A stretch of 64,000 bases of DNA from Taibaiella helva (lineage in GTDB: Bacteria > Bacteroidota > Bacteroidia > Chitinophagales > Chitinophagaceae): assembly GCF_003545695.1 (NCBI RefSeq), contig NZ_QUZZ01000011.1:62001-126000 (forward strand). Reading direction: 5' to 3'. Below are positions 1-64,000 of this stretch, piece after piece. Each line of letters starts with the position of its first letter. Position 1 is the stretch's first letter. The notes beneath the pieces are model-generated. The model ran no database searches. It was not told the DNA's origin and saw only the letters and a list, made by a program, of their open reading frames with translations. A program made the position numbers and the translations under genes.

Positions 1-1
1 A

Positions 2-475
2 AAGAAGAACAAAGTAGGCGACCTTATCCTGCCGATCGCGGCAATAAGGGGGGAAGGGACCAGCAACGACTATTTTCCTGCCGAAGTGCCCGCCCTGCCT
101 GCGTTTGCGCTACAGAAAGCGATCTCCACCACCATTCGGGACTATGCCCGCGATTACTGGACCGGGACCTGCTATACCACCAACAGAAGGGTATGGGAGC
201 ACGATGAAGAATTCAAGCTTTACCTGAAGCGGATACGCGCCATGGCTATCGATATGGAAACCGCAACGATCTTCATCACCGGCTTTGCCAATAAGATACC
301 GACCGGCGCCTTATTGCTAGTGTCGGATCAGCCGATGATCCCGGAAGGGGTGAAGACTTCTAAGGGAGACGCCAAAGTCACCAAGCTCTTTGCCGAGCTG
401 CACCTGAAGATCGGTATCGATTCGCTGAAGCAGCTCATCAACAATGGGCTCACGGTAAAGCACCTGCATTTTTAG
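2..475 (+). CDS. amn: AMP nucleosidase, C-terminal part (5' truncated)
   Basis: The frame is open from base 2, so the gene begins before the window; 157 C-terminal residues are visible. AMP nucleosidase hydrolyses AMP to adenine and ribose 5-phosphate in the cytosol. The visible part is the phosphorylase-like catalytic half: an early AAIRGEGTSNDYFP segment, then the AIDMETATIF segment (purine/ribose-site Met-Glu of the family) and the LLVSDQPMIPEGVKT stretch typical of bacterial Amn. It ends HLHF before TAG. The stop overlaps the stop of the convergent mqnD gene, so there is no spacer and no separate terminator. The identification is by motif recognition; the N-terminal regulatory domain cannot be judged. 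Confidence 0.85.
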   Translation, partial: KKNKVGDLILPIAAIRGEGTSNDYFPAEVPALPAFALQKAISTTIRDYARDYWTGTCYTTNRRVWEHDEEFKLYLKRIRAMAIDMETATIFITGFANKIPTGALLLVSDQPMIPEGVKTSKGDAKVTKLFAELHLKIGIDSLKQLINNGLTVKHLHF

Positions 476-1341
476 CCCAGGTACACACCAGGGCCCGAAG
501 CCTGTATCAGGCCGTTCTCACGGGCTTTGGCAAACAAGGTATCAACAGCCCGGCGCCCTTCAGCGCCAAGCGAATCGGAGTATTCGTTTACATAGAGGTT
601 GATATGCCTGCGCATCACCTCTTCCTCCATTTCCTGCGCATGGCGGGTCACAAAGTCCGAGAGCGCAGGATAGCTTTTCCAGCTGTATTGCAGGCTTTTC
701 CTGATCAGCTGTTCCACCTGCAGCGCCGTTTCCATAGGCACATCCCTGCGGATACAAATGCCGCCCAGCGGGATGGCCGATCCGCTGGTCTGCTCCCACC
801 AATCGCCCATATCGATCAGCTTTTCCAGGCCGCGCTGCTGGTAGGTAAAGCGGCTCTCATGGATCACCAGGCCGCAATCAAACTCACCCTTCAGCACCTT
901 GTCCTCGATCTCGCTGAACAAAACCTCCGTTTTATCTTTAGCGCCGGGAAAGGCCAGGGAAAACAGCAGGTTGGCAGTAGTATGCTTACCGGGAATAGCA
1001 ATACGGGCTGTGGAAAGGAATGCAGCCAGGTCTGTTACCGGCGCAGCGCCTGCCTTTCGGATCACGAGCGGGCCCACACCTCTTCCCAATGCGCTGCCGC
1101 TGTCGAGCAGGGCATAGCGGTCGCTTACCTGCAGCAAGGTGTTGTAGCTGAGCTTGGTGATCGCCAGCCAGCCTTCAAAGGCCCATTGGTTCAGCGTTTC
1201 CACATCTTCGAGCACATAGTCGAATTGCAGCGCGCCGGTATCCATTTTCCGGTTCACCATCGCATCGAAAATAAAAGTATCGTTGGGGCAGGGGCTGAAG
1301 CCTAGGCTCAGCGTTTGCAGCGTAGTCGGACTTGTTGTCAT
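472..1341 (-). CDS. mqnD: 1,4-dihydroxy-6-naphthoate synthase MqnD (futalosine menaquinone pathway)
   Basis: 289 residues. MqnD converts cyclic de-hypoxanthine futalosine to 1,4-dihydroxy-6-naphthoate in menaquinone synthesis, in a periplasmic-binding-protein-like fold. The hallmark SPCPNDTFIFDA motif lies at residues 16-27; GRGVGPLV follows near 87, KHTTANLL near 119 and IHESRFTY near 160, the last containing the likely catalytic His161. The start at 1341 (MTTSPTTL) is preferred to a longer frame because it puts the conserved motif at the usual distance and because a TACCTTTG box sits 18 nt upstream. It converges on amn with overlapping stop codons. No other mqn gene is in the window. Confidence 0.9.
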   Translation of the reverse strand: MTTSPTTLQTLSLGFSPCPNDTFIFDAMVNRKMDTGALQFDYVLEDVETLNQWAFEGWLAITKLSYNTLLQVSDRYALLDSGSALGRGVGPLVIRKAGAAPVTDLAAFLSTARIAIPGKHTTANLLFSLAFPGAKDKTEVLFSEIEDKVLKGEFDCGLVIHESRFTYQQRGLEKLIDMGDWWEQTSGSAIPLGGICIRRDVPMETALQVEQLIRKSLQYSWKSYPALSDFVTRHAQEMEEEVMRRHINLYVNEYSDSLGAEGRRAVDTLFAKARENGLIQASGPGVYLG

Positions 1342-1359
1342 AACCAGGAGAAAGAGCTG

Positions 1360-1367
1360 CAAAGGTA
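1360..1367 (-). promoter_or_regulatory. -7 box of mqnD
   Basis: TACCTTTG on the minus strand, 18 nt before the mqnD ATG. It matches the Bacteroidota housekeeping -7 consensus TAnnTTTG. It is divergent from the cmk promoter about 50 bp away. Confidence 0.6.
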
Positions 1368-1414
1368 GCAATTTCCAGGGCAGCGCAGGGCTTTAATATT
1401 CCGGTAATAAAGGT

Positions 1415-1422
1415 TACTTTTG
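1415..1422 (+). promoter_or_regulatory. -7 box of cmk
   Basis: TACTTTTG fits TAnnTTTG and gives cmk a leader of roughly 60 nt. Confidence 0.5.
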
Positions 1423-1487
1423 CAGAGGCAGAAGGATCAAGATCCCCTGACCGGCATAAGGTGCTGCCCCAAACAAACCGGAGAATT

Positions 1488-2180
1488 ATGAAGATCATTA
1501 TTGCGATAGACGGTTATTCTTCCTGTGGAAAAAGCACGCTGGCCAAAGAGCTGGCTGAGCAGATGCACTATGCCTACATCGATACCGGCGCCATGTACCG
1601 TGCCATTACCCTCTATTTCCTGCGCGAAAATGTTTCCCTGAAGCATAAGGAGGAGATCGAAGCAGCGCTGAAGAACATCAACCTGCATTTTGAGCTGAAT
1701 CCCGAAACCCGCGGTTCCGAAATGTACCTTAACGATGAGAATGTCGCCCGCAATATCCGGGATATGATCGTGGCCGATAAGGTAAGCGAAGTGGCTGCTA
1801 TCAAAGAAGTACGGCATTTTGCCGTAGAGCAGCAGCAAAAGATGGGCAAGCATAAAGGCCTGGTGATGGACGGCCGTGATATCGGCACCGTAGTGTTCCC
1901 CGATGCAGAGCTGAAAATATTCATGACCGCCGACCCGGAGATCCGCGTCAAACGCCGCTTTCAGGAATTGTATCCCACCAATCCCCTGATCACCCTCGAT
2001 GAAGTAAGGCACAACCTTGAAATGAGGGATTATATCGACAGCAACCGCGAAGAAAGCCCCCTGCGCCGCGCCGAAGATGCCCGCCTGCTCGACAACAGCG
2101 AGATGAGCCGTGAAGAGCAGCTGAAGCTGGCCCTGCAATGGGTGGCCGAAGCCAAAGAAATGAAGCAGAGCCTTGCCTGA
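1488..2180 (+). CDS. cmk: (d)CMP kinase
   Basis: 230 residues. It phosphorylates CMP and dCMP with ATP in pyrimidine salvage. The P-loop is GYSSCGKST (residues 8-16); DTGAMYRAIT near 33 binds the nucleotide monophosphate, and DGRDIGTVVFPDA near 128 is a Cmk signature. Length matches the family. The ATG at 1488 (MKIIIAIDG) is chosen because the P-loop strand starts directly there; the frame could extend nine codons upstream but with non-conserved residues. Single transcription unit with its own -7 box and a hairpin plus T-run after the stop. Confidence 0.95.
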   Translation: MKIIIAIDGYSSCGKSTLAKELAEQMHYAYIDTGAMYRAITLYFLRENVSLKHKEEIEAALKNINLHFELNPETRGSEMYLNDENVARNIRDMIVADKVSEVAAIKEVRHFAVEQQQKMGKHKGLVMDGRDIGTVVFPDAELKIFMTADPEIRVKRRFQELYPTNPLITLDEVRHNLEMRDYIDSNREESPLRRAEDARLLDNSEMSREEQLKLALQWVAEAKEMKQSLA

Positions 2181-2220
2181 AGGAAAGGAAGGAATAAAAA
2201 TACTTAGTATACCGGTGAAC

Positions 2221-2251
2221 GGAACGACCTGCAAAGGCCGTTCCTTTTTTT
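2221..2251 (+). terminator. Intrinsic terminator of cmk
   Basis: GGAACG pairs with CGTTCC across a 12-nt loop and is followed directly by seven T residues. Confidence 0.6.
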
Positions 2252-2257
2252 ATCGCG

Positions 2258-2290
2258 CCGGTCGGGACACGTAGCGGCCTGGACCGCCGG
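2258..2290. repeat. Intergenic repeat family A, core copy A1
   Basis: Contains CCGGTCGGGAC, then ACGTAGCGGCCTGG. The same core (GGTCGGGA, 6-8 nt, AGC, then CCTG) recurs in spacers at 3483, 23899, 24097 and 25559. This copy lies between the cmk terminator and a long bidirectional hairpin. Confidence 0.5.
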
Positions 2291-2297
2291 CAGCATC

Positions 2298-2340
2298 ATC
2301 AAAAAAGAGCGTAGCCTTGAAGGCTACGCTCTTTTTTGAT
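2298..2340. terminator. Bidirectional hairpin terminator
   Basis: A perfect inverted repeat with 21-bp arms and a single-base centre. The arms begin with an A-run and end with a T-run, so it can stop transcription from either side. It ends 11 bp from the stop of the convergent beta-propeller gene. Confidence 0.85.
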
Positions 2341-2351
2341 AAGCGATACGG

Positions 2352-3437
2352 TTAATCTACCCAATCGCATAGGAACAGGTTGGTATCGCGGGTGCCCCCG
2401 TTGTTGCGGTTAGAGCTGAAGATCATCTTTTTCCCATCGGGCGAGAACATGGGGAAGGCGTCGAAGCCGTTGTCCCTGGATATCTTTTCCAGGTGGTTGC
2501 CATCGATATCGATCACATAAATGTTGAAGGGGAAGCCCCGCTTGTACTCGTGGTTGGAGGAGAAGATAATATGCTTACCGTCGGGGGTAAAGTTGGGCGC
2601 CCAGTTGGCCTGTCCCAGGTGCGTGATCTGGCGGGCATCGCTGCCATCGGCATTGGCCACAAATACCTCCATATTCGTCGGCATTACCATGCCCTGCGAC
2701 AGCAGATCTTTGTATTCTTTTACCTCTTCTCCGGTTTTGGGGCGGGAAGCGCGCCATACGATCTTGCTACCGTCGGGGCTGAACCAGGCGCCGCCGTCGT
2801 AGCCCAGCTCATGGGTAAGCTGCTTTACATTGCTGCCGTCAAGGTCCATCACATAGAGGTCGAGGTCGCCGTTGCGCATTGAAGTAAAGATAATCTTATC
2901 GCCCTTGGGCGATACCACCGCTTCGCCGTCATAGCCGGGCTCTTTAGTCAGCTGCTTTATAATCTTACCGTTCAGGTCGGCAACAAAGATGTCATAGCTT
3001 TCGTAGATAGGCCAGATATATTTTTTAACTACGCTGCGGTCCGGTACCGGCGGGCAATCGGGGCTGCCCAGGTGTGTGGATGCATACAGCACCTCTTTGC
3101 CATTGGGCATTATGTACGCGCAGGTGGTACGACCTTTGCCTGTGCTCACCATTTTATAGCGGAAAGGTTCTTTGGCGTTCTTCGGTACTTTGGCATAGAA
3201 GATCTGGTCGCAGGTAATGCCGTCTTTGGGAGCAGTGCGCTGGAAGGAGATCGCTTTGCCGTCGAGGCTGAAATACGCCTCGGCATTATCGCCGCCGAAG
3301 GTCAGCTGACGGATGTTCCTGAAGTGCTTTTCCCCTTCAAAGACGAGGGAATCTTTAGTTGTGGTTTTGTCCTGCGCCTGCAGCAGCGTTGTGCTGCAGC
3401 AAGCCATGCACAGGAGTGCGGCCTTATTGAATCTCAT
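2352..3437 (-). CDS. Secreted TolB-like beta-propeller protein (PD40 repeats)
   Basis: 361 residues. The start at 3437 (MRFNKAAL) gives a typical signal peptide ending near LLQAQ; a longer open frame upstream lacks one. Six repeats of the PD40/WD40-like type (F/V-S-P-D/N-G-K-x-I-x-F-x-S) are readable, for example FSPDGSKIVW, FTPDGKHIIF and FSPDGKKMIF. Such repeats form a periplasmic or surface beta-propeller, as in the C-terminal half of TolB, but the TolB N-terminal domain and Pal partner are absent here. The protein also resembles peptidase-associated propellers without a peptidase domain. The ligand is unknown. A -7 box lies 15 nt upstream. Confidence 0.8.
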   Translation of the reverse strand: MRFNKAALLCMACCSTTLLQAQDKTTTKDSLVFEGEKHFRNIRQLTFGGDNAEAYFSLDGKAISFQRTAPKDGITCDQIFYAKVPKNAKEPFRYKMVSTGKGRTTCAYIMPNGKEVLYASTHLGSPDCPPVPDRSVVKKYIWPIYESYDIFVADLNGKIIKQLTKEPGYDGEAVVSPKGDKIIFTSMRNGDLDLYVMDLDGSNVKQLTHELGYDGGAWFSPDGSKIVWRASRPKTGEEVKEYKDLLSQGMVMPTNMEVFVANADGSDARQITHLGQANWAPNFTPDGKHIIFSSNHEYKRGFPFNIYVIDIDGNHLEKISRDNGFDAFPMFSPDGKKMIFSSNRNNGGTRDTNLFLCDWVD

Positions 3438-3452
3438 GCAAAAAAATTTTGG

Positions 3453-3460
3453 CAAAGGTA
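3453..3460 (-). promoter_or_regulatory. -7 box of the beta-propeller gene
   Basis: TACCTTTG on the minus strand, 15 nt before the ATG at 3437. Confidence 0.55.
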
Positions 3461-3482
3461 CGTTGCCCGCACGGTTTATCCC

Positions 3483-3517
3483 GCCCAGGCCGGTCGGGAC
3501 GTAGTAGCGGCCTGGGC
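3483..3517. repeat. Intergenic repeat family A, copy A2
   Basis: GCCCAGGCC and GGCCTGGGC form a perfect 9-bp inverted repeat around a 17-nt loop holding the family core GGTCGGGACG-TAGTAGC. The copy looks like a REP-type hairpin next to an L,D-transpeptidase terminator. Confidence 0.55.
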
Positions 3518-3524
3518 AGGGCAC

Positions 3525-3563
3525 AAAAAAAGAACGATACGCAAGGGAGTATCGCTCTTTTTG
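3525..3563 (-). terminator. Terminator of the L,D-transpeptidase gene
   Basis: An A-rich arm containing CGATAC pairs with GTATCG followed by a T-rich arm, with one mismatch in the extended stem. It lies about 20 bp after the stop of the minus-strand gene at 3585. Confidence 0.65.
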
Positions 3564-3584
3564 CACCGGGGTAAAGACCCCGCA

Positions 3585-4364
3585 TCAGAAAATGTATTTA
3601 CCCTCCTGGTTGTACATCACCGGGAGTATGGTATGGTGCTTCTCAAAATAATCATAGCCCGCTTTCAGGTTGATCCAGAAGCGTTGTCGCGTTGTATCAT
3701 CGGCATATTCCCGGCCGAGAAAATTCAGTCCCGTCTTATTGAAACGTACAGGGAATACATGCACAGGGATATTGGTCTCTCCATTGAACCTTGCTGCCAG
3801 GCAAAGTGTGTAAATCTCCTGTATGCCCTCGTCTTTCATGGGCATGCAGCCTACGGTGACACAACCGCCATGGATGTAGATATCGCCGCCGGGCGTAGCT
3901 TTATTGCCCAGGATAAGGTCTGAATAGTTAGGATAATTCAGCATCAGCGACAGGTAAAAATCGCTTTTGGGATTGAAGTCGGAAATGAAGTAGAAACCTT
4001 CGGGCACCTGGCGGTCGCCTTCCCAGCGCTTGGGACCCAGCGAGCCCGACAGCGCGCAGATCTTGTACTGCTTGAACAACGTAAACGTATCCGCATCGGG
4101 ATTGCGCACCCATACTTCCATTTCATTGTGCGCCTTAAAGGCCCTGATGTACATTTCCTTGGGAGGATATGCCAGGTTCTTTTGCTGGAAATCCCTGCGC
4201 AGCGACTCGTTATACTGCGCATAAGCTTTAGCCACGCGGGGTGAGCTCAGCTGGTAAGATTTGAAAGTATTGACATCGGTTTGCGCCCGGAGGCTGAAGG
4301 AAATACTGGCGGCAAAAAGAAAGACAACAGCACAATATCCTGCTCTTTTAATGGAGAAACGCAT
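3585..4364 (-). CDS. L,D-transpeptidase (YkuD domain), exported
   Basis: 259 residues with a signal peptide at 1-27 (hydrophobic CAVVFLFAASISFSL, then RAQ). The catalytic signature is IHGGCVTVGCMPM, with His165 and the nucleophile Cys173, and an upstream PEGFYFISDFNP segment typical of YafK-like YkuD proteins. The family forms L,D-crosslinks in peptidoglycan or attaches proteins to it, in the periplasm. The domain fills the middle of the protein (about 75-205); the remaining C-terminal 50 residues are not recognised. Substrate (crosslinking or a YafK-like role) cannot be told from sequence. Confidence 0.85.
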   Translation of the reverse strand: MRFSIKRAGYCAVVFLFAASISFSLRAQTDVNTFKSYQLSSPRVAKAYAQYNESLRRDFQQKNLAYPPKEMYIRAFKAHNEMEVWVRNPDADTFTLFKQYKICALSGSLGPKRWEGDRQVPEGFYFISDFNPKSDFYLSLMLNYPNYSDLILGNKATPGGDIYIHGGCVTVGCMPMKDEGIQEIYTLCLAARFNGETNIPVHVFPVRFNKTGLNFLGREYADDTTRQRFWINLKAGYDYFEKHHTILPVMYNQEGKYIF

Positions 4365-4513
4365 TATGGGAAAAAAACAGTTTTTGGTTCTTGATGAAAA
4401 GTAAAGATAAGATTAAATGAAAATGAATGTGATGATGGGTTTCCTTTTAACAGCCGTTTTAAAATTTTATTGTGTTCTGTGGCAAAAACTGTTAAGAAAA
4501 GCAATTGTTTACG

Positions 4514-5743
4514 TTAATAAAGCAGGCGTAATTTTATCGTCTCCTTTACCCCGCGTAACAGCGCGATGGCCTGCTGCGACAGCTGCTTGTTCACATCCAG
4601 CACTACATAGCCGATACGATCGTTGGTTTTCAGGTACTGGCCTTCGATATTCACCCCGTTAGCGGCCAGCAGCGTATTGATCTCGCTCAGCACGCCGGGG
4701 ACATTGTTGTGGATATGAAGGATACGGTGTGCGCCGTCGATAGGCGGCAGGCTGATGGGCGGCACGGTATGCGAACCGTAGGACACGCCTTTTTCCAGGT
4801 ACTGGAAAAGCTTATGGCCCACATCTTCGCCGATATTGACCTGGGCCTCTTCTGTAGAGCCGCCGATATGCGGGGTAAGGATCACATTGGGCAGGCCCTG
4901 CAAAGGTGTCTCGAAAGTATCGCCGTTCTTTTCAGGCTCCAGGGGAAACACGTCTGCTGCTGCGCCGCCCAATGCTCCTGTCCTGAGCGCACCGGCGAGC
5001 GCTTCAAGGTCTACCACCTCACCGCGGGAACAGTTGATCAGCATCGCCCCTTTTTTGAACAATGGCAGGTTACCCGCATGGATCAGGTTGCAGGTGTGGA
5101 CCGTTCCGGGTACATGCAGGCTTACAATGTCGCTGTCCTGCAGCAGCGCTTCCATGGTAGCGCAGGCTTTGGCATTGCCCAGCGGGAGCTTGGTTTCCTG
5201 GTCGTAATATAGCACCTTCATGCCCAGCGCTTCAGCAATCACGCTTACCTGCGAGCCGATATTGCCATAGCCGATAATGCCCATGGTTTTGCCCCGCAGC
5301 TCATGGCTGCCCCTGGCATCCTTAAGCCATATGCCCTGGTGGGCCGCAGTATGCTTGTCGATCACGCGGCGCATCAGCATTACCGACAACCCGGCCACCA
5401 GCTCGGCCACGCTGCGGGTATTGCTGTAGGGGGCATTGAACACCGACACACCGTATCGCGTAGCCGCATCAAGGTCTACCTGGTTGACACCGATACAGAA
5501 GCATCCGATGGCCTGCAGCTTTGGCGCCGCCTGCAGCACCCGCTCCGAAATATGAGTTTTGGAGCGTATGCCCAGCAGGTGCACATGACCGATCGCCCGG
5601 ATCAGCTCGTCCTCGCTCAAGGCGCCGGACACCTGCTCTACCTGGGTGTAGCCATTGTCGGAGAACAGCTGTACCGCCTTAGGGCTGATGTTTTCCAGGA
5701 AAAGTATCCGGATTTTATCCTTGGGATAGCTGGTTGTGTTCAT
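4514..5743 (-). CDS. serA: D-3-phosphoglycerate dehydrogenase
   Basis: 409 residues, the length of the E. coli-type enzyme. It oxidises 3-phosphoglycerate to 3-phosphohydroxypyruvate, the first step of serine synthesis. An N-terminal substrate domain is followed by the NAD-binding motif GIIGYGNIGSQV (about residue 155), the NCSRGEVVD segment with the catalytic Arg, LTPHIGGSTEEAQ with the catalytic His, and a C-terminal ACT domain (from about 335, HIHNNVPGVLSEIN) that in relatives binds serine for feedback inhibition. No serB or serC nearby. Divergent from dapF. Confidence 0.93.
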   Translation of the reverse strand: MNTTSYPKDKIRILFLENISPKAVQLFSDNGYTQVEQVSGALSEDELIRAIGHVHLLGIRSKTHISERVLQAAPKLQAIGCFCIGVNQVDLDAATRYGVSVFNAPYSNTRSVAELVAGLSVMLMRRVIDKHTAAHQGIWLKDARGSHELRGKTMGIIGYGNIGSQVSVIAEALGMKVLYYDQETKLPLGNAKACATMEALLQDSDIVSLHVPGTVHTCNLIHAGNLPLFKKGAMLINCSRGEVVDLEALAGALRTGALGGAAADVFPLEPEKNGDTFETPLQGLPNVILTPHIGGSTEEAQVNIGEDVGHKLFQYLEKGVSYGSHTVPPISLPPIDGAHRILHIHNNVPGVLSEINTLLAANGVNIEGQYLKTNDRIGYVVLDVNKQLSQQAIALLRGVKETIKLRLLY

Positions 5744-5760
5744 GCTGTAAAGATGTGCCG

Positions 5761-5768
5761 CGAAATTA
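5761..5768 (-). promoter_or_regulatory. Variant -7 box of serA
   Basis: TAATTTCG on the minus strand, 17 nt before the serA ATG; one base away from TAnnTTTG. The same TTCG variant precedes lepA at the same 17-nt distance, and paaY at 4 nt. Confidence 0.35.
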
Positions 5769-5860
5769 AAGTATACCTGATGGAATGCAAAATGGTTATG
5801 CCGGTATACAGGCTGCTTATGCCTATACGGAACAACAGGTGGCTTTTACCTTAAAGCCTT

Positions 5861-5868
5861 TATTTTTG
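5861..5868 (+). promoter_or_regulatory. -7 box of dapF, 4 nt from the ATG
   Basis: TATTTTTG ends 4 nt before the ATG at 5873. Because Bacteroidota transcription starts about 5 nt after this box, the mRNA is probably leaderless. Confidence 0.6.
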
Positions 5869-5872
5869 TATC

Positions 5873-6661
5873 ATGGAGCTTTCTTTTTATAAATACCACG
5901 GCGCCGGCAACGATTTTATACTGGCCGATAACCGCGAAGGGCATATACAGCTCAATACAAAGCAGATCGCCTGGCTGTGTCACCGCCATTTCGGTATCGG
6001 CGCCGATGGCCTGATGCTGCTGCAGACTGCGCCGGCTGCAGATTTTGAAATGGTCTATTTTAATGCCGATGGCAACGAAAGCACCATGTGCGGCAATGGC
6101 GGCCGCTGTATTGCTGCCTTTGCGCACCAGCTGGGTATCGCCGGAAAGACCATGCGTTTTAAAGCGATAGACGGCCTGCACGAAGCCACAATACACCCGG
6201 ATGGAACCGTAGCGCTGCATATGCAGGATGTGCAGCAGATCGAATGTCATGAAGACTATGCGATCCTCGATACCGGTTCGCCACATTATATTCAATGGGT
6301 GAACGACGTCGATGCGGTAGCTGTTTTTGACGAAGGCCGTGCGATCCGCAACAGGGAAGCCTTTCAGCCAAAAGGGATCAATGTCAACTTTGTGCAGCGA
6401 TCGGGGAAAGACCTGCTGATCCGCACTTATGAGCGGGGCGTAGAGGACGAGACCCTGGCTTGTGGCACCGGTGTGACGGCCGCCGCTATAGCCGCCGTGG
6501 GCACGGAGACCGGGCATTTCCAGATACCGGTGCGCGCAATAGGCGGCTCTTTATCCGTATCTTTTGAAAAAAAGGATGCCGGCTCGGCAACGGATATCGT
6601 ATTGACCGGCGGCGCCGTATTTGTTTTCAAAGGAAGCATTGACGTGCCGTTGTATGAATAA
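5873..6661 (+). CDS. dapF: Diaminopimelate epimerase
   Basis: 262 residues. It interconverts LL- and meso-diaminopimelate for lysine and peptidoglycan synthesis. The two catalytic cysteines are visible: Cys73 in MCGNGGRC and Cys197 in LACGTGVTAAA. The N-terminal KYHGAGNDF motif (8-15) is also diagnostic. Length is near the family's lower range but complete. The start is fixed by the motif 7 residues downstream and by the promoter immediately before it. It is followed by a low-complexity intergenic repeat rather than an obvious terminator. Confidence 0.95.
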   Translation: MELSFYKYHGAGNDFILADNREGHIQLNTKQIAWLCHRHFGIGADGLMLLQTAPAADFEMVYFNADGNESTMCGNGGRCIAAFAHQLGIAGKTMRFKAIDGLHEATIHPDGTVALHMQDVQQIECHEDYAILDTGSPHYIQWVNDVDAVAVFDEGRAIRNREAFQPKGINVNFVQRSGKDLLIRTYERGVEDETLACGTGVTAAAIAAVGTETGHFQIPVRAIGGSLSVSFEKKDAGSATDIVLTGGAVFVFKGSIDVPLYE

Positions 6662-6663
6662 TA

Positions 6664-6780
6664 TCAGGTACTAAGTACCAAATTCCAAATTCCAATTTCC
6701 AAACTGCCAACTGCGTATACCCAATACTTACAATCGCTTACGTCTAATATCTCACATCTAATATCTCACATCTAATATCT
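6664..6780 (+). repeat. Low-complexity intergenic repeat family B, copy B1
   Basis: Ordered words: GGTACTAAGTACC, then tandem AATTCCAA / AATTTCCAAACTGCCAA, then CTTACAATCGCTTAC, then three copies of a 14-nt unit containing TCTAATATCT. The same words in the same order occur inverted at 40503-40602. It fills the whole dapF to EVE spacer. Confidence 0.65.
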
Positions 6781-6783
6781 AAA

Positions 6784-7197
6784 ATGAACTACTGGCTGAT
6801 CAAATCGGAACCCTTTAAATATAGCTGGGACCAATTCGTAAAAGATGGCAAAACCTTCTGGGACGGGGTGCGCAACTATGCCGCGCGCAACAACCTGAGG
6901 GAAATGAAAAAGGGAGAGAAGGTGCTCTTCTATCACAGTAACGAAGGCCTCTGTGTAGTAGGTATTGCCGAAGTGGCGAAGGAGTCTTACCCCGATCCGA
7001 CCATCAACGACGATACCTGGGTGGCGGTAGATTTCAAGCCGGTCAAACCCTTGAAAACGCCGGTGACATTGGCCGAGATCAAGCAGACGCCGGGCCTGGA
7101 GCAAATGGAGCTCATCCGGTTGGGCCGCCTGTCGGTATCCCGTGTGTCGGAAGCAGAATATAAGCTGATCCTGAAAATGGGCGGCCTGAAAGCCTGA
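6784..7197 (+). CDS. EVE domain-containing protein
   Basis: 137 residues, a single EVE domain of the PUA/YTH-like fold. The opening NYWLIKSEP, the WDGVRNYAARNNLREM segment and the VLFYHSNEG segment match the family closely, and the length is that of stand-alone EVE proteins. EVE domains are known or proposed to read modified bases in nucleic acids, and some occur in restriction systems; this one stands alone between dapF and a surface protein, so no defence role is indicated. Cytosolic. A strong hairpin follows the stop. Confidence 0.85.
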   Translation: MNYWLIKSEPFKYSWDQFVKDGKTFWDGVRNYAARNNLREMKKGEKVLFYHSNEGLCVVGIAEVAKESYPDPTINDDTWVAVDFKPVKPLKTPVTLAEIKQTPGLEQMELIRLGRLSVSRVSEAEYKLILKMGGLKA

Positions 7198-7243
7198 GTC
7201 CATAGAAGAAGTCAAGTTTTGAAACTTGACTTCTTCTATGGAC
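7198..7243. terminator. Very long hairpin after the EVE gene
   Basis: Perfect 22-bp arms with a 2-nt centre, starting in the base after the stop codon. No T-run follows, so it may protect the 3' end or stop transcription by an atypical route. Confidence 0.6.
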
Positions 7244-7288
7244 TGATATAGGTAAAGGAAACTTAATGAGCTGTTCATATTCAGGTCA

Positions 7289-7296
7289 TACCTTTG
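7289..7296 (+). promoter_or_regulatory. -7 box of the choice-of-anchor-L gene
   Basis: TACCTTTG, giving a leader of about 55 nt. Its position inside the longest open frame argues for the internal ATG at 7354 as start. Confidence 0.55.
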
Positions 7297-7353
7297 CGGC
7301 GAAAAGCAGCCTTTCTTACCGGATTAGGGGATAAGGCTGCTTTCATTTGCTGT

Positions 7354-9537
7354 ATGCTTTATTTTTTTCTCCGCAAGACAGGAACCGCCTATACCCTGTT
7401 GCTGCTGCTCCTGGTCAGCCATACAGCCTTGAATGCGCAGGTGCTGATCACGGCCGACCAGGCGGCCAATACGCTGGCGCAACGCCTGGCAGGGCAGGGG
7501 ATTACCATCACCAATGCCTCGCTTACCTGCGCGGGGGGAGCCAATGGCCGCTTCGCAGTGCAAAGCAGCAATCTGGGGCTGGATAGCGGTATCGTATTGT
7601 CTACCGGCCTCGTGCTGAACATTAACCAGGCGGAGCCGGGACCGACCAGCGCGGCGAACAATACGCCCGGCGATCCCGCGCTGCAAACCCTTTCCGGCGC
7701 CTCCAATACAAGAGACGCCTGTATCCTCGAATTCGATATGGTGCCTAAAGGCGATGAGGTGCGCTTCGACTACGTGTTCGCATCGGAAGAGTATATCAAT
7801 TCGGTATGCGGCCCGTACAACGATGCCTTCGCTTTTTTTATCTCAGGGCCGGGTATTACCGGCACGGCAAATATGGCCCGCGTACCCGGGACCAATATTC
7901 CCGTTACCGTAAATTCCATCAACAACGGTATCCCGGGCTCGCTTGCCGGCGGACTGGCCAACTGTACCAATATGGGACCCGGCTCCCCTTTCACGGCTTA
8001 CTATGTCGATAATGCCGGCGGCAGCACCGTTGCCTATCGCGGCTTTACCAGGGTGCTTACCGCAGCGAGTGCAGTAACGCCCTGCCAGACCTATCACCTG
8101 AAGCTGACGGTAGCGGATGCACAGAATGCGCTCTACGACTCTGGCGTATTCATCAAGGCCGGCAGCCTTCAATCGGCCTCCTTTACCGTGGAAGCGCAGG
8201 GCCCTGTTGCCACCAGCACGCAACCTTTCGTGGCCCGTGGCTGTGCACCCGGCAGCCTTACCTTCAGGCGGGCCCAGGCCAGGCCTGCCGCGCAAACCCT
8301 GCAGCTGCAGACCGGAGGGAATGCTATAGCCGGTATCGACTACCTCGCATTGCCGGCAACCGTTACGATACCAGCCAATGCCATCAGCGTGTCAATCCCA
8401 GTAACTGCGCCGGCTTCAGCAACACCGATGGGACCCCGTACACTAAAGGTTTCGGTGGTTTCTCCCTATAACTGTAACGGGCAGGCGGCGCTTTCCGATT
8501 CGGCCCTGATCGATATTGTCGATAAACCCCAGGCCGCTATTCTTACCCCCGATACGTCCATATGTGCTGGCGCCAGCTTCAGCATGCGCGTGCAGGGCAG
8601 CAACAGCCTGGAGTACAGCTGGTCACCGGCTTCGGGTATCGGCAATACTTTGGTCAAAGAGCCTGTGGTTACGCCTTTGGACAATATTAACTATACCATG
8701 ACTGCCAACCTGCCCAACAGTGGCTGTGCTCCGGCATCCGATACCGTTACGATAAATATGATCCCTGCGCCCTCGGTTGTTGATGCCGGTAGCGATATCG
8801 ATCTTTGTATCAATACGCCGGTGGTGTTCCAGCCGCAGGTGCAGCCGGAGAGCGGAACGTTTGATTACCGCTGGTCCGGTCCTAAAGATTTTAGCGCCAT
8901 GGTGAAGAACGCGGAGATTATTGCGCCGCAGGTCGACAACAGCGGCTGGTACCAATTGGCCGTCAGCTCACCGGGCTGTCCGCCGGTGATCGATTCTGTT
9001 TACCTGAATGTTGTTGTCAGTCCGCCTTTACCCGTTGTTGTATCTCCGGTAAAATATTGCATCGATGAGCAGAAGCCGTTGCAAGCCTCCGGCAAAGACC
9101 TGAGCTGGTACACGGAAGCGCAGGGCGGAAGCGCATCCAAGGAAATACCTGTGGTCAACAGCCATACGGCCGGCAGGCAAACGTTTTACGTGACGCAGTC
9201 TTATGGCGACTGTGAAAGCGAGCGGGTACCCATAGCGGTTGTTGTAGAGCGCTGCTGCGGCGATGATCTTTTCGTACCGGGCGCGTTTTCTCCCAATGGC
9301 GACGGGCTCAACGATGCTTTTGAGCTGAAGCTCGACCATGACAGCAAGATCCTGCAGATCGATATCTTCAACCGCTGGGGACAGCGTGTCTTTCAGCAGT
9401 ATAGCTTCAACCGGCCCTGGGACGGCACTTTTCACGGGCAGCCTTTACAGCCCGGCAGCTATTTTTACAGCATTACCATCAGCTGCCGCGATGACCGTAC
9501 CGTCTATAAAAAAGGAGATGTGATCCTGATACGTTAA
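7354..9537 (+). CDS. Secreted T9SS type-B protein with choice-of-anchor-L domain
   Basis: 727 residues. The start at 7354 gives a signal peptide (hydrophobic run of Leu, then ALNAQ). Residues about 35-270 match the choice-of-anchor-L domain: an N-terminal NTLAQRLAGQGI segment, LSTGLVLNI, then FDYVFASEEYI and DAFAFFISGPG. The middle has repeated Ig/PKD-like modules (CAGASFSMRVQGS...SWSPASG; VDAGSDIDLC; CIDEQKPL). The last 85 residues are the gliding-motility-associated C-terminal domain (VPGAFSPNGDGLNDAF, then FNRWGQRVFQ and WDG), which in the family directs type IX secretion (type B). The protein is probably surface-bound or released, perhaps an adhesin; no enzyme domain is seen. Confidence 0.88.
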   Translation: MLYFFLRKTGTAYTLLLLLLVSHTALNAQVLITADQAANTLAQRLAGQGITITNASLTCAGGANGRFAVQSSNLGLDSGIVLSTGLVLNINQAEPGPTSAANNTPGDPALQTLSGASNTRDACILEFDMVPKGDEVRFDYVFASEEYINSVCGPYNDAFAFFISGPGITGTANMARVPGTNIPVTVNSINNGIPGSLAGGLANCTNMGPGSPFTAYYVDNAGGSTVAYRGFTRVLTAASAVTPCQTYHLKLTVADAQNALYDSGVFIKAGSLQSASFTVEAQGPVATSTQPFVARGCAPGSLTFRRAQARPAAQTLQLQTGGNAIAGIDYLALPATVTIPANAISVSIPVTAPASATPMGPRTLKVSVVSPYNCNGQAALSDSALIDIVDKPQAAILTPDTSICAGASFSMRVQGSNSLEYSWSPASGIGNTLVKEPVVTPLDNINYTMTANLPNSGCAPASDTVTINMIPAPSVVDAGSDIDLCINTPVVFQPQVQPESGTFDYRWSGPKDFSAMVKNAEIIAPQVDNSGWYQLAVSSPGCPPVIDSVYLNVVVSPPLPVVVSPVKYCIDEQKPLQASGKDLSWYTEAQGGSASKEIPVVNSHTAGRQTFYVTQSYGDCESERVPIAVVVERCCGDDLFVPGAFSPNGDGLNDAFELKLDHDSKILQIDIFNRWGQRVFQQYSFNRPWDGTFHGQPLQPGSYFYSITISCRDDRTVYKKGDVILIR

Positions 9538-9617
9538 AGCCGGAAGAGCATTTAGTATTGTCTTGTTTTCAGAACCGGATAATACACGCAGGTAAACGCC
9601 GTCCTGCCTCCGGAGGC

Positions 9618-10379
9618 TTAAAGCGAAGCAAAGGTATAGTCCTGCTCTTTTAATGATTTGATGAGCTCCGGCAATACCGTTTCTGTAATCGCGCAACGAT
9701 CGTGCAGCAGGATAATGTCGCCTGCTTTGACCTTACTCATGATCTTGCCCAGCAGCTGGTCCTTATCCTTTGCTACGGTGTCCATAGAGCGTAAGCTCCA
9801 GCCCATGCTTTTCATGCCGCTGTTGCGCACGGCTTTGGCCAGGTTGGGATTGGTAACGCCGTAAGGCGGGCGGAACAGCTTTACCGGCGTGCCCGTTATG
9901 GCTTCGATCGCTTCGTTGGTACGCAGGATCTCCTGCTCCATCTTAGCAGCACTTTGCCAGTCGAAGTTGAACCCGTGATCGAAGCTGTGGTTGCCGATAC
10001 TGTGTCCTTCGGCCAGCATTCTTTGCACCAGTGCCTCCCGGCCTTCAATATTTTTTCCGATCAGGAAGAAGGTGGCTTGTACTCCCTCTTTTTTCAATAT
10101 ATCCAGTATTGCTTCTGTGTGGGCGGCCGGGCCGTCATCAAAGGTCAGGGCGACCTGTCGGCCTCTTTGCAGCACAGAAAGCTGGCCCCGGTTGAAATTC
10201 ACTTTGAGTATCGGCAAAGTATTGACCGAAGGCATATAGAAATTCCAATGGATCAAAATGCTGCCGAGCGCCAGGATACTTACCAGTGCCAGCACACAGG
10301 CAAGAAGCCACCAGGCTGAATAGCCGTTGAAATAGATCCCTGCGGCAACATGCAGCACCAGCAGGATAAAGAAAAGCAA
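9618..10379 (-). CDS. Membrane-anchored polysaccharide deacetylase (NodB domain)
   Basis: 253 residues. Two hydrophobic segments (about 1-15 and 22-42) precede a NodB catalytic domain. Visible motifs: LTFDDGP with the catalytic and metal-binding Asp pair, SIGNHSFDH with the metal-binding His pair, RPPYG and IILLHD. Such enzymes remove N- or O-acetyl groups from chitin, peptidoglycan or exopolysaccharide. The frame has no ATG near its beginning: the best start is TTG at 10379, since the next Met (about residue 49) would remove the membrane anchor. It follows the gene at 10419 by 39 bp, so the two are probably co-transcribed with paaBC upstream. Confidence 0.82.
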   Translation of the reverse strand: MLFFILLVLHVAAGIYFNGYSAWWLLACVLALVSILALGSILIHWNFYMPSVNTLPILKVNFNRGQLSVLQRGRQVALTFDDGPAAHTEAILDILKKEGVQATFFLIGKNIEGREALVQRMLAEGHSIGNHSFDHGFNFDWQSAAKMEQEILRTNEAIEAITGTPVKLFRPPYGVTNPNLAKAVRNSGMKSMGWSLRSMDTVAKDKDQLLGKIMSKVKAGDIILLHDRCAITETVLPELIKSLKEQDYTFASL

Positions 10380-10418
10380 GGTATAATGAAACTTCGAGTT
10401 CAGCGGACAGTGTCGTTT

Positions 10419-11522
10419 TTAAAGATGAGTAAATGGTTGGGCCGTGCTCAGCCTCTTTTTGATCAGCCGGTCGGCCAGCCATAAAAGCAGGAAATAAACC
10501 GGGAGAAGGAAAGGATAAAAGATAAAAACAAGGAAGACGTAACCATGGCGTCCTGACGCATAAGGTTCCAACAGCATATCGATCCAGCTGAAGGATTGTA
10601 CGTAAGTTCCGAGCACCAGAAAAGGAACGATAAAGCTGCCGAGGATCAGCACCGGCGAATATTTCCTGCCGGGCCTTGCTTTACGGAATCGGTAGATCGC
10701 ATATAAGTGCAGCGATACCAGCAGCACTGCGGCAATGACCATGAAGCTCCCCGGGCCTGAGTGCATCATGGTTTGTGCAAAGGAGCCGACCTGCGGCTGC
10801 AAGGTGATCGCGATGTAATCGCCCGGAAGCTTGTCGAAATGCCAATGGCTAATGCTGTCTCTCTGCTGAGGGGCGCCCAGGTTGGTGCTGAGGGCGATAT
10901 TGGAAGGAAGATCGGCTTTTAGTATAACATCCAGCGCGTGAAAAGAGCGCCAGTACCGCGCCGGGGAAAGAGAGTAGCGGTGGCTGTAACAGATCAGCCA
11001 GTCCGATACATCTTCCCACACATCAGCTTTGTAGGCGACCCTGATCCGGTGCTGCCCTTTGCTCAGGGCAGTTTTAAAATACTGCAGCTCGTTGAGTGCG
11101 TAAATACCGGTTGCATAATTGCCCCAGTCGATCACTGCCGCATCGTATACTGCGCCGGGCATTCCCTCTTTAAAGCCATTGAACAAGGCCGGCATCCGGG
11201 TCCCCAAAGTGTCCGGAACAGGTTGCACCGCCTGGGGACGGTCGTCCACCCATACGTCGAGGTGCTGTTCCAGGTTCTTTGCCACGAAGAGCAGCGGGAT
11301 CTGCATGCCTTCCGGAACATCGACCAGGTATTCGACAGCATACCGGGCATAGGTAAAGTCGGTATCGATATCGATACGGATCGTTTCGTGCAGGATATCG
11401 ATATTCCTGCTGGAAAATGCCGTAGCCAGCAAGGTGGTGCCGGGGCGTACCGGCGAAGCCATATTGGCAAAGCCGCTTAACGCTTGCAGGAGCAGGATGA
11501 GTACGGCGGGCAGGTGCTTCAT
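10419..11522 (-). CDS. Exported membrane protein of unknown function
   Basis: 367 residues, not recognised. A signal peptide (residues 1-19, ending SGFANMA) leads to about 220 residues of beta-rich extracytoplasmic sequence with IRIDIDTDFTYARYAVEY, a pattern that recalls immunoglobulin-like or M1-peptidase-N-domain-like folds. Three hydrophobic segments follow (about 250-268, 282-304 and 322-352), and the tail is basic. It begins 14 bp after the stop of paaC and is followed by the deacetylase, so it probably belongs to the same transcript. Whether it has any link to phenylacetate metabolism is unknown. Confidence 0.65.
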   Translation of the reverse strand: MKHLPAVLILLLQALSGFANMASPVRPGTTLLATAFSSRNIDILHETIRIDIDTDFTYARYAVEYLVDVPEGMQIPLLFVAKNLEQHLDVWVDDRPQAVQPVPDTLGTRMPALFNGFKEGMPGAVYDAAVIDWGNYATGIYALNELQYFKTALSKGQHRIRVAYKADVWEDVSDWLICYSHRYSLSPARYWRSFHALDVILKADLPSNIALSTNLGAPQQRDSISHWHFDKLPGDYIAITLQPQVGSFAQTMMHSGPGSFMVIAAVLLVSLHLYAIYRFRKARPGRKYSPVLILGSFIVPFLVLGTYVQSFSWIDMLLEPYASGRHGYVFLVFIFYPFLLPVYFLLLWLADRLIKKRLSTAQPFTHL

Positions 11523-11536
11523 AGGGCTGCTTTACT

Positions 11537-12355
11537 TTACCATTCCATGCCGGGATAGGCGCGCTGCATGTACTGCATCTCTGCCAGAATATAGCCCAGG
11601 TGCTCGGAGTGTTGGCCTGTCTTCCCGCCGGTCTGCATCCAGGCATCGGCAGGAGGCATTTCCAGGGTGGCTTCGCTGAGCACTTCAGCCACCTGCGCCA
11701 GCCATTGGCTTTTGATCAGCGCCAGGTCGGCGCCGGTGCCTGCTTCCAGCATGGCTTTGTCGGCCTCCGACATGTCGAACAGCTCACCGGTATATTCCCA
11801 GCGGGCATGTATCGCGTCCTGCATACGGGCTTTGCTCTCCTCTGTACCATCGCCCAGGCGGATCACCCATTCGCTGCTCCAGCGGCGGTGATAGAGGGCC
11901 TCCTTCAGCGATTTTTCGGCGACGGCAGCGATGGTCGCATCTTTGCTGTCTTTCAGGGCCGTGTACAGCAGCACGGAGTGGTTGTCGTAAAAAAAGGAGC
12001 GGGCGATGGTGTAAGCCCAGTCGCCGTTGTCCTGTTCGGTCAGCAATACATTCCTGAAATCCCAGGCATCGCGCAGGTAGGCCAGGCTGTCTTCCGTAGC
12101 AGGCTGTGTATGGTTCAGGAAAGCAGGGCTTGAAAAGACCTCTCCCTGCGTTTCGGCAGGCAGCATATTGTACAGCTCGGCCGCATATTGGTACAGGCTG
12201 CGGGCCTGCCCCAGGTGGTCAAGCGCTGTATTGGTAATGGCTATATCCTGCTCCAGGATGGGGCCGTGGCCGGTCCATTCGCTGATGCGGTGGCCCAGTA
12301 TAAGGGCGTTGTCTGCAAGCTGCAGCACATAATTCAATTGATGGATAGACGTCAT
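11537..12355 (-). CDS. paaC: Phenylacetyl-CoA epoxidase subunit PaaC
   Basis: 272 residues, close to the 248-residue E. coli protein. PaaC is the non-catalytic structural partner of the di-iron subunit PaaA in the 1,2-phenylacetyl-CoA epoxidase. Signature stretches: LADNALILGHRISEWTG, EQDIAITNTALDHLGQARSLY and YHRRWSSEWVIRLGDGTEES. It lies 45 bp downstream of paaB. In known operons the order is paaABCDE; here paaA, paaD and paaE are not adjacent, and unrelated genes follow paaC. Confidence 0.92.
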   Translation of the reverse strand: MTSIHQLNYVLQLADNALILGHRISEWTGHGPILEQDIAITNTALDHLGQARSLYQYAAELYNMLPAETQGEVFSSPAFLNHTQPATEDSLAYLRDAWDFRNVLLTEQDNGDWAYTIARSFFYDNHSVLLYTALKDSKDATIAAVAEKSLKEALYHRRWSSEWVIRLGDGTEESKARMQDAIHARWEYTGELFDMSEADKAMLEAGTGADLALIKSQWLAQVAEVLSEATLEMPPADAWMQTGGKTGQHSEHLGYILAEMQYMQRAYPGMEW

Positions 12356-12400
12356 TGTCCTTATTTTCTGATGGATCGGCTTCCCGCAGCGATGCAGGCA

Positions 12401-12685
12401 TTACATGTGCTTCAGCTCGATCGGCAGTTCGTAAAAAGTAGGGTGGCGGTACACTTTGTCGTTGGCGGGATCGTACAACTCGCCGGCATCATCGGGATTG
12501 GATGCATGGATGTACTTACTCTCCACTGCCCATATGCTTACCCCCTCCATGCGACGGGTATAGACGTCGCGGGCATTCTCGATCGCCATCGCGGCATCTA
12601 CCGCATGCAGGCTGCCTACATGCTTGTGGTCGAGTCCCGTCTTGCTGCGGATAAAGATCTCCCAGAGCGGCCATTCATTATTCAT
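12401..12685 (-). CDS. paaB: Phenylacetyl-CoA epoxidase subunit PaaB
   Basis: 94 residues, the family's normal length. It opens WPLWEIFIRSKTGLDHKHVGSLH and contains NARDVYTRR and EGVSIWAVES, all diagnostic of PaaB, which bridges PaaAC dimers in the epoxidase complex. A TATCTTTG box lies 45 nt upstream, so paaB is the first gene of its transcript and paaA cannot be co-transcribed ahead of it. Confidence 0.92.
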   Translation of the reverse strand: MNNEWPLWEIFIRSKTGLDHKHVGSLHAVDAAMAIENARDVYTRRMEGVSIWAVESKYIHASNPDDAGELYDPANDKVYRHPTFYELPIELKHM

Positions 12686-12730
12686 CTTCCTGTATTGTTA
12701 TGATTGAAAAAAAACGGTAAAATATGCGCT

Positions 12731-12738
12731 CAAAGATA
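12731..12738 (-). promoter_or_regulatory. -7 box of the paaBC transcript
   Basis: TATCTTTG on the minus strand, 45 nt before the paaB ATG, in the spacer that follows the DUF922-like gene. Confidence 0.55.
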
Positions 12739-12762
12739 AAGAAATAAAGCCAGTTGCGGTCC

Positions 12763-13836
12763 TCAGTCGGCAGCGGCTGCTTCCCTGCTGCTCAGCTCGG
12801 CCCTGATACGTTCCGTCCATTGCCGCTGTCGGTCTTTTTGTGTGCCATGCGCCGTTTCCTCATCATATGCAGCCTGCAAAGCTTCCGCCTCCTTGCTGTA
12901 TTGCCGTTGCAGGTTGTCCACGGCCTCTTTAAAGGTAGCGCTGTTGTATTGGAGGTTGCGCAAGGCTGTCGCCAGCTCATAGGTCTTCAGCGCCGCAATA
13001 TCAAAATGAAGCTGCTCGTGCTGCAACACATAGACATTCTGTCCGCCGGGCTTCATCCAGGAACGGTTCTTGTCGAAATAGGGGAGCAGGCTAATGGTCG
13101 CTGCAGCGCTTTTCTGATCGCTCGATAGCTGGTATTGCAGGGAAAATCCGCTGTATGTAGCCGCCAGCGCCAGGCTCAGCTTGTCGGGCTTGCCGGAAAA
13201 ATCATCAATCCGGAGCGGGCGGTTGCTGTCGTAGCCGATATGGTCGGGATCGGTAGCCTGGTTTTTCAGCAGTACCGTTACCTTAACTTCCTGCTGCCCG
13301 GAATCGCCGTAACGTTCCCGGTTGACGCCCCACCAGCTGTCGAATTCTTTCAATACCTGTTCGACACTCTGGCTGACGAGCTTACCAATATAGGCGCTGG
13401 CATCGGCGCCGGTACGGGCTGTATAATTGCCGCTGTAGTCGACGATCTTCTTTCCCCTGGCAAAAAAAGCATAGGTCGTATTGAGCTCGGCCTGTTCCTG
13501 CAGGCCCTTCCGGCTTTCGCTTACCTGTAATTTCAGGATATGCAGTGAAAAGGTATCGGCCTGCAGCGGACGTATCGTATGATTGCCGATGAATTGGCCG
13601 ATCGCCATAGCAGCGCCACCGGAAAGATCGACCGGAACTATTTTATTGGTGATCCCCGCGCGCATTGTTCCTATATTGCCGGTGTCTTCCCTATCGTCCG
13701 TAACGGTATTGATATATACCTGCTGTAAGGCTACAGGTGTTTCCGCAGGTTTCAGCTTCACTATCTTCGGCGCCTGTGCGGTGCTGTTGCCGCAGCAAAG
13801 CAGAAGTGCGGTGAACAGTGCCAGTATTTGTTTCAT
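12763..13836 (-). CDS. Exported DUF922-like protein with a zincin-type HExxH-like motif
   Basis: 357 residues with a signal peptide (1-20, ending STAQA). The C-terminal half resembles the Bacteroidota DUF922 family, a putative secreted Zn-dependent protease group: the QHEQLHFDI segment at about residue 280 contains H-E-Q-L-H, the zincin metal motif, and is followed by a helical stretch rich in Tyr, Lys and Glu. The N-terminal half (20-180) has a lipoprotein-like beta pattern and is not recognised. Activity is inferred only from the motif. It is a single gene between paaB and lepA. Confidence 0.7.
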   Translation of the reverse strand: MKQILALFTALLLCCGNSTAQAPKIVKLKPAETPVALQQVYINTVTDDREDTGNIGTMRAGITNKIVPVDLSGGAAMAIGQFIGNHTIRPLQADTFSLHILKLQVSESRKGLQEQAELNTTYAFFARGKKIVDYSGNYTARTGADASAYIGKLVSQSVEQVLKEFDSWWGVNRERYGDSGQQEVKVTVLLKNQATDPDHIGYDSNRPLRIDDFSGKPDKLSLALAATYSGFSLQYQLSSDQKSAAATISLLPYFDKNRSWMKPGGQNVYVLQHEQLHFDIAALKTYELATALRNLQYNSATFKEAVDNLQRQYSKEAEALQAAYDEETAHGTQKDRQRQWTERIRAELSSREAAAAD

Positions 13837-13856
13837 TGCTTATTGCTTTTACGGAA

Positions 13857-13893
13857 AAAGGAGCTGGTCCCGTGATGCCGGTTTAGCTCCTTT
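13857..13893 (-). terminator. Terminator of lepA
   Basis: AAAGGAGCT pairs with AGCTCCTTT across a 19-nt loop; on the minus strand a T-run follows. It starts about 37 bp after the lepA stop. Confidence 0.65.
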
Positions 13894-13929
13894 ATTCCAT
13901 TTCGTGCTCAGAAAGATCTTTCGCAGCGC

Positions 13930-15726
13930 TTAATCGTCCAGCTTCAGTACGGCCAGGAAGGCTTCCTGGGGCACTTCTACGTTGCCGATCTGGCGCATGC
14001 GTTTCTTGCCCTCTTTTTGTTTTTCCAGCAGCTTGCGCTTACGGGAAATATCGCCGCCGTAACATTTTGCGGTTACGTCCTTGCGCATGGCCGATATGGT
14101 TTCCCTGGCCACGATCTTGGCGCCCAGGGCTGCCTGTATGGCGATCATGAACTGCTGGCGGGGCAGCAGCTCCTTCAGCTTGGAGCAGAGCTTACGCCCG
14201 AAATCCTGCGCCCGGCTGCGGTGGATCAGCGCGCTTAAGGCGTCTACTTTGTCGCCGTTCAGGAGAATATCCATTTTGGTAATATCGCTCTCGCGGTAAT
14301 CCAGCGGCTGATAATCGAACGAGGCATAGCCACGGGTCGACGACTTCAGCTTGTCGTAGAAGTCGAATACGATCTCGGCCAGGGGCATTTCAAAGATCAG
14401 CTCCACGCGGGTGGCGGTCAGGTAGTTTTGGTTGATCAGCAGGCCGCGTTTGCCCAGGCACAGTGTCATGATATTGCCGATATAGTCGGGCAGCGTAATG
14501 ATCTGCGCACGGATAAACGGCTCTTCAATACGGTCGATGCGGCTCGGATCGGGCATTTCCGAGGGATTGTTGACAATGATCCTTACATCCTTTTCCCTGG
14601 TGGTGTAGGCATGGAAGCTTACGTTAGGTACCGTGGTGATCACCGTCTGGTTGAATTCGCGCTCCAGCCTTTCCTGGATAATTTCCATGTGCAGCATACC
14701 CAGGAAGCCGCATCGGAAGCCAAAGCCCAGGGCCTGCGAGGTCTCCGGTTCGAAGGTGAGCGAAGCGTCGTTCAGCTGCAGCTTTTCCATGCAATCGCGC
14801 AGCTCCTCAAACTCGTCCGTATTCACCGGGAAAATGCCGGCAAACACCATCGGCTTCACATCCTCGAAGCCCTTAACGGCCTCCTGTGTGGGGTTGCTCA
14901 CCAGCGTAAGGGTATCGCCCACTTTTACTTCCTTGGCATTCTTGATGCCGGTAATGATATAGCCTACGTCGCCGGCTTTTACTTCGTTCTTCGGCGTAAG
15001 CGCCAGCTTCAGGATACCTACCTCGTCGGCGCCGTATTCCTTGCCGGTATGTACGAATTTTACTTTATCATTCTTTTTGATCGTTCCGTTGATCACGCGG
15101 TAATACACGATAATGCCACGGAAGGAGTTGAACACCGAGTCGAAGATCAGCGCCTGAAGCGGCGCCTGTTCGTCGCCCTTGGGCGATGGTATGCGTTCGA
15201 TAATGGCTTCCAGGATATCGTCGATACCGATGCCGCTTTTGCCGCTGGCCAAGATGATGTCTTCCGGCTTGCAGCCGATCAGGTCCACGATCTGGTCCGT
15301 CACTTCGGGGATCATAGCGCCTTCCATATCGATTTTGTTGATCACCGGGATGATCTCGAGATCGTTATCGATGGCCAGGTACAGGTTGGAAATAGTCTGC
15401 GCCTGTATGCCCTGTGAAGCGTCGACCAGCAACAGAGCGCCTTCGCAGGCGGCCAGCGCACGGCTCACCTCGTAGGAAAAGTCTACGTGACCCGGGGTAT
15501 CGATCAGGTTAAGGGTATATTTTTCGCCTTTATGCACATGGTCGATCTGGATGGCATGACTTTTGATCGTAATGCCTTTTTCCCGCTCCAGGTCCATATC
15601 ATCAAGCACCTGGGCCTGCATTTCGCGTTCCGAAATGGTCTTGGTATGTTCCAGGAGGCGGTCGGCTAGTGTGCTTTTCCCGTGATCGATGTGGGCAATA
15701 ATGCAAAAATTGCGGATATTCTTCAT
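13930..15726 (-). CDS. lepA: Elongation factor 4 (back-translocase GTPase)
   Basis: 598 residues, the expected length. The GTPase motifs are complete: AHIDHGKST (G1, residue 10), the DTPGH of G3 and NKID of G4. The family's C-terminal domain is present ([14 protein letters not shown] and [25 protein letters not shown]). EF4 acts on stalled or mistranslocated ribosomes. The ATG at 15726 follows a TAACTTCG box by 17 nt. Confidence 0.97.
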
Positions 15727-15743
15727 ATTTCTTAAATGGTGCG

Positions 15744-15751
15744 CGAAGTTA
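15744..15751 (-). promoter_or_regulatory. Variant -7 box of lepA
   Basis: TAACTTCG on the minus strand, 17 nt from the ATG; same TTCG variant and spacing as serA. Confidence 0.35.
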
Positions 15752-15923
15752 CTGAAAATTTAGGGTTTCCTGTGTTATCAGTCCCGTTTCCGCGGCCATA
15801 GCCTGCGATCTTTGTATTATCTGTCCGCTATAAGACAATTCAACCGGCCTTTACCCTCGCTGTTCCCTGCTTTTTGCTTCCCCGAAAGAGGAGAACCGTT
15901 TCTGTAAAAATGTTTTTATTTAT

Positions 15924-15944
15924 GTAGTTAACTACGTAAATTTG
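15924..15944 (+). promoter_or_regulatory. Promoter of the GNAT-marR pair with an overlapping palindromic operator
   Basis: GTAGTTAACTAC (15924-15935) is a perfect 12-bp palindrome. It abuts the -7 box TAAATTTG (15937-15944), which ends 4 nt before the ATG. MarR proteins bind such palindromes, so autoregulation by the downstream MarR gene is likely. Confidence 0.6.
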
Positions 15945-15948
15945 TACT

Positions 15949-16452
15949 ATGAATGACAAGATCACGATCCGTCCTCTTGATGATGGCGACAGCAGCAGCG
16001 TAACGGCCCTTATTCTGCCGATACAGCAGCAGGAATTTAAAGTACCGATCAGCATCGAAGATCAGCCCGACCTGGTCGGTATCGAATCGTACTACCGGCC
16101 TGGCGGGGGCAACCTCTGGGGTGCTTTTGACGGGGAGCAGCTTGTGGGTACAATTGCCATCAAGGCAATCGGCCATGGAGCCGGTGCGCTGAGAAAGATG
16201 TTTGTTCGCGAGGCCTACCGGGGAAAAGAGCAAGGTATTGCGCAGCAATTGCTCGAACACCTGCTGCGCCATTGCGCTACGGGAAATATCCGGGATATTT
16301 ACCTCGGGACGGTAGCGCAGATGAAGGCGGCGCAACGGTTTTACGAGCGCAACGGCTTCCGGCAGATCGATGCAGCGGCTTTACCGGCATACTATCCGCG
16401 CGTGGAAGTAGACGTGCTTTTTTATCATCTAAACCTTGACCAGCAACTATGA
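15949..16452 (+). CDS. GNAT family N-acetyltransferase
   Basis: 167 residues, one GNAT domain. The acetyl-CoA site is LRKMFVREAYRGKEQGIAQQLL (about 81-102), where RGKEQGIA is the R/Q-x-x-G-x-G/A variant, and the RFYERNGF motif of the last strand is present. The acetylated substrate cannot be inferred. The stop overlaps the next start by ATGA, so translation is coupled with the MarR gene; the two genes probably respond to the same signal. The mRNA is probably leaderless. Confidence 0.82.
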   Translation: MNDKITIRPLDDGDSSSVTALILPIQQQEFKVPISIEDQPDLVGIESYYRPGGGNLWGAFDGEQLVGTIAIKAIGHGAGALRKMFVREAYRGKEQGIAQQLLEHLLRHCATGNIRDIYLGTVAQMKAAQRFYERNGFRQIDAAALPAYYPRVEVDVLFYHLNLDQQL

Positions 16453-16937
16453 ATGTGATCGACGCAGCCGGCGTGCTGGCGATATCGACGCGGCTGCAGC
16501 GCCTCAGCGACCGGATACGCAAAGACGGACAGGAGATCTATAAGGCTATGGGCCTTGCCTTTGAGCCGAAGTGGTTCCCGGTGATCTATGTACTGCACCG
16601 CAGGGACACCCTGAGTGTAGTGGAGCTCGCCAATGAGATCGGCTATTCGCATCCTTCCACCATCACTTTGCTGAAAGAGCTGGAGAAGGAAAAGCTGATC
16701 CGCTCGAAGAAAGATAAGGCCGATGAACGCAAACGGCTGTTGCAGCTGAGTGCAAAGGGGCGCCATCTGGTCGCGCAGATGGAGCCGGTATGGGACGTGA
16801 TCGTAGCGGCTACTACGGATCTGATCCGGACGCAGAACAACCTGATGCTGGCGATTGAAGAGGTGGAGGAGCAATTCCAGCGGCAAAGCTTTTTTCAGCG
16901 GGCGCTGCCGCTGATCGCTGTACGCAATGAGGCTTAG
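16449..16937 (+). CDS. MarR family transcriptional regulator
   Basis: 162 residues. The winged helix-turn-helix is readable: LSVVELANEIGYSHPSTITLLKELEKEKLI (about 58-87), then the wing with DERKRLLQLSAKGR. Flanking helices would form the dimer interface. It is coupled to the GNAT gene by a 4-bp overlap; the palindrome before that gene is the likely operator. It faces paaY tail to tail, with only 2 bp between stops. Confidence 0.87.
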   Translation: MNVIDAAGVLAISTRLQRLSDRIRKDGQEIYKAMGLAFEPKWFPVIYVLHRRDTLSVVELANEIGYSHPSTITLLKELEKEKLIRSKKDKADERKRLLQLSAKGRHLVAQMEPVWDVIVAATTDLIRTQNNLMLAIEEVEEQFQRQSFFQRALPLIAVRNEA

Positions 16938-16939
16938 CG

Positions 16940-17536
16940 CTACTGGCTTTTGATCTTATTCCAGATCTCGTATAGCTTCTCCTGCGAAGGCCGGTCGGCG
17001 GGTAGCTCGGGCAGCGCTTCGCAGGGCGCCCAGTGCTCCCGCATGTCCCCTGGCAGGCTTTGATAAAGCTGTGTGCCTTTGGTTTTCCAGGCGATCATCT
17101 CATCGCTGACCTGCTTGATCACTTTACCCGGATTGCCGATCACCAGCGAACGGGGAGGGATAATGGTGTTGGCCGGCACAAAGGTCATAGCGCCGATAAT
17201 GGACTCATCGCCTACTTCCACTTCATCCATCACCACGGCATTCATACCCACCATCACATTGCGGCCGATATGTGCACCGTGAATAATGGCACCGTGGCCG
17301 ATATGCGCGGCTTCTTCCAGCTTTACCGTAACACCCGGGAACATATGAATGGTGCAGTTCTCCTGCACATTGCAGCCGTCGGCGATCTCGATGCCGCCCC
17401 AGTCGCCGCGCAGGGCGCAGCCGGGACCGATATACACATCTTTGCCGATGATCACATTGCCGGTGACGGTGGCCAGGGGATGCACAAAAGAAGAGGGATG
17501 CACCACGGGAATAAAGCCTTTGAAAGAATAGATCAT
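16940..17536 (-). CDS. paaY: PaaY/CaiE-like hexapeptide-repeat protein (gamma-carbonic anhydrase fold)
   Basis: 198 residues; E. coli PaaY has 196. The left-handed beta-helix repeats start at HPLATVTGNVIIGKDVYIGPG and include the Zn-ligand region HIGHGAIIHGAHIG. The C-terminal helix has the AWKTKGTQLYQ segment that separates PaaY/CaiE from plain gamma-carbonic anhydrases. PaaY is a thioesterase that removes dead-end CoA thioesters during phenylacetate degradation; the paaBC genes 4.3 kb away support this. A general gamma-carbonic anhydrase or transferase is the alternative. A TATCTTCG box ends 4 nt before the ATG. Confidence 0.75.
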   Translation of the reverse strand: MIYSFKGFIPVVHPSSFVHPLATVTGNVIIGKDVYIGPGCALRGDWGGIEIADGCNVQENCTIHMFPGVTVKLEEAAHIGHGAIIHGAHIGRNVMVGMNAVVMDEVEVGDESIIGAMTFVPANTIIPPRSLVIGNPGKVIKQVSDEMIAWKTKGTQLYQSLPGDMREHWAPCEALPELPADRPSQEKLYEIWNKIKSQ

Positions 17537-17540
17537 GATG

Positions 17541-17548
17541 CGAAGATA
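17541..17548 (-). promoter_or_regulatory. Variant -7 box of paaY
   Basis: TATCTTCG on the minus strand, 4 nt before the ATG, inside the 20-bp gap to the T9SS gene; a possible leaderless start or simply spacer. Confidence 0.3.
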
Positions 17549-17556
17549 AGAACGGT

Positions 17557-19404
17557 TTACCGTTTGATCAGCTTTGCCGGCTGTGCCCTGCCGGCAGCGG
17601 TGCGGATGCTGACGAAATACATACCGGGAGTCAGGCTACTGATATCGATGTCGGTATCTGTTTTCAGCTTACCTGCCAGTAAGGTCCGGCCCTGTACATC
17701 GCTCAGCTGGTATTGTGCTGCAGCATTGCCCAGCTTCGGAATGCTGATGTGAACATGGTCGCTGGAAGGGTTGGGGCTCAGGCTCCAGGCCAGGCGTGGC
17801 AGTCCCGTTTCTTTAATGCCAACGGGCAATTGAGCGCCCAGCAAAGGGCGCAGCAGCAAAGCGCCGTCGAGCAGCGAAGGCTCCCAGCTGTTATTCACCT
17901 TGAAGTAGCGATGATTGGCGCCCGTACGGTTGGCGTCCAGCGCGATCTGCAGGGAATCGCTGATACCGCCGGCAGATTGTATAATGCTGATGTAGAAAAC
18001 ACCGGTATTGAGCATTACGGGTTGCTCGAAAGCGTACACCGCAAACTTGTTGACGGTATCGGGATATTCGGGAAGCAGGAAATCCTCGTGGTACAGCAGA
18101 TCGTCGGTGCCTCCGTTGACGGCGATATCGCGATACACGGCAATGCTGAATTCTTTCAAAGTAGCGGGTGGCAGCACCGGCGCAAACCGGATAGCGATGC
18201 CCCGGAGCGTATCGGGCTGGTAGGCTGCAAACTCCACGGCAGTATAGCCGGGAGCGCTGGGCTGCAGGTTGAGGAAATAAGATTGCTCGGCGGTGCCGTC
18301 ATCGTAGGCAAAATAATTGTCGAACACCTGCTGGAAGCGTATCGTATCGTTGGCCCTGGACTCTCCGGGGTAATTACCCGTACAGTAAAACAGATGGTCA
18401 TACACCACGCGGTCGTTGGGATTACCCGGACTGAAGGCCCCGGCATTGTACATAGGGTACAGGGCATCGGTCTCCTGGCGGGGCGGGAGGCTCACATTGG
18501 CCGTTCCTGAGCCGAGGTTGGTGGCTCCCGTTGTCGCCCGGAAGCCCGAGGGGATATTCGGCGTCAGCGGACCATAATTCTTTAAGGTGGCGGTCAGGTT
18601 TGTATTCAGAAAAGATGCAGGGTTGGTTTTAAAATGCCGGAAGGGCATGGCGCTGAAATCGTTCAGGATAGAAGCCGGCTCTTTGGTAAAAGCGACATCC
18701 TGCACCGTCGTGTCAAACAGGTTACGCCCGGCGTCGAGCCGTATGTAGTCCAGGTTCCAGTGCGAATTGCTGATTCCGATCGTGGCCGTATTGATCCAGC
18801 GCATCTGGAAGTTATCGCTGAAATACCCGGGGTCGGTGAGGGGGATCATCACTTGCCGGAAAGGTAGCCTGCCGGTATCGCCGTTGGCAGACCATACTTT
18901 GACCCAGGTGCCGTTGGACCTGAGAAAGTAGAGCATCAGCGAATCGTAGGGTTTGGGCGAAAAGCCATTACCCCTGGGCTGGTAAAAGAAGCTGAGGTAT
19001 ACCGAATCGGCCGGGGCGCGGCTGCTGAGGGCAAAGGGCAGGGAAGTCAGGCTATCGGCGTAAATGGTCGTATAGTTGGATACGGTATCGTAATAAGGCT
19101 TGCCCACCGTATTGAGCGCATCGAACGTGGCGACACCACGGCTGACCATATCGCGGCCCATGGTGTTGTTGATGTACACATATTTATCCGTCCAGCGTTC
19201 GCTGCTGGGATAGGGGGACGGGTCGGTAAAGTCTTCGAAGAAAGGCAAGGTAAGCGCAGTAGGCTTATGTGCCGGGCCGCCCGTTTCCGCCGGCAGATGC
19301 TGCAGCGCAGTATTCTCCATCAGCGGGGCCAGGCGCTCCTGGGCTTCCGCTGTGCAGGCTGCGCCAAGGAACAACAGGAACAAAAATCGGTTGAATAAGC
19401 TCAT
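17557..19404 (-). CDS. Secreted protein with T9SS type-A sorting domain
   Basis: 615 residues. A signal peptide (1-21, FLFLLFLGAACTAEA) is followed by about 520 residues of beta-rich sequence with FFEDFTDPSPYPSSERW near the start, a Bacteroidota surface-protein pattern, but no enzyme motif was recognised. The last 80 residues are a type-A sorting domain (SLSPNPSSDHVHISI, then LSDVQGRTLL, and TPGMYFVSI), which directs secretion through T9SS and is cleaved or anchored. A -7 box lies about 54 nt upstream. Function unknown. Confidence 0.8.
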   Translation of the reverse strand: MSLFNRFLFLLFLGAACTAEAQERLAPLMENTALQHLPAETGGPAHKPTALTLPFFEDFTDPSPYPSSERWTDKYVYINNTMGRDMVSRGVATFDALNTVGKPYYDTVSNYTTIYADSLTSLPFALSSRAPADSVYLSFFYQPRGNGFSPKPYDSLMLYFLRSNGTWVKVWSANGDTGRLPFRQVMIPLTDPGYFSDNFQMRWINTATIGISNSHWNLDYIRLDAGRNLFDTTVQDVAFTKEPASILNDFSAMPFRHFKTNPASFLNTNLTATLKNYGPLTPNIPSGFRATTGATNLGSGTANVSLPPRQETDALYPMYNAGAFSPGNPNDRVVYDHLFYCTGNYPGESRANDTIRFQQVFDNYFAYDDGTAEQSYFLNLQPSAPGYTAVEFAAYQPDTLRGIAIRFAPVLPPATLKEFSIAVYRDIAVNGGTDDLLYHEDFLLPEYPDTVNKFAVYAFEQPVMLNTGVFYISIIQSAGGISDSLQIALDANRTGANHRYFKVNNSWEPSLLDGALLLRPLLGAQLPVGIKETGLPRLAWSLSPNPSSDHVHISIPKLGNAAAQYQLSDVQGRTLLAGKLKTDTDIDISSLTPGMYFVSIRTAAGRAQPAKLIKR

Positions 19405-19458
19405 AATACTTTATAGTCTTCTGGTCAGTTTGCTGTTGCCCGGGAGATCGGTCATCCG

Positions 19459-19466
19459 CAAATATA
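19459..19466 (-). promoter_or_regulatory. -7 box of the T9SS type-A gene
   Basis: TATATTTG on the minus strand, 54 nt before the ATG at 19404. Confidence 0.45.
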
Positions 19467-19540
19467 GGGTTTCCCCTTTGAAACGCCTTGTGGCTTCCGG
19501 CTTGTTTTACCCCATATCCACAGCTCTCGGTACTTCGTCT

Positions 19541-19548
19541 TACCTTTG
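19541..19548 (+). promoter_or_regulatory. -7 box of the ABC-F gene, 4 nt from the ATG
   Basis: TACCTTTG ends 4 nt before the ATG at 19553, which indicates a leaderless mRNA and fixes the start. Confidence 0.65.
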
Positions 19549-19552
19549 CGCC

Positions 19553-21451
19553 ATGCATTACCTTTCAGTTGAGAACCTGGGCAAATCCTACGCCGACAAG
19601 CCGCTTTTTGAACATATTTCCTTTCACGTGAACGAGGGCGACAAGATCGCGCTGGTAGCCCTCAACGGCTCCGGAAAATCTACCTTGCTCAAGATCCTTT
19701 GCGGCATAGAGATACCCGACGAAGGCAAAGTATGGGTGCACAAGGAGGTCAAGGTGGTGCTGCTGGACCAGGACCCGGTCATCAATGATAAACGGAATAT
19801 CCTCGAAAATATTTTCGACCACGACCACCCGGTGCTGAATGCCATCAAGCGCTACGAAGCCCTTACCGAAAGCGGGCAGGAGCCCGACCCGGAACAGCTG
19901 GCCATGGCCATGCAGGAAATGGACGAGCTCAATGCCTGGCACTTCGACGCCAAGGTTAAAGAAATTCTGGGTAAGCTGAATATCCATCGCCTTGAGCAGG
20001 AGGTGGGCACGCTTTCCGGCGGGCAGAAGAAAAGGATTGCGCTGGCCAAGGTGCTGATCGATATGGATTTTGAGCACCGGCATACCCTGCTCATCATGGA
20101 CGAGCCGACCAACCACCTGGATGTGCAGATGATCGAATGGCTGGAACATTACCTGGGGCAGGAGCATGTGACCCTGCTGCTCGTAACGCACGACCGCTAT
20201 TTTCTCGACGCCATCTGCAACGAGATCATCGAGATCGACGATCAGCAGCTTTACATTACCCGGGGTAACTACGAGAAATATATGGAGCAGAAGGCCGCCC
20301 GGCTCGAGAATGAGCAGGCGAGCCTGGAAAAGGCCCGTAACCGCTACCGCAAGGAGCTGGAATGGATGCGCAAGCAGCCCAAGGCCCGTACCACCAAGTC
20401 GAAATCGCGCCAGGATGCTTTTTACGACTGGAAGGAGAAAGCGACGCAGAAAATTAAAGCAGCCGAACTGGAGCTGCAGGTAAAGATGACCCGCCTGGGC
20501 GGCAAGATACTCGAGCTGAAGAAGCTGTATAAATCTTACGGTGATAAGGTGATCCTGAAAGGCTTCGACTATACGTTCAAGCGGGGAGAGCGGGTAGGTG
20601 TGGTTGGTAAGAACGGCGCGGGTAAATCCACCTTCATCAATATGCTGTTGGGCAAAGAGCCTGCCGACAGCGGTAAGATCAATGTAGGCGATACGATCGT
20701 CTTCGGCGATTTTTCCCAGGAAGGCCTGCAGTTCAAAGAGGATGTGCGGGTGATCGAATACGTGAAGAATATCGCCGAGTTCTTTCCCCTGGCCGATGGC
20801 ACCAAGGTGAGCGCAGCCATCTTCCTGCAGCGTTTCCTGTTCTCGCCCGAAAAACAATATACCTACATTTCCAAGCTGAGCGGTGGCGAAAAGAAACGCC
20901 TGCAGCTGCTGTCTATACTGTTTCGCAATCCCAATTTCCTGGTGCTCGATGAGCCTACCAACGATCTGGATCTGCCTACGCTGGATATCCTGGAGGAATT
21001 CCTGATGGACTTCCAGGGCTGCCTGATTATCGTTTCGCACGACCGCTACTTCATGGATAAATTGGTCGATCACCTCTTTGTATTCGAAGGCGAGGGTGTG
21101 GTGCGCGATTTCCCCGGCAACTATTCGCAGTACCGTGAGATCGCAAGGGAAGAGGAGCGCTTTAAATCGGAGCAGGAGCGCGAGGCAGAGCAGCAGAAGG
21201 CGCCAAAAGCAGAAGCAGCTGCGCCGGTTGCGAAAAATGAGGGACGCAAGCTTTCCTTCAAAGAAAAGCGGGAGCTGGAGCAGCTGGAGAAAGAAATGCC
21301 AGACCTCGAAGCGGAGAAAAGACGGCTTGAAGAGGAAATGAGCACCGGCAACCTGGGCTTTGAAGCCCTGCAGCAGCATGGCGACCGCATTGCTATGATC
21401 GTGGCCCTGCTGGAAGAAAAAGAAATGCGCTGGCTCGAATTGAGCGAATAG
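19553..21451 (+). CDS. ABC-F family ATPase (Uup-like)
   Basis: 632 residues, soluble. Two ABC cassettes: first with ALNGSGKST, LSGGQKKR and LLIMDEP; second (from about 325) with GKNGAGKST, LSGGEKKR and LVLDEP. Between them lies a charged ABC-F interdomain linker (about 245-300, RNRYRKELEWMRKQPKARTTK), which in the family reaches the ribosomal tRNA sites. The C-terminus (from about 545) is a Glu/Lys-rich coiled coil as in Uup. There are no membrane segments. The start at 19553 is preferred over the longer frame because conserved sequence and the promoter begin there. A role in relieving stalled ribosomes is inferred from the family; resistance is less likely without a drug cluster. Confidence 0.9.
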   Translation: MHYLSVENLGKSYADKPLFEHISFHVNEGDKIALVALNGSGKSTLLKILCGIEIPDEGKVWVHKEVKVVLLDQDPVINDKRNILENIFDHDHPVLNAIKRYEALTESGQEPDPEQLAMAMQEMDELNAWHFDAKVKEILGKLNIHRLEQEVGTLSGGQKKRIALAKVLIDMDFEHRHTLLIMDEPTNHLDVQMIEWLEHYLGQEHVTLLLVTHDRYFLDAICNEIIEIDDQQLYITRGNYEKYMEQKAARLENEQASLEKARNRYRKELEWMRKQPKARTTKSKSRQDAFYDWKEKATQKIKAAELELQVKMTRLGGKILELKKLYKSYGDKVILKGFDYTFKRGERVGVVGKNGAGKSTFINMLLGKEPADSGKINVGDTIVFGDFSQEGLQFKEDVRVIEYVKNIAEFFPLADGTKVSAAIFLQRFLFSPEKQYTYISKLSGGEKKRLQLLSILFRNPNFLVLDEPTNDLDLPTLDILEEFLMDFQGCLIIVSHDRYFMDKLVDHLFVFEGEGVVRDFPGNYSQYREIAREEERFKSEQEREAEQQKAPKAEAAAPVAKNEGRKLSFKEKRELEQLEKEMPDLEAEKRRLEEEMSTGNLGFEALQQHGDRIAMIVALLEEKEMRWLELSE

Positions 21452-21472
21452 CTTCTGCGGCGACTGGCGCTC

Positions 21473-21513
21473 AAACGGGCTGCACCTGTTTTAGCGGTGC
21501 AGCCCGTTTTATT
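21473..21513 (+). terminator. Terminator of the ABC-F gene
   Basis: AAACGGGCTGCACC pairs with GGTGCAGCCCGTTT over a 9-nt loop, followed by T-rich sequence, 21 bp after the stop. Confidence 0.85.
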
Positions 21514-21820
21514 GTGGTGCTGCTGCATTGAAGGCCCGCAGGCGCAGGCTTTCACCCGCTTTAAATTGAGATACAACTATAGGGAGAGTCGGTGCTAGGA
21601 GCTGCACTGGCAATGAAGATTTTCACCTGGAATGTGCTCCTGGTGCAGAAAGCGGAATACTGTACAACCGGGGGCGGGAAGGTCCGATCCGGTTGCCCGC
21701 CCCGCAGAAATTTTAACGCAGGATTGATACGGAAGTGTTGCAGAACGCCTAACTTTAGGCTCCTTACAAAGGATCGTCCGGCAGGCATCAGGGCATTAAC
21801 GGAATGGTAATAATGGTTTT
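21514..21820. other. Non-coding spacer
   Basis: No convincing gene is seen here. A 72-codon plus-strand frame exists but has no family resemblance and an atypical composition. The stretch ends in the sigma-54-type promoter. Confidence 0.5.
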
Positions 21821-21836
21821 TGGCACAGAATTTGCA
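21821..21836 (+). promoter_or_regulatory. Sigma-54 (-24/-12) promoter
   Basis: TGGCACAGAATTTGCA matches the sigma-54 consensus TGGCACGNNNNTTGCW at all positions except the seventh (A for G), with the invariant GG and GC in the exact GG-N10-GC spacing. Transcription would begin around 21847, about 37 nt before the ATG. An enhancer-binding activator would be needed; none is encoded in the window. Confidence 0.65.
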
Positions 21837-21883
21837 ACTTGAAATGCTAACCAGAATTTTCTCATCCTTCTAAAACGAATCTT

Positions 21884-22426
21884 ATGCTTGAACAATTGAT
21901 GCAAATGATACAGCAAAGCGGCCAGTCTTCTGTAATTGACAATGCCGAAGTGCCCAATGAGCACAACGATGCGATTCTCAATGAAGCCCAGCAAAGCATT
22001 ACCAGCGGCTTGCAAGGCCTGGCCGATACCGGCGAGCTGAATACCGTGATGGAAGCGGCGCAGAACGGGCAGTCTGTAGAACAGCTTCCCGCTGTACAGA
22101 ATATTTCCAACAATTTCATGGGCAGTATCATGGAAAAGTTCAACCTGAACAAAGGCACTGCAGCCATGATCGCTTCTGCCGTTATTCCCATGGTGCTGAG
22201 CAAAATTATGAACCGTGGCGGCCAGCAAAGCGGCGGCGGTGGCGGCTTCGACCTGGGTGGTCTGCTGTCTTCGCTCACCGGCGGCAACGCTCCGGCGCAA
22301 GGTCAGCCCCAGGCTTCCGGCGGCGGTCTCATGGACGGCCTCAGCAATATCGGCGCCAAGCTGGGTCTTGACAAAGACGGCGACGGCGATGTGGACCTCA
22401 ACGACCTTTCCAAGCTGATCAAGTAA
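21884..22426 (+). CDS. DUF937-like protein with a C-terminal EF-hand
   Basis: 180 residues, no signal peptide. The N-terminal 110 residues are helical (LEQLMQMIQQSGQ; SNNFMGSIMEKFNLNKGTAAMIASAVIPMVLSKI) and resemble the DUF937 family. A glycine/glutamine-rich linker follows (about 115-150), and the last 25 residues hold a calcium-binding EF-hand-type loop, DKDGDGDVDLNDL, with Asp at the coordinating positions. The function is unknown; DUF937 proteins are often envelope or stress related. It is a single gene between a sigma-54-type promoter and a strong hairpin. Confidence 0.75.
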   Translation: MLEQLMQMIQQSGQSSVIDNAEVPNEHNDAILNEAQQSITSGLQGLADTGELNTVMEAAQNGQSVEQLPAVQNISNNFMGSIMEKFNLNKGTAAMIASAVIPMVLSKIMNRGGQQSGGGGGFDLGGLLSSLTGGNAPAQGQPQASGGGLMDGLSNIGAKLGLDKDGDGDVDLNDLSKLIK

Positions 22427-22445
22427 TACGTGGATCTCTTTTTAT

Positions 22446-22481
22446 GCGATGGCGCTGCTCTTACCGGAGCAGCGCCATCGC
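22446..22481. terminator. Hairpin terminator between the EF-hand gene and the small Cys-rich gene
   Basis: GCGATGGCGCTGCTC pairs perfectly with GAGCAGCGCCATCGC over a 6-nt loop. It can serve both convergent genes; no T-run of note. Confidence 0.75.
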
Positions 22482-22498
22482 TGTTGTAAGAGGCAGGA

Positions 22499-22660
22499 TC
22501 AGCAGTCGTCGCAGACGCTGTTGGGCTTGTGCGAAAGACAAGGAATATCTACCGTCCATCCGCCGCCTTTAAGCGCCTGCTGTCGCACTGCGTCCAGGTG
22601 GTGTATGATTTTCCTGGTCAGGCGCAGCTTTGGCCCCGTCATTGCTTTCTTCTTTTTCAT
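22499..22660 (-). CDS. Small Cys-rich GG-leader peptide (possible RiPP precursor)
   Basis: 53 residues, too short to be found by usual ORF length cutoffs. It opens MKKKKAMTGP, then KLRLTRKIIHHL, a basic/hydrophobic leader in which K11 to the GG at 32-33 spans 23 residues. After GGG comes a 19-residue tail with Cys41, Cys50 and Cys53, ending SVCDDC. The second peptide of the window (36479) has the same KLxLx[KR]xxIxxL pattern, the same 23-residue K-to-GG spacing and a CDDC motif. Bacteroidota natural-product (for example class I lanthipeptide) precursors have such leaders, so a RiPP precursor is the best guess. No maturation enzyme is nearby. It could also be a small unrelated protein. Confidence 0.6.
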   Translation of the reverse strand: MKKKKAMTGPKLRLTRKIIHHLDAVRQQALKGGGWTVDIPCLSHKPNSVCDDC

Positions 22661-22805
22661 TCGGTCCGTTTTTAGGTGTGAACAATAAACCTCAATTTGG
22701 CGTATTCCCTCGTTCGCTCCGAGCTGTAGTTCATGATCTGGCTTTCCTGGTTCAATGAAAGGATGACCGGGTTCACGAACAGGAGAAATAAAAAGAGGAT
22801 AACGG

Positions 22806-22828
22806 TTTGTTATTTGAATGATAACAAA
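22806..22828 (+). promoter_or_regulatory. Dyad upstream of the aldo/keto reductase
   Basis: TTTGTTAT and ATAACAAA form a perfect 8-bp inverted repeat with a 7-nt spacer, about 60 bp before the ATG. It is an operator-like site for an unknown regulator. Confidence 0.4.
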
Positions 22829-22889
22829 AAATGATACGGCTTCAGAAGGATATGCCGGAACTTTAACCTTTAAAATGCACCAAACGATT

Positions 22890-23882
22890 ATGATAGAACA
22901 ACATCAATTGGGTTCACAAGGAATTATGGCTTCCCGTCTCGGGCTCGGCTGTATGGGTATGAGCGACTTTTACGGCAGCCGCGACGATGAAGAAAGCCTC
23001 CGCGTACTGGATCGCGCCGTAGAATTGGGGATTACCTTCTGGGATACGGCCGATATGTACGGTCCATACACTAACGAAGAGCTGGTAGGCCGTGCCCTGA
23101 AAACACATCGCAGCAAAATTACGCTGGCCACTAAATTCGGTATCATACGCGATCCCAACGATCCGCAGAAAAGAGGGATCAATGGTAAGCCTGAATACGT
23201 GAAGTCTTCGGTTGACGGCAGCCTGAAGCGCCTGGGCACCGATGTGATCGACCTGTATTACCTGCATCGCCGCGATCCCGGTACACCTATCGAAGATACT
23301 GTGGGCGCTATGGCCGAGCTGGTGAAAGCCGGAAAGATAAGGGGCATAGGCCTCAGCGAAGTATCGGAAGAAACCTTGCGCAAGGCGCATGCAGTGCATC
23401 CGCTTACGGCCATTCAAAGCGAATACTCGCTGTGGACGCGCGACCCGGAACAGAATGGCGTGCTGCAGGCCTGTAAAGAGCTGGGCATTGCCTTCGTACC
23501 CTACAGCCCATTGGGCCGCGGCTTCCTTACGGGGCAAATCCGCAAGTTTGAAGACTTCGATGCGGATGATTACCGCCGTCATTCGCCCCGTTTCCAGGGC
23601 GACAATTTCCGGAAGAACCTGGACCTGGTCGCTGAGATCGAAGCCATGGCCAAACGTAAAGGCGTAACGGCTTCACAGTTAGCCCTGGCCTGGGTATTGG
23701 CGCAGGGCGACAACATCTTCCCCATACCGGGAACCAAGCGCGTGAAATACCTGGAAGACAATGCCGGCGCGGTAACCGTAAGCCTGAGCAACGAAGAGCT
23801 GACTACGCTCGACAGCGTCTTCATCGACGGACCAGCCGGCGCGCGCTATCCCGAGCACATGATGGGAGCGCTCAACGGATGA
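22890..23882 (+). CDS. Aldo/keto reductase
   Basis: 330 residues, a typical (beta/alpha)8 AKR. Motifs: [12 protein letters not shown] near the start, DTADMYGP with the catalytic Tyr, TLATKFG with the catalytic Lys, DLYYLHR with the active-site His, and [13 protein letters not shown] near the C-terminus for NADPH binding. The length and sequence pattern fit the subfamily acting on aldehydes and quinone-like or oxidised substrates. The start at 22890 (MIEQHQLG) is chosen because the conserved LGLGCMGM follows closely; an upstream in-frame ATG would add a non-conserved stretch. It is transcribed away from the small peptide gene. Substrate not predictable. Confidence 0.88.
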
Positions 23883-23898
23883 TCTTCCGCACCGGCAG

Positions 23899-23961
23899 GA
23901 ACGGTCGGGACGCGCAGCAGTGACCTGAACGTTTTGCAGTTCCGCCCAAAAGATACAGGAT
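23899..23961. repeat. Intergenic repeat family A, copy A3
   Basis: Reads GAACGGTCGGGACGCGCAGC, then CCTGAACGTTTTGCAGTTCC and GCCCAAAAGATACAGGATG. It is about 80% alike to copies A4 and A5 across 60 bp by eye. Confidence 0.65.
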
Positions 23962-23991
23962 GTGCAACGGCCTGAATGCCCGCAATTCCTA

Positions 23992-24040
23992 AAAAAACGT
24001 AAGATGCCCGGGGCACCGCTCCCGGGCGTCTTACGTTTTT
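23992..24040. terminator. Terminator after the aldo/keto reductase
   Basis: A 20-bp stem (AAAAACGTAAGAtGCCCGGG with CCCGGGCgTCTTACGTTTTT, one T-G wobble) between an A-run and a T-run, usable in both directions. It lies between repeat copies A3 and A4. Confidence 0.8.
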
Positions 24041-24096
24041 GGTAAGACCTTGCCGGTTGTGGCGTTCAGGCCCCTGCCGCGTCCCATTACCGGCGG

Positions 24097-24190
24097 GAAC
24101 GGGACGCGCAGCAGCAACCTGAACGTTCTGCAGTTCCGCCCAAAATACGGGATGCACGGCGCCCCTGAACGTGTTGCTGTTGCCTTTCCC
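24097..24190. repeat. Intergenic repeat family A, copy A4 and half-copy
   Basis: GAACGGGACGCGCAGCAGC, then CCTGAACGTTCTGCAGTTCC, CGCCCAAAATACGGGATG; then a half-copy CCTGAACGTGTTGCTGTTGC. The spacer 23883-24280 holds only repeats, the terminator and the leader of the next gene. Confidence 0.6.
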
Positions 24191-24280
24191 GGAGGACCTC
24201 CGGAATGCCGCGCAGGCTTACACTTTTATGTGGGGTATGCCGGAGTGTTAAGAGTGTCTCTATTGAAAAGATATCCGATT

Positions 24281-25558
24281 ATGAGTTTATATTATCGCAA
24301 GGCGCTTTCTCTGCTCCTGCTTCTTGTTACCATCACATCATCGGCATCTTATGCTGCCCCAAAGAAAAAAATACTGTTCATTGGCAATAGTATTACCTAT
24401 TTCAACGACATGCCCCGGATTTTCCGGGATATCGCCAACCAGAAAGGCGACAGTGTGGATCTGACAATGTATGCTCCGGGTGGTACCGGCTTCCAGCATC
24501 ATTATATCGACCCTGCGGTGTTTCATCATTTCCGGGAAGGCGGTTGGGAGGTGATCGTACTGCAGCCCGGCTCCAGCGAATCGGTAGGCGTACCGCCTAC
24601 CCAGCCACGGGCGCTTACTTTGCAGCAGGCCCGCGTATTGATCGACTCGGCTCTGCATTACAATCCCTGTGCACGCATCCTGTTTTACGAGATATCCTAT
24701 GGCGTGTTTGGCAGTACAGCAGCCCAGGTGACGCAATACAATACTACTATGGACAATATCCGTACCACTGCCGGTTACCTGGCCGATTCGACAGGTCTTT
24801 CTTTTGCGCCTGCGGGCGAAGCTTTTCGTTATGTATGGAACCAGGATCCTTCGGTATTGCTCTGGCAGGCGCCGGGCGATATCCATCCCAATATAAAGGG
24901 ATCCTACATGGCCAGCTGTGTGTTCTATGCATCGATCTTTCACAAGCCTTCGGCTGGCAATACGATCTACAACGGCAATACCATAGCCGACGCGCAATAC
25001 TACCAGCGTGTAGCAGATTCGATAGTGCTGCGCTATCCCGGACGGTGGCGTATCGATACGAACTGGCACCGTGCACGTTTCAGCCATACTGCTGATCAGC
25101 TTACTGTTCAATTGCACAACCAGAGTGAAGGGTACGATTCCCTGAAATGGTTCCTGCCCGGCAGCGCACCAAAAACCACTGCCCAAGTAAACTATACCTT
25201 CAATCAGGCGGGTACCTATATCCTTCAGTTGGTGGCCTACTTCGGCGCCTGCTCCGATACGCTGACTCAAGAGGTCTCCCTCAGCGGAGCAGGGGGGACC
25301 AGTATTCAAAGCTCAGGCAGCCATTCGCTTCAGGTACAGCTATATCCGAACCCGGTGAACCAGATGTTGCAGCTGCAACTGCCCGCATCGCTGCGCCGAT
25401 TTAACGTGCAGCTGCGCGATGCGGGCGGGCGATTACTACAGGAAGTGCGAAATTGTGACCGGCTCAATATGGATGGAAGGGTGCCGGGACTTTATGTTAT
25501 CCGCATCACCGACCAGGAAAGCGGCCGGCAGTTTTACGGTAAAGTGCTGAAGCGGTAA
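24281..25558 (+). CDS. Secreted SGNH-type hydrolase (DUF4886-like) with T9SS sorting domain
   Basis: 425 residues. The start at 24281 (MSLYYRKALS) gives a signal peptide (LLLLLVTITSSASYA). Catalytic block I of the SGNH fold is KILFIGNSITYFND, with the nucleophile Ser; block V-like sequence PGDIHPNIKGS holds a likely catalytic Asp-His. About residues 255-345 look like an Ig/PKD-type module (PGSAPKTTAQVNYTFNQAGTY), and the last 75 are a type-A sorting domain (LYPNPVNQMLQLQL, then LRDAGGRLLQ and PGLYVIRI). Probably a secreted esterase or glycan deacetylase; substrate unknown. It is bordered on both sides by family A repeats. Confidence 0.82.
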   Translation: MSLYYRKALSLLLLLVTITSSASYAAPKKKILFIGNSITYFNDMPRIFRDIANQKGDSVDLTMYAPGGTGFQHHYIDPAVFHHFREGGWEVIVLQPGSSESVGVPPTQPRALTLQQARVLIDSALHYNPCARILFYEISYGVFGSTAAQVTQYNTTMDNIRTTAGYLADSTGLSFAPAGEAFRYVWNQDPSVLLWQAPGDIHPNIKGSYMASCVFYASIFHKPSAGNTIYNGNTIADAQYYQRVADSIVLRYPGRWRIDTNWHRARFSHTADQLTVQLHNQSEGYDSLKWFLPGSAPKTTAQVNYTFNQAGTYILQLVAYFGACSDTLTQEVSLSGAGGTSIQSSGSHSLQVQLYPNPVNQMLQLQLPASLRRFNVQLRDAGGRLLQEVRNCDRLNMDGRVPGLYVIRITDQESGRQFYGKVLKR

Positions 25559-25650
25559 GAACGGTCGGGATGGATAGCAGCCTGAACGTTCTGCTGCTCT
25601 CTCAAAAACATACAGGATGCCTGGAACGTATGCTTCCCGCATCTTCCTTT
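25559..25650. repeat. Intergenic repeat family A, copy A5
   Basis: Immediately after the stop codon: GAACGGTCGGGATGGATAGC, then CCTGAACGTTCTGCTGCTC and ACATACAGGATGC. AGAACG and CGTTCT form a hairpin. The remaining spacer to 25811 has no gene. Confidence 0.6.
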
Positions 25651-25778
25651 TTGTCCCGGGATGCTTCGGTTGCTGCGCAGACTTCAGCATGAAATAGGAT
25701 GAAAGTTCTTCATTAGCCAATTATTCTTGTGAAAATTACATTTACAATGGTATGACTTTTTTTGTTAAGTATTTATCA

Positions 25779-25806
25779 GTATACGCACATACGACTTTGC
25801 GTATAC
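25779..25806. other. Inverted repeat beside the HsdR-N gene
   Basis: GTATACGCA and TGCGTATAC, perfect 9-bp arms with a 10-nt loop, 5 bp past the stop of the minus-strand gene at 25812. It has no T-run on that strand and may be a processing hairpin or an operator. Confidence 0.4.
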
Positions 25807-25811
25807 CTCCC

Positions 25812-26915
25812 TCAATTCAACACCTCCGCATCTCCCACTCCTGCCTTCTTATTGTCGTAGGCTTCCACACATTTGATCAGTGCGTTAGCATGTAAAAAGA
25901 TATCGTCGAGGGAGAAGAGCTCTACTTTGGTTTCCTTCTTGTTCTCGTCGAAGAGGCCGAGGTATTTGCGGTTACCGTTGAAATGCAGGCGGCATATGGT
26001 TTTGCGGTTGTTGTCGTCGAGCAGGATGGCGAAGTAGGAGAGCGCATCGCGGTACACTACACGACTCACGGGTATGGCCTGGCGCAGTATGGTCTTCACG
26101 ATCATAAAGCCTTCCAGCTCTTCTTCCGTGGTAACAATACCGCCGGGTTCCCCGGTCAGCGGCTCGCCTTCGGACAACGCTTCCTGTTTCTGGGTCTCAG
26201 CTTCTTTGGTAAGCGCCGATTTGAGCCGCTCGGTAATAAGGTCATTGATGTGCTGCTGGAACGATTTCTTGGTCAGTTCGGAGAACTGGTCCAGTATCTT
26301 CTGTGTGATCATGCCGGGATAGACTTGACGGGCGAAATGCCGTACGAAGTCGGGGCCGGGCGCCAGCAGCTCGTTAGCGATCAGCTGCTTCAGCTCGTTT
26401 GTGTACTTAAGCTCGCTGGCAGTATTGACGATGTTGCCGAAGTCAAAATAGGCTTTATGAAACTTCTTCAGCTCTTCTACCTGTGCATCTTTGATATCGG
26501 TAATGTCGAAGGTGAAGAAAGGCTTTTCATCCATTTTATTGGGTGTATCGAGATCGGTATAGAAGCGGTACTCGATACCGTTCGTCAGTATAGAGAACTT
26601 CGCATTGGTGGTATGGAAGTAGCGGAATAGCTGAGAAGCATTGTGCACATTGAGCGGTGCGGTATGCGATTTGCATTCGATAAGGATAACGGGTGCACCA
26701 TCTTTCATAATGGCATAGTCGATCTTCTCGCCTACTTTGATGCCGATGTCGGCGACAAACTCGGGCACCACTTCCAGCGGGTTAAATACGTCGTAGCCCA
26801 GCTCTTTGATGAAAGGCATAATGAAGGCATTCTTGGTAGCCTCCTCTGTGGTTACCTGGGCTTTAAGCTTGGTAACGCGCTCGCCCAGCTGGCGGATCAG
26901 GTCTTTAAAATCCAT
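25812..26915 (-). CDS. Type I restriction HsdR N-terminal-like nuclease domain protein
   Basis: 367 residues. The N-terminal 200 residues resemble the N-terminal domain of type I restriction enzymes: TEEATKNAFIMPFIKELGYDVFNP, then a PD-(D/E)xK-type core with the KIDYAIM Asp and the Glu-Cys-Lys in VILIECKS, and SQLFRYFHTTNAKFSILTNG. No helicase domain follows; instead there is a helical middle and a C-terminal domain with EELEGFMIVKTILRQ. Bacteroidota carry stand-alone proteins of this family outside restriction loci; their role is unknown. The start at 26915 is chosen over a GC-poor upstream extension because the helix-forming FKDLIRQL begins there. No HsdS/HsdM nearby. Confidence 0.75.
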   Translation of the reverse strand: MDFKDLIRQLGERVTKLKAQVTTEEATKNAFIMPFIKELGYDVFNPLEVVPEFVADIGIKVGEKIDYAIMKDGAPVILIECKSHTAPLNVHNASQLFRYFHTTNAKFSILTNGIEYRFYTDLDTPNKMDEKPFFTFDITDIKDAQVEELKKFHKAYFDFGNIVNTASELKYTNELKQLIANELLAPGPDFVRHFARQVYPGMITQKILDQFSELTKKSFQQHINDLITERLKSALTKEAETQKQEALSEGEPLTGEPGGIVTTEEELEGFMIVKTILRQAIPVSRVVYRDALSYFAILLDDNNRKTICRLHFNGNRKYLGLFDENKKETKVELFSLDDIFLHANALIKCVEAYDNKKAGVGDAEVLN

Positions 26916-27020
26916 GGTACAGGGTTTTGTTATGAATTGAGTCAAAGGTTAATATTTCTTCCGGCGCTGGCAACTCCATTTTCGTACCCCGTATTTGTAG
27001 GGTTGCCTGGACTACCGCGG

Positions 27021-28097
27021 CTATTGCCCGCGCAGCAGGCGTTCCAGCGTAAGGCAGCAGCTGTCGGCCTGCTGCGACAGCTGTATCACGATGTGCTTAC
27101 CAGTATCCTTTTCTATGCACAGGCCATCGGCATAGGGCTGCAGACCGGTTATCTTTTCAAGCCGTACCTGGGCGTTCTTACCGGAACCGGTAAAGAAGAC
27201 CCGTTTATCAGTAAGGTATACAGTACCTCTTTCAATGTACTTCAGCATGGCCGCCCTGTTGCGTATCTGCTGTAGCTGCCCGGGCTGCAGGTAAGCCTGC
27301 CGGATACTGCTGAAGCTGTAGGAAGCGGGGGTACGCTGCGCGCTACGCTTTTCGTACCAGGTAGCCTGGATACCTTTGAAATAACAAAGCTCTCCCTTAT
27401 GCAGGCTGGTGCCGGCTGTAACGACCGGCAGCTCCAGGTTTTCGAGCGCCCAGTATTGCTTCAGCTTATTGAGCTGCTCCTGGGTCTGTGTATTGAATTG
27501 CAGCGATACGCGCAGACTGGCGGCTATGGCTTGCAGCTCCTGCTCTTCGGCCGGCGACAGGTGTTTATGGCTCAGTATGCCCGCAACATGATCCTGTACG
27601 AAAGTAGTACGGGTTTCGGCCGATATCTTTTCGGCCAGGGCTTTAGGCAGCCCCAGGTTGCTTTCCAGCTTGCTGAGCCATTGTTCTTCTTCACGGGTAA
27701 GCCGTCCGTCGGCAACAGCTTCCTTAAAGGATTGCCGGTAAAGAAGCTCGCCCAGCCAGGTATGCAGCTGTTCTGTCTGCTTGTTGCTGAGACCAAGGAT
27801 ATACTGCAGATGGCGCAGGTTGTCCAGCTCCTCATTGTCGAGCTGCTTATCGGCAAGACAATGGTTGAGGTATACCGCATAGAACTCTTCCAGGTTGCGG
27901 GGATATACCAGCATCAGGCGTAACTTATAGCGGTGCTCCACTGCCCTGATGTCGTACACATCGATGCTGCGGATGGGTTTGGTGGCCAGCAGGTTGTTGA
28001 CCTCGATGATGGCGTTGTCTTCGGGTACCTGTCCGAAGCAGCGTTGCAGCAGGCTGCGCCCTTGCAGCGGATGCACCTGGTATACATTTCCGTTCAT
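27021..28097 (-). CDS. TerB-like protein with C-terminal PH-like domain
   Basis: 358 residues, no signal peptide or membrane segment. After a 60-residue N-terminal domain, about 85-195 looks TerB-like (LADKQLDNEELDNLRHLQ; GRLTREEEQWLSKLESNLGLP; LSPAEEQELQAIAASL, three acidic helices). The last 90 residues have the pattern of a bacterial PH/GRAM-like domain (GTVYLTDKRVFFTG, then VRLEKITGLQPYADGLCI). It starts inside the stop codon of the gene upstream (TAATG), so translation is coupled. The tandem suggests a membrane-linked stress or signalling role, an inference from domain types only. Confidence 0.7.
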   Translation of the reverse strand: MNGNVYQVHPLQGRSLLQRCFGQVPEDNAIIEVNNLLATKPIRSIDVYDIRAVEHRYKLRLMLVYPRNLEEFYAVYLNHCLADKQLDNEELDNLRHLQYILGLSNKQTEQLHTWLGELLYRQSFKEAVADGRLTREEEQWLSKLESNLGLPKALAEKISAETRTTFVQDHVAGILSHKHLSPAEEQELQAIAASLRVSLQFNTQTQEQLNKLKQYWALENLELPVVTAGTSLHKGELCYFKGIQATWYEKRSAQRTPASYSFSSIRQAYLQPGQLQQIRNRAAMLKYIERGTVYLTDKRVFFTGSGKNAQVRLEKITGLQPYADGLCIEKDTGKHIVIQLSQQADSCCLTLERLLRGQ

Positions 28098-29032
28098 TAT
28101 TCGTATTTTCTGTACTCCTCGTAAACAGGGTGGTTCCAGTCGCATACGCCGCCATGATGCGAGCAGGCGCCGCGGCCCCTTGCATCGGAGGTCGAGCCGT
28201 CGCAGCAAAGGGTTTCATAGCCTACGATCCGTTTGCGCAGCGGGTTGACCTTATCGTGCAGCTTTTCGGCATCTTTATTGCCGTCCTTCATCAATGCTTT
28301 CAGATCCGATACGGCTTCCGCGGTCTTCCCCGTTTTGCTATAGCATAAAGCCCTGTTGTAGCGAAGCTGAGGATCATCGTTGTGATTGGCCATTGCGCTA
28401 TCGAGCAGGGGTAGCGCGGCTTTATACTTACCGGCCTTTACCAGCCCTGCAGCCCGGTTGATCTGCATGTCGGCCACGACGCCGAGAATTTCGCTCTTTT
28501 CTTCACTGCTTTTAGCATACGTCATTGCCTGCTGCAGCTGAAGCCTTGCCGCACCCCATTGCCCCGCCTGGCTGAGCTTACGGCTTTGCCACAGGTAGCT
28601 GGCCAGGGTATCTTTACGTTGTGCATCCTGCCTGGCGGTTACTGCCCGCTTCTGTGCTGCACGATCGGCAATGAGTTGCTGCTGTTGTGCCGCTTGTTCT
28701 TCTTTTGCCCCATAATGTAACACCAGGAAAGAAGAGCTGATAAAGAGCAGTAGCAAGGTGACGGTTTTGATGCTGGTTGTAAGCCGGAAGCGTAGCTTCT
28801 TTTCGAGAAAGTGATGTCCCGGGGGAAAGGCGATAAAGCCGCATAGCAGCCAGAGCAGCGACAGTAGCGGGTGTATGAGCGACATGATCGCCAGCATGCC
28901 GAAAAGCATGCCCAGCACCCATTGCAGGGCCCTGCTGGTCTTTTTGCCATTGGTGAAAGGCAGCGGTAGCGGCTTAAAGTAATGCGGCAGTACCCGTGCA
29001 CGTTCCGGGATTAAGAAAGGCAGGTATTTCAT
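28097..29032 (-). CDS. Membrane protein with TPR-like repeats and C-terminal DUF3761-like domain
   Basis: 311 residues. Two adjacent hydrophobic hairpins lie at about 35-75 (WVLGMLFGMLAIMSLIH; LLSLLWLLCGFIAF) with a third at about 88-108. A coiled-coil-like Gln/Ala-rich stretch follows, then helix-turn-helix TPR-type pairs (AARLQLQQAMTYAKSS; AALPLLDSAMANHNDDPQLRYNRALCYSKTGKTAEAVSDL). The last 40 residues hold a Cys-rich segment, LCCDGSTSDARGRGACSHHGGV, as in the secreted DUF3761 family. The ATG at 29032 overlaps the previous stop (ATGA); the stop overlaps the following ATG. It is the middle gene of a coupled operon. Function unknown. Confidence 0.72.
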   Translation of the reverse strand: MKYLPFLIPERARVLPHYFKPLPLPFTNGKKTSRALQWVLGMLFGMLAIMSLIHPLLSLLWLLCGFIAFPPGHHFLEKKLRFRLTTSIKTVTLLLLFISSSFLVLHYGAKEEQAAQQQQLIADRAAQKRAVTARQDAQRKDTLASYLWQSRKLSQAGQWGAARLQLQQAMTYAKSSEEKSEILGVVADMQINRAAGLVKAGKYKAALPLLDSAMANHNDDPQLRYNRALCYSKTGKTAEAVSDLKALMKDGNKDAEKLHDKVNPLRKRIVGYETLCCDGSTSDARGRGACSHHGGVCDWNHPVYEEYRKYE

Positions 29033-29475
29033 AAACGGTATAGCTTGTTGATCCTTTGCGCTTTGGCCCATTGCAGCTTGTGCAGGAAGTTTTCGAGCTG
29101 TAAGCCCGAGATGGTATCAACTTCAAATTCAAGCGGCCTGCCGCCATGGGGATGAATGGATACCAGGTGTTTCCTGGAAAACCACCAGAGCGTGAGAAAT
29201 ACTAATCCGGTTACCAGAGAAGCCGTAAATGATGAATTATCGCTATCGAAATACAGCAATGCCGGAACGCTGCACAAAAAACATAAAATCGCAACAACAA
29301 TGAATGCGACATTGCTTTTGTACCGAAGTGTTACCGAGCTGATGTCTTCGAGGAAGAGCGTAACCTGGTAAGCATATCCCCAGGATTGGCTGTTCATGTG
29401 AATGCGTTGGCTGGTGAGGACAACCTTGTGGCCATTGGAGCTGATCAGCTCCTGTTCATCGGGAAAAAGGATCAT
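29029..29475 (-). CDS. Membrane protein with PH-like (bPH) motif
   Basis: 148 residues. The N-terminal 50 residues read as a bacterial PH-like strand set (ELISSNGHKVVLTSQRIHMN, then LFLEDISSVTLRYKSN), followed by two membrane helices (AFIVVAILCFLCSVPALLY; FTASLVTGLVFLTLWWFS) and a charged C-terminal tail that continues the fold (LEFEVDTISGLQLENFLHKL). It is the first gene of a coupled three-gene operon, with a -7 box 19 nt upstream. PH-like domains often bind lipids or oligomerise; a specific role is unknown. Confidence 0.68.
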   Translation of the reverse strand: MILFPDEQELISSNGHKVVLTSQRIHMNSQSWGYAYQVTLFLEDISSVTLRYKSNVAFIVVAILCFLCSVPALLYFDSDNSSFTASLVTGLVFLTLWWFSRKHLVSIHPHGGRPLEFEVDTISGLQLENFLHKLQWAKAQRINKLYRL

Positions 29476-29494
29476 CGAATAAGGTTTGGTAAGG

Positions 29495-29502
29495 CAAAGG
29501 TA
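29495..29502 (-). promoter_or_regulatory. -7 box of the PH/TPR/TerB operon
   Basis: TACCTTTG on the minus strand, 19 nt before the ATG at 29475. Confidence 0.55.
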
Positions 29503-29519
29503 GATCGGCGTGACAGGGT

Positions 29520-29918
29520 GGGAAATACCTAGCGGTAGGGATATTGGTTGGTGCGGGTTATTGTGTATTACCCCCGTAAGGGCAATAGGAATATTGCTAC
29601 AAGCCTTTTACCCCGTAGGGGCATGCGGCCATTACCCTGGCTTGCACTGGAGTACGGGCTTGGCTTTGGTGAGCAAATAAGGAACTTAAAAGTTACCGCT
29701 TAGTGTTTATGGAGATGCATGCTAGGCTCTTGACCCACATCTGCGCCAATTGAAACGCAAGTGTATTTGAAACATTTTCCCGCTGCGCCACAACTCGCTT
29801 ATTTCAAATGTTCCTTTTCTCGCAGCGCCACAGCGGCGCTGCGAGAAATTATTTAATACTTAGGTTCTGTGAGTTCATGAGAAAAGGAGCGCTTGCATCG
29901 CCGCGAGAACAGAATGAC
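29520..29918. repeat. Degenerate repeat spacer, family C copy C1
   Basis: No gene. It contains the inverted repeat CTCGCAGCGCC-acagc-GGCGCTGCGAG (29819-29845), the words TTGGTGAGCAAATA and GCCGCGAGAA, and CAGAATGACAAAAAA. The spacer at 48570-48870 has the same hairpin (one arm degenerate), the same TTGGTGAGCAATA and GCCGCGAGG words. Confidence 0.55.
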
Positions 29919-29953
29919 AAAAAAAGCCCCGCGATTACCGCGGGGCTTTTTCT
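29919..29953 (-). terminator. Terminator of secDF
   Basis: AAAAAGCCCCGCG pairs with CGCGGGGCTTTTT over a 5-nt loop, 15 bp after the secDF stop, with T-runs on both sides. Confidence 0.9.
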
Positions 29954-29968
29954 ATTATTGGAATATGA

Positions 29969-32900
29969 TTAAGCTTGTTCTTTCAGCTGGCGGATCCTTT
30001 CGTCCTTGTCTTCCTCAACACGCAGGCTATCGCTCTTATCCATGTCTACCAGGATAGGCGCCGCCACGAAGATGGAAGAATAAGTACCGGCCAGCACGCC
30101 GATGGACATCGCAAAGGCGAAGCCGCGCAGTACCTCTCCACCGAAGATGAACAGGATAACAGCGGTAAGGAATACGGTGAGCGAGGTCATAATGGTACGG
30201 CTCAGGGTATCGTTGATAGCGCGGTTCACCACTTCCTCTTTCTTACCGTTAGGTGTCTTACGGAAATACTCGCGGATACGGTCGAACACGATCACGGTAT
30301 CGTTCATGGAGAAACCGATCACCGTCAGCAGGGCTGCGATAAAGTGCTGGTCGATCTCCAGGGCGAAGGGTACGATGTTCTTAAAGAAGGAGAACACAGC
30401 CAGGGTAACAGCCACGTCGTGCACAATCGCCACGATAGTGCCCAGGGAGTACTGCCACTTGCGGAACCGTACGAAGATATAGATGAAGATGGCCAGCACG
30501 GCAACGATGGTTGCATAGATAGCACCTTGCTTCAGGTCTTTGGAAATGGTCGGCAGCACAGTCTGGCGGCTCTGCACATATTTGCTGGTAAACGTTGCCT
30601 GGTCTACATCGGCGGGGATCAGCTTCTCATTCTTCAGACCTTCATACAGCTTGGCTTCCACTTCGGCTTGCACCTCGCGGCCGGGTTTGCTGATCAGGTA
30701 GTCGGTAGTGATGTTCAGCTGGTCGCCGGAAGCGCCGATGGTTTTCACTACAGGGTGGTTACCCAGGTATTTGTACAGGTGCTCGCGCACTTCGCTCACT
30801 TTATGAGGCTGGTCGAACTTGATGGTATAGCTGCGGCCTCCGTCAAATTCAACGCCGTAGTTAAAGCCATTGAAGAAAGACGCAATACCTGCCAGGATCA
30901 GGATCGAAGAGAAAACATAGGCGATCTTACGTTTCTGGATGAATTTGAAATGCGCTTTCTGGAAAATGGATTTAGACAGCTTGGTAAAGTAGTTGAAGTG
31001 ACGACCACGCTTCATATAGGTGTCGGTAATCAAACGGGATACCAGGATACCGGTGAAGAGCGACAGCAGCAGCGCCAGGATCTGGGTGGTCGCAAAGCCT
31101 TTGATGGGACCAAGACCGAATGCGTACAGGATAATGGCTGTGATCAGGCTGGTGATGTGACCATCGAGCACCGGCGCATAAGAGCGCTTGTAACCTTTGG
31201 ACACCGCCTCCTGGTAAGTATCGCCCAGGGCCAGCTCTTCCTTGATCCTTTCAAAGATAATTACGTTGGTATCTACCGCCATACCGATACCCAGCACGAT
31301 ACCGGCGATACCGGCCATAGTGAGGGTAGCGCCCATATTGGCCAGGATACCGAAGGTGAACAGCATGTTCAGGATCAGGGCAATGTTAGCCACGATACCG
31401 CCGGTGCTGTAGTAAACGATCATCAGCACGAAGATCACCAGGAAGGCTACGCCGAAAGAAGTCATACCGCCGTCGATAGACTCCTGGCCCAGGGTAGGGC
31501 CTACCACCTGCTCCTGTACGATGGTAGCGGGAGCATCCAGCTTGCCGGTCTGCAGGATATTGGCGAGGTCGGTACCTTCAGCAGCGGTGAAATCACCGGT
31601 GATGGAAGAACGTCCGCCGGAAATCTTTTCATTTACATTGGGAGCAGAGTATACATAATCGTCGAGCGTGATCGCGATGGGCTTACCTACGTTAGCGCCG
31701 GTGAGCCTGGCCCAGAGAGCAGTACCTTGCTGGTCCATTTCCAGGCTGATCTCCGCTTTGCCATTCTGGTAGTCGAAGCGGGCAGTCTTCACGCGATCGC
31801 CTTCCAGCTTGGCTTTATCGCTGCCGTTCACGGTCTTGATCGCATAGATTGCGTAAGGAGGCTCTTTGTCGCCGGTCTTACGGCCGGGCAGGTCGCCTTT
31901 CAGGAATTTAATATTGGGGGGGAACTGGTTTTTAATGATATCCATGTTCAGGTAGCCCAGCAGCTTGTCCGCATCTTTGCGGGCCACCATACCGATGTAG
32001 GAGGCGCCGTAGGTCTGGCCCTGCTGATTTACTGCAGGGGCCATGATAGAGAACAGGCTTTCTTCGCCTTTGCCGTTAAGGCCATTGCTGTTGGCGCCTT
32101 TGTTGCCGGCGCTGTCGCCTTTGGCGACAAGGCTGGCCAGGCTTCCGGTGTCGGCAGCACTATTCGCAGCAACTTTAGCGGTGTCTTTTTTAGCGGAAGA
32201 ATCGTTTACTGCTACGGCAGCGGTATCTTTTGCAGCAGGAGTCGTTTTGCCGTTCTTCAGGTAATTGGTCAGTATCTCGTTGGCACGGCCGAGTGAGCTG
32301 CCGATCTCTTCCAGCGTGGCTACTTCCCAAAACTGCAGTTTGGCAGTTGCCTGCAATACTTTACGAACAGATTCCGGGTCTTTTACACCAGCCAGCTCCA
32401 CGGTGATGATACCTTTATTCTCATCCAGGTTGATGGAGGGTTGGGATACGCCGAATTTATCGATACGCTTGGTCAGTACGTTGTAGGTGCTGTGCACCGC
32501 TTCTTTGGCAGCGTCGCTGATCACTTTCAACACTTGTTCGTTGGTAGAGCTTTGTGTGATCTTGGCCTGGCTGGCTTTGGTAAAGAGGGGCGCCAGGCGG
32601 CCACCAGGCACAATCTGCTGGTAAGCCTCACCGAAGAGCTTCACGAAGTCGGCATCGCTGTTGGCTTTCTTCTGGTTGGCCAGGTCGATCGCTTTCTTCA
32701 GGTTCGCATCATGAGCATTGTTGCTCATAGAAGCCACCAGCTCATCCACACCTACTTCAAGCGTTACGCTCATACCGCCCTGGAGGTCCAGGCCCAGCTG
32801 CAATTCCTTTTCTTTAACCTGCTTGTAGGTATACTTAAGGCCCAGGAAATTGAATACCGTTTCATCGCGCAGACTGTCAGTAATGTGCTGCAGCGCTTTG

Positions 32901-33079
32901 TCGATCAGCAGATCGCGATCGGCTCCTTTAACCTCGGGAGCCGAAGCAGATACCATCTTCTCGGCCTTAGCCTTATTTTTGACATCTGCATTGTGAGCGA
33001 TAAAAGTAAACGACAGGCGCCATAACGAGAATAGGATCAGGGCCGCGGTAAAGAACTTTACCATTCCTTTAAGCTGCAT
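29969..33079 (-). CDS. secD: Fused protein translocase subunit SecDF
   Basis: 1036 residues, SecD and SecF in one chain as is usual in Bacteroidota. The SecD half has the first helix (about 8-26), a long periplasmic domain with LGLDLQGGMSVTLEV and a variable Ala/Lys/Asp-rich insert (about 270-345), and the SecD/MMPL membrane block with GIAGIVLGIGMAVDTNVIIFERIKEE. The SecF half begins near 710 (FNGFNYGVEFDGGRSY) and carries FSMNDTVIVFDRIRE and NDTLSRTIMTSLTVFL. SecDF uses the proton gradient to help pull exported proteins through SecYEG. The conserved membrane Asp residues for proton transport are present in both halves. A good -7 box and a strong terminator delimit a single-gene transcript. 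Confidence 0.95.
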   Translation of the reverse strand: MQLKGMVKFFTAALILFSLWRLSFTFIAHNADVKNKAKAEKMVSASAPEVKGADRDLLIDKALQHITDSLRDETVFNFLGLKYTYKQVKEKELQLGLDLQGGMSVTLEVGVDELVASMSNNAHDANLKKAIDLANQKKANSDADFVKLFGEAYQQIVPGGRLAPLFTKASQAKITQSSTNEQVLKVISDAAKEAVHSTYNVLTKRIDKFGVSQPSINLDENKGIITVELAGVKDPESVRKVLQATAKLQFWEVATLEEIGSSLGRANEILTNYLKNGKTTPAAKDTAAVAVNDSSAKKDTAKVAANSAADTGSLASLVAKGDSAGNKGANSNGLNGKGEESLFSIMAPAVNQQGQTYGASYIGMVARKDADKLLGYLNMDIIKNQFPPNIKFLKGDLPGRKTGDKEPPYAIYAIKTVNGSDKAKLEGDRVKTARFDYQNGKAEISLEMDQQGTALWARLTGANVGKPIAITLDDYVYSAPNVNEKISGGRSSITGDFTAAEGTDLANILQTGKLDAPATIVQEQVVGPTLGQESIDGGMTSFGVAFLVIFVLMIVYYSTGGIVANIALILNMLFTFGILANMGATLTMAGIAGIVLGIGMAVDTNVIIFERIKEELALGDTYQEAVSKGYKRSYAPVLDGHITSLITAIILYAFGLGPIKGFATTQILALLLSLFTGILVSRLITDTYMKRGRHFNYFTKLSKSIFQKAHFKFIQKRKIAYVFSSILILAGIASFFNGFNYGVEFDGGRSYTIKFDQPHKVSEVREHLYKYLGNHPVVKTIGASGDQLNITTDYLISKPGREVQAEVEAKLYEGLKNEKLIPADVDQATFTSKYVQSRQTVLPTISKDLKQGAIYATIVAVLAIFIYIFVRFRKWQYSLGTIVAIVHDVAVTLAVFSFFKNIVPFALEIDQHFIAALLTVIGFSMNDTVIVFDRIREYFRKTPNGKKEEVVNRAINDTLSRTIMTSLTVFLTAVILFIFGGEVLRGFAFAMSIGVLAGTYSSIFVAAPILVDMDKSDSLRVEEDKDERIRQLKEQA

Positions 33080-33122
33080 AGGTAATCTGTTAGAATCTTA
33101 GTAAATTTTTTTTATAAGTGGG

Positions 33123-33130
33123 CAAAGATA
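33123..33130 (-). promoter_or_regulatory. -7 box of secDF
   Basis: TATCTTTG on the minus strand, giving a leader of about 40 nt in an AT-rich spacer. Confidence 0.55.
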
Positions 33131-33330
33131 GCATTTAATTATAAAAAAATTAGGAATGGTTGTTGGAAGCGTGGATAACTTTTTTTATGCAAAAAAGAAA
33201 AGCAGAACTTTAATTTATATAATTTTCAAAATCAAATCATATGACCTTTGGATTTGGCCTGAAAACGGCGCTTTTTCGCAAGATAAAGTCCTTGTTAAGC
33301 CTCAGATTCGTGTTTTATGCATGGCCTGCT

Positions 33331-33705
33331 ATGAAAAGATGTTTTAGCCACCCGGAACGGGGATGTTTGCCGGCCTTGCTTCTTCTGCTGGTCTCCTGTA
33401 CACCCAAGGTAGCCGAAACAGGAAAGGCCTCCTATTACGCCGATTTCTTTAAAGGGCGGAAGACTTCCAACGGCGAAACCTTCCGCCAGCGGAAGCTGAC
33501 CGCAGCCCACCGGACATTACCTTTTGGTACGAAAGTAAAAGTGACCAACCTGAAGAATGGGAAAACAGTCAAAGTAAGGATCAACGATCGCGGGCCCTTC
33601 GTCGACGGACGCATTATCGACCTGAGCAGAAAAGCCGCCCGGCGGCTGGGCATGGTCGACGACGGGGTGGTACCCGTGGAAATCAGATACAAAAAAAGCA
33701 AATAA
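33331..33705 (+). CDS. RlpA-like septal ring lytic transglycosylase domain lipoprotein
   Basis: 124 residues. Starting at 33331 ([12 protein letters not shown]) places a lipobox-like LLVSC at about residue 22, so the mature protein is probably a lipoprotein; the earlier ATGs would leave no signal. The double-psi beta-barrel of RlpA is clear: [54 protein letters not shown] with the catalytic-type Asp, and AARRLGM. RlpA trims denuded glycan strands in the cell wall or acts as a barwin-like binding protein. No SPOR domain is attached. Confidence 0.88.
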
Positions 33706-33885
33706 TCCGCTGCCATGAAGCTAAATCCGTTCGCCCGATGTCTGCTGCAGTTTGGCCAGGAAGCAGGCTAGCAAATCTGTTTACACTATATAGTACTTTT
33801 TCTGTAAATAGCTGTCTTAATATAAAATTTCCCCATACATAAACGGGCGCAGGACCTGAGGTCCGGCCTGTAAAAATGAAAAGCA

Positions 33886-36258
33886 ATGATGCATCGCATA
33901 CTCCTCGTCATGGGCCTGCTGCTGGCTCCGTCTGCCTTTAGCCAGCAGGCAGAAAAATACCACCGTGTACAAGTGAACACAGGTGAAGACGGTCTTGCAC
34001 GCCTTGCCCGTGCCGGGATAGCCGTCGATCATGGCGCCTTTAAGGAAGGCTTTTATTTCATCAGCGACCTGTCGGATACCGAGCTGCAGCAGGTGCAGGC
34101 GACCGGCCTGCAATACACGGTACTTATCAATGATGTAAGCGCTTATTACCGCGACCGCAACAAGACCACTGAAGCAGCAAAGCCGACCGATGCCGGCTGT
34201 ACCGATTGCCTGGATTACCCTACACCGGCCAACTTTCAGCTGGGTAGCATGGGCGGCTTCTTTACCTATCCCGAAATGCTGGCCATGCTGGATAGTATGA
34301 GAAGTAAATATCCGCAGCTGGTAACGGTAAAGCAAACCCTGGGCACAACTACTACACTGGAAGGCCGGCCCCTCTACTACGTCAAGATCAGCGATAATCC
34401 CGACAATGACGAGAATGAGCCGGAAGTACTGTACACTGCGCTGCACCATGCCCGCGAGCCGGAATCCCTGTCGCAGCTCATTTTTTATATGTGGTACCTG
34501 CTCGAAAATTACAGTACCGATGTGCAGATCAAATACCTGGTCGACCATACCGAACTGTATTTCGTACCCTGTGTCAATCCCGATGGTTATATATACAACG
34601 CTACTACCGATCCCGGCGGCGGCGGGATGTGGCGCAAGAACCGGCGAAACAACGGCAGCTCTTTCGGGGTGGATATCAACCGCAACTACGGCGCTTTCTG
34701 GGGCTATGATAATATCGGCTCTTCGCCCAGCGGCAGCAGCGATACTTATCGCGGTACTTCCGGCTTTTCGGAGCCGGAAACGCAGGCCATACGCGACTTC
34801 TGCAATACGCGCCAGTTCCGCATTGCGCTTAATGCCCATACCTTCAGCAACCTGCTGATCTATCCCTATGGTCATACCCCTTCTTTCCAGACGCCCGACT
34901 CCATGATCTTTCAGGCTATCGCTGCCGATATGACGGAGTGCAGCGGCTTTGCGGCCGGCACCGGCGATCAGACGGTAGGCTATGTAACGAACGGCGACAG
35001 CGACGACTGGATGTATGAAGAGCAGAGCACCAAAGGCAAGATCTTCTCGCTGACACCCGAGGCCGGCGACCAGTCCGACGGCTTCTGGCCGGTATCGTCC
35101 CGCATTATACCTATTGCGAAGCAGACTATGGACCAGAACCTGGACGCTGCCCGGCTCGCGACGGCCTATGCCGAAGTGAAGCCGCTGAGCGAGCCATTTA
35201 TTACGAATATCAGCAGCCATGTACCCTTCCGCTTCCGCAGGACGGGATTGGGAAACGGGACCTTTACCGTATCTGTTATCCCCCTCTCCGCCAATATCGC
35301 TGCGGTAGGGGCGCCCCGCGGCTTTACCAATCCTGCGCAGCTGCAGCAGCTGACCGACTCCATATCGCTGACGCTAAGCAGCGGCATCACCGGCGGCAGC
35401 ACGGTACGCTATGCTCTGCAATGGCAAAACAGTGATGGCTATACGGCAGCCGATACCATTACCCGCGTGTACGGTACCGACGTCCCGGTGTTCCACAGCG
35501 AGGGTAGCTCGCTCGATCCTTTTATAACAACAACCTGGGGTATTAGCAGCACGCAGTTTACTACTGTCGGTGGCAGCATCACTGACAGCCCCAACGGCGA
35601 TTATGCCTCAAATACGACCAGCCTGATCGCAACCAAAGACTTTATCGACCTTACAGGAGCGGATGCCGCCTATTTATCCTTCGACGCCCGCTGGGATATT
35701 GAAAAAGGATTTGACTATGTAACGGTAGAAGCTTCGGAGAATGGATCGGTGTATAGCCCGCTGTGTGGTTTATACACGCGCAAAGGCAACCACAACCAGG
35801 GCGAGGTAGCGGCGATGTATGACGGCTTGCAGCACGACTGGGTAAGGGAGATGATCGATCTGAATGATTATGCCGGTAAAAAGATCAAGCTTCGTTTTGC
35901 GTTGCACAGCGATGCCGGCCGGGAAAAAGACGGCTTTTACTTCGACGAGATGATAGTACACAAGATAGGAGAAACGGGGGTAGGTGTAGAGGAAAAGCGT
36001 ACTGAAAAGATATACCTGTCGGCAGCACCCAACCCGGCTACCGGTAATACAATGGTATCGTTCCGGTTGCCCGGTAGCGCCGGCAGTCTGCAGCTCACCG
36101 ACCTGGCGGGCAGGGTAGTGCAGCAATACTCCCTGCAGCGGGGACAACAGCAGCAGCGCCTGGATCTGGGCCACCTGCCTGCCGGTGTTTACTGTTGCAG
36201 GCTGGTTGCCGCTGCCGGCGACGCTTCGGCCGTGATCCGGATCGCAGTCCATCATTAA
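33886..36258 (+). CDS. Secreted M14 zinc carboxypeptidase with T9SS sorting domain
   Basis: 790 residues. Signal peptide at 1-20 (ends APSAFSQ). The M14 domain spans about 120-440: HHAREPE gives the Zn ligands His188 and Glu191, DINRNYGAFWG is the substrate-binding Asn-Arg motif, ALNAHTFSNLL has the third Zn-ligand His, and LTPEAGD has the catalytic Glu. A beta-sandwich module (about 540-690, with SFDARWDIEKGFDYVTVEAS) resembles immune-inhibitor-A-like/MAM modules. The last 80 residues are a type-A sorting domain (AAPNPATGNTMVSF, then LTDLAGRVVQ and PAGVYCCRLVA). It should be an extracellular carboxypeptidase in protein degradation. The start could also be the next Met. Confidence 0.9.
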   Translation: MMHRILLVMGLLLAPSAFSQQAEKYHRVQVNTGEDGLARLARAGIAVDHGAFKEGFYFISDLSDTELQQVQATGLQYTVLINDVSAYYRDRNKTTEAAKPTDAGCTDCLDYPTPANFQLGSMGGFFTYPEMLAMLDSMRSKYPQLVTVKQTLGTTTTLEGRPLYYVKISDNPDNDENEPEVLYTALHHAREPESLSQLIFYMWYLLENYSTDVQIKYLVDHTELYFVPCVNPDGYIYNATTDPGGGGMWRKNRRNNGSSFGVDINRNYGAFWGYDNIGSSPSGSSDTYRGTSGFSEPETQAIRDFCNTRQFRIALNAHTFSNLLIYPYGHTPSFQTPDSMIFQAIAADMTECSGFAAGTGDQTVGYVTNGDSDDWMYEEQSTKGKIFSLTPEAGDQSDGFWPVSSRIIPIAKQTMDQNLDAARLATAYAEVKPLSEPFITNISSHVPFRFRRTGLGNGTFTVSVIPLSANIAAVGAPRGFTNPAQLQQLTDSISLTLSSGITGGSTVRYALQWQNSDGYTAADTITRVYGTDVPVFHSEGSSLDPFITTTWGISSTQFTTVGGSITDSPNGDYASNTTSLIATKDFIDLTGADAAYLSFDARWDIEKGFDYVTVEASENGSVYSPLCGLYTRKGNHNQGEVAAMYDGLQHDWVREMIDLNDYAGKKIKLRFALHSDAGREKDGFYFDEMIVHKIGETGVGVEEKRTEKIYLSAAPNPATGNTMVSFRLPGSAGSLQLTDLAGRVVQQYSLQRGQQQQRLDLGHLPAGVYCCRLVAAAGDASAVIRIAVHH

Positions 36259-36478
36259 TCCGAGATATAAATAAAATTATTAAATAAATTATATGCAATT
36301 ATATAATAATGTTTATGCTATAATCGTTAAGAATGTCAAGCTGGCAAGTGCAATGAGATGCTGGAGATAACCCAACCAAAACAGCACGGCCGTTTACCCT
36401 CAAAAAAGTAAAAAACGCTGAACAACCGCTCCATTGGCGTAAAGACAGGAGAGGAATCCTATAAATTAAAAAAACAAC

Positions 36479-36709
36479 ATGAAAAAGACTAAATTGAACA
36501 TTGCAAAATTGCAACTAAACAAAGAGAAGATTGCCGAATTGACCGACGAATATGCTGGATTAATAATAGGAGGAACATATTATGCGGTGTGCGCCGACTA
36601 TACAAGGTTTTGCGATGTGATCATGCAAACGGGGACTTCTGTATACTGCGTGCCCCCAAACCCTGGCGACACGCGTTGTGATGATTGTGGTGTCTGCCCA
36701 CGTTTTTAA
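36479..36709 (+). CDS. GG-leader Cys-rich peptide, probable RiPP (lanthipeptide-type) precursor
   Basis: 76 residues. The leader (1-32) is basic with KLQLNKEKIAEL and ends IIGG, the pattern of Bacteroidota class I lanthipeptide/natural-product precursors. The 44-residue core starts TYYAVC and has six Cys (core positions 6, 13, 25, 35, 38, 41) and six Thr/Ser, ending TRCDDCGVCPRF. There is no further hydrophobic signal. A terminator-like hairpin follows about 30 bp after the stop, before an erythromycin-esterase-like gene on the same strand, as in RiPP loci where precursor mRNA exceeds that of the downstream gene. No cyclase, dehydratase or transporter is nearby, so modification would need enzymes encoded elsewhere. 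It may also be an unmodified small protein. Confidence 0.75.
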   Translation: MKKTKLNIAKLQLNKEKIAELTDEYAGLIIGGTYYAVCADYTRFCDVIMQTGTSVYCVPPNPGDTRCDDCGVCPRF

Positions 36710-36740
36710 CGAAAGAGAATGTTTTGCAACTTATTCCCAA

Positions 36741-36768
36741 GCCCTCTAACATAATGTTAGAGGGCTAT
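36741..36768 (+). terminator. Hairpin between the precursor peptide and the downstream gene
   Basis: GCCCTCTAAC pairs perfectly with GTTAGAGGGC over a 5-nt loop, then an AT-rich tail (TATTATA). It is positioned to attenuate read-through into the gene at 36785. Confidence 0.75.
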
Positions 36769-36784
36769 TATAAACGAGAAATGT

Positions 36785-37864
36785 ATGATGCAGCGAGCCA
36801 GTTTTATTAAATTGTATAAACTAATATCACTGATAGTCATTTTGTGTAATCCCGCATATTGTTTGGGCCAGGTGCTGACTGCTACAGACACAGGCCTTAT
36901 ACGCCGCGCAAAAGTTATTATATTATCGGAATGGCATTTATCGGACCTCTTTCCCCTATACAAACGTAAGCTAATTGAAAAGCTATATAGGGACGACGGG
37001 TTGACCGATCTTGTTTTAGAAACAGGAAAATCTACAGCCTATTTGCTGAACGAATACATAGCAACCGGTGATACTGGTATCATGCGCAGTTTTCCTTTAT
37101 TTACACAAAGGGACAGAGATTATTGGAAAGCATTTCGCAGGTATAAATTACCGTCAGGAAAACCGATAAGAATTCACGGAGTTGATTTTGAACGGATGTC
37201 TATAGTGCCGGCACTAAAGCGGGTATTGAAAAAAACAGGAAACACCAACAATGAACTTTACAGATACTTAGCAGCATTACCCGATACGATCCTGAATTTG
37301 TATAAAAATGATTCATTGATACCAGAACGGAGCGCTGTTATTCAAAAGTGCATGTCCATCTACAATTCAAATGTAAAATACTACAGCTCGATATATGACA
37401 ATGGGTATGTAGTGAAAGAGATTTGTACAAATACTGCTATAGAAACGGAATGGGATAAAAGATTTGATGCGATGGCACATAACCTTCGGTTGCTTTACAA
37501 TAAGAAAGCACACAAATATCTATTGATAGTAGGTATTTATCATGTGGATTGTCCTAATCCCATATATAAAGAGATGGAGCAGGAATATCAATTGCAAGAA
37601 AATGACATTGTGAATATTGCGCTTGTGGTCAAAGATTGTGAGGCCGAAGCCATGTATAGAGGAAAAGGATACGTCAAGCTAAGTACAAGCAGAAATATTC
37701 TGAACCACCCCGGCTTAGTTGATTCGCTGTATAAGCTCTATTCATTGCCTTGCACGTATCAGTTGGTTGATGTTAAGACCAGATTCCCAAATTACAAACC
37801 AGCCTTCAAGTGCGATTACATTCTGCCCATTGATTGTAAATGGAATGATTCAAAATGTAATTAA
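36785..37864 (+). CDS. Erythromycin-esterase-like/TraB-fold exported protein
   Basis: 359 residues. An N-terminal hydrophobic stretch (LYKLISLIVILCNPAYCLG, about 10-28) looks like a signal peptide. The body resembles the EreA/TiKi-type fold: VIILSEWHLSDLF (the Glu-x-His pair of the active site), then LVLETGKSTAYLLNEYI and PIRIHGVDFERMS, and KYLLIVGIYHVD with a later His. Related proteins include erythromycin esterases, TraB and Tiki proteases. Macrolide hydrolysis is possible but no resistance context is seen. GC content is lower than in surrounding genes (18 of 60 GC in 36781-36840), which suggests acquisition together with the precursor peptide. Confidence 0.65.
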   Translation: MMQRASFIKLYKLISLIVILCNPAYCLGQVLTATDTGLIRRAKVIILSEWHLSDLFPLYKRKLIEKLYRDDGLTDLVLETGKSTAYLLNEYIATGDTGIMRSFPLFTQRDRDYWKAFRRYKLPSGKPIRIHGVDFERMSIVPALKRVLKKTGNTNNELYRYLAALPDTILNLYKNDSLIPERSAVIQKCMSIYNSNVKYYSSIYDNGYVVKEICTNTAIETEWDKRFDAMAHNLRLLYNKKAHKYLLIVGIYHVDCPNPIYKEMEQEYQLQENDIVNIALVVKDCEAEAMYRGKGYVKLSTSRNILNHPGLVDSLYKLYSLPCTYQLVDVKTRFPNYKPAFKCDYILPIDCKWNDSKCN

Positions 37865-37871
37865 CAGTAAA

Positions 37872-37905
37872 AAAAGCGCTGTTCCGGCGGGAACAGCGCT
37901 TTTGC
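37872..37905. terminator. Bidirectional terminator
   Basis: AAAAGCGCTGTTCC pairs perfectly with GGAACAGCGCTTTT over GGCG. It serves both the esterase-like gene and the convergent rpmE. Confidence 0.9.
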
Positions 37906-37922
37906 TATTTTGAAGATTCGTA

Positions 37923-38171
37923 TTAGTCTTTCTTGGCGTAACGCTTCTTGAATTTCTCAATACGGCCCGCAGTATCGATAAACATGGATTTACCGGTATA
38001 GAAGGGGTGTGAAGTATTGGAAATTTCGACCTTGATCAGCGGATATTCCACACCGTCGAGGGTGATGGTCTCCCGGCTGGGTGCGGTAGAACGGGTGATG
38101 AATGTTTCATCATTGGACATGTCTTTGAAGACAACAAGCCTGTAATTTTCGGGGTGAATGCCTTTTTTCAT
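37923..38171 (-). CDS. rpmE: 50S ribosomal protein L31 type B
   Basis: 82 residues. [15 protein letters not shown] and [21 protein letters not shown] are diagnostic of L31. The Zn-binding CxxC of the classical form is absent, which marks the type-B (zinc-independent) paralogue. In bacteria with both forms, type B replaces the zinc form under zinc limitation; no Zur box was recognised. The gene has its own TACCTTTG promoter and a shared terminator. Confidence 0.95.
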
Positions 38172-38219
38172 TGTATTATCGTTTGAGCATGGTTTCTAAT
38201 CATGCGTGAAATAAGGGCG

Positions 38220-38227
38220 CAAAGGTA
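38220..38227 (-). promoter_or_regulatory. -7 box of rpmE
   Basis: TACCTTTG on the minus strand, giving a 40-45 nt leader. Confidence 0.6.
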
Positions 38228-38360
38228 AAACTTTTTCTAATGCGAACCAAAAAAAGAGAAATTGCCTTTCCCGGCCCCTGAGGGTGGCAAAAATACGGCA
38301 GAAAATACCCTCATCATCAAATAATAAAAGATCGCCTCATGAGTTTTCTATATCTTGTTT

Positions 38361-38368
38361 TATCTTTG
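38361..38368 (+). promoter_or_regulatory. -7 box of the membrane-protein/sprT-like pair
   Basis: TATCTTTG, about 20 nt before transcription enters the ORF at 38394. Confidence 0.55.
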
Positions 38369-38393
38369 AAAGCTCAATCTCAAACCAGCACCT

Positions 38394-38771
38394 ATGCAGC
38401 ACAAATTTGTGATCACGGTAATTGTTGTATGCCTTATCCTGTCGGGGCTGATCTATTACCTGTACACGCAGAATCCTGCATATGATTTTGCCTCGCTCCT
38501 GATCGGCAATATTACCCTGGCGTTGGTGTCGCTATTGTCTTTCAATATTATCAAACGGGGCATCCGCGCCGACAATCCCAACGCCTTTGTGCGGGCCAAG
38601 ATGACGGGCACTATGCTCAAGTTTTTCATCTGCATCGCGATCCTGCTCATTTATATTTTTGTTAAGGACCGTATGGTTCACAAGCCTTCCTTATTTTTGT
38701 TTTTAGGAATGTACGTAGTGTATTCGGCGATAGAAGCAGTGCCACTTTCCCAACTGGCCAAGAAAAAATGA
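38394..38771 (+). CDS. Small integral membrane protein, unknown
   Basis: 125 residues with four predicted membrane helices (about 7-25, 32-50, 70-90 and 97-115). I do not recognise the family, although its size and topology recall AtpI/AtpZ-like proteins. No motif of function is visible. It is followed by the SprT-like gene after a 9-bp gap, so the two are probably co-transcribed from the promoter at 38361. Confidence 0.62.
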   Translation: MQHKFVITVIVVCLILSGLIYYLYTQNPAYDFASLLIGNITLALVSLLSFNIIKRGIRADNPNAFVRAKMTGTMLKFFICIAILLIYIFVKDRMVHKPSLFLFLGMYVVYSAIEAVPLSQLAKKK

Positions 38772-38780
38772 TGGATTTGT

Positions 38781-39413
38781 ATGAGCAAGCAGGAAGCTCC
38801 TTTTCACGTGCTGGAGCAGTTTTTACCGGAAGGCACCTATCGTAAGGTCGCTCCTTTTTTCAGAGACTACGACATTCATTTAACCATAGCGCACGACCGG
38901 GTGACCATCCTGGGTAATTACCGCTCTCCTTCCCGCGAATATCCTGCCCATCGCATCAGCATCAACGGTTCCCTTAATCCTTACAGCTTTCTCATTACCC
39001 TGCTGCACGAGCTGGCGCATATGCTGGCCTATATTCAATACCGGCGTGCCATAATGCCGCACGGACAGGAATGGCAGGCGATCTTCGGAGAGCTGCTGAG
39101 CAAATACACCGGAAGAGGTATTTTCCCCGACAATGTAGAAGAGGCCCTGGCCAAGTACCAGGACAACGGAAAAAAGATCAAAGCCTCTACCTGCAGCGAT
39201 CCCGAGCTGTACCGCGCGCTGAAGAAGCACGACCGCCGCAAAAAGCATATGCGCCTGGTAGAAGAAGTGCCGCTGAACGAGCATTTTGAAACCCACGACG
39301 GGCGTATCTTCCAGAAGATCGAGAAGCTACGCACCCGCTTTCGCTGCAAGGAAGTTGGCACCGGTTATGTCTATCTTTTCCCCGCGCTTTCTGAAGTCAA
39401 GCTGATCGGCTGA
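38781..39413 (+). CDS. SprT-like zinc metallopeptidase domain protein
   Basis: 210 residues. A zincin motif LLHELAHML (HELAH, about residues 75-79) is followed by an extended metal site (PHGQEWQAIFGEL) as in SprT/Spartan-like proteins. Residues 35-60 (LTIAHDRVTILGNYR) are the usual strand before the helix. The C-terminus is basic and may fold as a zinc ribbon replacement with a lone Cys (RFRCKEVG). Function in bacteria is largely unknown; eukaryotic relatives remove DNA-protein crosslinks. It is second in an operon with the small membrane protein. Confidence 0.8.
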   Translation: MSKQEAPFHVLEQFLPEGTYRKVAPFFRDYDIHLTIAHDRVTILGNYRSPSREYPAHRISINGSLNPYSFLITLLHELAHMLAYIQYRRAIMPHGQEWQAIFGELLSKYTGRGIFPDNVEEALAKYQDNGKKIKASTCSDPELYRALKKHDRRKKHMRLVEEVPLNEHFETHDGRIFQKIEKLRTRFRCKEVGTGYVYLFPALSEVKLIG

Positions 39414-39472
39414 TGCCATTCGTAAATATTCGCTCCGCTAACCCTGAACCATCCCCCTAAACCGCCATACTT

Positions 39473-40501
39473 ATGCGTTTTTTTCCCTTTTTATACCTGC
39501 TGCTGGCAGCAAACCTGTCTTTATATGCACAGGGAACCAGCTATACCCGTGCTATCGATTCGCTCATTACCGCCCCGGGCAATCCCCGTCCTTTCAGCGG
39601 CGTGATCATGATCCGGCAAAAAGGCAAGCTGCGGTTCGCAAAAGCTTACGGCATGGCCAACAACGAGACGAAGATGCCCCTGAAGATCGATGACCAGCTT
39701 TCCATTTTATCCAACACCAAGCAAATGACCGCAGTGCTGGTGCTGCAGGAAGTGGAGAAAGGACATATAAAGCTGGATGTACCCATCCGTAAATATCTCC
39801 CCGCATTGGAGCAAAGCTGGGCCGATACGGTAACAGTAGATCAATTGCTGAACCACACTTCCGGTGTGATAATGCCGGACCGGCCGCTGGCTTTCCGCCC
39901 CGGGACCAGCTACCAGTACTCCAATGCAGGCTATGCGCTGCTGGCGCAGATTACCGAGCATTCCAGCGGTAAGTCTTATGCAACGCAGATCAGGGCCCTG
40001 TTCAAAAAGCACGGGATGACGCACAGCCTTTTCCCTGACAGCAGCAACCAGCAAAATCTGGTGATGGGTTACCGGCACAAGGCTGATGGCAGCGTAACGC
40101 CGGTGAAAGGTATTGTCTTCAGCACGGAGCAGGTACCTTTCGGCGGCATGATCTCCACAGCCGGAGATCTTTCGCTGTGGAACGAGCTGCTGCATACCGG
40201 TAAGCTGCTGCGCCCCGAAACCTATAGCCTGATGGTACACTATCATACCAAAAACAGTCATCCCGTCTTCGGACCGCAGGAGATCGGATATGGCTACGGC
40301 TTGCGGATCAACGACGGGGGCAAGGTAAAAGAGTATGGCCATACCGGTTATGCTGCAGAGCAGGGCTTTACCGCGGTCAACCTCTATTACCCGGCCAGCG
40401 GTACCAGCGTGGTAATCCTGGAAAACCAGGCCTATGATAATTTTGATATTGCCTATTTCTATGAGGCGGAGATAAGGAAGCTGGTTTTGAGGGAAATGTA
40501 G
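39473..40501 (+). CDS. Exported serine hydrolase of the beta-lactamase family (class C fold)
   Basis: 342 residues with a signal peptide (1-20, LYLLLAANLSLYAQ). Catalytic motifs: Ser80-x-x-Lys83 in ILSNTKQM, Tyr149-Ser-Asn151 in YQYSNAGYALL, and the HTG triad equivalent GHTGYAAEQG near 300. Such proteins are D-alanyl-D-alanine peptidases, esterases or amidases; class C beta-lactamase activity is possible but not implied. Followed by repeat copy B2, and no terminator is evident. Confidence 0.85.
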   Translation: MRFFPFLYLLLAANLSLYAQGTSYTRAIDSLITAPGNPRPFSGVIMIRQKGKLRFAKAYGMANNETKMPLKIDDQLSILSNTKQMTAVLVLQEVEKGHIKLDVPIRKYLPALEQSWADTVTVDQLLNHTSGVIMPDRPLAFRPGTSYQYSNAGYALLAQITEHSSGKSYATQIRALFKKHGMTHSLFPDSSNQQNLVMGYRHKADGSVTPVKGIVFSTEQVPFGGMISTAGDLSLWNELLHTGKLLRPETYSLMVHYHTKNSHPVFGPQEIGYGYGLRINDGGKVKEYGHTGYAAEQGFTAVNLYYPASGTSVVILENQAYDNFDIAYFYEAEIRKLVLREM

Positions 40502-40502
40502 A

Positions 40503-40602
40503 AGTTAGAGATTAGACATGGATGTAAGTGAATGTAAATATTTGGCAGTTTGGAAATTGGAAATTAATACCTGGTACATAATACCTGATACTCAATACCA
40601 GG
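40503..40602 (-). repeat. Low-complexity intergenic repeat family B, copy B2
   Basis: Read on the minus strand it gives TATTATGTACC, AATTTCCAATTTCCAAACTGCC, TTACATTCACTTAC and TCTAATCTCTAA, the same words and order as copy B1 at 6664-6780. It lies directly after the serine-hydrolase gene. Confidence 0.65.
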
Positions 40603-40621
40603 AATCCCGACAAATTTTAAA

Positions 40622-40653
40622 TTTGGTTTATTTATCAGGTAGGCTTACCTTTG
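40622..40653 (+). promoter_or_regulatory. Promoter of the rpsF-rpsR-rplI operon
   Basis: TTTG at 40622-40625 and TACCTTTG at 40646-40653, separated by 20 nt, fit the Bacteroidota -33/-7 promoter. Confidence 0.75.
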
Positions 40654-40665
40654 CCGTCCGAAAAA

Positions 40666-40718
40666 TTACGCCGACCACTTGAGACTTCCTCAGTGACCAT
40701 GTGTTGCAGTTGGCGTAA
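40666..40718 (+). promoter_or_regulatory. Structured leader of rpsF, S6:S18-type candidate
   Basis: TTACGCCGAC pairs with GTTGGCGTAA in a 10-bp stem (one G-T wobble) closing a region with an inner CACTTGAG/CTCAGTG stem. CCG, found here at the base of the helix, is the core of the known S6:S18 leader motif in rpsF mRNA. S6:S18 feedback regulation is an inference. Confidence 0.45.
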
Positions 40719-40751
40719 ACGACGGGTTCATTTTTAAAAAATCATTTAGTA

Positions 40752-41129
40752 ATGGCAACAACCAACATTCAGAATTATGAGATGATGTTGATTTTCACAC
40801 CTGTTCTGGCAGATGATGAATTCAAGGCAGCTCATAAGAAATTCGTTTCCTTGATCAAGGAACATGGCGGTGAGATCGTTCATGAGAACGCATGGGGATT
40901 GAAATCCCTGGCTTACCCGATTCAGAAAAAGACAACAGGCCTCTACGTTGTCGTAGAGTACAAAGCCCCTACCGATCTGAACGCAAAAGTGGAGCTTCAG
41001 CTGAACCGCGATGAAAACGTAATGCGTCACATGATCACGCATCTGGACAAATACGCTGTGGCTTACAACGAGCGCAAACGCAATGCGCCTGCAAAAGCTG
41101 AAGTGAAAACTGAAGAAACCGTTTCCTAA
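40752..41129 (+). CDS. rpsF: 30S ribosomal protein S6
   Basis: 125 residues, slightly longer than the E. coli core. The S6 pattern YEMMLIFTPVL, HGGEIVHENAWGLKSLAYPIQKKTTGLY and VEYKAPTDLNA is clear, with an Ala/Lys/Glu-rich C-terminal tail. It is the first gene of the rpsF-rpsR-rplI operon, 23 bp before rpsR. Confidence 0.97.
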   Translation: MATTNIQNYEMMLIFTPVLADDEFKAAHKKFVSLIKEHGGEIVHENAWGLKSLAYPIQKKTTGLYVVVEYKAPTDLNAKVELQLNRDENVMRHMITHLDKYAVAYNERKRNAPAKAEVKTEETVS

Positions 41130-41152
41130 TCCCCTTTTAATCTCAATCGACA

Positions 41153-41419
41153 ATGGCTAGACCTAACGATATAAAATACCTGACTACCACCAGGGTAGAA
41201 AAGCGTCAGAAGAAATACTGCCGTTTTAAAAAGCTGGGCATCAAATACATCGACTATAAAGATGCCGAGTTCCTGAAAAAATTCCTGAATGAGCAAGGTA
41301 AAATGCTGCCCCGCCGCATTACCGGTACTTCCCTGAAATACCAGCGTAAACTGGGCCATGCTGTAAAGAAGGCGCGCCAGATGGCTATCCTGCCTTATGT
41401 TACTGACCTTTTAAAGTAA
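41153..41419 (+). CDS. rpsR: 30S ribosomal protein S18
   Basis: 88 residues, the family's normal size. Diagnostic stretches: [23 protein letters not shown], and [34 protein letters not shown]18 pairs with S6 on the small subunit platform, and their adjacency fits S6:S18 autoregulation. Separated by 8 bp from rplI. Confidence 0.97.
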
Positions 41420-41427
41420 AATAAACA

Positions 41428-41874
41428 ATGGAAGTTATATTAATAAAAGACGTTGATAACTTAGGCGCAGCCCACGAACTGGTTGAAGTGCGTCCCGGCT
41501 ATGCCCGTAACTATCTGATCCCTCAGAAGTACGCTATCGAAGCAAGCGTTTCCAACAAAAAAGTGCTGGAAGAACGCCGCAAACAATTACAGAAGCGCGA
41601 AGAGAAGCTGATGGCCGAGATCGCCAAGGTTTCCGAAGTGCTGAAAGCCTCTCCCGTAAAGCTGGGCGCCAAGATCGGCGTTTCCGGTAAGATCTTCGGT
41701 TCCGTTACCGCTATCCAGCTGGCCCGCGCTATCCGCGAGCAGAAAGGATACGAGATCGACCGTCGCCGTATCAGCATCATCGACGAGGTGAAAGAAGCCG
41801 GTACGTTCAAAGCCCAGATCGATTTCGGTAAAGAGAACGTAGTAGAGCTGGAATTTGAAGTTGTAGGCGAATAA
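41428..41874 (+). CDS. rplI: 50S ribosomal protein L9
   Basis: 148 residues. N-terminal domain MEVILIKDVDNLGAAHELVEVRPGYARNYLIPQKYA, a long helix (VLEERRKQLQKREEKL) and a C-terminal domain with IGVSGKIFGSVTAIQLARAI are all as in L9, including the GKIFGSVT stretch that binds 23S rRNA. Last gene of the operon, followed by a strong terminator. Confidence 0.97.
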   Translation: MEVILIKDVDNLGAAHELVEVRPGYARNYLIPQKYAIEASVSNKKVLEERRKQLQKREEKLMAEIAKVSEVLKASPVKLGAKIGVSGKIFGSVTAIQLARAIREQKGYEIDRRRISIIDEVKEAGTFKAQIDFGKENVVELEFEVVGE

Positions 41875-41896
41875 GCCGGTTTCAAAACCATATTTT

Positions 41897-41927
41897 AAAA
41901 GCGCTTCCATTGGAAGCGCTTTTTTTA
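41897..41927 (+). terminator. Terminator of the rpsF operon
   Basis: GCGCTTCCA and TGGAAGCGC pair almost without a loop, flanked by AAAA and a seven-T run, about 22 bp after rplI. Confidence 0.88.
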
Positions 41928-41976
41928 CGGCCGGCCGAAACAGTCGAAAAGCGGCAACGGACTAAAGTTTTCCTAA

Positions 41977-41994
41977 TTGGCATAACCTTGCCAA
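41977..41994 (+). promoter_or_regulatory. Dyad TTGGCA-N6-TGCCAA upstream of a small gene
   Basis: TTGGCA and TGCCAA form a perfect inverted repeat about 45 bp before the ATG at 42038; TAACCTTG inside it is one base from a -7 box. It could be an operator or just a promoter dyad. Confidence 0.35.
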
Positions 41995-42037
41995 AAGATA
42001 GACTTAAATTAGCTGAAACCAACCAACACACGATTTT

Positions 42038-42301
42038 ATGGAAAAGAGGACAGAAGTACCCGAATACCGGGTCCGCTTGCCGGACCACGCCATTGCCCGG
42101 CTGCTGGGAATTACCCTCAGCGACTATCAGCTGCTCAGCCACCGCCCCATTGAAGCCTACCGCGATATCCACGGCAAAATTGTTGAATTCTATATCCATG
42201 TCAGCTCCAATAACAGTCCCCGGCTATTGGATCAGCTGAATATGGACCGCAGCAATTTTGTACGCTTTACGCCGGAAAAGGTGTACGCGCAGTATGTGTA
42301 G
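42038..42301 (+). CDS. Small conserved-looking hypothetical protein
   Basis: 87 residues, not recognised. It is hydrophilic with no signal or membrane segment. PEYRVRLPDHAIARLLGITLSDYQLL and NNSPRLLDQLNMDRSNFVRF have regular amphipathic patterns, and codon use resembles neighbours, which supports a real gene. It is a single transcription unit following the ribosomal operon's terminator, ending before a hairpin at 42397. Confidence 0.55.
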   Translation: MEKRTEVPEYRVRLPDHAIARLLGITLSDYQLLSHRPIEAYRDIHGKIVEFYIHVSSNNSPRLLDQLNMDRSNFVRFTPEKVYAQYV

Positions 42302-42396
42302 CCATTAACCCCCATCCACCTTGAAACAATACTGCCGGTATTGCTGTGCCGCATACGCCTTCATAAAGCAGCCGCATGGCAAGGTATGCTTTTCAT

Positions 42397-42428
42397 GCGT
42401 AGAGCCATTGCGGACAATGGCTCTACGC
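42397..42428. terminator. Hairpin between convergent genes
   Basis: GCGTAGAGCCATTG pairs perfectly with CAATGGCTCTACGC over CGGA. It lies between the small gene and the convergent MBL gene; no T-run on either side. Confidence 0.6.
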
Positions 42429-42537
42429 TAAACAGACAATACATTATTCCTTTTCCTTCATTGGGAGCCCTTGTATGCAAGCGCTCCGCGTTGCAATAGC
42501 CTGCGTTTCGATAAACAGCATACAGGCAACGGCTTAC

Positions 42538-43950
42538 TTAGCCCAGGTCGCCAAGACCTATGGACTGGTGCTGCGCCGGTATCTCCACATCGCGGAAACC
42601 CTTGCGCTGCAGGCGCTGGCTGAATTTTTGCTGCACCTCGTATTCGCCGTGTACCAGGAATAGCTTGCGCACCTGCTGCGGATCCTGGCAAGCCAGCCAC
42701 TGGCTCATGTCTTCATAATCGCCATGCGCGCTCAGGCTTTCGATCACGACCACATCAGCCAGCACCTTGTACTCCTGGCCGAAGATGCTTACCTCTTTTG
42801 CTCCCGCTCTCAGCCTGCCGCCCAACGATTCCGGCTCGCAGTAACCCACGATCAGGATCGTATTGTTAGGGTTCTCGATATTGTTGGCAATATGATGCTT
42901 TACCCTGCCCGCTTCGGCCATACCGGAGGCCGAGATAATGACGCAGGGCTCTTTCTTGAAGTTCAGCGCCTTCGATACTTCTACATCCTCGATCATGGTA
43001 AGCCCGTTGAACATAAAGGGGTCCTCGTCCTTCTTCAATACCTCCTGCACCTTGCTGTTGAACAGTTCCGGGAATCGCTTCACGACCTCTGTAGTGGCTA
43101 CCGACATGGGGCTGTCGACAAAGTAATCCAGCTTGGGCAGGCGATTTTCAAGCTCCAGCTGGTTAAGCGCATACAGCAGCTCCTGCGTGCGGCCTACGCT
43201 GAAAGCCGGGATGATCAGCTTGCCCTTTTTGTGCAGGCAGGTCGCTTCGATCTGCGAGAGCAGGTGCTCGGCCGGAGGTGTGGACAGCGGGTGCAGCCGG
43301 TCGCCGTAAGTCGATTCCATAATAATGTAGTCCGCCTGTGGGAAGATGGCCGGCGACTTCAGGATGTCGTCGCCATAACGGCCTATGTCGCCGCTGAAAG
43401 TAAGGCGTACTGTTTTGCCGTTCTCCCTCAGCTTAAGGTGTACGCAGGCGCTGCCGATAATATGCCCTGCATCGGTGTACAGCAGCTCCACCTGGTCGTC
43501 TATACGGGTCCACTGGTCCATCGGAATGATCTCCAGCAGGGGAAACACCTTTAGCGCGTCTTCGGTAGTGTATAGCGGTTCTTCCGGCGGCTTGCCTTTC
43601 CCCGCCTTTACCTTATTGGCAAACTTCAGATCCATCTCCTGTATGTGCGCGCTGTCGCGCAGCAGCACATCGGCAAGCGCGGCTGTAGCCTTGGTGCAAT
43701 AGATCTTACCCTTGTATCCTTCTTTGACCAGCTTGGGCAGCAGGCCTATATGATCGATATGCGCGTGAGAAATAATCACGACATCGATCTCCTCCGGATC
43801 AAAGCCGAATTCCTGGTTAAGCCTGAGTGTATCTTTTCCCATACCCTGGAACATACCGCAATCGAGCAGCACTTGCTTGCCGGGGTTGAGATGGATCACA
43901 TGCTTGGAGCCGGTAACGGTACGGGCGGCCCCGTGAAAGGATATTTTCAT
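42538..43950 (-). CDS. MBL-fold, beta-CASP RNA-processing hydrolase
   Basis: 470 residues. The metallo-beta-lactamase core carries SHAHIDHIG (HxHxDH, about 58-66), followed by TDAGHIIGSACVHL and TFSGDIGRYGDDIL with the further metal ligands, and ESTYGDRLHP. The middle and C-terminus match beta-CASP (PAFSVGRTQELLYALNQLE; VIISASGMAEAGRVKHH; VESLSAHGDYEDM). Such proteins cut or exonucleolytically degrade RNA, like archaeal and bacterial CPSF73 relatives; a general role in RNA metabolism is inferred. Confidence 0.9.
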   Translation of the reverse strand: MKISFHGAARTVTGSKHVIHLNPGKQVLLDCGMFQGMGKDTLRLNQEFGFDPEEIDVVIISHAHIDHIGLLPKLVKEGYKGKIYCTKATAALADVLLRDSAHIQEMDLKFANKVKAGKGKPPEEPLYTTEDALKVFPLLEIIPMDQWTRIDDQVELLYTDAGHIIGSACVHLKLRENGKTVRLTFSGDIGRYGDDILKSPAIFPQADYIIMESTYGDRLHPLSTPPAEHLLSQIEATCLHKKGKLIIPAFSVGRTQELLYALNQLELENRLPKLDYFVDSPMSVATTEVVKRFPELFNSKVQEVLKKDEDPFMFNGLTMIEDVEVSKALNFKKEPCVIISASGMAEAGRVKHHIANNIENPNNTILIVGYCEPESLGGRLRAGAKEVSIFGQEYKVLADVVVIESLSAHGDYEDMSQWLACQDPQQVRKLFLVHGEYEVQQKFSQRLQRKGFRDVEIPAQHQSIGLGDLG

Positions 43951-44115
43951 AAATGAAGCACAATTTTAAACCCTAAAGTAAACAATAAATCGTCCGCCTC
44001 TTTCTAAGCTGTTGGTAATAAATGTATTTTAACACTTGTCTGTTACTCTGCACCGTTGCGCTGTAAGTACAGTAAGCTTTAATTGCCGGGGAAGTTCGCG
44101 GTGAGTAATAACCCA

Positions 44116-44139
44116 CCGTAAAGTGTTAATTCTTTACGG
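44116..44139 (+). promoter_or_regulatory. Operator-like dyad upstream of pckA
   Basis: CCGTAAAG and CTTTACGG form a perfect 8-bp inverted repeat with an 8-nt spacer, centred about 30 bp before the -7 box, which fits a transcription activator site at about -41. Confidence 0.5.
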
Positions 44140-44156
44140 CGTATGCGATTTTGTAT

Positions 44157-44164
44157 TAATTTTG
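44157..44164 (+). promoter_or_regulatory. -7 box of pckA
   Basis: TAATTTTG, giving a short leader (about 22 nt) before the ATG at 44191. Confidence 0.6.
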
Positions 44165-44190
44165 CAGCCAGTTTTCAAAACAAAAAAAAC

Positions 44191-45810
44191 ATGCAAGAAT
44201 ACGGCCTCAAAAATGCCTCGGCAAACCTCGCTGCCGCAGGTTTAAATGTTGCGATTGCCCACTGGAACCTGTCTCCGGAGGTGCTTACCCAAAAAACGAT
44301 TGAACTGGGTCAGGGTGTATTGAACGATACCGGCGCTTTATGTGTCAGCACGGGAAAATTCACGGGCCGTTCTCCCAAAGACAAATTTACTGTGAAGGAT
44401 GCCATCACTGAACATTCAGTAGATTGGGGTGATGTTAATATTCCCATTGCTCCCGAGACTTTTGATAAGCTGTATGATAAAGTGTGCGCTTACTTATCCG
44501 GAAAAGAAGTATGGGTACGCGATGCTTATGCCTGTGCCGATCCCAAGTATCGCCTGAACATCCGCGTGGTGAACGAAACCCCCTGGGCCAACCTGTTCTG
44601 CAACGACCTGTTCCTGCGTCCGACCGAAGAAGAGATCAAATCCCAGAATCCCGATTGGCTCATTCTGCAGGCGCCCGGCTTCCTGGCCGATCCTGCTACC
44701 GATGGTACCCGTCAGGGCAACTTCACTATCGTGAACTTTACCCGCAAAGTGATCCTGATCGGCGGCAGCGCTTATACCGGCGAAATGAAGAAAGGTATCT
44801 TCGGCGTACTGAACTTTGTACTGCCCCACGATCATAAGGTGCTGTCTATGCACTGCTCGGCCAATGAAGGCAAAGACGGCGACGTAGCCCTATTCTTCGG
44901 CCTCAGCGGTACCGGTAAAACCACCCTGAGCGCAGATCCCAACCGCGCCCTCATCGGCGACGACGAGCATGGCTGGGCCGATGGTTCCGTATTCAACTTC
45001 GAAGGCGGCTGCTATGCCAAATGCATCGACCTGAGCGCAGAAAAAGAACCCCAGATTTACAACGCGATCAAGCCCGGCGCCCTGCTGGAGAACATCAAGT
45101 TCATCGAGGGTACGCATACCGTAGATTATCACGACGGCAGCATTACGGAAAACACCCGTGCCGCTTACCCGATCGATTATATCGCTAATGCCAAAGAGCC
45201 TTCTTTCGGCGGCGATCCCAAAAATATTTTCTTCCTTACCTGTGATGCCTTCGGTATCCTGCCGCCCATTTCGAAGCTGAGCAAGGGCCAGGCCATGTAC
45301 CATTTCATCAGCGGCTATACCGCAAAGGTAGCCGGTACAGAAGTAGGAGTAACCGAGCCGCAGACTACTTTCTCAGCCTGCTTCGGCCGCGTATTCCTGC
45401 CCCTGCATCCGACCAAATATGCCGAGCTGCTGGGTAAAAAGCTGGAAGAGCATCCCGATGTGAATGTATGGCTGGTGAATACCGGCTGGAGCGGCGGCGC
45501 TTATGGCACCGGTCATCGCATGAGCCTGAAGTATACCCGTGCAATGATCACTGCTGCTATGAACGGCGAGCTGGACAATGTAGCATATGCTCCCCATAAT
45601 GTATTCGGTGTGCAGATGCCCCAGGCCGTTAACGGTGTGCCTTCCGAGATCCTGAATCCCCGCGATACCTGGAGCGACAAAGAAGCTTACGATAAGAAAG
45701 CCAGCGAGCTGGCCGGCCTGTTTGTAAAGAACTTTGAGAAATACGCCGATCAGGCTAACGAGGAGATCCTTGCTGCAGCACCTAAAGTGAATGTCGAGGT
45801 AACCAACTAA
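44191..45810 (+). CDS. pckA: Phosphoenolpyruvate carboxykinase (ATP)
   Basis: 539 residues, near the usual 535-540. It converts oxaloacetate and ATP to phosphoenolpyruvate in gluconeogenesis. CVSTGKFTGRSPKDKF is the substrate-binding segment, FFGLSGTGKTTLS (about 250) is the kinase P-loop, and RALIGDDEHGW and FNFEGGCYAKCI contain metal- and substrate-binding residues of ATP-type enzymes. The start at 44191 excludes a 16-codon upstream extension lacking conservation. Transcribed alone with a conspicuous dyad in its promoter, suggesting carbon-source control. Confidence 0.96.
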   Translation: MQEYGLKNASANLAAAGLNVAIAHWNLSPEVLTQKTIELGQGVLNDTGALCVSTGKFTGRSPKDKFTVKDAITEHSVDWGDVNIPIAPETFDKLYDKVCAYLSGKEVWVRDAYACADPKYRLNIRVVNETPWANLFCNDLFLRPTEEEIKSQNPDWLILQAPGFLADPATDGTRQGNFTIVNFTRKVILIGGSAYTGEMKKGIFGVLNFVLPHDHKVLSMHCSANEGKDGDVALFFGLSGTGKTTLSADPNRALIGDDEHGWADGSVFNFEGGCYAKCIDLSAEKEPQIYNAIKPGALLENIKFIEGTHTVDYHDGSITENTRAAYPIDYIANAKEPSFGGDPKNIFFLTCDAFGILPPISKLSKGQAMYHFISGYTAKVAGTEVGVTEPQTTFSACFGRVFLPLHPTKYAELLGKKLEEHPDVNVWLVNTGWSGGAYGTGHRMSLKYTRAMITAAMNGELDNVAYAPHNVFGVQMPQAVNGVPSEILNPRDTWSDKEAYDKKASELAGLFVKNFEKYADQANEEILAAAPKVNVEVTN

Positions 45811-45837
45811 GCCGGTCAGGCTAAGAGTAGTCCTGAC

Positions 45838-45872
45838 AAGGGCCGGAGCGATCCGGCCCTTGCTGCATTTTT
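45838..45872 (+). terminator. Terminator of pckA
   Basis: AAGGGCCGG pairs with CCGGCCCTT over AGCGAT, then a T-run (CATTTTT) after a short gap. Confidence 0.75.
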
Positions 45873-45909
45873 GACCACAAGGGTCGTTAAGATGATACCA
45901 TGTACCGGT

Positions 45910-46065
45910 TTATTCTTCTTCTTCATGCCGCTCCGGCCGCATATCGGGTTCGTTCAGCCTGTTTTCCAGCTTTTTCCGATCCCGCTTGTTTTTGATCACG
46001 ACAAAAAGGACGAGACAGAGCACCAGCAGCACAATGATCCCAAGCACCATTCGATTGATTTCCAT
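45910..46065 (-). CDS. Small single-pass membrane protein
   Basis: 51 residues, below usual ORF length cutoffs. An N-terminal hydrophobic helix (MVLGIIVLLVLCLVLFVVI, about 6-24) is followed by a highly charged tail (KNKRDRKKLENRLNEPDM, ending EEEE). This arrangement of short membrane anchor plus charged tail is common among small Bacteroidota envelope proteins, but I do not recognise a family. It faces the pckA terminator and is divergent from the sigma-factor gene. Confidence 0.6.
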   Translation of the reverse strand: MEINRMVLGIIVLLVLCLVLFVVIKNKRDRKKLENRLNEPDMRPERHEEEE

Positions 46066-46233
46066 AACCTGGATTTTGCGGCCATGCGGAATCCTCTATG
46101 GATACAACAAACAGGGGCCGGTTGGGGTTGGCGGGAACAGAAAACATAACACTGGCAGCCCGTGCCTTGCGGCTTTTCAGAAAATATTCCGTTCCTTGTA
46201 ACTTTTCTCCTGTGCCGCCGATCTATCTGCAAA

Positions 46234-46719
46234 ATGACGACCTCTGAATACAACCGCTGCGTACATGAGCTGTCAGACAGCCTGTATCGTTTTGCGTGGA
46301 AAAGTATAGGTGAGGCCGAAGAGGCAAAGGATATGGTGCAGCAGGCTTTTACGGTATTATGGGAAAAGAGGGCGGAGGTGCCGCCGGAAAAAGGAAAGAG
46401 CTTCCTGTTTACCGTCGCCTACCGGAAATGCATGGATGTGCACCGGGCCAGAGGACGAACGACAGGGACGGAACGGCTGCATGAAAATGCCCTTACGGAA
46501 GCCCCCAGGACGAATGAGCTCAAAAAAATATTACAGCAGGCGCTGGCGACACTCGATCAGCAATCCCGCAACCTCGTTTTATTAAAAGACTATGAAGGAT
46601 ACAGTTACGAAGAAATAGCCGGAATGACAGCGCTTAACACAACCCAGGTGAAAGTATACCTGCATCGGGCACGGAAATCGCTGAAAAATTACCTTGTGAG
46701 TAAGGAACATGTAATCTGA
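46234..46719 (+). CDS. ECF-type RNA polymerase sigma factor
   Basis: 161 residues. Sigma-70 region 2 (LSDSLYRFAWKSIGEAEEAKDMVQQAF) and region 4 (LDQQSRNLVLLKDYEGYSYEEIAGMTALNTTQVKVYLHRARKSLK) are clear, typical of ECF group. The start at 46234 is preferred to a longer frame with a non-conserved N-terminus. An anti-sigma-like membrane protein begins 5 bp downstream, so the pair is co-transcribed; a signal at the outer membrane or periplasm is likely. Confidence 0.88.
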   Translation: MTTSEYNRCVHELSDSLYRFAWKSIGEAEEAKDMVQQAFTVLWEKRAEVPPEKGKSFLFTVAYRKCMDVHRARGRTTGTERLHENALTEAPRTNELKKILQQALATLDQQSRNLVLLKDYEGYSYEEIAGMTALNTTQVKVYLHRARKSLKNYLVSKEHVI

Positions 46720-46724
46720 TACGG

Positions 46725-47543
46725 ATGAAGCTGACCAAAGAAAATATTGAAGAATACCTGCTGCTCCTGGTCGACAACGAACTGGACGCTGCCGAAGCAG
46801 CAGAAGTGAACGCTTTTGTGATGCAGCATGAGGAATGCCGTTCTCTCCTGGAGCTGTATCGTGCTACAAAACCGGACACCGGGGAAGCGCCTTATGTTTT
46901 CCCCGAAAAGGAAAGCCTGCTGCGGCAGGAGACGCCGGCAATGCTCTTCGGAACCATAAAACCTTTCCGTATGTGGCGGCAGGCGGCAGCAGTGGCTTTA
47001 TTGCTGGGTACAGGACTGGTGCTGACATTGCTCGTAGCACGTAAAGATGGTAAGGAAATAAGCTCCCCTTCGCCCAGCGCCGGCGCAATAACGCAAAACA
47101 AAAAACTGCAGCAAGAAGAAGTGCCGAAGCCATCAACGCCTCCACCATCAACGGCTCTGGCGAATGTATACCCCAACAGAAGGCTGCCGGTCGCTGCAAA
47201 GACAGCATACCCGGACCAGGCAGCAGTAGCGCCTGTAAAGCGCAGGGAGCGTGAAGAGATTGCGCCTCTGGCTGCTGCCACTTTACCGGCGACGATTGCG
47301 GAAGAAAGCCCCGCACCCATCATACAGGCGATAGACCGGGAATCGGTTCCGGCCCTTACAGCCGGCCGGAAGGAGCTGCCGGGCTGGGTGCCGGTTAAAG
47401 AAGAAAGTCTCGATGGTGTCAACGACCTGGTAAGCCAGGTGCAGGAGCTGCGCGATAACCTTGCCGCAAAAGCGAAGGTGCTGAAGAGGGCCAGCTTCGT
47501 GATCCGTATCGGGGATAAAGATTTGATTGCTCTGGGTCGCTGA
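46725..47543 (+). CDS. Putative anti-sigma factor, single-pass membrane protein
   Basis: 272 residues. The N-terminal 75 residues form a helical ASD-like domain (NIEEYLLLLVDNELDAAEAAEVNAFVMQHEECRSLLELY) without the HxxxCxxC zinc motif. One membrane helix lies at about 86-107 (AAAVALLLGTGLVLTLLVA), followed by a Pro/Ser/Ala-rich periplasmic part and a C-terminal segment with DLVSQVQELRDNLAAKAKVLKR. It should hold the sigma factor at the inner membrane. Inferred from position and topology; anti-sigma binding is not shown. Confidence 0.72.
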   Translation: MKLTKENIEEYLLLLVDNELDAAEAAEVNAFVMQHEECRSLLELYRATKPDTGEAPYVFPEKESLLRQETPAMLFGTIKPFRMWRQAAAVALLLGTGLVLTLLVARKDGKEISSPSPSAGAITQNKKLQQEEVPKPSTPPPSTALANVYPNRRLPVAAKTAYPDQAAVAPVKRREREEIAPLAAATLPATIAEESPAPIIQAIDRESVPALTAGRKELPGWVPVKEESLDGVNDLVSQVQELRDNLAAKAKVLKRASFVIRIGDKDLIALGR

Positions 47544-47575
47544 GCGGAAGTGCCCGGGTTTCCTGAACAAAAAAC

Positions 47576-48451
47576 ATGATGCGATATATGAAACGCTTTA
47601 CAATTATCAGCGCCATTTTGTGCTGCTTAGGCCTGGCAGCTGCGGCACAGGAAAAAAAAGAGGACGAGGATAGGAACGTTGATGCCCGGTTGCACATCGG
47701 CAAAGAAGATACTGCCAGGAGCCATACCTATGTTTCGCTGGGTACTGATGGTATTAAGGTAAGCTCCAAAAGGCTCGACAGTATTAACCAGGGCCGTAAG
47801 GTGAAGTTGCACTTCCTGATGCTCGACCTCGGTATCAATGCCCTCAACGACCGTACCGACTACAGCTCACCCGCAGCGCAGCAATACCTGCAGGTGCCCG
47901 GCGATAAGAAGAACAGCAACTTGTTCTCACTGCGGCAGGGCAAATCGATCAATGTGAATATATGGCCCGTATTGATGGACATCCGGTTGCTGAAGACCCG
48001 CAGCCAGAAGATCTCTCTGTACACCGGGGCCGGATTACAGCTGTACAATTTTAAGTTCAACAAGGACATCACCTATCTCAACAACACCAGCCCTATGCTG
48101 ATTGAGGACACTGTGCAGTTCAGCAAGAACAAGCTGGCCTTTGCTTATGTCAGCATACCGCTTATGGTTAACTTCAAAACCCGCATGGGCGGCAATTTCT
48201 GGGTCACTTACGGGCTGGGTGTTATCGGTGGCTATTGCTTCGACTCCTGGACCAAGCAGATATCCGATGAAAGAGGAAAGCAAAAGAACCATGACCAGTT
48301 CAACTTCCAGAAATTCAACCTTAACCTGAGCGGAGAGATCGGCATCAACGGGTATATCCGGTTTTACGGCACTTACCAGATAACGAACATGTACCAGAAC
48401 AGCCTGGTGCAAAACCCTTATTGCATCGGCATCCGCTTCTTCGGCGTTTAA
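47576..48451 (+). CDS. Outer-membrane beta-barrel protein
   Basis: 291 residues. A signal peptide (about 5-23, LCCLGLAAAAQ) precedes a region of alternating amphipathic strands (KVKLHFLMLDLGINAL; NVNIWPVLMDIRLLK; SLYTGAGLQLYNFKFN; VSIPLMVNFKTRMGGNFWVTYGLGV), ending in a phenylalanine-rich C-terminus (GIRFFGV), typical of PorT/OmpW-like barrels. It follows the sigma/anti-sigma pair by 32 bp and may be its regulated output or signal partner. Start may be the Met at 47588. Confidence 0.75.
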   Translation: MMRYMKRFTIISAILCCLGLAAAAQEKKEDEDRNVDARLHIGKEDTARSHTYVSLGTDGIKVSSKRLDSINQGRKVKLHFLMLDLGINALNDRTDYSSPAAQQYLQVPGDKKNSNLFSLRQGKSINVNIWPVLMDIRLLKTRSQKISLYTGAGLQLYNFKFNKDITYLNNTSPMLIEDTVQFSKNKLAFAYVSIPLMVNFKTRMGGNFWVTYGLGVIGGYCFDSWTKQISDERGKQKNHDQFNFQKFNLNLSGEIGINGYIRFYGTYQITNMYQNSLVQNPYCIGIRFFGV

Positions 48452-48544
48452 CCTTTCTTCATACACACGGATATATTTCCGAAGGCTGTCCTGTCGAGGA
48501 TAGCCTTTCTTTTTTGATCTCCGCAAGCCTTTCCTGAAGGGACT

Positions 48545-48870
48545 TTATAGGTTACCACGAGCACGAAGGCTGCTTTTTATTTGCTCACGGAGGCGCAAAG
48601 AGATTAAATAAGATCTCGCAACACCACAGCGGCGCTGCGAGAAAAGAAATAGTCATCCTTCTTCGTGTCTACGCGCCTTGGTGAGCAATATTGTATAAAG
48701 GTTAGAGCAACAAAGCGATCAGGATTCTTCATTCCACATGCTCGTAAGCTGCTTTCGGGATGACAGCGTGGTGTTTACGGAAAAGCTGATCATACTATTC
48801 CAAAGCCTGGTAATGAAATAAACAGCTGCGTCGCTGTGTCGCCGCGAGGGAAAAGTATTTTTAATTAAAT
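48545..48870. repeat. Degenerate repeat spacer, family C copy C2
   Basis: No gene in about 330 bp. It contains CTCGCAACACC-acagc-GGCGCTGCGAG (48615-48641), TTGGTGAGCAATA, GCCGCGAGG and a CGGGATGACAG tract, shared with copy C1 at 29520-29918. The rest looks like scrambled fragments. Confidence 0.5.
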
Positions 48871-48876
48871 TGCAGT

Positions 48877-49665
48877 ATGCCTTCACTGACCATCAGCCTT
48901 ATCCAGCGCGCGCTGCACTGGGAAGATAAAGAGAAGAACCTGCAGCAATTTGGCGAGGTTATTGCCGCCTTGCCGCCTGCGGCCCAGGTAGCAGTGCTGC
49001 CCGAAATGTTCAGCACAGGTTTCAGTATGAAGCCGGAGGCCCTGGCAGAAAACATGGACGGACCAACCCTGTCCTGGATGAGGGAAACCGCCCGGCAATA
49101 CCGAAAGATCATTACCGGCAGTGTGATCATTGAAGAAGACGGGCATTATTACAACCGCCTTATCTGGATGCTGCCCAATGGTGTCTTTCATCATTACGAC
49201 AAAAGGCATCTCTTTGGCTACGCCGGGGAAGACCAGCATTACAGCGCAGGAGATAAGCGCCTTATTGTACGCGTTAATGGCTGGAAGCTGTGTCTGCAGG
49301 TTTGTTACGATCTCCGTTTCCCGGTATGGGCCCGGCAGCAATCTGCAACCGGCGAGGCAGAGTATGATATCCTGGTATACGTGGCCAACTGGCCGCAGCG
49401 CCGCAGCCATCCCTGGAAAACCTTGCTGCAGGCGCGGGCTATCGAGAACCAGTGTTATGTCATCGGGGTAAACCGTATCGGCGATGATGGCAATGGCATC
49501 TACCACAGCGGCGACAGCATGCTGGTCGATCCGCTGGGAAATACGTTATGGCAGCAAGCCGATGAACCGGCTGTCTACACACATACCTTTGAGCCGGAAG
49601 CATTAGTCGAAATCCGGAATCATTTTCCTTTTCTTCGGGATGCCGATCAGTTCCTGATCCGCTAA
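48877..49665 (+). CDS. Omega-amidase/nitrilase-family hydrolase (YafV-like)
   Basis: 262 residues, one nitrilase domain. The catalytic triad is Glu43 (in LPEMF), Lys109 (in YDKRHLF) and Cys143 (in VCYDLRFP). The YDKRHLFGYAGE context identifies the omega-amidase subgroup, which hydrolyses alpha-ketoglutaramate or alpha-ketosuccinamate from transaminations, releasing ammonia. Starts after the repeat spacer. Confidence 0.88.
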   Translation: MPSLTISLIQRALHWEDKEKNLQQFGEVIAALPPAAQVAVLPEMFSTGFSMKPEALAENMDGPTLSWMRETARQYRKIITGSVIIEEDGHYYNRLIWMLPNGVFHHYDKRHLFGYAGEDQHYSAGDKRLIVRVNGWKLCLQVCYDLRFPVWARQQSATGEAEYDILVYVANWPQRRSHPWKTLLQARAIENQCYVIGVNRIGDDGNGIYHSGDSMLVDPLGNTLWQQADEPAVYTHTFEPEALVEIRNHFPFLRDADQFLIR

Positions 49666-49694
49666 ATAGCTGCACTGATTATAAAATAACGATC

Positions 49695-51770
49695 TCAGGG
49701 CAGGGGAGGGTAGACCCATGCTCCCTCTTCCTGCACCCAATACACCGGTGCGCCCAGGGCTTTCAGTTGCGCGCTCCATTGCAATGCCTTCCAGCGGGGC
49801 AGGCTTCCATCGATAATAATTTTTCCCGGGTGAAAGGTATTATACCAGGCTTCAGGATCGAAAGCGCAGCGGGAGGAAACCACCAGGAAGTCCACGGGGA
49901 AATAGCTGCCAGGCGCTATGGCGCCGCTGTGATCCAGGAAAAGAATACGCTTGCCGCCAATACGGTATACGCGCTGCGGTAGTGCCGCAGCCGTATCCAT
50001 AGCCCGGAAGGCAAGCCTGGCGGGCCATCTCGTGTACTGTTCTGTTTTTCGGTCGGGGATGCTGTCTTTATATACAGGGTAGCTGCGCCTGCCGGAGAAA
50101 ACATCGGCCAGCGAAATACGCGCGGTATTATACACCACTACCCGTTTTTGTCTTAACGCGATCTGATCTTTGATCATGAGGTCGGCCAGCAGGATCAGGC
50201 CACAGAGGCCGCCTGCAAACAGATAGCGGCTGCTCCTGTATTTCAGGAAAAGGCAGATACCGGCAGTGGCCAGCATCAGCAGCCAGTACTCAAACGTATC
50301 GATATACAGCGTCTGCATGCGTGCCGGTGTGTAAGCCGCCAGGATACGGACAAGGCCATTAAAGGCATTGGTGAGCAGGCTGAGCGCTGTACCCAGCCAT
50401 TGACAGGGCAGGCCGATAGCATACAGCAGGAACAGGCAGGCGGAGCCATAGAGCAGCAACATGCTGAATAACGCTGCAGGTAGATTGGCCACTAGTCTCA
50501 GCAAGGGGAATTGGTGGAAATAATAGATCACCAGCGGGGCGACCAGCACCTGGGCTGCAAGGCTTACCGCCAGGGCATCCCAGAGCCAGGCGCCGATACG
50601 ATGCGCCGGCTTATACCAGCTGCGTATCGTAGGGTAAAACAAAAGGATGGAGAGCACGGCGAGAAAAGAAAGCTGTACGCCGATATTGTAGAGCCAGTTG
50701 GGGTTGTAGCAGAGCAACAGGAAACCAGCAGCGGCCCAGGTATTGACCGGCGGGCTATTCCGCTGCAACAGCAGGCCCAGCATGCTCAGGCTGAACATTA
50801 CCGCGGCTCTTACAGCAGATGGCGGAAAAGCCGTGAGCGCCACGTAGAGCCATACTGCAGCCATAGCCAGCAAGTATTTGAAGGGATTGAGCCGGGGGAA
50901 AGGCAGCCATTTGAATAAAAGCAGGATGAAGGCCGCCAGCAACACGATATGCATGCCGGATATCGCAATGATATGCACGATCCCTGTTACTGAATAGGCC
51001 TGCCAGAGCTGCTCATCGAGTGTTGCCCGCTCATTCAGCACCGTAGCGGCGATCAGCGAACGCGTAATGCTATCCTTTACGGTTACCTCGAGACAATGCG
51101 CCATGGCCCGGCGCAGGGAGGTTAATGACGCAGTTGCCTGGTGCGCTTCCTGCAGCAGGCGAATATCAGCGGGTGATAGGAAAGCCTGGTAAAAGATGCC
51201 CTGGCGTGCAGCGTAAGCGGCATAGTCGAAAGCATTGGGATTGCCGGAAGCCCTGATGCGGTTGACCTTTGCGGGGATCAGCCATTTCTGCCCGGGACGG
51301 AAAGCAGGCAGGCTGTCTTTTTTATAGAGATACAATTGCAGCCAACCTTCTACCGGCAGCCAATGCTCCCGGTACCGTATACGTTCTACTTTAACAGGGA
51401 GCAACAGCGTCCGGGTTTTCGGCTGCGGATCATCGCTGACCGATACCACAAGCGCATCGGCTTGTTTCAGGTAATGACCATACCATCGTTTGCTGCTTCG
51501 TACATCCTGCAGGCTGCTTAGGGTAGCGCCGAGGAACAGGAATGCCTGGCTGAGACTGAGCATACGAAGCGGTTGCGCTGTATTGCTGACGCTGCGGGGC
51601 AGATGCAAGGCCAGCGCGGCGATACCGGACCCCAGGCAGCACAGGAACCATAGCAGAGGAGCGGTATGAGAGATAAAGCCATGAAGCAATATGCCGGCGC
51701 AGAGCGCGGTAAGCAGCCACAGGAAAGGATGCGCAGGTAACAGCGCAGGATTTTTCGGAATGCGGTTCAT
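49695..51770 (-). CDS. comEC: ComEC/Rec2-family DNA-uptake membrane protein
   Basis: 691 residues. Several membrane helices precede an N-terminal extracellular OB-like domain with LQLYLYKKDSLPAFRPGQKW and YDYAAYAARQGIFYQA-like sequence, then the ComEC competence domain of many helices: ITGIVHIIAISGMHIVLLAA, and FPPSAVRAAVMFSLSMLGLLLQR. The C-terminal 130 residues (from RQKRVVVYNTARIS) keep only a reduced version of the usual metallo-beta-lactamase part without its metal motif, common in this phylum. ComEC transports single-stranded DNA during transformation. The ATG at 51770 is preferred to a GTG at 51788; a short dyad (AGATAAG-N7-CTTATCT) abuts it. Confidence 0.85.
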   Translation of the reverse strand: MNRIPKNPALLPAHPFLWLLTALCAGILLHGFISHTAPLLWFLCCLGSGIAALALHLPRSVSNTAQPLRMLSLSQAFLFLGATLSSLQDVRSSKRWYGHYLKQADALVVSVSDDPQPKTRTLLLPVKVERIRYREHWLPVEGWLQLYLYKKDSLPAFRPGQKWLIPAKVNRIRASGNPNAFDYAAYAARQGIFYQAFLSPADIRLLQEAHQATASLTSLRRAMAHCLEVTVKDSITRSLIAATVLNERATLDEQLWQAYSVTGIVHIIAISGMHIVLLAAFILLLFKWLPFPRLNPFKYLLAMAAVWLYVALTAFPPSAVRAAVMFSLSMLGLLLQRNSPPVNTWAAAGFLLLCYNPNWLYNIGVQLSFLAVLSILLFYPTIRSWYKPAHRIGAWLWDALAVSLAAQVLVAPLVIYYFHQFPLLRLVANLPAALFSMLLLYGSACLFLLYAIGLPCQWLGTALSLLTNAFNGLVRILAAYTPARMQTLYIDTFEYWLLMLATAGICLFLKYRSSRYLFAGGLCGLILLADLMIKDQIALRQKRVVVYNTARISLADVFSGRRSYPVYKDSIPDRKTEQYTRWPARLAFRAMDTAAALPQRVYRIGGKRILFLDHSGAIAPGSYFPVDFLVVSSRCAFDPEAWYNTFHPGKIIIDGSLPRWKALQWSAQLKALGAPVYWVQEEGAWVYPPLP

Positions 51771-51773
51771 AAA

Positions 51774-51794
51774 AGATAAGAGGTGCACTTATCT
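51774..51794 (-). promoter_or_regulatory. Short dyad at the comEC start
   Basis: AGATAAG and CTTATCT with a 7-nt spacer, three bases from the comEC ATG on the minus strand. It could be an operator. Confidence 0.35.
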
Positions 51795-51882
51795 CTTATA
51801 GTATGGTAGCCGTTTTTTGGTACCCTGAAGATACGCATTTACCATTATCGGTACATATGTCTCATAAAAAGTGAGACAAACC

Positions 51883-53814
51883 TTATGCCTTACCATTGAT
51901 GAGATAGGGAATATCCATGATCACGAGAATACCTTTTCCTTTCCCTTCGCTGGCCTTATCGATAATGCGGAGGTCGGCTTTCTTCCCGGTATTCTTACTC
52001 AGCAGCTCCAGGCGCTCGCGGGTAATATAGGTCGAAAGGGATTGTTTGCCCGAGCCGGTTACCCTGGGCTGCATACCATTGCCGTTGTCCTCGATCGTGC
52101 AGCGGAGAATACCATCCATCCGCTCGATGCCGACCTCGATATGGCCTTTGGAAGACAGGTTCTGAACACCATACTGTATCGCATTTTCCACGAAGGGCTG
52201 AATGAGCATAGGCGGAATAAGGATCTCATCTTCATCATAGCCTTCGTATAGCCCGATGTGGTAGTCAAAGAGGTTTTCAAAGCGCATGTATTGCAGGCTC
52301 AGGTAATTTTTCAGGCCATCTACTTCTTTTTCCAGGGATACGAAAGACTCCCTTGAATTTTCAAGGCTTACGCGCAGCAGGCGGGCAAACTGGTTAAGAT
52401 AGCGGATCGATTTATCTTTCTCATCGTTGCGTATGAATCCCTGCAGGGAAGAAAGGGTGTTGAAGATAAAGTGAGGATCCATCTGGCTGCGCAGCAGGCG
52501 TTGTTCCAGCTCCATGCTTTCATTGGCTGCCCTCAGCTTTCTTTGACGGATGAATACATAGGCCAGTAATACCGATACCAGCAGCGAGAAGCCGAAGGCG
52601 AAGATGAGGAAGCGCTGCTGTTTGAGAATCGTTGCCTGCGATTTGTTTTGCAGGGATAATTGCTCCGTACGCTGCTTTTGCTGTCTCAGGTTGTAGTTGA
52701 GGTCCAACGCGGCGAGCTCTTCACGCTTCTGCATCGCGGAGATGCGTTCGCTGGTGTTAAAGGCCATGATCAGGTAGTTGAAGGCCGAATCATATTCTTT
52801 AAGCGAGCGGTAGATCTTGGCCAGCTCCTCATAGGTCCTGAACTTAGCCTCTTCGTCTTTTTTGCTTTCGGCAATAGCCTGCGCTGCTCTCGCGTATTTC
52901 AGCGCGCCGGTAAAATCCTGCTCATCGTAATGCGAATAGGCCATATTCAGGTATTCCTGCGCGAGGTCGGGTGTCTGGAGCTTTTTTTTCAGCTCAAAAG
53001 CTTCGTTCTGCAAAGCATAGCCTTTGGCCCGGTCGCCCATACGGATATAGAGCACACCCTTGGCTGCAGTGCTGATCGCCATCATGTTCTCGTCGCCGGC
53101 TTTTTTAGCCAGTGCATAAGCGCTGTCCTCATAGTACAGCGCCTTCCTGAAATCATCCATGGCGCTGGCAATACGCGAATGCTGCGACATAAACTGTGCC
53201 CTGACACTGTAGTCGCCTGTATCGGCAAAAGCTTGCTGGGAGACATCGAGGAATTGGGATGCGCGGTTGGGATCTCCTGCCCGGAAAGAGATCTCGGCGG
53301 CCAGGTTATATGTCCACCAGCGGAAGCGGGACCGGGTACCCTGCCGCTCATTGAGCTGCATCACCGGCACCAGCAAAGCAAAGGTACCGGCGCCTACGCT
53401 GCTGTCCATCTGTATCCGTACCAGCGCCGACTCTTTCAGCGTGATGAGGTCGTAGTCCCTGGCGGTATCTACTTTGGCATAATGCAGCATGCGGTGAAAC
53501 AGCTGTGCAGCCGCCGCCTTATTGCCTTTTTTATAAGCTTTGTAACCTTGCAGGAACTGGCGGTAACCTATGATGCGGTAATCGTCGCGGAACTTGGCCG
53601 GCAGCACGCTGTCAAGCCGGCTGAGGAAGCCCGCACTGTTGCGGGACAGCGCCGAATCCACATAGGCACGGTACAGCTGCTCTTCTTCCGAGAGCGAAAT
53701 GTCGGGCTGCATAGCAGCGCCGTCTGGCTTGCCAGTGCAGGCCTGCAGGAGGACAATAATAAGGAAGAGCAGCGCGCTTACTGCCGGATGCCTGGAGCGT
53801 AGATTTTTTTCCAT
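51883..53814 (-). CDS. LytS-type sensor histidine kinase with TPR-like sensor, lipobox-like signal
   Basis: 643 residues. The N-terminus is a hydrophobic segment ending LLQAC (lipobox-like, Cys near 27), then about 330 residues of TPR-type helical pairs (AKKAGDENMMAISTAAKGVLYIRMG; LKYARAAQAIAESKKDEEA), a membrane helix at about 404-424 (FLIFAFGFSLLVSVLLAYVFI), and a LytS/HisKA_7-type catalytic region with SQMDPHFIFNTLSSLQGF (phospho-acceptor His) and an ATPase N-box VENAIQYGVQN. Paired with the LytTR regulator upstream, it should be a signal-sensing kinase; the signal is unknown. A lipid anchor together with a transmembrane helix would be unusual. Confidence 0.83.
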   Translation of the reverse strand: MEKNLRSRHPAVSALLFLIIVLLQACTGKPDGAAMQPDISLSEEEQLYRAYVDSALSRNSAGFLSRLDSVLPAKFRDDYRIIGYRQFLQGYKAYKKGNKAAAAQLFHRMLHYAKVDTARDYDLITLKESALVRIQMDSSVGAGTFALLVPVMQLNERQGTRSRFRWWTYNLAAEISFRAGDPNRASQFLDVSQQAFADTGDYSVRAQFMSQHSRIASAMDDFRKALYYEDSAYALAKKAGDENMMAISTAAKGVLYIRMGDRAKGYALQNEAFELKKKLQTPDLAQEYLNMAYSHYDEQDFTGALKYARAAQAIAESKKDEEAKFRTYEELAKIYRSLKEYDSAFNYLIMAFNTSERISAMQKREELAALDLNYNLRQQKQRTEQLSLQNKSQATILKQQRFLIFAFGFSLLVSVLLAYVFIRQRKLRAANESMELEQRLLRSQMDPHFIFNTLSSLQGFIRNDEKDKSIRYLNQFARLLRVSLENSRESFVSLEKEVDGLKNYLSLQYMRFENLFDYHIGLYEGYDEDEILIPPMLIQPFVENAIQYGVQNLSSKGHIEVGIERMDGILRCTIEDNGNGMQPRVTGSGKQSLSTYITRERLELLSKNTGKKADLRIIDKASEGKGKGILVIMDIPYLINGKA

Positions 53815-53821
53815 GGAAGCA

Positions 53822-53829
53822 CAAAATTA
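53822..53829 (-). promoter_or_regulatory. -7-like box of the histidine kinase gene
   Basis: TAATTTTG on the minus strand, 7 nt before the ATG and overlapping the stop of the regulator gene; a possible internal promoter. Confidence 0.35.
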
Positions 53830-54573
53830 GCCACCGGTTAGAAAAGAAATAACATGCTCTTTCTTCCGGGTAGAAACGGGAATCTCCTGTCCGCCTTTCA
53901 GGATCAGGTAGCCTTCTTTGTGGAACCGGTCGATGAAGCTCACATTGACCAGGTACGACTGGTGGGGGCGCAGGAAGAGCTGCCGCGGCAGCAGCTCATC
54001 GTATTCCTTGATCGACTTGCTTACGACGATCTTCCGCTTATCCACCAAATGAAAATGGGTATAGCCGCCATCGTTCTGGCAATAGATGATCTCGTCGAAG
54101 GCTACCACTTGCAGGAAGTACTGGGACCGCAATACAATACGGCTGCGGATCGCTTTGTTGTCACTGTTCATGTGTGCCCGGGCTACCTCCAGGCTTTCCC
54201 TCACTTCAAGCGCTTCTTTCCTGCCGGCCTTTACTTTTTCCAGCGCATCTTTCAGCTCCAGCTCATCGATAGGCTTCAGCAGGTAATCCAGGGCGCCGTA
54301 TTTGATCGCCTTGATCGCATACTCATTGTAAGCGGTAATGAAGATGGTATGGAAGCTGATCTTTTCCAGCGATTGCAGCAGGTCGAAGCCTGTGCCATCG
54401 CTCAGCTGGATATCGAGCAGCAGCAGATCGGGCTGCGTGGCATTGATCAGTATTTTCGCTTCGGTTACCGAACCGCAGGTACCCACTACAATGAAGCCGG
54501 AATAAGGTTTGAGCAACGCTTCCAGGTCTTTCCGGATAATCGGCTCGTCGTCTACGATCAGTACACGAAGCAT
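53827..54573 (-). CDS. LytTR-family response regulator
   Basis: 248 residues. The receiver domain starts VLIVDDEP and carries the phospho-acceptor Asp in LLLLDIQLSDGTGFD (about residue 55) and the KPI of its end (near 105). The LytTR DNA-binding domain is at about 145-245 (DEIIYCQNDGGYTHFHLVD; PHQSYLVNVSFIDRF; STRKKEHVISFL). It is upstream of and co-transcribed with the LytS-like kinase (12 bp). Targets of LytTR proteins often are envelope or extracellular-process genes. Confidence 0.9.
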   Translation of the reverse strand: MLRVLIVDDEPIIRKDLEALLKPYSGFIVVGTCGSVTEAKILINATQPDLLLLDIQLSDGTGFDLLQSLEKISFHTIFITAYNEYAIKAIKYGALDYLLKPIDELELKDALEKVKAGRKEALEVRESLEVARAHMNSDNKAIRSRIVLRSQYFLQVVAFDEIIYCQNDGGYTHFHLVDKRKIVVSKSIKEYDELLPRQLFLRPHQSYLVNVSFIDRFHKEGYLILKGGQEIPVSTRKKEHVISFLTGG

Positions 54574-54592
54574 AATATGATTGTTTTGGGAA

Positions 54593-54600
54593 CAAATATA
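54593..54600 (-). promoter_or_regulatory. -7 box of the LytTR operon
   Basis: TATATTTG on the minus strand, about 19 nt before the ATG at 54573. Confidence 0.5.
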
Positions 54601-54826
54601 GAAGCAAAGCAGCAGCCTTCTTTTTTGTTGGGAATTATTTCACTTTTTTTAAACGATTACAAGGCTGATAAACAGCCTGCTTTGCCCTCTTTTGAGCGGA
54701 TTTACTTCTTCTGCTCACGTATCCTGTGCGTAACAAAGCGCATATGCAAATGCCGGCCGGGGAAGAAATCATGAGGTGTAATTTGTTCCGGTCCATCGTT
54801 TGTTTCTCTAAAAATAAAAGATACTC

Positions 54827-55468
54827 ATGAGCGCAATCAATCAACGTCAATGTCTGTCCCTCTTATTCCTTTTATGTGTCCTGCTGGGCTTCTGCTCCTG
54901 CGACAGCAATCTCGGCGTCAATATTTATGATAAAGAGCAGCTGGCTACATTGCCGGCAAAGATCAACAAGTATGTCAAACCGGATATGCAGGTAACGGAG
55001 CTGACTTTTATGCCTACCAGTGCCAAGCATTTTACCGACATTATGGAATCAGTGAGCATTACCTATGTCGACCCGGCCAACCCTCAACGGCTGAAGGAAA
55101 TGAAGATCGACCTGGCCGGCGATAAAATGGAAGATAGTAAAGAGGTATTCCTGAACAGGAGCGAATTTCTGCTGAAGAAAGAGCTGGAAAAAGCTGCATC
55201 CATAAAAAACCTGGATTACAGCGTCATCTATACCAATCTTGAAAAGGCTGCCCGGCAAGTATCGGCGCAGGAGCTGGACAATGCCGGTACGCACAGCTAC
55301 AGCATCGGGATGGACAAGGACCCGGCACTGGTAAAGCACCATATGGTCCTGAATGGTAAGCCTAAGAAAGGAGCGACTTCCCTGCAGGGACGCCGCCTGG
55401 TCACCAATTATTACGAGCTGCCCTTTACGGCTGATGCTAAGGGCGATGTCACCATGGATGAGAACTAG
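54827..55468 (+). CDS. Putative lipoprotein, unknown
   Basis: 213 residues. The N-terminus is a lipoprotein signal: hydrophobic LSLLFLLCVLLGFCSC with the anchor Cys at about 26, followed by Asp-Ser (a residue pattern of exported lipoproteins). The mature part is polar, with alternating amphipathic strands (VTELTFMPTSAKHFTDIM; ISITYVDPANPQRLKEMKID) and helices, without a recognised domain. Single gene; a hairpin is about 270 bp downstream. Confidence 0.6.
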   Translation: MSAINQRQCLSLLFLLCVLLGFCSCDSNLGVNIYDKEQLATLPAKINKYVKPDMQVTELTFMPTSAKHFTDIMESVSITYVDPANPQRLKEMKIDLAGDKMEDSKEVFLNRSEFLLKKELEKAASIKNLDYSVIYTNLEKAARQVSAQELDNAGTHSYSIGMDKDPALVKHHMVLNGKPKKGATSLQGRRLVTNYYELPFTADAKGDVTMDEN

Positions 55469-55790
55469 GCTGTTCAATGGATGCTCTGCCTGTAACGGAT
55501 TTTGTGCAAACAACAGCAATTAACGACAAGGGCTGGACGGATCTACAATTGCCGGTGGAGACATCGGGGATCGTACTATGTTTGTGGTGGTTATGGACTG
55601 GTTCTCCATCCCGGCCTCCGGGCCGCAGGGGTGATTTTATCCGGGTTCCGCGGCTGCCGGCTTTTCAGCGAATGGCCCCGTGAACGGCTAAGTGTCCGTG
55701 ATAGAATCATGAAAGTTGATCAACCATGCAAAACAAAAAAGGGCCGGGCTATTTTGCCCGGCCTCTTTGCGTTCGGTGCTGATGCACGCC
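55469..55790. other. Non-coding spacer with terminator
   Basis: 322 bp without a credible gene. A 68-codon frame has a composition unlike real proteins here. The spacer ends with the terminator at 55742. Confidence 0.5.
55742..55768. terminator. Terminator between lipoprotein gene and apaG
   Basis: GGCCGGGC pairs with GCCCGGCC over ATTTT-type loop (TATTTT), then CTCTTTG, with an A-run before the stem; suits both directions. Confidence 0.75.
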
Positions 55791-56177
55791 TTAGTTCATT
55801 TTGAAAGGGGCAACCAGCTCAAATTCCGGTATTGCTACTGAAAATAATTTTTTATTGTACAGGTTCTCCATCTGGTAGCTACCGTACATCTTACCCATAT
55901 CGCTGCGTAGGCTGGATGCCGATACATATTGATACGATGCGCCCGGCTCCAGTATCGGCTGTGTGCCCACAACGCCTTCCCCTTCTACCTGCCTGTGATT
56001 GCCGTTGGAATCCAGTATATGCCAGTGACGGCGCAGCAGCTTTACCGGAACGGATGAGAAATTCTCGATGGTGATCCTGTAGGCAAACAGGTAGTCGGAA
56101 TTAATGGGGTTGCTTTGCTCCGGCTGATAAAACGTCTCTACTGTAATACTGACCCCTTCTGTTACTTGCTGTATCAT
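55791..56177 (-). CDS. apaG: ApaG family protein
   Basis: 128 residues, one ApaG domain: VTEGVSITVETFYQPEQSNP, YLFAYRITIENFSSVPVKLLRRHWHILDSNG and GEGVVGTQPILEPGASYQYVS cover the diagnostic fold, a fibronectin-III-like sandwich. ApaG's biological role remains unclear; it has been linked to Co2+/Mg2+ homeostasis. Opposite orientation to the lipoprotein gene, separated from recX by 60 bp. Confidence 0.93.
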   Translation of the reverse strand: MIQQVTEGVSITVETFYQPEQSNPINSDYLFAYRITIENFSSVPVKLLRRHWHILDSNGNHRQVEGEGVVGTQPILEPGASYQYVSASSLRSDMGKMYGSYQMENLYNKKLFSVAIPEFELVAPFKMN

Positions 56178-56237
56178 ATCTCTAAACCTTTGCGGGCTCC
56201 ATTTTGTATGGCGCTATGTAAAAATATCAAATTTCCG

Positions 56238-56720
56238 TTATCCTCGGGCATCCTGTTTTCCACTTTTTGTGTATTGCTGTTCCTGTAGTACTTCGGTAAT
56301 CAAATCTGCTTCATAGCCCTTTTGTAATAAATAACGGAGGACTTTCTGTTTTCGTATCCGGGGCATTTTCTCGCTCCTGAGCTCCAGCCATTTCCTGCCG
56401 GCCAGCTGCTGCAAGGTGTGATAGTATTCGGAGGCGTCAATTTCCTGCAAGCCTTTCCTGATACAATATTCCGATACCTGCTTTTGCCTGAGGCCCTGCT
56501 CGATCTTCCGCCGGCCCCAGTGCAATACCCTGAATTTTCCTCCACTATAAGACCGGGCAAAACGTTCTTCGTTTAAAAAGTCGTCAGCGATCAGCGCGGC
56601 CAGGGCTTCTTCCAGCTCCGGGCCACGAAAGCCCAGCTCCAGCAGCTTATACCGTACGTCGCTGTGACAACGCTCCTGGTAAGCACAATAGTGGCGGATA
56701 GCGCTCAGATCAAGGCTCAT
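56238..56720 (-). CDS. recX: Recombination regulator RecX
   Basis: 160 residues, within the usual size. Three-helix repeats of RecX: RHYCAYQERCHSDVRYKLLELG, DDFLNEERFARSYSGGKFRVLHWGRRKI and IRKQKVLRYLLQKGYEADLITEVL. RecX binds RecA filaments and limits their activity. recA is not in the window. A -7 box is 30 nt upstream. Confidence 0.9.
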   Translation of the reverse strand: MSLDLSAIRHYCAYQERCHSDVRYKLLELGFRGPELEEALAALIADDFLNEERFARSYSGGKFRVLHWGRRKIEQGLRQKQVSEYCIRKGLQEIDASEYYHTLQQLAGRKWLELRSEKMPRIRKQKVLRYLLQKGYEADLITEVLQEQQYTKSGKQDARG

Positions 56721-56750
56721 AGGGGGATAAGAAGGGGTCTTTTAAGGATA

Positions 56751-56758
56751 CAAAATTA
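56751..56758 (-). promoter_or_regulatory. -7 box of recX
   Basis: TAATTTTG on the minus strand, 30 nt before the ATG at 56720. Confidence 0.45.
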
Positions 56759-56765
56759 TAAAAAG

Positions 56766-56800
56766 AAAAGCAGCACGGCTCCGTGGCCTGCGCTGCTTTA
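56766..56800 (-). terminator. Terminator of the DUF4293 gene
   Basis: AAAGCAGC and GCTGCTTT pair over a GC-rich loop; on the minus strand a T-rich tract follows. Confidence 0.65.
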
Positions 56801-56837
56801 TAGATACATTGTGATTATCGATGCCGTTACCGCCTTC

Positions 56838-57263
56838 TCAGCGCAGGCGATCCAGCGATTTGACCAGCTTTTCATCCTTCCGGATGCCTGCCCTGGCCAT
56901 AAAGAGCAGGAGCAGGGTCACTAGCGGCAGGAAAGTGCCGACCCAGTAATGTCCGGGAAGCGTAGCGTTTCCGGCAGCGCTGCGGAAATTATTGATACCG
57001 ATAAACAGCCAGGCCTGCAGGCCGATACAGGCCAGTATATTCAGCCAGGTAAGGCTGAGCTGGTTCTTCCGGTTCTTGAAGCGGAAGAGGGTCACCAGGC
57101 TCAGTACGATGCTGAGCACCGCCAGGATGATGGCCAGCGGATCATTGCCTACGGTACGGTTCAGGGCGCTGGTCCCGGTTAAGACATAGGTGGGAAAGTA
57201 GAAGATGGTGGCCATAACGATGGCGGCCAGCAACAGCCATAATGATTGAATGCGTTGTATCAT
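56838..57263 (-). CDS. DUF4293 family membrane protein
   Basis: 141 residues with four membrane helices (about 7-25, 44-60, 76-94 and 107-126), starting MIQRIQSLWLLLAAIVMA and containing FRFKNRKNQLSLTWLNI, which is the pattern of the Bacteroidota-specific DUF4293 family. Function unknown. Located between recX and serS, with 59 bp to serS. Confidence 0.85.
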   Translation of the reverse strand: MIQRIQSLWLLLAAIVMATIFYFPTYVLTGTSALNRTVGNDPLAIILAVLSIVLSLVTLFRFKNRKNQLSLTWLNILACIGLQAWLFIGINNFRSAAGNATLPGHYWVGTFLPLVTLLLLFMARAGIRKDEKLVKSLDRLR

Positions 57264-57322
57264 AATGTTCGTTTAAGATGGACAATAAGCTGCGGGCATT
57301 GCGCGCCGCAGGTTCGCGCCAA

Positions 57323-58594
57323 TTAGCGGATGAGCGTATCGTTCAGGTACTTGTTCAAAACGGCCGGCAGCTGAATGCCTGCTGCTGTCTGGTTGTTTTC
57401 CAGCAGGCAGGCCATAATTCGGGGCAGCGCCAATGAGCTGCCGTTAAGCGAATGCGCTTGCTGCGTTTTGCCCTGCTCGTCCTTATAACGGATTTTCATC
57501 CGGTTGGTTTGGTAGGATTCGAAGTTGGATACGGAGCTCACTTCCAGCCAGCGCTGCTGCGCCGCGCTGTATACCTCGAAGTCGTAAGTCAGGGCAGAAG
57601 TAAAGCCCATGTCGCCGCCGCAGAGGCGCAGGATACGATAAGGCAGCTCAAGGCTCTGCAACAGCTGTTCCACATGCGTTACCATCTGCTCGAGGGCTTC
57701 ATAAGATTGCTCCGGGTGAGCGATCTGTACGATCTCCACCTTGTCGAACTGGTGCAGACGGTTAAGGCCGCGCACATCTTTGCCGTAAGAGCCGGCTTCC
57801 CTGCGGAAACAGGGTGTATAAGCCGTCATACGCAAAGGCAGCTGATCTTCTTTCACGATCTCGTCGCGATAGATATTGGTCAGGGGCACCTCTGAGGTTG
57901 GGATGAGGAAGAATTTGTCTTCCGTTACATGATACATCTGGCCCTCCTTATCGGGCAATTGTCCGGTACCATAGGCGCTGTCTTCATTGACCAGGTGCGG
58001 TACCTGGTATTCGGTATAGCCGGCTGCAGTATTGTAATCGAGAAAATACTGGATAAGGGCCCGCTGCAGCCTGGCTCCCTTATTGATGTATACAGGGAAA
58101 CCACTGCCGGTAATGCGGGTGCCCAGCTCAAAATCGATCAGGTTGTATTGATGCGCCAGGTCCCAGTGGGGCTTGGCATCGGTGTGCAGCTCGGGCAGCT
58201 GTCCGCCCTGGCGTACCACCTCGTTTTCCTCGGGCGTTCTGCCTTCGGGTACAGAGGCATGCGGCAGGTTGGGCAGGCTCAGTAGCAGCTGGTGCAGGCG
58301 CTGTTCGGCCTCCGCCAGCCGGTTGGCCAGCTCTTTGGCTGTTTCGCGGTGCCGGGTTACTTCCTGCTTCTTCTCTTCTGCTTCTTCTTTCTTCCCGGCG
58401 GCAATCAGCTGGCCTATGCTTTTGGATGCCGCGTTGGATGCGGCGGAGAGTGCTTCGCTCTGTTGTTGTATCTGTCTTTTCTCTTCGTCGAGGGCGATGA
58501 TCTCGTCCACGAGGTGCAGTTCTTTGAAATGCTTCTTTTTCAGCCCGGCCAGGATAAGGTCTTTATCTTGCCGGAATAGTTGTATGGGTAACAT
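57323..58594 (-). CDS. serS: Seryl-tRNA synthetase
   Basis: 423 residues, the standard length. An N-terminal coiled-coil arm (about 30-100, KRQIQQQSEALSAAS; KKEEAEEKKQEVTRHRETAKELANRLAEAEQRL) binds tRNA-Ser; class II motif 2 is FRREAGSYGKDVRGLNRLHQFDKVE, and motif 3 lies near the C-terminus (NGSSLALPRIMACLLENNQ). It charges tRNA-Ser with serine. Single gene with no clear promoter box in the short upstream gap. Confidence 0.97.
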   Translation of the reverse strand: MLPIQLFRQDKDLILAGLKKKHFKELHLVDEIIALDEEKRQIQQQSEALSAASNAASKSIGQLIAAGKKEEAEEKKQEVTRHRETAKELANRLAEAEQRLHQLLLSLPNLPHASVPEGRTPEENEVVRQGGQLPELHTDAKPHWDLAHQYNLIDFELGTRITGSGFPVYINKGARLQRALIQYFLDYNTAAGYTEYQVPHLVNEDSAYGTGQLPDKEGQMYHVTEDKFFLIPTSEVPLTNIYRDEIVKEDQLPLRMTAYTPCFRREAGSYGKDVRGLNRLHQFDKVEIVQIAHPEQSYEALEQMVTHVEQLLQSLELPYRILRLCGGDMGFTSALTYDFEVYSAAQQRWLEVSSVSNFESYQTNRMKIRYKDEQGKTQQAHSLNGSSLALPRIMACLLENNQTAAGIQLPAVLNKYLNDTLIR

Positions 58595-58683
58595 TAAATC
58601 AGGTTAATATAAAGGTTGATGATATACAGGTGCAAAAATAATGGATTCGGGATTAGGGTAAGGCAAATAAGGATACAGAAATC

Positions 58684-59790
58684 TTAGCGTACATCGATCG
58701 CGTCTCTCAGGGCGTTGCCGAGTATATTGAAGGCCAGCACCAGCACCATGATGGCCATACCGGGTATTAATGCCGGCATCGGGTGCCCCGCGATCAGGAA
58801 ATTGTAATGCTCCTTGATCATGAGCCCCCAGGAAGGAGTCGGCGGCTGAACCCCCACGCCCAGGAAGCTGAGGCCGGCTTCTACCAGGATGGCCGTGGCG
58901 AAGTTGGCGGCGGCGATCACCATGATGGGGCCTGCAATATTGGGCAGGATATGCCGGAAAATGATGCGGCTGTCTTTAAAGCCCAATGCTTTCGCTGCAA
59001 CAATAAAATCCATTTCCTTAAGCTGCATCACCTGGCCCCGGATAAGCCTGGCCGCGCTTACCCAGGAGGTAAGCCCTATGGCAATGAAGATCTCCCAGAA
59101 CCCCTTGCCGATGGTAAGGGTGATGGCAAAAACCAGCAGCAGGGTGGGGATAGACCAGAGGATATTGATCAGGTACATGATCGCGTTGTCGGTGGCCCCG
59201 CCATACCAGCCGGCCAGCGAGCCCAGCAGGATACCGATGCTCAGCGACAGCAATACGGAAATGATACCCACCGTAATGCTCACCCTGGCGCCAATGAGCA
59301 GGCGCGACAGGATATCCCGGCCATAGCGGTCGGTGCCCAGCAGGAAGCGTCTTTCTGTAATGCGATGCTGGTCTATCCAGCTCTTGGCGGTTTGCCCTGC
59401 CGGAAGGCCCAGCCTGCTGAGCGGGTAGCTCAGGGTATCTTCCAGCCCTATATCTACGTGATGCCGGGCTTTTAAGGTGTCTCCGGAGATAAAATAGCCG
59501 TTGATGGGGACATAAGCGTACGCAGAAGGTTTGCCATTGAGCAGGCCGTTAAGCCAGCCAGGTTGCTGCGGCACCCTTTGCTTGGGCACCAGCAGGAATT
59601 GCTGCCGGTAACCCGCGGGCCTGGCGCTGATCTCTACCACCATATTGTTGGCCAGCGGTGTATTGTCGGCGGCCAGGGGATAGGCGAAGAGCGCCATCAG
59701 CGCCGTCAGCAGGATAAAGCCCAGCGCTATAAGGGCCGGCTTGTTGCGGCGTAGCTTCCTGGATATCGTACGGTTTTCTTCCAAAGGCAA
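58684..59790 (-). CDS. ABC transporter permease (OppC/DppC family)
   Basis: 368 residues, longer than the usual 300 because an insert of about 100 residues (about 48-150) separates the first helix from the core. The core has the family's ERRFLLGTDRYGRDILSRLLIGARVS, several helices, and the EAA-loop-like AKALGFKDSRIIFRHILPNI (about 272-290), followed by ATAILVEAGLSFLGVGVQPPTPSWG, typical of the DppC/OppC second permease. It should be part of a peptide (or other solute) importer, but no partner genes are adjacent. The only start is TTG at 59790; the first ATG would be inside the first helix. Confidence 0.85.
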   Translation of the reverse strand: MPLEENRTISRKLRRNKPALIALGFILLTALMALFAYPLAADNTPLANNMVVEISARPAGYRQQFLLVPKQRVPQQPGWLNGLLNGKPSAYAYVPINGYFISGDTLKARHHVDIGLEDTLSYPLSRLGLPAGQTAKSWIDQHRITERRFLLGTDRYGRDILSRLLIGARVSITVGIISVLLSLSIGILLGSLAGWYGGATDNAIMYLINILWSIPTLLLVFAITLTIGKGFWEIFIAIGLTSWVSAARLIRGQVMQLKEMDFIVAAKALGFKDSRIIFRHILPNIAGPIMVIAAANFATAILVEAGLSFLGVGVQPPTPSWGLMIKEHYNFLIAGHPMPALIPGMAIMVLVLAFNILGNALRDAIDVR

Positions 59791-59874
59791 TATCTGTTGA
59801 TGCCTGCAAGATAAGTATCTTCCTTTGTTCAGGGGAAAATCCTTTGGCAGGATGAACGCATACGGTAAAAGCAG

Positions 59875-59908
59875 CGCCGCCCACCCTGTACATCAGGGGT
59901 GGGCGGCG
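59875..59908 (-). terminator. Terminator of the HtrA gene
   Basis: CGCCGCCCACCC pairs perfectly with GGGTGGGCGGCG over a 10-nt loop, 32 bp past the htrA-type stop. A short T-run follows on the minus strand. Confidence 0.75.
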
Positions 59909-59940
59909 TTCAAGTATTCTTTGTAAAACGGTCAGTGCGC

Positions 59941-61419
59941 TTAATAGCTGCCGCCGTTGTTGTCGTTTAAGCCATAGTAATACATGCCCCTTCTGCCAGG
60001 ATACATACCGCCTACCTGCACGCCGTCATTGGCTTGCGCCACGGCACTCTGGAAGTCGCTAAGGTTGGATATGATTTCATCGTTCACGCTCAGGATCACG
60101 AAGCCCTTCTGGATATTTGCGCGTTTGGCCGCGCTGCCGTTGGCAATATCGGTTACCATAACACCACCGTCGACACCCAGGTTGCTGGCTTCCATATCGG
60201 TGAGGTTGCGCAGGGTAGCGCCGGAATAGGCCATGCTGGCTCCCTTGCCCACGCTGCCGGCGCCCGACAGGTTGCGCAGCTCCACGGAAACATTGGCCAG
60301 GTTGCCGCTGCGGATATAGCCAACACTGATCTTATCACCGGGGTGGAAACGGGCTACCTGCTCGGTGAGCTGGTTGGCGCTGGTTACGGAAACACCGTTG
60401 ATCGACGTGATGATATCGCCGCGTTTTAAACCGGCTGCCGCTGCGCCGCTGTTGGGTACGGTACTTTGCACCAGCACTCCTTTGGCGTCACGGAAGGCGC
60501 CGCTGCTCAAGCCATATTGCTCGGCCGACTGTTCGGTCATCTTATTCAGGTCCACAAGCGTCAGGCCCAGGAAACCCCTTTGTACGGATCCGTATTTGAT
60601 AATGTCGCCGGCCACTTTCTGGGCCAGGTTGGAGGGGATTGCGTAAGAATAGCCTGCATAGCTGCCTGTGGGCGATGCGATGGCGGCATTGATACCGATC
60701 AGCTGTCCCTGTGTGTTCACCAGGGCGCCGCCGCTGTTGCCGGGGTTCACAGCGGCATCGGTCTGGATGTACGATTCCACTGCGCCGCTTTTCGCACGGG
60801 CAGCATTCAGCCCGATAGCGCGGCCTTTGGCACTTACGATACCTGCCGTAACCGTAGCGTCCAGGTTCAGCGGATAGCCTACAGCCAGTACCCATTGGCC
60901 CAGCTTGACATTATCCGAATTACCCAGCTCCATATAGGGCAGATCGCTGCCGTCGATCTTCAGCACGGCGATATCGGTACCGGGATCGGTGCCCACTACC
61001 TTGGCGATTTGCGTATTGCGGTCATTAAAAGTTACCTGTACCTGGTCGGCGCCCTGCACCACGTGGTTATTGGTGATGATGTAGCCGTCGCGGGAAATGA
61101 TCACGCCCGATCCCGCGCCCATCTGGTCGGGCATACGGTACTGCTGCGGTCCGTAGAAACCGAAAGGATCCTGGGCCAGCACGGTTTTGCCCTGGGTCAG
61201 GGTTTTCACATGCACCACCGATCTGACCGAAGCTTCTGCAGCGGGTGAAAAATCGACCGGCTGTGTTGCCGTCATGCCCGTATTGGACGCATAATGGATT
61301 GGGATATCGTTGTTGCCGGAAAGGAAAAGCTTCTTATCTGAAAGTTTGCTGAAGCCCCACATGGTCAGCAGGGAAGTTACCGCTGCGGTAACGACTACCG
61401 GAACAATTATTTTCTTCAT
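59941..61419 (-). CDS. HtrA/DegP-type serine protease with two PDZ domains
   Basis: 492 residues. An N-terminal helix (about 5-23) anchors or exports it. The trypsin-like domain (about 65-285) has the catalytic His in ITNNHVVQGADQ, the Asp in TDIAVLKID, and the Ser in NPGNSGGALVN. Two PDZ domains follow: FLGLTLVDLNKMTEQ...GLKRGDIITSINGV (about 290-380) and a second at about 395-470 (GVMVTDIANGSAAKRANIQKGFVILSVN). It degrades or refolds misfolded envelope proteins, in the periplasm. Confidence 0.93.
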   Translation of the reverse strand: MKKIIVPVVVTAAVTSLLTMWGFSKLSDKKLFLSGNNDIPIHYASNTGMTATQPVDFSPAAEASVRSVVHVKTLTQGKTVLAQDPFGFYGPQQYRMPDQMGAGSGVIISRDGYIITNNHVVQGADQVQVTFNDRNTQIAKVVGTDPGTDIAVLKIDGSDLPYMELGNSDNVKLGQWVLAVGYPLNLDATVTAGIVSAKGRAIGLNAARAKSGAVESYIQTDAAVNPGNSGGALVNTQGQLIGINAAIASPTGSYAGYSYAIPSNLAQKVAGDIIKYGSVQRGFLGLTLVDLNKMTEQSAEQYGLSSGAFRDAKGVLVQSTVPNSGAAAAGLKRGDIITSINGVSVTSANQLTEQVARFHPGDKISVGYIRSGNLANVSVELRNLSGAGSVGKGASMAYSGATLRNLTDMEASNLGVDGGVMVTDIANGSAAKRANIQKGFVILSVNDEIISNLSDFQSAVAQANDGVQVGGMYPGRRGMYYYGLNDNNGGSY

Positions 61420-61659
61420 AGTTCTGCTCTCTTGTTTTAATAGGTAATTGGATGCTTATTTAAACGTAGAGTTTCACCATAAATTTTAACGGAGAGAATT
61501 TTAACTTTTTAGCTGTACCAAAAATACATTGCTTTGAGATACAGGATGGTTAAGAATTTGTTTTTTGAGGTTTTTTAAGAAACGGGACTGGCTTTACACG
61601 TCCCTCTTTGACCCGCGATTGCTTCCAGCGTTTAAAATTACCGGCCGCAAGTCGTGGCC

Positions 61660-62724
61660 TCACAGCAGGGAAGAGAGAAATGCCATGGTATCGATACCAT
61701 CGGCATAGTCGTTCAGCTGCGGCCGTTGGTTGGTCCCAAAGACGCGGGTCTCTACGGCAGGCACGGCAAAAGCATGGGTTGCTGTAGTAGTCCCGGGCAG
61801 TGCAGCGGCCCCCTTAAGCGTGATGCATTGCAGCCGGTCGTCGCTTGCCAGCTGCGCCAGCAGGGCTTCCCTATCGGTATAATATTCATAATGCAGCACG
61901 CCGATGGGTGCAAAAGGGCTTTCGCCGGGCACCAGCAACAGGCTGCCGTTGCTCATGTATGCCACCTTGTTCAGCAGGTAAATGGCCAGCTGAAAATCGT
62001 AATTGTTCTTGTATTTATGGTGATCCATATGACTGCTGAAGGTATTGAACACGGGCAGCAGGTCTTCGAAACGATAACCTTCGGGCACATACAGTTTGGT
62101 TACATTGCGGCAGCCGAGACCGAAATAAGTGCAGACATCCTGCGCCAGGCCGTCGAGCTGCTCCGGCGTCTCGGTGCCGTCCAGCAGGGCAACGGAGGTC
62201 CTGTTCTTGCGGATAATGTGCGGGTATTTTTGAAAATACTGCTCAAAGTAACGGGCGGAATTGTTGCTGCCGGTCGCGATATAGGCATCGCAGCCCTTCA
62301 GCATATCGCCGGTGCTCACCTGGTCGCGGAAGGCGGGATCCCATTCGCCCAGCAGGCCCAGCAGGTGCTCCCAGAGCACAGTATCTTTCGACGACAGCTT
62401 GATGACCAGCTTAAGGCCGCTGAGATAGACGCAGAGAAAATCGTGGAAGCCGACCAGTGGCAGGTTGCCGGCCATCACCAGGCCCACGGTCTTATCCGAA
62501 GGCTGTCCGGTCAGGGCAGGATAGGCTGCCAGCCAGCTCCTGAGCCGGTCTTCCTGTAAAAAAGCTTCGGCAATACCGGTAACGGCGAGCTGCGTATATT
62601 CGGGCACGAACCAGGCGTTCATCCGGTGCGCTTGTGCCACAACATTTTGCCAGGCTTCACTGTTATCTGCGAGGTAATGGCCCAGGCGTACCATAAGGGC
62701 GATTCTTTCATCCAATACTGACAT
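61660..62724 (-). CDS. Acyl-CoA reductase (LuxC family)
   Basis: 354 residues. The sequence matches the LuxC acyl-CoA reductase family: KTVGLVMAGNLPLVGFHDFLCVYLSGLKLVIKLS, then YIATGSNNSARYFEQYF and RKNRTSVALLDGTETPEQLDGLAQDV, which lead into the Cys-containing nucleophile region FGLGCRNVTKLYVPEGY. LuxC reduces fatty acyl groups to aldehydes; in Bacteroidota these proteins accompany flexirubin/aryl polyene or lipid synthesis or have unknown roles. The start at 62724 (MSVLDERI) is chosen because the conserved part starts soon after; the longer frame lacks homology. Divergent from ferredoxin. Confidence 0.85.
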   Translation of the reverse strand: MSVLDERIALMVRLGHYLADNSEAWQNVVAQAHRMNAWFVPEYTQLAVTGIAEAFLQEDRLRSWLAAYPALTGQPSDKTVGLVMAGNLPLVGFHDFLCVYLSGLKLVIKLSSKDTVLWEHLLGLLGEWDPAFRDQVSTGDMLKGCDAYIATGSNNSARYFEQYFQKYPHIIRKNRTSVALLDGTETPEQLDGLAQDVCTYFGLGCRNVTKLYVPEGYRFEDLLPVFNTFSSHMDHHKYKNNYDFQLAIYLLNKVAYMSNGSLLLVPGESPFAPIGVLHYEYYTDREALLAQLASDDRLQCITLKGAAALPGTTTATHAFAVPAVETRVFGTNQRPQLNDYADGIDTMAFLSSLL

Positions 62725-62753
62725 AGAAATGCAATTTTCTGACTGCGAAATTG

Positions 62754-62761
62754 TAGTTTTG
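62754..62761 (+). promoter_or_regulatory. -7 box of the ferredoxin gene
   Basis: TAGTTTTG fits TAnnTTTG; it would give a leader of about 90 nt. Confidence 0.4.
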
Positions 62762-62856
62762 CAGCCGGATAAACAATTTTTAATCGACAAGGGTGGCCGG
62801 ATGGGGGGATCACCGGGATTCAGCGCCGGGCCACGATCACAAATAAGCATATTATT

Positions 62857-63207
62857 ATGGCTATAAAAATAACTGACGAGTGCATTAACTGCGGAGCCTG
62901 TGAGCCGGAATGCCCTAATACCGCCATTTATGAAGGTGGCGTAGAATGGAAGATTGCTGATGGTACGACCGTAAAAGGCGATTTTACACTAATGGATGGC
63001 TCTGTGACCACCGCAACGGCGCCGCATGACCCGGTTGCTGTAGACACTTATTACATCACTCCTGATAAATGTACAGAATGCCAGGGCTTCCACGAAGAGC
63101 CGCAATGCGCTGCAGTATGCCCTGTGGATTGCTGCATTCCCGATGAAATGTACCGGGAAACAGTAGAGGAGCTGCTGGGCAAGCAAGCCAAGCTGCACAA
63201 TAAGTAA
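62857..63207 (+). CDS. 4Fe-4S dicluster ferredoxin
   Basis: 116 residues. The first cluster motif is C-x2-C-x2-C-x3-C at Cys9, 12, 15 and 19 ([13 protein letters not shown]); the second is C-x2-C-x8-C-x3-C, from [22 protein letters not shown]. Between them lies an insert of about 45 residues characteristic of the Bacteroidota subgroup. It is a small cytosolic electron carrier. Its divergent neighbour encodes a LuxC-type reductase, which might use it as electron donor, an inference from position only. Confidence 0.93.
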
Positions 63208-63234
63208 TGATGAAGAAACATCCATAATAATGCG

Positions 63235-63272
63235 AACGGCGCCGGTTTACCGGCGCCGTTGCTTTTGTTTTT
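63235..63272 (+). terminator. Terminator of the ferredoxin gene
   Basis: AACGGCGCCGG pairs perfectly with CCGGCGCCGTT over TTTA, followed by a T-rich tract. Confidence 0.9.
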
Positions 63273-63286
63273 GCTTTCAGGCTTAC

Positions 63287-63559
63287 TTATTTCTTTTGGT
63301 CTTTCATTTCTTTCGCCTTCTCCTCCCCGGCTTTTTCTACGGCTTTAGCCGCTGCTTTGGTAGAATCTTCCATTGCATTGGCTGCAGACTTGATGGTGTC
63401 GGAGGCTGCAGCGGCATTTTCCTTCATGTCGGAGGCCGTTTGTTGCGCCTGCTCCTTTACAGAATCGGCAGCTGCATCATTTTTATTCTCGGTGGCATTG
63501 TTACAGGCAGTCATACCGAATCCGGCAACTACGGCCATCATTAAGATCAGTTTTTTCAT
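63287..63559 (-). CDS. Ala/Lys-rich putative lipoprotein
   Basis: 90 residues. Signal MKKLILMMAVVAGFGMTAC with a lipobox (Cys near 19). The mature part is low complexity, rich in Ala, Lys, Glu and Asp with repeated DSVKEQAQQTASDMKENAAA-like heptads, so it is probably one long helix. Comparable small lipoproteins are common in the phylum, roughly like Lpp or osmotic-stress lipoproteins; function unknown. Confidence 0.7.
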   Translation of the reverse strand: MKKLILMMAVVAGFGMTACNNATENKNDAAADSVKEQAQQTASDMKENAAAASDTIKSAANAMEDSTKAAAKAVEKAGEEKAKEMKDQKK

Positions 63560-63641
63560 CGCTGTAAGTTTTAGAGTTACCTGTTTATACCCGGAAGATT
63601 GAAAAGGTAACCCGCTAAATACATAAGGCTCTGTTAAACGC

Positions 63642-64000
63642 TTATTTCTTCCGCATGCTTACCTCATAGAGATCTGTGCGCCTGTCGGTCATTGTACGCA
63701 CCGAGCCATAGTGATGCAGCTCCTTAAGCAGGTTGAGGTCTACATCGGCAATAAGGGTCATCTCGGTATTGGGGGTTGCTTCCGCCTTGATCGCATTCAT
63801 GGGAAAGGCAAAGTCAGAAGGCGTAAATACGGCAGCCTGTCCAAACTGGATGTCCATATTGTTGACCCCTGGAAGATTGCCCACGCAACCGGCGATAGCC
63901 ACAAAGCATTCATTTTCGATAGCCCGGGCCATGGCGCAATGCCGCACCCGTATATAAGCGTTCTGGGTATCGGTAAGGTAAGGCACAAACAGGAGCTTCA
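63642..64000 (-). CDS. Nitrilase-family carbon-nitrogen hydrolase, C-terminal part (truncated by the window)
   Basis: The C-terminal 119 residues are visible and the frame continues through the window's last base. KLLFVPYLTDTQNAYIRVRHCAMARAIENECFVAIAGCVGNLPGV and FPMNAIKAEATPNTE match the C-terminal half of the Bacteroidota protein that joins a GNAT domain to a nitrilase-type hydrolase (ARAIENECF is near the end of the nitrilase domain). The catalytic residues and the GNAT part lie outside the window, so the bifunctional form is inferred. Not the same gene as the omega-amidase at 48877. Confidence 0.75.
   Translation of the reverse strand, partial: KLLFVPYLTDTQNAYIRVRHCAMARAIENECFVAIAGCVGNLPGVNNMDIQFGQAAVFTPSDFAFPMNAIKAEATPNTEMTLIADVDLNLLKELHHYGSVRTMTDRRTDLYEVSMRKK

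Follow-up and report, generated by a model that had tools for sequence, protein, structure and literature searches.

What does a short peptide gene produce when no modification gene lies beside it, and which enzymes act on its product? The question arises at positions 36479-36709 of the window (the whole 64,000-nucleotide stretch of Taibaiella helva DNA analyzed here). There, a preliminary description had placed an orphan candidate precursor of a new family, either modified by enzymes encoded elsewhere or used unmodified. We find it probable that the gene encodes a class I lanthipeptide-type precursor, one member of a dispersed multi-precursor system that shares a few enzymes acting in trans. 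The earlier interpretation, taken as a whole, is partly supported.

Leader and core of the peptide gene

The gene has the organization first attributed to it. It encodes 76 residues, of which a basic leader ending in IIGG (MKKTKLNIAKLQLNKEKIAELTDEYAGLIIGG, residues 1-32) precedes a core of 44 residues (TYYAVCADYTRFCDVIMQTGTSVYCVPPNPGDTRCDDCGVCPRF) with six Cys and six Ser/Thr after the GG site (table 1). The leader matches NCBIfam model NF038153 (class I lanthipeptide leader L1a) over residues 1-32 with 29.3 bits and an E of 7.2e-7; the curated cut-off of the model is 22 bits. A chance open reading frame is ruled out by this match together with the enrichment of Cys in cores relative to leaders and long open reading frames. 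A new leader family is ruled out as well, and the earlier claim of one was wrong for the leader, as NF038153 is already curated and its LxLxKx5L/GG motif is in print (PMC7268733). The section of that source on Bacteroidetes class I LanAs describes the LxLxKx5L leader as often GG-ended, with a C39 protease often in the cluster.

Table 1. Positions of the features discussed, numbered along the window
Feature	Position	Strand	Basis
AT-rich islet, 1.6 kb, with the precursor and one further gene	36259-37865	+	Synteny with G001
Candidate 5'-UTR RNA element, H-type pseudoknot, 42 nt	36414-36455	+	Comparative alignment, covariation
Element, P1	36415-36418 with 36437-36440		
Element, loop UGAACAA	36419-36425		
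Element, pseudoknot helix	36426-36432 with 36448-36454		
Element, linker AAAGACA			
Lanthipeptide-type precursor gene	36479-36709	+	Open reading frame with ATG start, 76 aa
Leader, 32 aa ending in GG, NF038153 L1a	36479-36574	+	NCBIfam match
Core peptide, 44 aa, 6 Cys and 6 Ser/Thr	36575-36706	+	Translation
Hairpin, 12 bp, between precursor and next gene	36740-36766	+	Folding
359-aa protein, distantly erythromycin-esterase/ChaN/Tiki-like	36785-37864	+	Weak matches, homologues

No orthologue of the peptide was found among the precursors of two congeners (70 from G001 and 62 from G147, incomplete sets taken from regions around the matches listed, down to E about 3e-5). The last 17 residues of the core resemble those of a paralogue, C21:118685 (E 0.001), and the tail pattern C-x-D-C-x-V-C-P-R is common to the peptide, this paralogue, and the G001 orthologue of the paralogue. 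A scan of genome contigs also gave one match of 11 residues, which comes from an unrelated MAG (L109) and was put down to chance.

Spacing within the core suggests which residues could be joined. Thr1, Thr10, Thr19/Thr21/Ser22, and Thr33 precede Cys6, Cys13, Cys25, and Cys35/38/41, respectively. A reasonable guess is therefore that as many as four thioethers could form, two of the six Cys remaining outside them. Few Ser/Thr stand ahead of the last three Cys, and the C-terminus, CDDCGVCPRF, is rich in Cys and has no Ser/Thr.

Dispersed precursors and enzymes encoded in trans

A genome-wide search for further peptides with the same leader, one of the checks first proposed, was productive. Across the organism's own genome (G000; 4.82 Mb in 34 contigs, with the window on contig C1), NF038153 has 71 matches at E ≤ 10, with 51 above the cut-off and 20 below it. 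A model derived from the leaders of G000 itself was then used to accept 70 leader-bearing peptides, all with Cys in the core. They come from 74 candidate places; of the four left out, one lacks a locus, the one at C28:291048 is truncated at codon 23, one is not a precursor, and the one at C34:158154 has no in-register ATG. The 70 precursors form 54 loci (5-kb linkage) spread over 12 contigs, and 45 of these loci are single. A LanB, LanC, or C39 gene is present within 10 kb of seven precursors, and the other 63 are farther than 10 kb from any. Cys accounts for 13.7% of residues in the 70 cores (Thr 12.7%, Ser 7.2%) versus 1 of 2,196 residues in their leaders (0.0%) and 1.1% in 25 long open reading frames of the window, possibly including shadow frames. 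The window itself has a second leader-bearing peptide, missed at first, at 22499-22660 on the minus strand (53 aa). Its core by the GG rule is GWTVDIPCLSHKPNSVCDDC, its leader scores 19.1 bits, under the NF038153 cut-off, and it has an orthologue in G001 with 90% core identity.

The same genome encodes enzymes of the expected kinds. Searches for LanB, LanC, and C39 transporter genes, also proposed at the outset, gave two, four, and one matches over cut-off, respectively, and a second C39 match that is partial and below cut-off. None of the matches listed is on contig C1; the LanB and LanC genes are on C31, C32, and C33 and so do not share a cluster with the gene at 36479-36709. A hub on C33 groups a two-domain (N plus C) LanB of 1063 aa with a C39-ABC transporter and HlyD, preceded on the opposite strand by a histidine kinase and a LytTR regulator. 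At a second C33 locus, a LanC accompanies a LanB whose N and C parts are separate proteins. A family scan confirmed two more LanCs and the genome search the fourth; the zinc-ligand motifs WCYG and CHG are conserved in every one. No LanM-sized protein is among the LanC-domain hits of the genome; all four PF05147 matches are in frames of 398-408 aa, as stand-alone LanCs. Cyclases outnumber dehydratases four to two, and three of the LanCs (C31:776, C31:52091, and C32:13168) have no neighboring LanB, each instead adjoining one or two precursors.

Leader and LanB also tend to occur together. Among 147 sampled genomes of the family, the leader is over cut-off in 10 and LanB is present in 20, including 9 of the 10 leader-positive genomes (Fisher p 2.3e-8, a test that ignores relatedness); two of the nine belong to the genus of the window. 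Within the genus, leader matches at E ≤ 1e-3 number 46 in G000, 62 in G147, 88 in G001, and 0 in G101, the only one of the four without LanB. The co-occurrence and the off-contig enzymes support the earlier suggestion of modification in trans. We suggest that a shared LanB, acting in trans, recognizes the KLxLxK leader and converts Ser/Thr of the core to dehydro residues, that a LanC then closes thioether rings, and that the C39 transporter would cut after GG and export the product.

Other genera of the sample have at most seven leader matches per genome at E ≤ 0.01, and in G071 and G036 tandem precursors are on the contig that bears LanB. Therefore, within the sample searched, the large dispersed precursor set is a trait of this genus. 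The exception to co-occurrence is G140 (2.5 Mb in 130 contigs), where LanB has no match and three leaders belong to the subtype seen at 36479-36709. Either its assembly has a gap or another modifying enzyme acts there, and a leader by itself is thus no proof of processing by LanB. The G140 leaders are of the AKLQLNKEK type and located on C100 and C89 (L110 and L111).

Comparisons between species show which core residues are kept. Of 71 reciprocal best core pairs, 34 join G000 with G001, and 31 of these passed length and score filters. Median identity is 84% for cores and 77% for leaders, for pairs picked by core similarity, and the core is the more similar part in 20 of the 31. Estimates of dN/dS are about 0.10 for cores and 0.14 for leaders, both approximate with dS near saturation. 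Cores retain 176 of 181 Cys (97%), 224 of 257 Ser/Thr (87%), and 626 of 855 other residues (73%), with Ser/Thr kept significantly more often than other residues (p 1.6e-6). Conversely, Ser/Thr are the less retained in leaders (84 of 121 versus 678 of 859 other residues) and in the neighboring carboxypeptidase used as a control (96 of 129 versus 538 of 653). Ser/Thr with a Cys two to seven residues downstream are kept in 180 of 202 cases versus 44 of 55 for the rest, a difference that is not significant (p 0.11). Orthologous cores are thus shown to be under purifying selection that favors Cys and Ser/Thr, a pattern that fits residues predicted to form (methyl)lanthionine, unlike disulfide-only peptides. 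The proposed alignment of homologues bears out conservation of core Cys and Ser/Thr at the level of the family. Because the core of 36479-36709 has no orthologue, this evidence covers the family and not this core.

These data bear on the view that the leader is a signal for C39 export and cleavage only and that the cores are secreted unmodified and rich in disulfides. Such a view would accommodate the Cys-rich cores and the single C39 transporter, the LanB-negative G140, and, at our locus, the Cys-rich tail devoid of Ser/Thr. But a disulfide model predicts conservation of Cys only, and Ser/Thr are retained at 0.87 versus 0.73 for other residues in orthologous cores, opposite to leaders and the control protein. 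The joint presence of leader and LanB across genomes, their joint absence from G101, and the curation of the leader family as class I lanthipeptide also speak against it. We consider export of unmodified peptides unlikely, and use without modification, one of the two options first offered, is disfavored for the precursor family.

We read the system as a class I, in-trans analogue of the prochlorosins, for which 29 scattered precursors are described in the relevant part of PMC12328550. For the synechococsins, the corresponding part of PMC10783134 gives 79 SyncA. Like these class II systems of picocyanobacteria, modified by ProcM and SyncM, the genus has scattered precursors with GG leaders and diverse cores that would be served by few enzymes in trans. 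Unlike prochlorosins, it has a class I LanB and several separate LanCs, without a LanM-sized LanC-domain hit; an L1a rather than a Nif11 leader; and cores that are individually conserved between two species, even more so than leaders. Leader, LanB/LanC/C39 logic, and phylum are those of the Bacteroidetes class I lanthipeptides, as far as PMC7268733 sets these out. Described Bacteroidetes precursors are, however, clustered with their enzymes, whereas nine-tenths of those of G000 are unlinked by our 10-kb measure. Class I clusters of Runella and Chryseobacterium are reported to yield dehydrated peptides in the parts of PMC9993889 and PMC9576775 that deal with them. We found no description of a dispersed class I precursor system in the open-licence PMC literature.

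If correct, our reading gives Bacteroidota a LanB/LanC counterpart to the prochlorosins, in which few enzymes serve about 70 mostly unlinked precursors. Cores with an orthologue in the sister species are conserved and therefore their products are probably used, unlike members of a random library. A search for such peptides limited to 10 kb around LanB or LanC genes would, in G000, overlook roughly nine of every ten.

The islet and its downstream gene

The peptide gene is in an islet of 38% GC, compared with 52% for the window, between genes for an M14 carboxypeptidase and ribosomal protein L31 (rpmE), both identified by Pfam names. At the syntenic site in G001 the islet is absent, and the rpmE terminator follows within about 30 nt of the carboxypeptidase stop (L191). 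The carboxypeptidase of G147 has other neighbors and is uninformative on the islet. The hairpin reported after the peptide gene was confirmed (z -4.7, with none of 200 shuffles folding equally well); it has no clear U-run 3' of it.

The next gene encodes a protein of 359 residues with an apparent signal peptide, as judged by eye. It has no Pfam match over the gathering cut-off and no NCBIfam match; against PDB sequences it matches 2rad, which we take to be an erythromycin-esterase relative, with an E of 0.008. Six further homologues are present in the 147 family genomes. Four of the six hit PF04187 (ChaN/Tiki) and two of these also hit PF05139 (erythromycin esterase), all below cut-off. Residues E49, H51, E79, and H253 and six other positions are invariant in the family. 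An erythromycin-esterase-like gene had been reported next on the strand; a gene is indeed there, but the likeness is weak, though the homologues support it.

Homologues of the 359-aa protein connect it to lanthipeptide loci. That of G001 is between an AKLQL-type precursor and a LanC, and that of G132 is between a LanC and a LanB. No leader and no LanB was seen around the other four, and none of eight neighboring proteins scanned is a LanC. The label orphan for the peptide gene thus holds in that no LanB, LanC, or C39 match was listed on C1, but not in full, as homologues of the gene downstream adjoin LanC or LanC/LanB genes in two genomes. A graspetide locus provides a precedent: it has an erythromycin-esterase homologue and a double-Gly peptidase, and the authors suggest a role in modification or resistance (PMC8939145, in its treatment of that locus). 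The resemblance, an EreA-like protein beside a RiPP precursor with GG processing, has limits, since the locus as presented there is gammaproteobacterial and relies on an ATP-grasp enzyme and not on LanB/LanC. Because of the homologues in LanC and LanB loci and this precedent, we take the 359-aa gene as a putative pathway accessory. Its EreA/ChaN-like product may be specific to the peptide and act in tailoring, processing, or self-protection. We recognized no description of EreA-like genes in lanthipeptide clusters in the open-licence PMC literature. A candidate conserved pair of precursor and downstream gene in G140 was rejected, as the neighboring 377-aa gene there is not homologous to the 359-aa gene. 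The G132 locus also has a 301-aa open reading frame (L200:7434-8336) beside its LanC, EreA-like, and LanB genes, with a C-terminus (LSIGRGCSEATGCRRVS) that resembles cores of G001 and G147 (LSIGxACSxRNSCAR) and a long unrelated leader.

The islet could also imply a different history, in which the precursor arrived with it and is not necessarily acted on by the resident LanB, the peptide being dehydrated by a LanB and left mostly uncyclised or being modified by another, unlinked RiPP enzyme. The AT-rich composition of the islet and its absence from G001 fit this account, as do the balance of six Cys to six Ser/Thr, the scarcity of Ser/Thr before the last three Cys, and the occurrence of the leader subtype in the LanB-negative G140. 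The gene nevertheless shares its 5'-UTR element with other precursors of the genome, including C31_2077 beside a LanC, and homologues of its downstream gene are inside LanC or LanB/LanC loci. We regard this history as improbable, and modification by the shared LanB and LanC enzymes as the better account of the locus.

A candidate structured RNA in the 5'-UTR

The element upstream of the peptide gene, which the preliminary description had not included, is separated from the start codon by 23 nt and followed by an A-rich stretch. Copies share a fold in which a P1 helix (xYGC/GCRx) is combined with a C-rich arm that pairs across P1 with a G-rich arm, with an optional hairpin-like insert; the pseudoknot helix of the window copy has one internal mismatch. 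Folding without pseudoknots predicts P1 and is not unusual for the composition (z -1.4). A two-block pattern of the element is upstream of 8 of 70 precursors in G000 and of 6 of 69 and 8 of 61 in the congeners, versus 19 of 3,000 background windows. A covariance model of the pseudoknot helix only, built from 22 copies, identified 31 copies at E ≤ 1e-3 (11 in G000, 10 in G001, and 10 in G147) in 26 loci chosen for having hits, and 22 of the 31 are the copies used to build it. Wider searches covered 267,650 and 397,103 bases, with many overlapping loci and an enrichment in precursors. The copy before 36479-36709 is the only one in the 64-kb window to score below E 0.05, and this search found none upstream of the peptide at 22499-22660. 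All copies but one are 14-28 nt before a precursor start, the remaining one preceding the truncated C28:291048 precursor.

Covariation supports the fold. In the alignment of 31 copies, which is fitted to the pseudoknot helix, 93.0% of cells pair, compared with 43-56% when slid by one to three columns. Cells with double changes number 52 versus 16.2 in shuffled alignments (0 of 500 shuffles), and pairs with a double change number 8 of 10 versus 6.2 (13 of 500). Double changes affect each of the seven pseudoknot-helix pairs; in P1, which is outside the model, the three counted pairs are 100% paired, and one has double changes. An anchor-based parse of the 22 copies yields 84 of 88 and 133 of 154 pairs versus 73.6 and 114.0 with shuffled partners (0 of 5,000 each). 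Related sequences can exceed such shuffles, and the weight is on the slid control and the repeated double changes. For 14 of 31 copies, a TANNTTTG box, which we take to be the Bacteroidota -7 motif, occurs in the 70 nt ahead of the element (at 17-65 nt), versus 2.3% of 70-nt background windows, and the element is therefore most likely transcribed. None is within 70 nt upstream of the element of the gene at 36479-36709. This last point, the shortness of the element and its position upstream of genes, and the inverted repeat carried by other precursors (below) would suit a DNA operator rather than a folded RNA, a highly improbable alternative given the two crossing, covarying helices, the variable-length hairpin-like insert between conserved blocks, the boxes upstream of other copies, and an H-type arrangement of arms not expected of a palindromic operator.

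The element appears to be confined to the genus in the material searched. Window positions 36200-36850 gave no Rfam 15 match at E ≤ 5, and in eight further loci no match at E ≤ 1 covered a copy of the element. A search of 32 further loci (L091-L101, L109, and L206-L225; 254,725 bases; eight from congeners) showed no copy just before a known precursor of another genus, and the same holds for 17 LanB-bearing loci of other genera. The best hit in these 32 (E 4.7e-4) is by coordinates inside the coding region of a G071 precursor and was judged to be chance. Viral contigs gave no matches to two element patterns, the first of which is too strict even for the window's own copy. We recognized no description of such an RNA before precursors in the open-licence PMC literature.

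With its conservation, covarying structure, and 5'-UTR position, the element is a candidate riboswitch-like RNA. The preQ1-I and SAM-II riboswitches are small H-type pseudoknots. The element is like these and SAM-V in topology, small size, and 5'-UTR position and unlike them in its loops (UGAACAA and AAAGACA), its lack of an Rfam match, and its location before RiPP precursors. It could adjust translation of a subset of precursors together. We tentatively propose, at somewhat less than even confidence, that it represents a previously unrecorded class of small pseudoknotted RNA that is dispersed with RiPP precursors as one post-transcriptional regulon. One signal, either a metabolite or a pathway protein such as a LanB, LanC, or regulator, would control whether a chosen subset of the roughly 70 precursors is translated while others use a promoter-proximal inverted repeat, and the mix of products from the shared enzymes would thus be determined by RNA. 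If true, the pseudoknot is a new RNA structure and a handle on how the cell chooses which precursors to make.

The inverted repeat, ACTGCA..TGCAGT, precedes 20 of the 70 G000 precursors, 20 of 69 from G001, and 5 of 61 from G147, the last being near the background of 166 of 3,000 at the same looseness. Its usual distance from the start codon is 55-65 nt, and in many cases a TANNTTTG-like box follows closely, as at C30:206851 and C21:130463; the repeat looks like an operator for a second co-regulated precursor set. The precursor at C28:291048 (L012), which is interrupted by a stop at codon 23 and retains the pseudoknot element upstream, appears to be in decay.
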